IMG/VR virus record: IMGVR_UViG_3300032278_000138
Location: 1-21,417 of that record
Length of the DNA stretch: 21,417 nt
Strand: one strand, 5' to 3'
Origin: a virus
The translations under genes were made by a program, and so were the position numbers. This document shows positions 1-21,417 of this stretch, piece by piece (position 1 is the stretch's first letter; each line of letters begins with the position of its first letter). The notes under the pieces are model-generated. The model was not told where the DNA came from. It worked only from the letters and a program-made list of their open reading frames with translations, and made no database searches.

Positions 1-127
1 TGTTTCCGCCATCGACAAAAAACGTAATGTCATCGTCGTCAGCGACCGCCAACAATGTCATGGCACCCGAGGCGATTCCAGGTGCGCCACTCGCGCGAGT
101 CGTGGCTGTTCCAGACAAGTATTCGCG
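1..127. repeat. Terminal direct repeat, left copy (circular overlap)
   Basis: These 127 bases are identical, base for base, to 21291-21417. A reading frame runs through the join without interruption, so this is most simply the overlap of a circular assembly rather than a biological repeat. An overlap of exactly 127 is also a common assembler k-mer length. The unit genome is then about 21,290 bp. It could be a circularly permuted phage, a cos phage joined at its ends, or a circular plasmid-like form; the sequence alone does not decide. Confidence 0.95.
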
Positions 128-1108
128 GATCTGCGTGTTACCGCCGGAATCTATATTGCAGATCCAATAGTCGTCAGACGTACTGTTTCCCCTCAGCACG
201 ACCGATAAATTGCGGTCGTCAGAATCAAGTTGAACGAGGACATCCGATTCCCCTGCGTCTACCGTCGCCGCGTCGTTACCGCCGCCGTTTGTAGTGAAAG
301 CGTTCGATATGATTTCCGGGTCGCCAACAATTTCCGTCCACGCTAACCCGCTGCCGCCGCTTTCCTCTGCGCCCGCTCCATCGGTGTTGCCAAGCGTCGA
401 AGAATTTGCACGGTTAAATGAGTCACTAGCTAGTGGTGTAGGTGTCCAGAGGGCATCAGGCACGCGAGCGTAATCGCAGACGACAACCCCATCAAGATTC
501 GCAAGCATTGCGTATAGCGTGGCTGTGGAACCGGTCGCCGTAATGGATTCCAACAGCCACTCCGTGCCGTCTTGCACTAGGTAGTGAGCGCCTGCCGCAC
601 GTAGCACAATCGCCAATTTGTATCCTGCGCCGGTCGATAACCCGGCGTGCAATGCTGTCCCTGAGTCGTCGTCGATCTGTCCGTTCGCGGCATTCAGCTG
701 CAATGCGTGCTGGGCAGAATCGGGGTCGACAATCGCAGCAGCGGTATGCCAGCCCAATCCGAATTCTTCCCAGGTGGTGACGTTTATCGATGCTACCAAC
801 ACAACGCCCGCAGCTCTGCTAATCGCGCCTGATACGATTCCCTGGTCGCCCCATACCGGTGAAGATTGCGCTGGAAAAGTCACGGCTCCGGCCGCGATGG
901 AAAGTTGGCCGTCGGTTTCGACAACGGTCCAACTTCCGGGACCAGGCTCAGCAGTTCGCGGAGAACCAAGCGGCGCGGAATCCGCGGTCGTGAAATCGTC
1001 GCGGAGTTGATACGACAAGTCACCGCGCAGGCTATTTACGCCATCATTCCAAACGCCGGCGGTCCAAACTCCAGCGGTCCAAACTCCAGCGGTCCAAACA
1101 TTGGCCAT
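1..1108 (-). CDS. Tail fibre-like protein with lectin-fold modules, N-terminal part (gene crosses the circular join)
   Basis: Joined to 21160-21290 this makes a 412-residue protein. It begins at an ATG (1106-1108) directly after the TAA of the protease gene, so translation is probably coupled. The N-terminus is a repeat of VWTAG (residues 4-20), encoded by near-perfect 15-bp DNA repeats. Two similar beta-rich modules follow. One begins near residue 37 (DDFTTADSAPLG) and one near 229 (DSFNRANSSTLG), a pattern seen in concanavalin/LamG-like jelly-roll domains of phage tail proteins. No catalytic motif is visible. The likely role is an outer tail or receptor-binding protein; this is inferred from module type and composition. 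It lies apart from the main tail module, beside the protease. Confidence is high for the gene and moderate for the role. Confidence 0.8.
   Translation of the reverse strand, partial: MANVWTAGVWTAGVWTAGVWNDGVNSLRGDLSYQLRDDFTTADSAPLGSPRTAEPGPGSWTVVETDGQLSIAAGAVTFPAQSSPVWGDQGIVSGAISRAAGVVLVASINVTTWEEFGLGWHTAAAIVDPDSAQHALQLNAANGQIDDDSGTALHAGLSTGAGYKLAIVLRAAGAHYLVQDGTEWLLESITATGSTATLYAMLANLDGVVVCDYARVPDALWTPTPLASDSFNRANSSTLGNTDGAGAEESGGSGLAWTEIVGDPEIISNAFTTNGGGNDAATVDAGESDVLVQLDSDDRNLSVVLRGNSTSDDYWICNIDSGGNTQIREYLSGTATTRASGAPGIASGAMTLLAVADDDDITFFVDGGN
1061..1100 (-). repeat. 15-bp tandem repeat coding for VWTAG units
   Basis: The unit ggtccaaactccagc occurs twice in full at 1061-1075 and 1076-1090. 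A partial copy follows at 1091-1100 and a degenerate copy precedes it. Each unit encodes five residues of the fibre N-terminus, so changes in copy number would keep the frame. Confidence 0.85.
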
Positions 1109-2059
1109 TTACAAACCCAGTGATCGGCGTGGGACGAGAAAGTAATCCTCAATAGCCACGCCATCGAGCGTGACCTTGACGGCCTTTGGGAAGATCACCC
1201 GCACTGTATCGGTGGGATCGGCGGGATCGCCCGGCGGGCCATTGGTCCGGCGGGGCCTGAACAGATCGTCACCTTTGGGCTGTTCGGCGCCGCTGGTGAC
1301 AGTGTAACCCAGTCGGGCAAGCTGGGCAAAGTCCGTGTCATTAGGCCACCCACGCCGGGCCCGGGCCCCGCTGTTGATGATCGGATACATCAAGGCCGTA
1401 CCGTCGTTATTGTGGTTCATGCCTAGTCCGTGACCGAATTCGTGAGTCCCTGTTGTGCAACCAAAGACAAGCGACCAGCGGCGATCTGAGTCCCAGGCGC
1501 CATCAAGCGTGACATCGCAGCGGCTGACCGCCAACTCATGCCAGGCCAACGTACCGCCGCTGAGCCGGCGAAGAACGGCCCAGAAATCAGTCTTGGCCGG
1601 ATCAGTGGTGTCACTCGGCGTGATAGCCACGTCAGTCAAGGCGGCAGTCCAGTTGTTGCATATTGCATGCCACACATGGTCAGTTTCCGTGACGTTCAGG
1701 CCCGGCAGCGCGCCGAAATCACGGCCGGCTTTCAGGTCGCCCCGGCAGTCGTGGGGCCAATGCGCCGAGTGCTCGGACCCGTGATCCGCGAACCCGCAGC
1801 GCGGCAGCGTCATTAGCTCGCGCGTGGCCGGCCCCACGTCGCCATCGGCTACACTTTCAGTTCTGTTGTGGTGCTTCAGAACCAGATCATCAAGCGTGGG
1901 CTTCAGCAAAAGCTGATAGCTCTGCACGGCCGATCGTGTGGCCTGATCTTTTATCGTCAGCCGCGCCGTGTTCCCCGAAGCGGACTGGGCCAGCGGTGCC
2001 GCCGGATTTGAAAAATGGCCGAACGTATCCAGCACCTTAATCAGTTCTCGATTATCCAT
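1109..2059 (-). CDS. Matrixin-like metzincin metalloprotease with cysteine switch
   Basis: The protein has 316 residues from the ATG at 2057-2059, which has an AAAGGCGG ribosome-binding site; an upstream extension has weaker support. The zinc site HEFGHGLGMNH (residues 206-216) fits the metzincin signature HExxHxxGxxH, giving zinc ligands H206, H210 and H216 and the general base E207. A Met-turn ALMYP follows at 222-226. Residues about 30-85 resemble a small helical peptidoglycan-binding or MMP-type prodomain. It ends in LPRCGFAD (85-92), which matches the PRCGxPD cysteine switch that keeps matrix metalloproteases inactive. The region after about 260 is Pro-rich, then about 35 unassigned residues. 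No signal peptide is visible. The start overlaps the end of the exported protein upstream. A lysin or virion-associated protease acting on protein layers is inferred; the protease assignment itself is strong. Confidence 0.88.
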   Translation of the reverse strand: MDNRELIKVLDTFGHFSNPAAPLAQSASGNTARLTIKDQATRSAVQSYQLLLKPTLDDLVLKHHNRTESVADGDVGPATRELMTLPRCGFADHGSEHSAHWPHDCRGDLKAGRDFGALPGLNVTETDHVWHAICNNWTAALTDVAITPSDTTDPAKTDFWAVLRRLSGGTLAWHELAVSRCDVTLDGAWDSDRRWSLVFGCTTGTHEFGHGLGMNHNNDGTALMYPIINSGARARRGWPNDTDFAQLARLGYTVTSGAEQPKGDDLFRPRRTNGPPGDPADPTDTVRVIFPKAVKVTLDGVAIEDYFLVPRRSLGL

Positions 2060-2795
2060 TAGAAGCCGCCTTTTGAATTGCACCATTGTTGGTGGGGTCG
2101 TTGGCACCGGTCACGATTTTAAGGATCAGCTCGATGATCGTTGGGAAGTCGATCTGATCTCCCGACATGATGCCCCGGATAATCTCTAGAACGACCATCA
2201 ACCACCGGCGACCGCCGCCATCGAAAATGCCATCTTCGGCCGATCCGGAAGCGGCGGCCAGGCCGGCCGCGATATCTCCCAGGCTGGACTTGTCCAGCTG
2301 GTGACCCGCCGTGGCCCGGCGGATCAGCGCTTGATCTACAGCGGCTTGCCAGTCCGCCCAGGCGGCAGCCTGGCCGGTTTGTTGCAGGAATAATTGTTGG
2401 GCTACTCGAACGGCCTGACTGGCCTGGGAGTAGGTGCCAGTTTTAGACCTGGCGCCCGCGTACCAGATGCGGGCCAGCTCGACCGCCGTTTCGGGGTCGT
2501 TCACTTGCGCGGCGGCGGCCCGGGCAATTTCGGCCAATGCCGGCAGCTCGTCAGGCCCAGGGCCCGTATCGACCGGGCCGGGAATTACTCCGCCGGGCGT
2601 GACCACGGGGGTGACCACTTTCAAAGGTGCCAACTTGATCACGCCAGTAGGGCCCACAACCAGGAAGTAGTTGCCGGGCGGTGCACTGACGGCGAAAACC
2701 TGCGCGGCTCCCTGGGCGCGGCATTGGCCCAGCGCGGCGCAGGCCGCCAGCAAAAATGAAAAACAGACTACCACCTTGTTGGTGTTGGTCGTCAT
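2052..2795 (-). CDS. Exported protein or lipoprotein of unknown function
   Basis: The protein has 247 residues from the ATG at 2793-2795, preceded by GAGGG. An earlier ATG at 2876, one base after the previous stop, would add 27 charged residues in front of the signal sequence and is less likely. The N-terminus has lysine, then a hydrophobic run VVVCFSFLLAACAALG. LAAC (16-19) fits a lipobox with C19 as the lipidated residue, although signal peptidase I cleavage near AQG is also possible. A Pro/Gly-rich stretch (about 55-85) leads to an Ala-rich helical domain. Near the C-terminus is a moderately hydrophobic segment (WLMVVLEIIRGIM). I do not recognise the family. Its coupling to the protease gene (8-nt overlap) suggests a joint role at the cell envelope, perhaps in lysis or exclusion, but this is only an inference. 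Confidence 0.72.
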   Translation of the reverse strand: MTTNTNKVVVCFSFLLAACAALGQCRAQGAAQVFAVSAPPGNYFLVVGPTGVIKLAPLKVVTPVVTPGGVIPGPVDTGPGPDELPALAEIARAAAAQVNDPETAVELARIWYAGARSKTGTYSQASQAVRVAQQLFLQQTGQAAAWADWQAAVDQALIRRATAGHQLDKSSLGDIAAGLAAASGSAEDGIFDGGGRRWLMVVLEIIRGIMSGDQIDFPTIIELILKIVTGANDPTNNGAIQKAASNG

Positions 2796-2877
2796 CGTCA
2801 CTTTCCCTCTCGTAGTGTTATCAACATCCGCCCACCTTTTACGATTTCGGGGTATCGCCGAATCATATTCTTTCATT

Positions 2878-3396
2878 TCAGCCGGCCCCCCGCCGACGTT
2901 CCAGTTCCTGCACGATGGCCCACGACCCGCGCTCGGCGCCGATCTCCGCCAGGTCGTCAGCCGCCGCCAGTGGTGGGCCCCCGTCAGCGGGGCCGACCGC
3001 TGCAGCGGCGTGATTCTTTGTATTTGTTCTTTGTACTAGTTCTGTGTGCATATTTTGCATAGGTGGCCGGCTGTTTTTTGCACCCCCCCGCGCTGATAAA
3101 GACTCACCCGGTTGGGGATGGGTACGCAATATCTGCACCCCTAAAACGGAGTATAGGGATGATCGGCCCCGCCGCTGGTTGATCTCGATCAAATTGAAAT
3201 CGGCCAGCTTGGCTAGGCTGGTTTGAACCGTGCGGCGCGAGAGTCCAGAGATTTTGGCGATGCGGGCTGCAGATGGCCAGCAGTCGCCGGCGGCGCCGGC
3301 ATGCTTGGCCAGCACTGCGAACACTAAAAACGCGCTGGCGCCTAGCTGTGGGGCCAGGTCGAAGACTCGCGCGCTAATACGGGCGTGAACTTCCAT
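2878..3396 (-). CDS. Helix-turn-helix protein, candidate replication initiator
   Basis: The protein has 172 residues from the ATG at 3394-3396; a long Arg/Pro-rich upstream extension does not look like protein and was discarded. Residues about 20-75 form a winged HTH. The recognition region is PSAARIAKISGLSRRTVQ, followed by LADFNLIEI, as in the HTH_36-type domains of plasmid and phage replication or transcription proteins. After it comes a low-complexity, polar tail that includes a GGAK/PPMQNMH stretch of the kind often following such domains. The C-terminus has charged helices. It may bind the phage origin or act as a transcription regulator; no helicase loader is nearby to settle this. The HTH call is firm and the replication role is inferred. 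The stop is one base before an alternative ATG of the next gene. Confidence 0.75.
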   Translation of the reverse strand: MEVHARISARVFDLAPQLGASAFLVFAVLAKHAGAAGDCWPSAARIAKISGLSRRTVQTSLAKLADFNLIEINQRRGRSSLYSVLGVQILRTHPQPGESLSARGGAKNSRPPMQNMHTELVQRTNTKNHAAAAVGPADGGPPLAAADDLAEIGAERGSWAIVQELERRRGAG

Positions 3397-3508
3397 TGGT
3401 GTTGCCTGCCGTGTGGGGTAGAAAAGGCCGGGCGAAGGGCGTTGGCACCTATTGGCGCGGTCACCACGAAGTGGGCGCCAGGCGCGGCGGCCCTGCGGCG
3501 GCCCTGCG

Positions 3509-3712
3509 TCAGTTACAAGACCGGGCCTGGCGGCGGGCGCGCAGTAGCCAGCGAACCGGGGCGGCGGGTGCTCGGGCCACTCTAGCCGGTGCCGTGGCCA
3601 CTCGCCGAAGAGGCCGACCGCGCCCAGCAGTCGCACACTGGGCGGCGGCCGGCTCAACCAGCAGCGCAGAGGCAAGCACAGCGGTCGTCAACACGATAAA
3701 TGTTCGTGGCAT
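3509..3712 (-). CDS. Small secreted Arg-rich protein
   Basis: The protein has 67 residues from the ATG at 3710-3712, with GGAG nine bases upstream. Residues 1-25 are a textbook signal peptide: Arg at position 3, a hydrophobic core (FIVLTTAVLASALLV) and an Ala-rich cleavage region ending AAAQ. The mature part of about 42 residues is strongly basic, with repeated RR/RVA/PVR motifs and two Cys (first and near last). Short secreted peptides of this design occur in planctomycete genomes, as I recall, so this may be a host-like cargo gene. It has no recognised domain. It sits alone between two short non-coding gaps. Function is unknown; a role at the envelope or outside the cell is inferred from the signal peptide. 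Confidence 0.6.
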   Translation of the reverse strand: MPRTFIVLTTAVLASALLVEPAAAQCATAGRGRPLRRVATAPARVARAPAAPVRWLLRARRQARSCN

Positions 3713-3796
3713 CGGTTTTGTCTCCGTAGGAAGTGTAATCGGCCAGGCCTTACGGGGCGGCCAGCGCCACCCACCGCCCGTGCCTTAAAAATAGAA

Positions 3797-4108
3797 CTAC
3801 AATGTTTTTTCGGGGCCATCAGACAAATACTCTCGGCCCGCTTCTAAGGGCTTCGCTGGCCCGTCGGCTTGGTATGCCGTATACCACGGCAACAATCGAT
3901 GCGTTGGAAACATAGCCTCGTCTGGTCCAACAAATCCATAGCTGACGAGGTTCTCGCCGGGTTGTTGCATTTCCTCTAGCGCGGCGGCAACGACTCGGCG
4001 GGGGAATCCTTCTGAAGATAGCCGGTTATAGAGATCATTGAGCGCGACATGCTCATCGGTGAAAAAATCGAGAAGTAAACGAGCAATTGCCCGCTTCACG
4101 TTATCCAT
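3797..4108 (-). CDS. Unidentified 103 aa protein behind a structured leader
   Basis: The start is the ATG at 4106-4108, chosen because an AAAGGT ribosome-binding site lies seven bases upstream. A TTG at 4177 would give an extended form but has no such site. The N-terminal 60 residues look helical and could form a winged-helix-like fold (RAIARLLLDFF, then LYNRLSSEGFPRRVVAAALEEM). The C-terminal part is more open (GFVGPDEAMFPTHRLLPWY). No catalytic motif or membrane segment is seen. The leader at 4109-4180 can hide the ribosome-binding site, which suggests that the amount of this protein is tightly set. A small regulator is plausible, but the sequence does not prove it. Confidence 0.65.
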   Translation of the reverse strand: MDNVKRAIARLLLDFFTDEHVALNDLYNRLSSEGFPRRVVAAALEEMQQPGENLVSYGFVGPDEAMFPTHRLLPWYTAYQADGPAKPLEAGREYLSDGPEKTL

Positions 4109-4113
4109 GGGTG

Positions 4114-4180
4114 CTACCTTTCGTGACGATCTCGCCGGCCCCACCGCGAAAGGTAGAAAGCGGTTGGGGCCGGGCAAGAT
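4114..4180 (-). promoter_or_regulatory. Two-state RNA leader: 18-bp hairpin with anti-ribosome-binding-site loop
   Basis: In the minus-strand RNA, 4180-4161 pairs with 4146-4129 in a GC-rich stem of about 18 bp, with two single-base bulges. Its 14-base loop (4160-4147) contains CTACCTTTCG. That is a perfect 10-base complement of CGAAAGGTAG (4123-4114), the ribosome-binding site of the gene starting at 4108. If the loop pairs with the site, translation is blocked; if the hairpin forms alone, the site is free. A full pseudoknot seems sterically hard, because only five bases would span the long stem, so two alternative folds are more likely. A further CCCGGG hairpin lies just upstream (4187-4203). 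The pairing is seen in the sequence; the switch function is inferred. Confidence 0.6.
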
Positions 4181-4252
4181 CCACCCCCCGGGCGCTACCC
4201 GGGATCGTGTTTTCTGGATCGCTAATTTGGTCAGCGGGCCACGGAATCATGT

Positions 4253-4489
4253 TCATAGGGCGTCACTTGGCTCGCTTAAAGCCGCTGCAACTTCATACGT
4301 CAGCCGATCGATGGCCATTCTCTGCGCCCCGATCGTACCCCGCTGGTCAGCCAGCGTGAATTCGTAAATTTCCACATTAGCGCGTAGCCGCATCAGATCA
4401 GCGACGAGCGACCTATTCTCCTCCCGCAATTCCTCGATCATCGATCGCTGATGGTCTATTACATGTCGTTGGTCGTTTCTCGTTTTCAT
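4253..4489 (-). CDS. Small coiled-coil protein
   Basis: The protein has 78 residues from the ATG at 4487-4489. Residues about 10-70 are a nearly uninterrupted charged helix with heptad-like spacing of Ile/Leu/Val (IEELREENRSLVADLMRL, then EIYEFTLADQRGTI), typical of a short coiled coil. It has no Cys, membrane segment or enzyme motif. The ribosome-binding site is weak. Two inverted repeats lie in the gap upstream. It may be a small adaptor or scaffold, or an early phage protein; no family is recognised. Confidence 0.6.
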   Translation of the reverse strand: MKTRNDQRHVIDHQRSMIEELREENRSLVADLMRLRANVEIYEFTLADQRGTIGAQRMAIDRLTYEVAAALSEPSDAL

Positions 4490-4508
4490 TTTTCGGGGTG
4501 CTTTCTAT

Positions 4509-4525
4509 TTTGACTGTCGGTCAAA
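4509..4525. promoter_or_regulatory. Inverted repeat TTTGAC-5-GTCAAA
   Basis: Six-base perfect arms around a five-base centre, about 20 bases upstream of the start at 4489. The size and symmetry fit an operator for a small dimeric repressor, or a weak RNA stem. No recognised repressor gene is in the genome, so the binding protein, if any, is unknown. Confidence 0.35.
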
Positions 4526-4551
4526 TCCAAAGGTCATTTCGCCGGGCGTTT

Positions 4552-4584
4552 CGGGGGCGGCGCCACCCGGGCGCCACCGCCCCG
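4552..4584 (-). terminator. Strong GC hairpin between small genes (possible terminator or attenuator)
   Basis: The arms gggggcggcgcc (4553-4564) and ggcgccaccgcccc (4570-4583) pair with a two-base bulge around a five-base loop. It lies just after the stop of the 41 aa gene. No run of T follows on the minus strand, so it is not a classical intrinsic terminator. It may instead slow decay or partly attenuate transcription. Confidence 0.4.
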
Positions 4585-4596
4585 TAAACCCCGTAG

Positions 4597-4722
4597 TTAC
4601 ACGTCGCCAGTTAGTCCCGTCCGAAAACGCAACCACAGCAATGGTTGATAGACGGTGGGTCCGGTATCTGTTTTCGCGCTCATCAATGAATCGTCAATCG
4701 CGATAACAAGTTCTTTATTCAC
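4597..4722 (-). CDS. 41 aa small protein
   Basis: The GTG start at 4720-4722 overlaps the TAA of the upstream gene (4715-4717). It is preceded by AAGGGGG at a spacing of about eight bases, the strongest-looking ribosome-binding site in this region. The product begins MNKELVIAIDDSLM, continues with a polar loop (AKTDTGPTVYQP), and ends LLWLRFRTGLTGDV before TAA at 4597-4599. There is no signal peptide or obvious domain. It falls below common annotation length limits, but the overlap, the ribosome-binding site and the clean end before a hairpin support it as a real gene. Confidence 0.5.
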   Translation of the reverse strand: MNKELVIAIDDSLMSAKTDTGPTVYQPLLWLRFRTGLTGDV

Positions 4723-4918
4723 GTCTCGCCCCCTTACGCTGCAAATACTTCGCGGATAATCGCAACCACTGCCGCTGCGTAATCACGCCGAACAGCACCA
4801 GGCCGTCCAACAGGCCGGCCCGGAACCGCTTGTCGCCGCGATTGCCAAACACGCTCGCAATTATTTTCTCAACCTGGACCGGCGGCGGGCGGTCAACGTC
4901 GTTGTCATCGCCTGGCAT
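4715..4918 (-). CDS. Unidentified 67 aa protein
   Basis: The start is an ATG at 4916-4918, 14 bases inside the end of the upstream gene, with AGAAGGGG ahead of it. The N-terminus is acidic (PGDDNDVD). The rest is a basic, helical segment (KIIASVFGNRGDKRFRAGL, then ITQRQWLRLSAKYLQRKG). A moderately hydrophobic stretch, LLDGLVLFGVI (residues about 36-46), is too short for a confident membrane helix. It belongs to a tightly packed run of small genes with overlapping ends. No family is recognised; a small nucleic-acid-binding or regulatory protein is possible. Confidence 0.55.
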   Translation of the reverse strand: MPGDDNDVDRPPPVQVEKIIASVFGNRGDKRFRAGLLDGLVLFGVITQRQWLRLSAKYLQRKGARRE

Positions 4919-5156
4919 AAGTTGGCCCCTTCTCCATATCCATTAAGCAGCGCTGGTAGAAAAGCGTGCGGTGCTTGGTCTGGCGGTAGTAAATCAGGGC
5001 ACTCCAAACCGGCATGGCATTGACCATGTGTACCAGGATCGCATCGCGTTCACCTTTCTCCAGCCGGCCGTTGAATAAAAACCACCGAGTGCGTACGTCG
5101 TCCCGGGCAACTTCGCCCTGGGCATCAGCAACCAGATTTCCAAGATCGGTTTTCAC
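4905..5156 (-). CDS. Unidentified 83 aa protein
   Basis: The GTG start at 5154-5156 overlaps the TGA of the preceding frame. The protein has an acidic first third (KTDLGNLVADAQGEVARDD), a central aromatic part (RWFLFNGRLEKGERDAI, AMPVWSALIYYRQ) and a basic tail ending KGPTYARR. There is no signal peptide or recognisable motif. It is part of the compact small-gene run behind the integrase. Coding is supported mainly by the packing and the clean overlaps at both ends. Confidence 0.55.
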   Translation of the reverse strand: MKTDLGNLVADAQGEVARDDVRTRWFLFNGRLEKGERDAILVHMVNAMPVWSALIYYRQTKHRTLFYQRCLMDMEKGPTYARR

Positions 5157-5896
5157 GCGTTTAAGCTCCGTAAATAAGACCAGGCGGTCGGCAATCGCGG
5201 GTGCTTCGCGGCATTGTCCACCAGCGCGTTGTCGATGCGCACTAAGGCGGGCGACAGACAGAGTCCGTGACTATGTTTGGCAAGACAGTGGACATCTATG
5301 GCGTGGCCACGAATCTCCATAAGATGTGCGCGATGCCGACGGGGCGGTTGAGCGGCCCCAGTGGTCCGCCGGCGCGCGGTCCACAATGCACCGCACCCGC
5401 CGCCGGAATACTCTAAACCCAGATCGGCGCCGAATCGCGCATACCAACGGGCCGCCGCCGTAAACACACTGGAACATGCATTAAGCTCAAGCGACCAGGT
5501 GATTCGGTAGTATTTCTCTTGGCCAAAGTATATCTCCGACCAGGGCGCGCCCGTAATCGACCAGGTGCCGTTGGCTGATCCATTACTGACTGCGCTGTTT
5601 ATTGCGTCCAGGTTGGACTCGAACCATTCGGACGTGTATGTTTTTTCGATGGATAGCGCCGGCGGGTTTAAGTGGGCAGTCAAATCCGGCGCCGCGCTAA
5701 ACGGCACAAAACTGCCGCTGATCCGCGTGATCCAGGTGGGGTCGCTGGCTGGTCCGTGCCTTCTCCGCCGCCGAACGAAGTGTCTCAAATCGCCGGTCGC
5801 TGAATAGGTCGCGGTCATCACCCAGACTCTAAGTGAGCCGTCGGCGTTTAAGTCACCCGCCATCGAGGATACCCACGCGTTGTTTGATGTGATCAC
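5153..5896 (-). CDS. Degenerate paralogue of the post-tape-measure tail protein
   Basis: The 247 aa frame starts at a GTG overlapping the integrase stop. It is clearly related to the 317 aa protein at 8857-9810. Matching blocks include DGSL(R/K)VWVMT, TRISGSFVPF, LSIEKTYT, EWFE(S/A)NLD and FGQEKYYRITWS. At DNA level 5582-5650 matches 9262-9330 in 62 of 69 positions. The copy lacks about 60 N-terminal residues and several internal segments. Its Gly-rich loop (FGGGEGT in the parent) is read in a shifted frame as VRRRRRH, after which the frame is restored. The last 65 residues are unrelated to the parent. The open frame and overlaps at both ends argue that it may still be translated, perhaps with a new role; otherwise it is a decaying duplicate. 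Confidence 0.7.
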   Translation of the reverse strand: MITSNNAWVSSMAGDLNADGSLRVWVMTATYSATGDLRHFVRRRRRHGPASDPTWITRISGSFVPFSAAPDLTAHLNPPALSIEKTYTSEWFESNLDAINSAVSNGSANGTWSITGAPWSEIYFGQEKYYRITWSLELNACSSVFTAAARWYARFGADLGLEYSGGGCGALWTARRRTTGAAQPPRRHRAHLMEIRGHAIDVHCLAKHSHGLCLSPALVRIDNALVDNAAKHPRLPTAWSYLRSLNA

Positions 5897-6945
5897 CGGC
5901 GGTCCCCACCAGCTAGCGCTAACATCCGATCGCCCAGGCGTTGGGCGTCAATCCGCTGATAATACTGACGAGTGGTAGCAACGGAGCGGTGGCGAAGTAT
6001 GGCCGCTAGCTCGGCCTCACTAAGACCGCGCTCCGCCCAGCGCATCGCGAACGAGTGCCGCAGGTCATGTGCACTCGCCGTGCGGCGGGGATCGACTAAC
6101 ACGCCGGCCCGTCGTCCGCAGTCGCTGATCAGTTTCCCGACCCGCATCAATTTGCCTAATCGTCGATCGTGAAAAACTGATCCGACGCGGGCCGCTGGCG
6201 GCACGGCACGGAGTAGCGTGGCGAATTCCGGCGCGCAGGGGATCACCTCCCGCACCCGCCGCTTTTGGCTCGCCGGCGCCACCAGCGTGGGCCGGCGGGC
6301 ATGGTGGCACAGATCCAGGATTCGCCAGTCACCCACGGGCCGGCGGTCCCAGGATAGGGCCAGCAACTCACTTAATCTCAGGCCAGAGGTCCACAGGCCC
6401 AACAGAATCCGCCGTACGCCGGCGGACGATGCCATTGCCATCCGCTCAAATTCTTCGGTCAAAAGCGCGCGCGTGCGGCAAGCCGCCGCATCTTGGGAAA
6501 CGTAGACCCTGATTTGTGCGTGATACCCTAGGGCGGCGGACCACAGGAATACTGCCCGCAGGCGTTTTGAATATGAATTCACGGTCGCCGGCGCCAGGCT
6601 ATTCCGTAGTTCGGCCTGGCGTTGTGCGACCCACGCCGAAGTGATAACCGCCGGGGTCGGCTCAAAGGCGGCCTGCGCGCTGCGGGCGTGCCGTATGGTA
6701 GATTTCGCCAGATCATGCTGTGCCAGGTATGTCTTCCAGCATTGCGGCCAGGCCAAGTGCCGGACTGGTTGCCTATCTTCCAGCTCGATCCGCTTGCGTT
6801 GGGCCGCGCGGCGGTTGCTGCCGGCGGCCAGCTGCCGAACGTGGCCGCCGGCGGTGGTCCACCGTAAGACATAATGCTGGCGGCGGGTGATCCATAACAG
6901 CTTTACTGTTCCCGTGGCGGCGGGCGGGCATTTAGAATGCGACAT
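5893..6945 (-). CDS. int: Tyrosine recombinase (phage integrase)
   Basis: The protein has 350 residues from the ATG at 6943-6945, with AAAAGGT ahead. It carries out site-specific integration and excision by a covalent DNA-tyrosine intermediate. The N-terminal 55 residues are basic and may bind arm sites. About 62-145 form the core-binding domain. The catalytic domain holds the full set: R190 (TSGLRLSEL), K228 (ASQKRR), H293 and R296 (HDLRH), H319 (RHRSVATT) and nucleophile Y328. The length is normal for the family. The downstream tail-protein copy starts inside its stop, so the two are probably translated together. The ribosome-binding site lies in a hairpin (6954-6974). Together with the circular form, this supports a temperate phage, although no repressor was found. 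Confidence 0.95.
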   Translation of the reverse strand: MSHSKCPPAATGTVKLLWITRRQHYVLRWTTAGGHVRQLAAGSNRRAAQRKRIELEDRQPVRHLAWPQCWKTYLAQHDLAKSTIRHARSAQAAFEPTPAVITSAWVAQRQAELRNSLAPATVNSYSKRLRAVFLWSAALGYHAQIRVYVSQDAAACRTRALLTEEFERMAMASSAGVRRILLGLWTSGLRLSELLALSWDRRPVGDWRILDLCHHARRPTLVAPASQKRRVREVIPCAPEFATLLRAVPPAARVGSVFHDRRLGKLMRVGKLISDCGRRAGVLVDPRRTASAHDLRHSFAMRWAERGLSEAELAAILRHRSVATTRQYYQRIDAQRLGDRMLALAGGDRR

Positions 6946-6953
6946 AGCGACTA

Positions 6954-6974
6954 CCTTTTGATTTCAGCAAAAGG
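6954..6974 (-). promoter_or_regulatory. Hairpin burying the integrase ribosome-binding site
   Basis: ccttttg (6954-6960) and caaaagg (6968-6974) are perfect 7-bp inverted arms with a seven-base loop. In the integrase mRNA the 3' arm is CAAAAGG, which is the ribosome-binding site itself, nine bases before the ATG. Folding would lower integrase translation. The structure is seen; the effect is inferred. Confidence 0.5.
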
Positions 6975-6983
6975 GGTTGCGTG

Positions 6984-7014
6984 GGCGGGCCCTGACTAAT
7001 CCACAGGGCCCGTC
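6984..7014. promoter_or_regulatory. 11-bp stem hairpin in the divergent gap (operator, attachment or terminator candidate)
   Basis: cgggccctg (6986-6994) and cagggcccg (7004-7012) are perfect 9-bp arms around a nine-base loop, and one G-T pair and one G-C pair extend them. It lies between the divergent integrase and holin-like genes, where both promoters would be expected. No T-run follows on either strand. The remaining part of the 132-base gap shows no further clear element. Confidence 0.45.
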
Positions 7015-7077
7015 TAATTCAAAACCTACATATTCCGTCAGCGCATTGCAAGAACGAAAATAGGGAGGGCGGAAGCC

Positions 7078-7380
7078 GTGGCTGTCACTAATCCAACAAT
7101 CTTCGACAGTGAACAACGGACGATAGAAATGGATTATTTTGAGGAGCTACAGATTGTAGCTGCCGGCGGGGCCACCCTAGGCGTGCAGTTAGCTAGCGCG
7201 GCTCCCTTCGCCGATTGGGTGCAGTTGTTCGGCAGCGCCGGACCAATGGCCGCCCTGGTCGCCTTTTTTGTGTGGCAAACTTGGCAGCGTGAAAGGCATT
7301 GGCGCGACGAGCGTAAAGCGTACCAAGACCAGATCGTCAGGCTCGAAGACAAATTAATAGGAATTCGGGACCAGCGCTAG
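7078..7380 (+). CDS. Small membrane protein, holin-like
   Basis: This 100 aa product comes from the only plus-strand gene. The GTG start at 7078-7080 has GGGAGG nine bases upstream; an internal ATG at 7129 lacks such a site. After a polar start there is a Gly/Ala-rich amphipathic stretch (residues 23-44). A single hydrophobic membrane segment follows (about 50-68, GPMAALVAFFVWQ), then a highly charged coiled-coil tail (70-100, RERHWRDERKAYQ). One membrane helix, a charged tail and small size fit a holin or another small phage membrane protein. Being transcribed separately from all other genes would allow independent timing. Its TAG overlaps the stop of the convergent gene in the sequence CTAG. 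Confidence 0.65.
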   Translation: MAVTNPTIFDSEQRTIEMDYFEELQIVAAGGATLGVQLASAAPFADWVQLFGSAGPMAALVAFFVWQTWQRERHWRDERKAYQDQIVRLEDKLIGIRDQR

Positions 7381-8057
7381 GACACTTGCAGACTAATGTC
7401 GTGTACACACCGTTGCCAATCCGGCGAATAAAGCAAACCGCCATCGGCCGCGTGCACCCCGAATTTTTCGGTTGTACTAAAAACAGGTGTCGCCCGGGTC
7501 TCCTTGGCGATCAGCCGGCCATTGAGGTGGTAACACCAGCGGCTATGCCCGCCGCCCAGGTCGTATAGCGCCATAGTTATTCGGTACGTCGTCTCTGTGG
7601 CTATTTGTACGGTATTGCTATTGGTGACCGGCCCGTCACCTGCGCGCATCCAAATCAAACTGTACGGTATTCCGAACGGTACAGTTGGCGTGGTGTAGGT
7701 CGCGGCGATTTCGTTGTCGCCCCAAAAAGAAGCGTCGAATCTACCAAGGACTATTCCCCAGACGCTGCTCTCAATCGTCGTCTGACTCACGTGGGCCTCA
7801 AGAATTATTTCGGACCACGTCGAAAGATCCGCCGTCCGCCGAAAATAGTTATCTGTCGTCGATACTTTGACGCCGCTGCTCAATTCACGGAACTGCAATT
7901 CGCCGGAATCCGTGCGGGCCTCTCTTTTGGAACCCGTGTCAAACGACCAGCCGGCGTCCAGCGCGCTGCTGAAATCATTGAAGTAGGTCGAGCCGTCGGG
8001 CGCGCTGTAAAAACATTCACAACAACTACAGCCGCCGGCGTTGTGTTTCTTCGGCAT
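7377..8057 (-). CDS. Tail-associated protein with Cys cluster and lectin-like fold
   Basis: The protein has 226 residues from the ATG at 8055-8057, five bases after the previous stop; an N-terminal extension overlapping the upstream gene was discarded. It opens with a Cys cluster (GGCSCCECF, residues 8-16), which may bind metal or form disulfides. A beta-rich domain starts at FNDFSSALDAGWSF and runs through many aromatic beta-strand-like segments (YRITMALYDLGGGHSRW). This resembles the LamG or concanavalin-like modules of the fibre gene at 1108. It is the last gene of the tail module, where fibres and receptor-binding proteins usually sit. The fibre role is inferred from position and fold type, and no enzyme motif is seen. 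Confidence 0.65.
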   Translation of the reverse strand: MPKKHNAGGCSCCECFYSAPDGSTYFNDFSSALDAGWSFDTGSKREARTDSGELQFRELSSGVKVSTTDNYFRRTADLSTWSEIILEAHVSQTTIESSVWGIVLGRFDASFWGDNEIAATYTTPTVPFGIPYSLIWMRAGDGPVTNSNTVQIATETTYRITMALYDLGGGHSRWCYHLNGRLIAKETRATPVFSTTEKFGVHAADGGLLYSPDWQRCVHDISLQVS

Positions 8058-8062
8058 CGAAA

Positions 8063-8422
8063 CTAGCAATCTTCCCAAATGGCCCAATAGCTGCCGGTTA
8101 ATAAATCCTGGGAAACCATAACGTAACTGTTCGCCGCAACAGCGCCCTCCGAGAGGTTGCGGCACGTTCGGGTGACGGGCGTGGCGTTGCTGTCGAGTTT
8201 TTCCGACAGATCGCCTGCGGTGTTCAGAACGTAGAGTGTGACGGGTCCGGTGCCAGGCGTATCGCTACTCCGCGCGGTCACGCCGGCGGGCCCTGTTTTG
8301 CCTATGTACATCTTCGACGATGCGACGCTGCCGCTCGGCCGATATGGGGCATCGACCAATACGCGCCTGACAACCGATTCGATTATTCGCCGCGCGCCAG
8401 CGCTGTAGATTTCAGCGGTCAT
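8063..8422 (-). CDS. Small tail-tip or fibre-associated protein
   Basis: The protein has 119 residues from the ATG at 8420-8422, two bases after the previous stop. The N-terminal helix (IIESVVRRVL) is followed by beta-rich sequence with Gly/Thr turns (SDTPGTGPVTLYVLN, then NLSEGAVAANSYVMV) and an aromatic end (SYWAIWEDC). Proteins of this pattern occur among minor tail genes of environmental phages, but I cannot name the family. It lies in a tight series of tail genes and is probably part of the distal tail. Confidence 0.6.
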   Translation of the reverse strand: MTAEIYSAGARRIIESVVRRVLVDAPYRPSGSVASSKMYIGKTGPAGVTARSSDTPGTGPVTLYVLNTAGDLSEKLDSNATPVTRTCRNLSEGAVAANSYVMVSQDLLTGSYWAIWEDC

Positions 8423-8424
8423 GA

Positions 8425-8847
8425 TTAGGCCACGGTTTGACCAGACGCGTAAAGACGTAAATCAATCTGGTTGCTGGCAGCGCCGACGCCTATGATCGTG
8501 CCGTTCCAGCCGGCGGCCTGGTCGCCGGCAAGCGTGATGGCGCCGGGCGTGTCGCTTAGAACATATGTCTTGCCTTCGGCCGCTGACCCGCCAACGTCAT
8601 ATAGACCATTTTCGGCTACTAATCCGTAATCAGCATCAGCCCCATTGGTAAGTGCAATCACGATACCGTCAGCGCCGGCCGTGGTAGTCGTGTTATTGGC
8701 GTCGGCCAGTTTGTACTTACTGTCGGCGTTGTCCAGGTAAAGCACTTGGCCGGCTGTGATCGTGGCACCAAACTGCACCCGCTTAATTTTGGTGGCTGAT
8801 CCGGAATGCACGTTAGCGGCTGTGATCGTAATGTCATTGGCGGCCAT
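8425..8847 (-). CDS. Small beta-rich virion protein
   Basis: The protein has 140 residues from the ATG at 8845-8847, with an AGGT site. It is rich in Ala, Thr, Asp and Gly, with short beta-strand-like segments (GATITAGQVLYLDNADSKY, GIVIALTNGADADYGLV) and a final TIIGVGAASNQIDLRLYASG. This style is common in decoration, head-fibre and tail-fibre proteins that form trimers. No Cys, membrane segment or enzyme motif is present. Its place after the tape measure favours the tail tip over the head. Structural role likely, exact role unknown. Confidence 0.6.
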   Translation of the reverse strand: MAANDITITAANVHSGSATKIKRVQFGATITAGQVLYLDNADSKYKLADANNTTTTAGADGIVIALTNGADADYGLVAENGLYDVGGSAAEGKTYVLSDTPGAITLAGDQAAGWNGTIIGVGAASNQIDLRLYASGQTVA

Positions 8848-8856
8848 ATAAATAAC

Positions 8857-9810
8857 CTATAAAGTCTCAGGCAGGGAAAACTTGGCGTTGAAATCGACCG
8901 GCGGGTAAACCTCGAACGGATCACCGGCCGAGTCAGTGCCGGCGCCGTCAAAATAAATCACCACGGGGTCACTACTGCGGGCCCGTTGTGTGCCGTCCGC
9001 CTCCAGTGCGCCACGGCCGTCGCCGGAATACTGCAGACCCAGATCGTCGGCGAATCGCGTATAGGTGCCGGTCAGGCCGCCCACCCAATGCGCTGGCCCT
9101 ACGTTGGCTGGTTTTAGGTGCCAGGTGTCCGTATTAAGCTCAATCGACCAGGTGATTCTGTAGTATTTCTCCTGCCCGAAGAAGAGCTGCGACCAGGGCG
9201 CGCCGGTAATCTTCCAAGTGTCTGCCGAATGGTACATCCAGATCAAATCGTTAACCGCGCTGTTGCTGACTGCGATGTTTATTGAGTCCAGGTTGGCCTC
9301 GAACCATTCGGCCGTGTATGTTTTCTCGATCGACAATGTTGGCCGGTTCTTGTCCTTTGTCAGACCTTCAAACAAATCCTTTGCGGCGTTGACGACAGGA
9401 TCGCCGTGGCGGTCGCGGCTGACCGCCTCCTGAAACGGAACAAAACTGCCGCTGATTCGCGTGATAGTGGTGGGGTCGTTGGTGCCTTCTCCACCGCCAA
9501 ACAAAGTCTGATCCGGGCGCAATACGCCGGCCGACGAATAGGTTACGGTCATCACCCAAACCTTAAGTGAGCCGTCTTCGCTCAGGTAGTCGCAACTCGC
9601 GGCCGATCGATAGGCGCCTGGATCGGCTTCCAGACCGCCGCCGAATTCATAGCTAGATCCGTATGCTGGCGACAGAATGTCGGTCAGGATCGTTAGCGGC
9701 CCATCGCTGCGATTATCGGTGCGGACTGTGTAATCGACGTTCCACTGGCGGTTGCCGTCGCGATCGAACCCGCCCCGCGCGCTGCGCTCTGATACTTTAA
9801 TCACACTCAT
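8857..9810 (-). CDS. Distal tail candidate following the tape measure
   Basis: The protein has 317 residues, its ATG overlapping the tape measure stop (ATGA). In siphoviruses this slot normally encodes the distal tail or hub protein. The sequence is beta-rich, with a receptor-like block of aromatic strands (WKITGAPWSQLFFGQEKYY) and a C-terminal part ending FNAKFSLPETL. No recognised domain or enzyme motif is present, so the assignment rests on position. A partial, degraded copy follows the integrase at 5153-5896, the only clear internal duplication in this genome. Confidence 0.68.
   Translation of the reverse strand: MSVIKVSERSARGGFDRDGNRQWNVDYTVRTDNRSDGPLTILTDILSPAYGSSYEFGGGLEADPGAYRSAASCDYLSEDGSLKVWVMTVTYSSAGVLRPDQTLFGGGEGTNDPTTITRISGSFVPFQEAVSRDRHGDPVVNAAKDLFEGLTKDKNRPTLSIEKTYTAEWFEANLDSINIAVSNSAVNDLIWMYHSADTWKITGAPWSQLFFGQEKYYRITWSIELNTDTWHLKPANVGPAHWVGGLTGTYTRFADDLGLQYSGDGRGALEADGTQRARSSDPVVIYFDGAGTDSAGDPFEVYPPVDFNAKFSLPETL
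9015..9580 (-). repeat. Parent segment of an internal duplication (copy at about 5395-5880)
   Basis: The coding DNA here reappears, shortened and diverged, behind the integrase. The best block is 9262-9330 against 5582-5650, with 62 of 69 identical bases. Both copies are in the same orientation, so they form a direct repeat that flanks the integrase and the holin-like gene. Confidence 0.8.
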
Positions 9811-11318
9811 GGTTGCGGCACCCCGGCGGATAGGCCCACTTCCGTGATCCCCAGCACGTTGCTTACGGGCGTGGCGGATCGGGTGTTTTTTTCGATTCTC
9901 GTCAGAATGCTGATTTCCTTGCCACGGCCGGCTTTTAGTTTCTCTTCAAATGAAATAGCGGCAGTACTCCCGCGCAGAAGTGCCGTGTTAGCCGCCGTCG
10001 GCTGAACTAGTTGCCGCCGGCGCTCGCGCTCGGCCTTCTCAAACTCGACCTCGAATGGATCACGGCCGGCGGGGTCGTCTTGTTCGATCATACGCGAGAC
10101 CTCCTGTTCAAATGGATCGGGGCCCGGTGCAGCGCGTAGCGTATCGGTCAGCTTAATGAATTCCTTAAGGCCGTCCGACATGTCATCCACAGACTCGGTT
10201 ACCCGATCGGCGGCGGTGGTCGCTGTCTCGCCAAATTCTCCCCACAATCCCACGGCCCCCCTAAGCGCATCGCCGGCCTGTTTGCCAATGACCGTATCCA
10301 ACACCTGGCGGCTGCCGAATTTGCCCATAATGTTCGCGAAGACAGACAGGTCTACGCCGGCAGCATCGACCGCGCCGGCTAAGGCGTTGGTTTCCTCGAC
10401 CGCGCCGGCGAGAAACGATTCTTGCAACCCTTGTCCACGCTTGCCAAAGTTGCTCAGGGTATCGTTGAAGTCTTGAAGCCGGGCAATGTCGCCTTCATCC
10501 ATCGCCAGGCCTAATCGCTCGACCTCTTCTCTGAATGGTGTTATTCCGGAATCTCTCAGCGCATCGAACACGCGCACCAGGTCGCGGCCTTCGGCCTCGA
10601 AAATTTTCGCGGTTGCCGACACTTGGGCTTCGCGGGTGCCTAGATCACCTATCGCCCGGGCAATTTCCACCATCCGTTCCTCGACCGGCAGGCCCAGGAA
10701 CTTATCCATGTCGATCGACAACATCTCAAAGCCGACCCGCGCTTCCCCCGTGTTGTTTACCGTATCTCCAGTCACGCGCGCCAGGCGCTTCAGCATGTTC
10801 TGAAGTTTGTCGGCGCCGATCCCCGCCCGGTCGCTGGCGATTTCGAGCGCCCGTAGCTCGTTTACCTCAATTCCGACCGTGGCGGCCAGCTTGAATTCCT
10901 TATCCAGATCGCGCAGCGTATCGGACAAGCCCCGCGCGAAGCGGGCCGTCAGTTTCGCAGCGCCGGCGGCGGCGGCCAGGCCGGCGGTCCACTTGGTCAT
11001 AGAACTTAGATTGATCCCGAAGGCCTGGCCCAGCGCATTAAGTCCGCCTGTTTGCCGGTCGACAGCGGTCGCCATCGGAACGAAGGCGTCACGCGTCTTC
11101 TTGAGGGCCGCCTGATACTGTGGGAGAGTTATCAACCGCTTCTGGTAGAGCTGTTCGAGGCCACGTTCGGCGGCGGCCAGCTGGTCGGCCGGCTTCTGGG
11201 TGTCCAGCATCACCCGCTTCGCCAAAGCCAGTTCGCGGCGGGTGCCTTTGACGCCCGTCGTGAAGTCGCCAGTATCACTGACGATCTTATAAACCAGCTT
11301 ATCGATCACGGTAGTCAC
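9807..11318 (-). CDS. Tail tape measure protein (short)
   Basis: The protein has 503 residues; its GTG start overlaps the stop of the second chaperone frame. It has helical, charged N- and C-terminal parts (RRELALAKRVMLDTQKPADQ; QEVSRMIEQDDPAGRDPFEV). An Ala-rich hydrophobic segment (about 112-125, WTAGLAAAAGAAKL) is followed by long helices. Position after the two chaperone frames and before the tail-tip genes is the standard place. Tape measures fix tail length at about 1.5 angstrom per residue, so a tail of roughly 75 nm would be expected. This is short for the family, in line with the small genome. Confidence 0.85.
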   Translation of the reverse strand: MTTVIDKLVYKIVSDTGDFTTGVKGTRRELALAKRVMLDTQKPADQLAAAERGLEQLYQKRLITLPQYQAALKKTRDAFVPMATAVDRQTGGLNALGQAFGINLSSMTKWTAGLAAAAGAAKLTARFARGLSDTLRDLDKEFKLAATVGIEVNELRALEIASDRAGIGADKLQNMLKRLARVTGDTVNNTGEARVGFEMLSIDMDKFLGLPVEERMVEIARAIGDLGTREAQVSATAKIFEAEGRDLVRVFDALRDSGITPFREEVERLGLAMDEGDIARLQDFNDTLSNFGKRGQGLQESFLAGAVEETNALAGAVDAAGVDLSVFANIMGKFGSRQVLDTVIGKQAGDALRGAVGLWGEFGETATTAADRVTESVDDMSDGLKEFIKLTDTLRAAPGPDPFEQEVSRMIEQDDPAGRDPFEVEFEKAERERRRQLVQPTAANTALLRGSTAAISFEEKLKAGRGKEISILTRIEKNTRSATPVSNVLGITEVGLSAGVPQP

Positions 11319-11644
11319 AACAGGGCCCCCAGGTCGAGATCGATTTCGCCCGGTACGATCGGGGCCGGCTGTTCCCAGGCGAATTTGCCGATGTAATCAT
11401 CCGGGTTGCGGTATTCTGCGGCGGGGATCTCGACCCCGGCGGCGGCCAGCGTGCGCAGGCCTAGGTTGTAAATCTCAGCGGCTAGCGTGGCATGCCTTTG
11501 CAGCTCTGATCCCAGATTGTCGATCATTGCAGTCGCCACTAGTATCCTCAGCTCAGCCGGCGGCATGCCTTCTAATTCAGCTGCCGTCTTTCCCATCGCG
11601 ATAGACAGCCGGGCCTTAACTAGTTCTAGGGGCCGCTCTCGGAG
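11315..11644 (-). CDS. Tail assembly chaperone, frameshift extension (T-like frame)
   Basis: This frame is open from the slippery site at 11644 to the TGA at 11315 and encodes 109 residues (LRERPLELVKARLSIAMG onward). An internal ATG at 11596 has no good ribosome-binding site at proper spacing. The part is therefore probably made only as a fusion to the upstream protein, giving about 236 residues in total, like the lambda gpG-T pair. It is helical, with AELEGMPPAELRIL and a final acidic-hydrophobic tail. Its role is to hold the tape measure during tail assembly. The stop overlaps the tape measure start. Confidence 0.75.
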   Translation of the reverse strand, partial: LRERPLELVKARLSIAMGKTAAELEGMPPAELRILVATAMIDNLGSELQRHATLAAEIYNLGLRTLAAAGVEIPAAEYRNPDDYIGKFAWEQPAPIVPGEIDLDLGALL

Positions 11645-12024
11645 TTTTTTACCGTTTCCTCGATTGCCGCCATGTCGGGATCAGTATCCCACCCGCTAAG
11701 CTTGCGGCAGGCACCCCTGATCTGCTCCATTGCCTCGTTGTCAAAACCATCAAAACATCCGCCGATGGCCTCTTGGTCGGAGAATAGCCGCTGGTTGTCG
11801 CTGTCCACTAGCATTTTTGCGGCCAGCAGGTCGCCCGTCCGGGAGCCGCGATCGGCGCGCTGTTCGTACGGGCCGTCCAGCAGGTAGACACGGACTTGCC
11901 GAACGTCTTCAACAAGTGGCGTTTGCAGTCGTGCGCGGCCGGCCTTAGTCGACACTAGGTGGAACCGCCGTGGTGCCGGGCTTAGCATCCTTTCGCGGCT
12001 GAGTAATCCGTTGGTCTCTTGCAT
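11626..12024 (-). CDS. Tail assembly chaperone (G-like frame)
   Basis: The protein has 132 residues from the ATG at 12022-12024, supported by an AGGTGA site, although this overlaps the previous gene by 80 bases. A later ATG at 11988 is too close to its purine-rich stretch. It has an N-terminal part with basic residues and beta-like pattern (RRFHLVSTKAGRARL), followed by LLAAKMLVDSDNQRLFSDQE and a helical end. This fits chaperones that coat the tape measure before tube polymerisation. It ends at 11626 unless ribosomes slip at 11644-11650. Position between the tail tube genes and the tape measure supports the role. Confidence 0.75.
   Translation of the reverse strand: MQETNGLLSRERMLSPAPRRFHLVSTKAGRARLQTPLVEDVRQVRVYLLDGPYEQRADRGSRTGDLLAAKMLVDSDNQRLFSDQEAIGGCFDGFDNEAMEQIRGACRKLSGWDTDPDMAAIEETVKNSESGP
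11644..11650 (-). other. -1 ribosomal frameshift site A AAA AAC
   Basis: In the minus-strand message the upstream chaperone is read GTA AAA AAC TCC. The heptamer A AAA AAC is in the exact phase needed for a -1 slip. After slippage the next codon is CTC, and the new frame is open to 11315. Lambda-type phages use the same arrangement between their two tail chaperones. Confidence 0.85.
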
Positions 12025-12280
12025 CCGTCACCTGGTCGATCATTTGTTCTCGTTTAGTGTCGTTGAAAATCTCGAATTCCGCGGTGCCGTTGAATCCAGT
12101 GCCAGCCGCGTGGCCAATGTAGCCGATCTGGCATTTACGATACCCCAGATCGGCCACGACGATCCACTGTGGGTGCTCCACCTCCAGTGGGCCGGCTTCC
12201 GTGCGCGTGACCCCAATATGGGGCCGTAGTTCGATTGTCACTTTCTCGACCATGGCATCTCTCTTGGGCCTCGATGGCAT
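11945..12280 (-). CDS. Minor tail protein of unknown function
   Basis: The protein has 111 residues if the ATG at 12278-12280, one base after the previous stop, is used. An ATG at 12253 (MVEKVTIELRPH) has AGAGAG ahead and is equally possible. The centre is beta-like (EHPQWIVVADLGYRKCQIGYIG) and the C-terminus is polar and Pro/Lys-rich (QPRKDAKPGTTAVPPSVD). It lies between the major tail protein and the chaperones, a common place for small tail proteins of unclear function. No domain is recognised. Confidence 0.6.
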   Translation of the reverse strand: MPSRPKRDAMVEKVTIELRPHIGVTRTEAGPLEVEHPQWIVVADLGYRKCQIGYIGHAAGTGFNGTAEFEIFNDTKREQMIDQVTDARDQRITQPRKDAKPGTTAVPPSVD

Positions 12281-12281
12281 G

Positions 12282-12710
12282 TTAGGTCGCGATAGTTAAT
12301 GCCGGCGGGGTGGTGCCGTCCCACTTCACGCGCACTTCTGCAATGCGCGCCTCGCTTGTGTTGAAGTTGAAGCCGCCCCGGCTCTTGACGTAGCCGGTGC
12401 CGGCCACGATCCGCGCCGTGGTCTCGCCGGTCTCTAACTTGGCGGTGATCGTGACTGTCTCGGCCGATTCGAGGGCCGGCAGTTGTTCGCTATTGACCAC
12501 ATGAATTCTAAGTGTGACTTCACCGTAGTCGATCAGATCCTCCGGAAGAAACAACTTACAGCTGCTCGACAGATCGGATATTTCTACGTCGCCGCGCGTT
12601 TCGCTGTGCATCGTAATACCGACAAGCTTTGGGGCCAGGGCGCTGTTGGTGCTGCCGGAGAATGCCACGGTCGCACCGTGGCCCGTTTTGGGTGTCGTTG
12701 TGGCCGCCAT
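12282..12710 (-). CDS. Major tail protein (tail tube)
   Basis: The protein has 142 residues from the ATG at 12708-12710, with an AAAGGAT site. It polymerises into the tube through which DNA is ejected. The sequence is beta-rich, starting with a Thr/Gly-rich arm (TTTPKTGHGATVAFSG). The core (RGDVEISDLSSSCKLFLPE, DYGEVTLRIHVV) resembles lambda gpV-type tube proteins, with the usual late beta-strands (YVKSRGGFNFNTSEARIAEV). The size is right for a single-domain tube protein without an Ig extension. Gene order between completion proteins and chaperones supports the call. Confidence 0.82.
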   Translation of the reverse strand: MAATTTPKTGHGATVAFSGSTNSALAPKLVGITMHSETRGDVEISDLSSSCKLFLPEDLIDYGEVTLRIHVVNSEQLPALESAETVTITAKLETGETTARIVAGTGYVKSRGGFNFNTSEARIAEVRVKWDGTTPPALTIAT

Positions 12711-12767
12711 TTATCGATCCTTTCTAGTTTGCGGGTATACACGGCCAGGCCGGTGGTTGGCCGTAGG

Positions 12768-13205
12768 CTAAGCGGTGCCTTCTCCAGCAGCAATGTGGCT
12801 CTCACCCTCTGTGCCGGCCGGTTGCGTGACTGGGAGATCCTTGGCGTTGTATAAGATCGCGATCGCGCTTTCAGCGCAGGCGTTGCTTGCGTCCTTATCC
12901 ATAACCAGGCGTACGAATTGTTCGCCGGCATCATGCACGGTAATGTATTTTATCTCATCGTCATCGTCAGCTGCGATGGTGACCGCTGTACCCGCCATAT
13001 CGGCAGCGCCGGCCATCCCAGTAACCGTGTCTCTCTGCACCTTCACACTTGTTACGGCACCGGCGGCGATCGTGGCCAGCTTGACCACGAATGTAACGGT
13101 ATCAAATCCGGTCATGTCTACTTCAGTGCCGTTACGATCGGCCGTGCCGCTCGCATAGTCGAGCGCGGTCATAATCTTGGCGTCTTCATGCAACAAGAAA
13201 CTCAT
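12768..13205 (-). CDS. Unidentified 145 aa structural protein
   Basis: A GGGAGG site seven bases before the ATG at 13203-13205 is one of the clearest in the genome, which suggests high expression. The protein is beta-rich with Ala/Gly/Asp turns (DMTGFDTVTFVVKLATIAAG, VTSVKVQRDTVTGM) and an EIKYITVHDAGEQFVRLVM segment. It ends in a polar tail. Proteins of this appearance sit between tail completion and tail tube genes in other environmental phages, as I recall, without a known function. Decoration or tail-collar roles are possible. It lies in the structural operon, so a virion role is likely. Confidence 0.65.
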   Translation of the reverse strand: MSFLLHEDAKIMTALDYASGTADRNGTEVDMTGFDTVTFVVKLATIAAGAVTSVKVQRDTVTGMAGAADMAGTAVTIAADDDDEIKYITVHDAGEQFVRLVMDKDASNACAESAIAILYNAKDLPVTQPAGTEGESHIAAGEGTA

Positions 13206-13220
13206 TGACGTTCCTCCCTT

Positions 13221-13649
13221 TCACTGGTCGTAGAATAGTTGATAGGTGCCGCGCGTCCAACGACGATGCGGCCCGCCGCTCTTGTCCTTTGTGAGATCAA
13301 TTCCGGTTAATCGAAAGTCGTCGTGTGTGACAGCCACGTTCGCCGTAGCGCCCATGTCGCCCCGAAAACCTTGCATGGGGGCCGTGCGGATTGTCTCGGC
13401 CAGCGAATCGGCCGCTGCGCGGCTCCCGGCATAGGCGTAAATATGAAAGATGCTCTCGGCCAGGCCGGCCGCACCGGTCAGGATCTCCATTGATTGGCCG
13501 CCCACTTCTTGCAGTACGATGAAAGGTAAGGCCGCGCGGTCGCGGGGTACATCGTTAAAGATCCGCGCGGCCGCACCGGCGCCCACTAGCGTGGTGACCG
13601 CGCCGATGGAGGCCAGGTACGTTTCGAGATCGACGCATATATCAGCCAC
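13221..13649 (-). CDS. Tail completion protein (gp17-like, DUF3168 type)
   Basis: The protein has 142 residues, its ATG lying eight bases inside the previous gene. The opening ADICVDLETYLASIGAVTTLVG, the motif RIFNDVPRDRAALPFIVLQ and the late RRWTRGTYQLFY follow the pattern of the DUF3168/gp17 tail completion proteins. These join the tail tube to the head connector. Length and position between the gp10-like and tail tube genes agree. Confidence 0.82.
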   Translation of the reverse strand: MADICVDLETYLASIGAVTTLVGAGAAARIFNDVPRDRAALPFIVLQEVGGQSMEILTGAAGLAESIFHIYAYAGSRAAADSLAETIRTAPMQGFRGDMGATANVAVTHDDFRLTGIDLTKDKSGGPHRRWTRGTYQLFYDQ

Positions 13650-14085
13650 TGCGGATGGCCCTTAGATCGGCGTGCATGACTTGTTTTTGCTGTTCGAGCG
13701 TGCTGGCCGCCGCGCCGTACAAGAAGGCACTCTTCTTGAGGATAGTGCCGGTCGGCTCGCCGTGGCTATGGTGCCGAACGTCTATTAGGCCGCCGCTGTA
13801 GGCGCCTTCGACCAACAGGCCGTGTTGGCCGCCCTGGCGCTTGGGGCCCACTAGGCCATAGATTGTGCGCCCTTGTTTAACGACAGTCGTCAATGTATCG
13901 CGAAGCGCGATCAAATCAGGATCGTCGCCCGGATAACCTGGTTGGGGAACCAGTACTCTGGCCCGTTTCTCCACGAGCCGTCCGACCTTCTTCGTGGCCT
14001 TGCGGATCGCGGCTTGTTGCCGGCGGATCAAATCCAATTCCGGCGTGGCCTGATTGTTAATCGCGCTGACCGCTATTCGGCTCAT
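13642..14085 (-). CDS. HK97 gp10-like tail completion protein
   Basis: The protein has 147 residues with an ATGA overlap to the gene before. The N-terminal helix is basic (LIRRQQAAIRKATKKVG) and continues RLVEKRARVLVPQPG, a characteristic start of the HK97 gp10 family. This is followed by a beta-rich centre (RTIYGLVGPKRQGGQHGLLVE) and a final helix. The protein is thought to complete the head end of the tail. The usual partners flank it on both sides. Confidence 0.82.
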   Translation of the reverse strand: MSRIAVSAINNQATPELDLIRRQQAAIRKATKKVGRLVEKRARVLVPQPGYPGDDPDLIALRDTLTTVVKQGRTIYGLVGPKRQGGQHGLLVEGAYSGGLIDVRHHSHGEPTGTILKKSAFLYGAAASTLEQQKQVMHADLRAIRSG

Positions 14086-14420
14086 GATGCCAACTCCGTA
14101 CAGTAAACTTCCGTTATCGCCGGTCGGCCGTCATCGTAGGGCAGGTGCCGCACCCATTCCACATTCATTGAGATCCCCACCCATTCCGCCGGGCCGCAAT
14201 CAATTGTTAGGCGATCAGTGGGCGCCACAACTCGCGTCCGCATCTCCACCACAAAGTTGACCGTGGTTTCCAGTTGCCGGCCCCGATACGTTTCTTGGCC
14301 TGAGGTGGCTACGATCTTACACGGTATCCAAGTGACGCTATCGCCGTAGGTCGGCTCATCGTCGCCGGCCGGGCCTTGCTCCGTCTGTAGAGTAACTCGA
14401 TGTAAAAACCGGCCGCTCAT
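14082..14420 (-). CDS. Head closure / head-tail adaptor protein
   Basis: The protein has 112 residues, ATGA overlap with the connector gene. It starts GRFLHRVTLQTEQG and contains SVTWIPCKIVATSGQETYRG, then a beta-strand pair and RHLPYDDGRPAITEVYC. This is the pattern of the phage head-tail joining family (SPP1 gp16-like), which seals the filled head. Length and place are standard. Confidence 0.85.
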   Translation of the reverse strand: MSGRFLHRVTLQTEQGPAGDDEPTYGDSVTWIPCKIVATSGQETYRGRQLETTVNFVVEMRTRVVAPTDRLTIDCGPAEWVGISMNVEWVRHLPYDDGRPAITEVYCTELAS

Positions 14421-15040
14421 GCAAAGTGCCGCGCGAATTCGTCGGCCGCCGAATACCGCTCGGCGATCGATTCGACCGCAAGTGGAACCGTATTTAAGGC
14501 CTGGGCGGTGGTTGCGGATCGATGTTCATAAAAGTGTGCCGACAGCATCAGAACCGCTTGTTTCAAGAGCACGGGCGGCGTGGTGTAACCCGTGGCGTAT
14601 TGAATCACGATCCCGTCTGCAATGAGACGATACGCCGGCCAGGCCTGGCCATAGGCCAGCGTGATTCGGCCAGGCTCCCGGGCAATTCCTACGTCGTAAA
14701 GGCTGCCGGCGGCGGTCGTCACAGCCCCATCGGGGTCAACGTACACGATTGAAGTGACGCTTAGAAGCGGTACGCGCGGTAGCAGAAAGCCGCTATTGGC
14801 GGTCGGGAATCGAGAGACCTTCAGCGTGCATGATTGCGTATATAGCGACCTATTCGTCCTGGCCACCAGCCAATCCTCAGCGGCCAGTATGAACCGCTGC
14901 AGCTCGGCCGTCTCGGCCGCCGGCAATGATACGCCGGCGGGTATCCCCACCTGCAGTTTGAGGTCGTCCTCGTCTGCAATGCGTGTAGCCGCAGCGCCGG
15001 CGCTGAAGCTATAGCCGTCATATCGATCGAAACTTGACAT
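14417..15040 (-). CDS. Head-tail connector (gp6/gp8-like)
   Basis: The protein has about 207 residues from the ATG at 15038-15040. An in-frame TTG at 15064 would add eight residues; neither start has a convincing ribosome-binding site. It has a helical start (ETAELQRFILAAEDWLV), a beta-rich centre (FLLPRVPLLSVTSIVYVDPDG) and then LYDVGIAREPGRITLAYGQ, with C-terminal helices. The central hairpin motif (PL.SV.SI.Y.D) is typical of connector proteins such as HK97 gp6 and phiE125 gp8. It joins the portal to the tail. Confidence 0.82.
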   Translation of the reverse strand: MSSFDRYDGYSFSAGAAATRIADEDDLKLQVGIPAGVSLPAAETAELQRFILAAEDWLVARTNRSLYTQSCTLKVSRFPTANSGFLLPRVPLLSVTSIVYVDPDGAVTTAAGSLYDVGIAREPGRITLAYGQAWPAYRLIADGIVIQYATGYTTPPVLLKQAVLMLSAHFYEHRSATTAQALNTVPLAVESIAERYSAADEFARHFA

Positions 15041-15105
15041 AATAAATGCCCGCCGCCGGAACAACTTGCCCAGCCGAACCGGCGGCGAGCGGACCCCGGC
15101 AGTTG

Positions 15106-16524
15106 TTAGTGCTGCAGCACGGCGAAAGCGCTGTCTTGGATTGAGTTGGCATCAGTCCGCTGAAACGCGATAAAACCGGTTTGGTCTAGATCGCGATAGC
15201 GTTCTTCCAGGCGGTGCAGTCTCATGGATCCCATATCGCGTACCACGTATTTATTGAAGTCGCCGAATAGTAGTGATTCGTGACCACTCGCGATGGTGCC
15301 ACTATCCATGTGGTTGTTGATGGACAGCGGGTAGTTGTACAAGCGGTCGGGTACGCCGGCTTGTAGACCATTGACCCATAGGTAGTCGTCGGAGTTTTTT
15401 AACTTCCTTAAAGAAGCTACTCTGTCGTCATGGCACATGAATCCGACCGCCTTTCCAGTTTGCCGGTAGGCCACGTCGATCGAGTGCGCCAGGTCGATAA
15501 CTTCATCCGCGCCGATCGCGGTTGCGCTGGCCGCCGTCACGGTCGTGCCGCCCGAAAGCGCTTTGGTGATCAGTCCGTAAGGCTGAACACTGCCGCTGCC
15601 TGTCGTCATGTGGGCGCCTTGCGCCCGGCCGATCCGTTCGCCTAGCATGTCGCCGATGAGCGTGGCCAGTTGGAAGGCGGAATCCTCAAGAAGCTCTTGT
15701 GGTACTAATACCGGCTTTGAAGAATACTTAAAGCCCCGCAGGATCACGGCCCCAAAGGTCGGCTCAGTACTCGACCCGATCGAGGTATTTTCAGAGATTA
15801 TTTCGCCGGAATTACTGGTGTCGTCGACCGTGGGATATGGGTAGTCGCCAACGCCGTCGGTGCGGATAACCATTGCCTGACCGCGTGGCCCGCCGAAGGC
15901 CAACAGCGTGTTTTCCAGCGAACCCGAAAACCCCTCGGGTATGGTGTACTGGCCCGCCGCGCCCGTGATCGCCGACAGGGCCCGCTGTTCAGGCTTCCCG
16001 CCGTGGGTGACCCATAATGCACGGGCCCGCATCTGTGCGCCGCTACACCAGGCCGGCGGGCTGACGTGGTAGGCCAGTCGGGAGAGTGGGACCTCTAATG
16101 TCTTGCGGTTCAGGTCTACGCCAAGAATGCGGCAGGCATCGCGGTGTTCTTGCCGCAGGTCAAGGTCATTCGCCCTTAATAGGAAGGCCTGCATCACCAG
16201 GGCGGCCCGTTCCTCTGCAGCGCCGGCTTGGGCTTCCGGCTCAGCTCGCTGGCGCTCTTGATGATCCAGGCCCACCTTACGGTCTGAGCGTTCAATCTTG
16301 TCCTGGGCCTCGATGGCCTTCAATCGGCCGGCCACCTGCCGCGATTGTTCTTCGGCCTCGATGGCCGCTTCCAGCTCTGTCATTGTGACATCGTAGTCAC
16401 TATTGAGTAGCACCCAATTATCGCGCTGCTCTTGATCCCACTCATCTTGCCGTCCGGCCATCTCGCGAATCTTGGCGGCCTGGTCGTTCCTTTTTTCTTG
16501 CAGGGTATCGGTAGCAGCGCTCAT
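15106..16524 (-). CDS. Major capsid protein, HK97 fold
   Basis: The protein has 472 residues, its ATG overlapping the protease stop (ATGA). Residues 1 to about 130 are charged helices (for example QDEWDQEQRDNWVLLNSDYD), corresponding to the delta scaffold domain that the prohead protease removes. The mature shell protein probably begins in the region before QYTIPEGF (192-199). The N-arm, the E-loop (VGDYPYPTVDDTSNSGEIIS), the P-domain (KYSSKPVLVPQELLEDSAF, then LGERIGRAQGAHMTTGSG) and the late LFGDFNKYVVRDMG are all in their usual order. The full delta domain removes the need for a separate scaffold gene. Confidence 0.95.
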   Translation of the reverse strand: MSAATDTLQEKRNDQAAKIREMAGRQDEWDQEQRDNWVLLNSDYDVTMTELEAAIEAEEQSRQVAGRLKAIEAQDKIERSDRKVGLDHQERQRAEPEAQAGAAEERAALVMQAFLLRANDLDLRQEHRDACRILGVDLNRKTLEVPLSRLAYHVSPPAWCSGAQMRARALWVTHGGKPEQRALSAITGAAGQYTIPEGFSGSLENTLLAFGGPRGQAMVIRTDGVGDYPYPTVDDTSNSGEIISENTSIGSSTEPTFGAVILRGFKYSSKPVLVPQELLEDSAFQLATLIGDMLGERIGRAQGAHMTTGSGSVQPYGLITKALSGGTTVTAASATAIGADEVIDLAHSIDVAYRQTGKAVGFMCHDDRVASLRKLKNSDDYLWVNGLQAGVPDRLYNYPLSINNHMDSGTIASGHESLLFGDFNKYVVRDMGSMRLHRLEERYRDLDQTGFIAFQRTDANSIQDSAFAVLQH

Positions 16525-17108
16525 TTCGTGATCCTTTCACGCAATTGGTGTTCCTGCAGCTCCAGCAGACGCAGGCGAATTTGTATGTGCTGTTCATGCA
16601 GCGCGAGTGCGCGCGCTTCGGCGGTGGTCCCTTTGTACGCCGGCTCAGCAACGGGGCCCACGTCTAATAGCCGCACCGAATCCAGACTACGAACCACCCG
16701 GGCACCGTCGGTGCTCATCGATGTTTTGAGCGGCAAAAACGAAAAGCTGCTGCCCCGTAGGTCGCCCCGCTTAATTTTCGGTACGATCCGTTGGTGGTCT
16801 ATGTCATCGGCGTCGATCTCGATCGTGTAGCGCAGTCCGATGTCGTCGACCTCCAGTGAGACAGTGCCGTTGCTTGTGCGACCTAGTAGCGCGTGCCGGT
16901 CGTGGTTGTAATACGCCGGAACATCATCCGGAAGATCTTCGAAGGCGGCCCGGCTGACGCGCTCGACCAGGTTATTGGCGAGTGGGTATTCCGTTGTCTG
17001 GCGCCCATCAAAGAATACTGCGGCATAGCCGCTTATTTGGCTGAGCCGGCCGCCGCTGCGCAGGCTGAAGAAGAGCGCGCGGTCAGTGTGGTGGCGCTGC
17101 TCTTCCAT
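16521..17108 (-). CDS. HK97-family prohead protease
   Basis: The protein has 195 residues, starting one base after the portal stop. It cuts the scaffold part from capsid subunits during maturation. A conserved start (ISGYAAVFF) is followed by the histidine region PAYYNHDRHALLGRT (H69 or H72). The serine region RGDLRGSSFSF comes next, where S121 fits the catalytic position. The terminal LLDVGPVAEPAYKGT is the family's usual closing motif. The C-terminus is a charged helix. The portal-protease-capsid order is standard. Confidence 0.93.
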   Translation of the reverse strand: MEEQRHHTDRALFFSLRSGGRLSQISGYAAVFFDGRQTTEYPLANNLVERVSRAAFEDLPDDVPAYYNHDRHALLGRTSNGTVSLEVDDIGLRYTIEIDADDIDHQRIVPKIKRGDLRGSSFSFLPLKTSMSTDGARVVRSLDSVRLLDVGPVAEPAYKGTTAEARALALHEQHIQIRLRLLELQEHQLRERITK

Positions 17109-17109
17109 G

Positions 17110-18312
17110 CTAACCTAGCTCTGGTTCAGTGGAGGTATTTGGATTGCGAAATACTTCTCCGCCGGGGTAGGGCGGGCCCATCTTCAGCCGCTTGCGTGAC
17201 TCATTGGGGTTGCTTATCAGTTTCTCGATGGCCAGACCTTCGGTCTGCACTTGTTCGGCGCGGCTCATCCGCAACAATTGTGATGTGTCGTAACGGAAGG
17301 CGAGTTCATCTTGCTCATTTTGCTCCAGCAACTTGATGTCGCATTGCAGCTCAATCTGACGCAGAAACCGCGCAAGCGTGTTTTCGAGATAATCACGATT
17401 ATCTTCGCTCTTGCTGTTGTAACTACGGCCATCGGAAAGGTTTAGCTTACTGGCCGGCAAATTGAGCAAACGGGCCACGTCCCGCGCGCTGCGCTCTTGA
17501 GTCTCGACTAGCTGCGATTCCTCCGGGCTACGTTGTGACTCCCGGAATTCCGCGCCGTCGCGGAGTGGAACAACCTTAAATGCCTCGTTTCCGTAGGCCT
17601 GCACAAAGTCCTCAGCAACCGTATCCTTAGCCGGCTTGGGCATGCCGGCCGGTAGCATCAGAATCCCGCCCACACGGCCACCATGTTTGAAGAACGTCGA
17701 GGAAAACCGCTGCGAGCCGAGTGCCACGCCCAACACCTGGCGCGCTGCGCGGTAGGTGGGTCGTACATCGAGATCGCCGTGGCCCATCCACTCTAAGTAG
17801 AGACAATCCCTGGCGGGCACTACGTTGGGGACCGTGCGCCGCTCGATCATCACCACGTTGCCGGCCGGGTCGACGCCTGGTTCTAAGATGGCGCTGTTCA
17901 TTTTCAGAAGCCGTACAGGCTGGCCAAGCAGGTTGCGGATGATCTCAACCGCTGCTCGACCATGCTGCAGCAGGTCCAGCATTACGCGCGACCAGAATTG
18001 GTCGGCCGCAAAAAACTCATTGGGCTGAAAGCCGACCAGACTGGCGCGGCTATCTTCGGCGCGGCGAAGCGGTTCATCATCCTCCTGCCTGACGAGCTGC
18101 AGCGGCAGTCGGCCCACGTCGCCGCTTATTATCGATAGCCCTTGCCACCAGGCGGCGCATTCGACCGCCGTTTCTGTGGTGATCGTCTCGCCAGAAATAG
18201 ACTCAAAGGCCGTGCCGAAGATGTCTTGCCAGGCCTTGGCATCCAGAGGGATGTTAGGATTCTCGACCGATCGTTGGCGGCGCCTCAGCCAGGTAGGCAA
18301 ACGCAATGGCAT
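17110..18312 (-). CDS. Portal protein, HK97 family
   Basis: The protein has 400 residues, its ATG overlapping the terminase TAA (TAATG). It forms the ring at the packaging vertex. Family features are an early helix (AVECAAWWQGLSIISGDVGR) followed by LPLQLVRQ, then QFWSRVMLDLLQHGRAAVEI. RDCLYLEWMG and the RSARDVARLLNLPASKLNL stretch are followed by DNRDYLENTLARFLRQIE. The C-terminal part contains PNESRKRLKMGPPYPGG. Length and position are normal. Confidence 0.95.
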   Translation of the reverse strand: MPLRLPTWLRRRQRSVENPNIPLDAKAWQDIFGTAFESISGETITTETAVECAAWWQGLSIISGDVGRLPLQLVRQEDDEPLRRAEDSRASLVGFQPNEFFAADQFWSRVMLDLLQHGRAAVEIIRNLLGQPVRLLKMNSAILEPGVDPAGNVVMIERRTVPNVVPARDCLYLEWMGHGDLDVRPTYRAARQVLGVALGSQRFSSTFFKHGGRVGGILMLPAGMPKPAKDTVAEDFVQAYGNEAFKVVPLRDGAEFRESQRSPEESQLVETQERSARDVARLLNLPASKLNLSDGRSYNSKSEDNRDYLENTLARFLRQIELQCDIKLLEQNEQDELAFRYDTSQLLRMSRAEQVQTEGLAIEKLISNPNESRKRLKMGPPYPGGEVFRNPNTSTEPELG

Positions 18313-20006
18313 TACAGGAATTCCAGGCGGTTTGATTCATAATACCACCCCGGGGCAATGGCGTTGTGCTGTAGTGCCAGCCGCATCGCCATCAGGGCAC
18401 TAACGATACCGTCAATCTTTTGGTTTGTGCCGCGCCGATCAGGCTGCCGAAGGCCAGATGGCTGTATCTTAACCTGTAGGTTCTTGGCCTGCCAAGCAAG
18501 TAGCGGCTCGCCGCCGTGATAAATCGCAGCGGCGATCACCAATTGTCGTAGGCGGATGATGGCTTCGTTGTAGTTTCTGCCGGACTGGATTATTGGTTCA
18601 AGCGCAATGCCGGCCTCGTTTTCCAGCATCGCTGCTGTTTCTGTCGCCCAAGATGGGTCGTATCCCCATTTATCGATCCAGTTTGTTTCGGCTAGCTCGG
18701 CGATCTTGGCGCGCACAGATGCGAAGTCTACTTGATTACCGTCGCATATCGTCAGCTGCGGCGAATCCACCAGACGCTTGAATTCATCCGAACACAGGGC
18801 ATCGGATCTTTCTTCAGTGGTCCAGGCCCACGCGCGAAGCGCATAGCCGGCCCCGCTGGGCTGCAGTAACGCGACAGCCGCGAAGTCGTCTGTGCGGCCC
18901 AAGTCAAACGCGCCATAACCAACGCCTTCAGGTTGGGGATCTTGCCAGTGGTCGGACAGTTCCCACTCGCCCGGCTGGAACAGGTGCTCAGTCGAGCGGA
19001 CTAACTGGTTGCAATGATAGCGCCGATACTGGTTTTCGAGTAGCTTGTCTGTTTTGGCCTGCGTGGCCATACGGTCCAGGTACTCGATCTGAACCGGGCT
19101 GTCAGGTTCAGCCAACATCGGATTAGACTTGGTCAGGTTGGCCAAGTCGAAAATATCGTCGTCGCGGTCAACTTCAGCTACGAAAGCAAAAAAAGCGGGG
19201 TCGTCAACCAGCCCCTCTAAAACCTTGCGCGCGTGTTCGTATTGCGCAAGGTAGATTTCACTCAGGTCGTCGCCGTGTGTGGTGATCGATAGCGCCAGCG
19301 GTTGTCGCCGTTTCCCCATACCGGTTAAAAGCTTGTCGTAGGAATCGCGGTAGTGCGCGCGCCAGGCGTGCACTTCATCCAGAATCAACAGGTGGGGGAT
19401 CAGGCCATCCTGGTTGCGATCAGACGAGAGCGGGTTAAGTGTGCACCCATCCCCGCCCCGGATCTCACTGCGTAGAGTTTTAAGGCAAGCTGATAGTGGT
19501 CCTGACTCCACAAACCTGCGGCACTCATCAAAGACCAGGCGTGCCTGTTCGCGTTTAGTCGCGGCTGTGTATCCCGTGGCGCGCGGCTCGTCGTCGAAGA
19601 ATGTCAGGTACAGCGCCAAACCAGCAGCAAACGGGGACTTGCCGTTTCCCCGACCCAGGTCAATCAGCGCTTCGCGCACTTTGCGGCGGCCGTCGGGCAG
19701 TCGCCACCCGACCAGATTAGCCACGATGAAGGCCTGGAACGGGCGCAATGCGAATGCCTGGCCGGCATATTTGCCCGTTGTGTGCCGCAGGAAGTCGGAG
19801 AAGAACGAGACCAGGCGGTCGGCCTGGCCCCAATCCATATCAAAGCGGTCTAGATCGGCATGCCACCGCTCGATTGCTTGTAATTGTTTAACGCCGGCCA
19901 AGACTCGACCGGATGCCACGCCTTTGAGATATCGATTTACCAGTGCGTGGCAGATGCCGGGGTCTACGACCACCTCAGGCAGCGGCGATTCGTAATGCGT
20001 TACCAC
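18312..20006 (-). CDS. terL: Terminase large subunit
   Basis: The protein has 564 residues from a GTG at 20004-20006, the first start after an in-frame stop; GGAGG lies somewhat far upstream. It is the ATP-driven DNA packaging motor and nuclease. Walker A is GRGNGKS (118-124), Walker B is LLILDE (206-211), and the coupling motif region ALSITTHGDD follows. The nuclease domain starts with YGAFDLGRTDDFAAV (D368), with GYDPSWATETAAM and KIDGIVSALMAM giving further acidic residues. This fits the HK97-type Terminase_1 group. The gene follows an HNH endonuclease, a pairing known in cos-type HK97-like phages. No small subunit was recognised next to it. Confidence 0.95.
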   Translation of the reverse strand: MVTHYESPLPEVVVDPGICHALVNRYLKGVASGRVLAGVKQLQAIERWHADLDRFDMDWGQADRLVSFFSDFLRHTTGKYAGQAFALRPFQAFIVANLVGWRLPDGRRKVREALIDLGRGNGKSPFAAGLALYLTFFDDEPRATGYTAATKREQARLVFDECRRFVESGPLSACLKTLRSEIRGGDGCTLNPLSSDRNQDGLIPHLLILDEVHAWRAHYRDSYDKLLTGMGKRRQPLALSITTHGDDLSEIYLAQYEHARKVLEGLVDDPAFFAFVAEVDRDDDIFDLANLTKSNPMLAEPDSPVQIEYLDRMATQAKTDKLLENQYRRYHCNQLVRSTEHLFQPGEWELSDHWQDPQPEGVGYGAFDLGRTDDFAAVALLQPSGAGYALRAWAWTTEERSDALCSDEFKRLVDSPQLTICDGNQVDFASVRAKIAELAETNWIDKWGYDPSWATETAAMLENEAGIALEPIIQSGRNYNEAIIRLRQLVIAAAIYHGGEPLLAWQAKNLQVKIQPSGLRQPDRRGTNQKIDGIVSALMAMRLALQHNAIAPGWYYESNRLEFL

Positions 20007-20060
20007 AGTCTACCACTATCCTCCAGAAGTGCCTCAGCTCCTTATCCTACCCCGTCTACT

Positions 20061-20420
20061 TTATGCCTGCGGTGGTGGGCAATGGTCACTAGTAGCCTGG
20101 GCCGCGGCGAAAAATGCCCGCCCCCCATGCCGATCGGCGTGGCAGGATTCGCACAGCGGCAGCAGATTATCAAACTCCAGCCGCTTTGATCTGTCCAGAT
20201 CGATCGGCACAATATGATGCAGCTCGGCCGCTGCCTGCGCTCGGCCTTTCGTCAGGCAGTCTTGGCACATCCAATGGAAGTGACTCATCACTTCTTGTCG
20301 GACTCGACGCCAATCTGATCCGTACCCACGTTCGTTAGTGGTGCCGACGGGCCGGCGGCAGGGGGCCGCATTGTCACCGCGCCGGCCAAGCTGATGGGAT
20401 CGAGGCCTGGCCCAGGGCAT
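20061..20420 (-). CDS. HNH endonuclease next to terminase
   Basis: The protein has 119 residues; its ATG overlaps the previous stop (TAATG). An upstream extension reads through the shadow of the preceding gene and was rejected. After a basic start, RGYGSDWRRVRQEV leads to two Cys pairs, C52/C55 (MCQDC) and C90/C93 (LCESC), a structural zinc site. The HNH core is ELHHIVPID (H68/H69), DN at 84-85 and SCHADRH with H94. HNH proteins beside the terminase aid cos cleavage and packaging in HK97-like phages. Only 54 bases separate it from terL; a cos site may lie in or near this stretch, but cannot be located by eye. Confidence 0.9.
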   Translation of the reverse strand: MPWARPRSHQLGRRGDNAAPCRRPVGTTNERGYGSDWRRVRQEVMSHFHWMCQDCLTKGRAQAAAELHHIVPIDLDRSKRLEFDNLLPLCESCHADRHGGRAFFAAAQATSDHCPPPQA

Positions 20421-20680
20421 TAGTATATGACCGTAGTCAGAGCTGGGCCGCTGCTGCCCGATAAGGTTGCGCGCACCTGGCAAGGCGGCAGCTCGAACGT
20501 ACCGCCGCCGTTCGCCGTGACGGTGCTGGCGCTGCTGATGGCTGTCGTGCCATCGAACGTGTACTCTAGATCCATCGAGCCGCTGCCGAACGTGCCATAG
20601 ACCAACATCCACCCACGGCCGCCCCCGTGTTCGGTCCACGGGCCTGATGCGTCCACGCTAAAAGTAGTCTTCTGGGCCAT
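20420..20680 (-). CDS. Small beta-rich protein, probably structural
   Basis: The protein has 86 residues from the ATG at 20678-20680, 11 bases after the previous stop. A GTG at 20725 would add 15 residues and overlap the upstream gene. Glycine- and serine-rich beta-strand pattern (TTFSVDASGPW, GWMLVYGTFGSGSMDLEY, STVTANGGGTFELPP) suggests a compact beta-sandwich. Comparable small proteins occur among decoration, tail and fibre-associated phage proteins. Family not recognised. It is coupled to the HNH gene by a stop-start overlap. Confidence 0.6.
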   Translation of the reverse strand: MAQKTTFSVDASGPWTEHGGGRGWMLVYGTFGSGSMDLEYTFDGTTAISSASTVTANGGGTFELPPCQVRATLSGSSGPALTTVIY

Positions 20681-20691
20681 GATGGTGGTGC

Positions 20692-20898
20692 CTACGGAAG
20701 TGCTCTTGGTAGTGTCTGCTGCCACGCAATACGTCTGGCGGCAATGTCCCCATTCGTTAATGTATCATCGTCTTCGCCGCACAAGATAGCAGCGCTGGCC
20801 GCCGTGACACCCTTCGCGACCAGCAGGCCTTTGGCGCGTGCGCGTTGTTCGTCGGACGGCATTTCGCTGCTGCGGCGGCGGCTTGCTTTCTTTGCCAT
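20692..20898 (-). CDS. Small basic protein upstream of the packaging genes
   Basis: The protein has 68 residues from the ATG at 20896-20898, with a perfect AGGAGGT sequence about 11 bases upstream; a long extension in the same frame lacks support. It starts with a basic patch (AKKASRRRSSE), then a helix-rich part (EQRARAKGLLVAKGVTAASAAILCG), acidic EDDDTLTNGD and a final RRIAWQQTLPR. It might be a DNA-binding packaging protein, even a reduced small terminase, but neither sequence nor length proves this. Confidence 0.6.
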   Translation of the reverse strand: MAKKASRRRSSEMPSDEQRARAKGLLVAKGVTAASAAILCGEDDDTLTNGDIAARRIAWQQTLPRALP

Positions 20899-20905
20899 GT
20901 CAGAG

Positions 20906-21163
20906 TCAGACCTCCTGCGACCATAGTACATCATATGTATTATCGGTATCGATCGCCGCCAGGACATCCTCTTCCAGCTCGGCCAGGATCGTATATTCGT
21001 TTGGCGTTGGGGGCAGGTCGGCCGCTGACTGGCCAGTGATATCTTGCCATGTGGTGATCGCGTATTCGTCGTCCAGTAGCGGATGGTTTGTAGGGCGTGG
21101 CGAATTATCGTCATTCGCTGCGACCCAAGGCGTGACAATCGCTGCGCGAAAAATCATGATCAC
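20906..21163 (-). CDS. Unidentified acidic 85 aa protein
   Basis: The GTG start at 21161-21163 overlaps the TGA of the fibre gene; an ATG two codons later (21157) is also possible. After MIFRAAIVTPWVA there is a polar linker, then ITTWQDITGQSAADLPPTP and an acidic helix (ILAELEEDVLAAIDTDN) ending DVLWSQEV. No domain or signal peptide is recognised. Tight coupling to the fibre gene suggests a virion or assembly role, perhaps as a fibre chaperone; this is a guess from position. Confidence 0.55.
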   Translation of the reverse strand: MIMIFRAAIVTPWVAANDDNSPRPTNHPLLDDEYAITTWQDITGQSAADLPPTPNEYTILAELEEDVLAAIDTDNTYDVLWSQEV

Positions 21164-21417
21164 ATCCAGCTAGGCGTTGTTGGTTTACGTGGCCAGATAG
21201 CGAAATTATTTACAGCCGGCACACTGCTGCCTAGTCGTATGCCGTGACAAGTTGCAGTTTTGTAGGCTGACGCCAAGCCGTAGGTCAGCCTGTTTCCGCC
21301 ATCGACAAAAAACGTAATGTCATCGTCGTCAGCGACCGCCAACAATGTCATGGCACCCGAGGCGATTCCAGGTGCGCCACTCGCGCGAGTCGTGGCTGTT
21401 CCAGACAAGTATTCGCG
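21160..21417 (-). CDS. Tail fibre-like protein, C-terminal part of the join-spanning gene
   Basis: This is the continuation of the gene that starts at 1108. Only 21160-21290 is unique; the rest repeats the window start. It encodes about the last 43 residues, ending in TTPSWM before a TGA at 21160-21162. The frame matches that of the left-hand part: 1108 and 118, the circular equivalent of 21408, differ by 990, a multiple of three. A TTG codon at 21408 could be mistaken for a start and give an 82 aa protein, but the frame is open well upstream, so that is an artefact of cutting the circle. The next gene starts at a GTG overlapping this stop. Confidence 0.8.
   Translation of the reverse strand, partial: REYLSGTATTRASGAPGIASGAMTLLAVADDDDITFFVDGGNRLTYGLASAYKTATCHGIRLGSSVPAVNNFAIWPRKPTTPSWM
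21291..21417. repeat. Terminal direct repeat, right copy (circular overlap)
   Basis: This is an exact copy of positions 1-127. It should be removed when the genome is circularised. The coding sequence that ends at 21160 enters through this segment. Confidence 0.95.

Follow-up and report, generated by a model that had tools for sequence, protein, structure and literature searches.

A proMMP-type matrixin zymogen encoded in lysis-like gene blocks of phages that probably infect planctomycetes

The vertebrate proenzymes proMMP-1, -3, -9 and -10 (M10A) are built in the same order: a prodomain with a peptidoglycan (PG)-binding fold, a PRCG cysteine switch, the zinc motif HExxHxxGxxH and a Met-turn. 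Karilysin and mirolysin of Tannerella have the matrixin catalytic fold in common with them and are secreted; to our knowledge, neither contains a PG-binding-type prodomain with PRCG. Mirolysin is held latent via a cysteine, Cys23, in its profragment (PMC8259862). In the Mtz-Tim system of Listeria, a metzincin of phage origin is encoded beside a lipoprotein and enhances phage-driven lysis. Mtz is secreted by its own signal peptide and works with a conventional holin-lysin (PMC8235301); the likeness to the enzyme considered here is so far one of description.

The stretch of viral DNA analysed here (IMG/VR record IMGVR_UViG_3300032278_000138, 21,417 nt; hereafter the window) encodes a matrixin with the order of parts of the vertebrate proMMPs. 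In contrast to these, and to the secreted Tannerella enzymes, it has no signal peptide. It also lacks a haemopexin domain, ending instead in a short C-terminal hairpin, and in most relatives the phage gene lies near genes for holin-like and exported proteins. Modular endolysins that begin with a PG_binding_1 domain are similar: the order of domains is alike, a signal peptide is absent and a holin-like protein is encoded nearby. The phage enzyme differs in carrying a matrixin in place of a muralytic catalytic domain and in the cysteine switch that closes its PG-binding-like domain.

Architecture of the window matrixin

The features of the matrixin open reading frame, all on the minus strand, are as follows.

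1109..2059 (-): matrixin (M10) zymogen of 316 aa, ATG start at 2059, no signal peptide
1811..2059 (-): helical prodomain, PG_binding_1-like, residues 1–83 (Pfam, AF2 model)
1784..1810 (-): cysteine switch TLPRCGFAD, residues 84–92, with the C88 codon at nt 1796–1798
1310..1762 (-): metzincin catalytic domain, approximately residues 100–250, AF2 pLDDT mostly 86–96
1412..1444 (-): zinc motif HEFGHGLGMNH, residues 206–216, read directly
1382..1396 (-): Met-turn ALMYP, residues 222–226 (M224), read directly
1112..1309 (-): C-terminal tail with a short beta hairpin, VKVTLDG..DYFLVP

An earlier note on this DNA had reported the zinc motif, the Met-turn and PRCGFAD in this reading frame, and direct reading confirmed all three; PRCG occupies residues 86–89 (nt 1793–1804). 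The sequence AAAAGGCGG lies just 5' of the ATG at 2059. The window matrixin scored 27.8 bits against Pfam PF00413 (Peptidase_M10; cut-off 24), and a phmmer search of the PDB matched MMP-9 at 2.8e-5, with a separate weak stretch placing PRCG on the MMP-9 switch. Since the PF00413 cut-off is exceeded, MMP-9 is matched in the PDB and all 45 aligned viral relatives keep C88, the matrixin call is not due to chance. The prodomain of this member matched PG_binding_1 at E=0.26, under the cut-off. No hydrophobic N-terminus or secretion signal was found in the protein (P0001; maximum KD 0.41).

When a profile of the viral family was compared with human proMMP-1, the alignment spanned the prodomain, switch and catalytic domain (E=4.6e-38). 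The AF2 model of the window matrixin has a mean pLDDT of 79 with a confident catalytic domain, falling to 58–64 around the cysteine switch. Its top fold matches in the PDB were the proenzymes of MMP-9, -10, -1 and -3, and target-normalised TM-scores against MMP catalytic domains were 0.65–0.75. Karilysin (2xs3/2xs4) was matched as well, in the phmmer and family-profile searches. The profile alignment with proMMP-1 and the proenzymes as best PDB matches point to the architecture of an MMP zymogen, and the order of prodomain, switch and metzincin domain put forward in the earlier note is borne out by both comparisons. As judged from sequence and predicted structure, the window protein almost certainly has the architecture of a proMMP-type zymogen, in which C88 would be the zinc ligand that holds the enzyme latent.

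The earlier note had considered such an enzyme unusual for a small phage. Known virus M10 enzymes and several phage M10-like entries are already in the databases, so this stands only for the complete proMMP architecture, which is the unusual part. Among virus-encoded metalloproteases, the fold search matched entries from Lactobacillus phage 3-521 and Maribacter phage Colly_1 as well as MMPs of insect viruses; most of these matches are shorter and lie in the catalytic domain. The only phage protein that matched over nearly the whole length was A0A6J5RTD2, an uncharacterised protein of 297 aa from an uncultured Caudovirales phage.

The viral family and its gene neighbourhoods

Single-protein searches with the window matrixin recovered no relative in viral contigs, INPHARED or plasmids, and a scan of the genome collection returned only short generic matrixin matches. 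A degenerate zinc-motif scan combined with an alignment scan of IMG/VR identified 69 loci on contigs of approximately 10 to 205 kb. These represent about 49 distinct members that are 21–30% identical to the window matrixin. Invariant positions in a 45-member alignment include G14, R87, C88, D92, W137, H206, E207, H210, G213 and H216, and M224 is conserved in at least 90%. Peptidase_M10 was matched by all 45 relatives (E<=0.01) and PG_binding_1 by 41 of the 45; the window member, taken alone, scores below the latter cut-off. The tail hairpin recurs among the relatives as GTIxINGRPYxLVPxT. None of the N-termini is signal-peptide-like, the two highest hydrophobicity values belonging to L209 and L210, and the proteins are therefore presumably made in the cytosol.

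The family is apparently undescribed. The literature searched, mostly outside subscription journals, contained neither a description of it nor any phage family that combines the full proMMP layout with a lysis-like gene block. An origin of the matrixin as a Planctomycetota host gene was considered and is unsupported, as none of 392 Planctomycetota genomes contained a full-length member. At loci L217 and L218, two Planctomycetota genomes carry matrixins that seem not to be exported; each has a helical domain at its N-terminus and, near the switch position, a cysteine (IGCAGR, PSCLGTR). These are possible host relatives of the viral family.

In most of the 49 distinct loci the usual gene order is a protein with two transmembrane segments (2-TM), a D protein, the matrixin, an exported protein (B2) and a papain-like protease. 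The 2-TM protein was found in 39 loci, the D protein in 42, B2 in 37 and the papain-like protease in 38; since approximately 40 of the 49 loci belong to one lineage of large phages, these counts are not independent. Another five of these loci (L148, L151, L162, L206, L214) present a different set, in somewhat varying order, which is composed of a transmembrane coiled-coil (TM-coil) protein, an exported protein B, the matrixin and D. The matrixin lies among DNA-metabolism genes in L146 and among head-tail genes in L070/L209. Neither type of holin-like neighbour, 2-TM or TM-coil, matched a holin family or carried a PHROGs holin label, and the sequences of the B and B2 proteins are diverse or show no relationship. 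With respect to the exported partner noted earlier, many relatives thus preserve a cassette of matrixin, holin-like and exported proteins.

Other genes near the family members include a GroES-like protein directly 5' of one matrixin (L147:735-1085). A MuF-like head protein (L040:7461-10127, minus strand) appears to be interrupted by an insert resembling an intein (CVTGEMRICSPG ... VSSNC); a reading frame for an endonuclease-like protein lies on the opposite strand.

The window itself begins and ends with an exact 127-bp repeat (1–127 = 21291–21417), which indicates a circular assembly and a genome of 21,290 bp that is probably complete, although 127 bp may be the assembler word length instead of a physical terminus. 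Three further window genes bear on the neighbourhood of the matrixin.

2052..2876 (-): protein B, exported, start probably near 2795–2801
1..1108, across the circle to 21290–21160 (-): fibre-like protein 3' of the matrixin, TAAATG junction
7078..7380 (+): small protein with membrane and coiled-coil segments, matching the TM-coil protein weakly (E=0.015)

An 8-nt overlap (ATGGATAA) links the stop of the upstream reading frame, protein B, to the matrixin start, and on the other side the fibre-like gene follows by a direct TAAATG junction; the coupling to an exported protein and a fibre gene that had been proposed therefore holds. Protein B begins with a hydrophobic segment and a lipobox-like LAAC. 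The family profiles match these neighbours only weakly: protein B is the sole window reading frame within the inclusion threshold of the B profile, at E=4.8e-4. Unlike the TM-coil proteins that accompany matrixins elsewhere, the TM-coil-like protein of the window is not adjacent to the matrixin. A reading of protein B as B with a fused D domain was rejected (hhalign E=0.11). Elsewhere in the window, a distal-tail-like gene is partly duplicated (5156–5896 and 8860–9810), the second copy just after the integrase; the stretches 5480–5567 and 9133–9220 are 85% identical, and 5690–5748 and 9424–9482 are 83% identical.

Planctomycetota prophages and the host

The B profile matched 5 of 387 Planctomycetota genomes (G337, G299, G389 and, weakly, G210 and G213) as compared with none of 398 Pseudomonadota genomes. 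The loci of the first four were examined. Contig C2 of G337 supplied one row of the profile and is matched by construction, which does not apply to G299, to G389, to another locus in G337 or to the weak match in G210. Several of the prophage B proteins have lipobox-like ends, as does window B. In five prophage loci (L237, L267–L270), the slot after B is filled by a protein in which a Gln, a Cys, a His and an Asn are conserved without exception. A model of this family (pLDDT 64) matched xylellain at 1.1e-8 and then cathepsins. From these residues and the model, the protein is a predicted papain-like protease, and it occupies a slot equivalent to that of the matrixin, after an exported protein.

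Contig C2 of G337 carries a sibling of the window phage, with capsid proteins 44–46% identical, terminase 30% identical and an integrase after the tail genes. This sibling is the main evidence for the host which, given the shared lysis-block proteins as well, is probably a planctomycete. The capsid protein was dropped as a host marker because it also has a Pseudomonadota match at 42%.

Proposed role and alternatives

The catalytic domain of the window matrixin is M10, with no known muralytic domain by Pfam or PHROG. Lysozyme, amidase, CHAP, NlpC and transglycosylase domains were all absent from the window in the same scans. Pfam scans of the 37-kb sibling prophage and of a complete 59-kb relative (G007, 29-bp terminal repeat) found no muralytic domain, and there was none among the Pfam matches listed for the 200-kb relative G015, for which reading frames of 110–600 aa were covered. 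The earlier statement that no amidase, lysozyme or transglycosylase is recognisable can thus be extended from the window to three relatives. These phages may encode an endolysin of an unrecognised type. By eye, L162 has a YiiX/NlpC-like neighbour that drew no Pfam call.

All steps of the following proposal that go beyond the latent zymogen layout and its lysis-like surroundings are ones that we infer. Lacking a signal peptide, the matrixin would stay in the cytosol after its synthesis, kept silent inside the host by ligation of the zinc to its switch cysteine. A holin-like membrane protein would release it towards the end of infection, and loss of the switch by cleavage or oxidation would activate it. 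The targets of the active enzyme may be proteins of the host envelope, cross-linking peptides in the wall or the exported partner, and it would open the cell either instead of a muralytic endolysin or together with one. The Listeria Mtz-Tim pair is a precedent, as a metzincin of phage origin there promotes lysis by way of its lipoprotein partner (PMC8235301). A part in lysis stands at about an even chance in our judgement, and we are evenly divided on the fuller reading of a latent cytosolic zymogen, freed when the cell lyses, with proteins or peptides of the host envelope as its substrates. Against this reading stand the L146 and L070/L209 copies outside such blocks, the lack of a holin-family match for the holin-like proteins, the weak profile matches of the window neighbours and the failure to find a full-length member in 392 Planctomycetota genomes. 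A broader proposal is more tentative: that planctomycete phages end infection by latent proteases, either the proMMP-type matrixin or the papain-like protease of the same slot, and not by muralytic endolysins, with holin-like release, an envelope opened by protein cutting and the cysteine switch as a safety catch.

Planctomycetes have a lysozyme-sensitive peptidoglycan sacculus (PMC4432640), so the idea of a proteinaceous envelope in the earlier note needs care. Against such sacculi, an enzyme that cuts only proteins could succeed if the envelope depends on protein or if peptides of the wall are also cleaved; a pure protease might fail to break the planctomycete sacculus. The presence of peptidoglycan also favors a reading of the matrixin as a peptidoglycan endopeptidase, an endolysin in function with an unusual fold, whose PG-binding-like domain targets the sacculus and whose M10 domain cuts peptide cross-links. 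PG_binding_1 in 41 of 45 members and the lack of any other muralytic domain found are in its favor; however, the same fold is a prodomain in MMPs, the window copy is below the PG_binding_1 cut-off, a papain-like protease fills the slot elsewhere and the literature searched contained no M10 peptidoglycan endopeptidase. We regard this reading as unlikely. Still less probable is that the matrixin mainly cuts the neighbouring exported protein, a released part of which weakens the envelope as in Mtz-Tim. That precedent (PMC8235301), the lipobox-like ends of the B proteins and the exported protein that adjoins or lies near the matrixin in most clades are set against the diversity of B and B2 and the pairing of B with papain-like proteases too.

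The fibre-like gene directly 3' in the window and the copy between head-tail genes in L070/L209 would suit a virion-associated or maturation protease that acts on fibres or at entry, but the window encodes a separate S78 prohead protease and the neighbours in most relatives are membrane and exported proteins, which makes this role improbable; no observation here points directly to a virion enzyme. The least probable of the alternatives is an accessory protease directed against host extracellular or anti-phage proteins and dispensable for lysis. While the L146 copy amid DNA-metabolism genes and the additional trypsin-like and papain-like proteases of the 200-kb relative are compatible with it, the recurrent linkage with holin-like proteins and the lack of a signal peptide for secretion speak against it. 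Alongside its matrixin and these two proteases, that relative (G015, L275–L280) encodes a protein with collagen repeats and an actin-like volactin.

That the MMP zymogen layout occurs as a widespread family of phage genes bears on the origin of the MMP prodomain. Should the proposed role of the matrixin in lysis be true, phages of a phylum with a long-disputed cell wall would have a protease-based exit, and lysis would be timed in a new way, by the zymogen switch. Exported thioredoxin-like proteins are encoded near several of the protease blocks (L214:6964-7545, L206:10490-11242 and L270:7025-7555) and could have a bearing on redox control of the cysteine switch or of the thiol protease.
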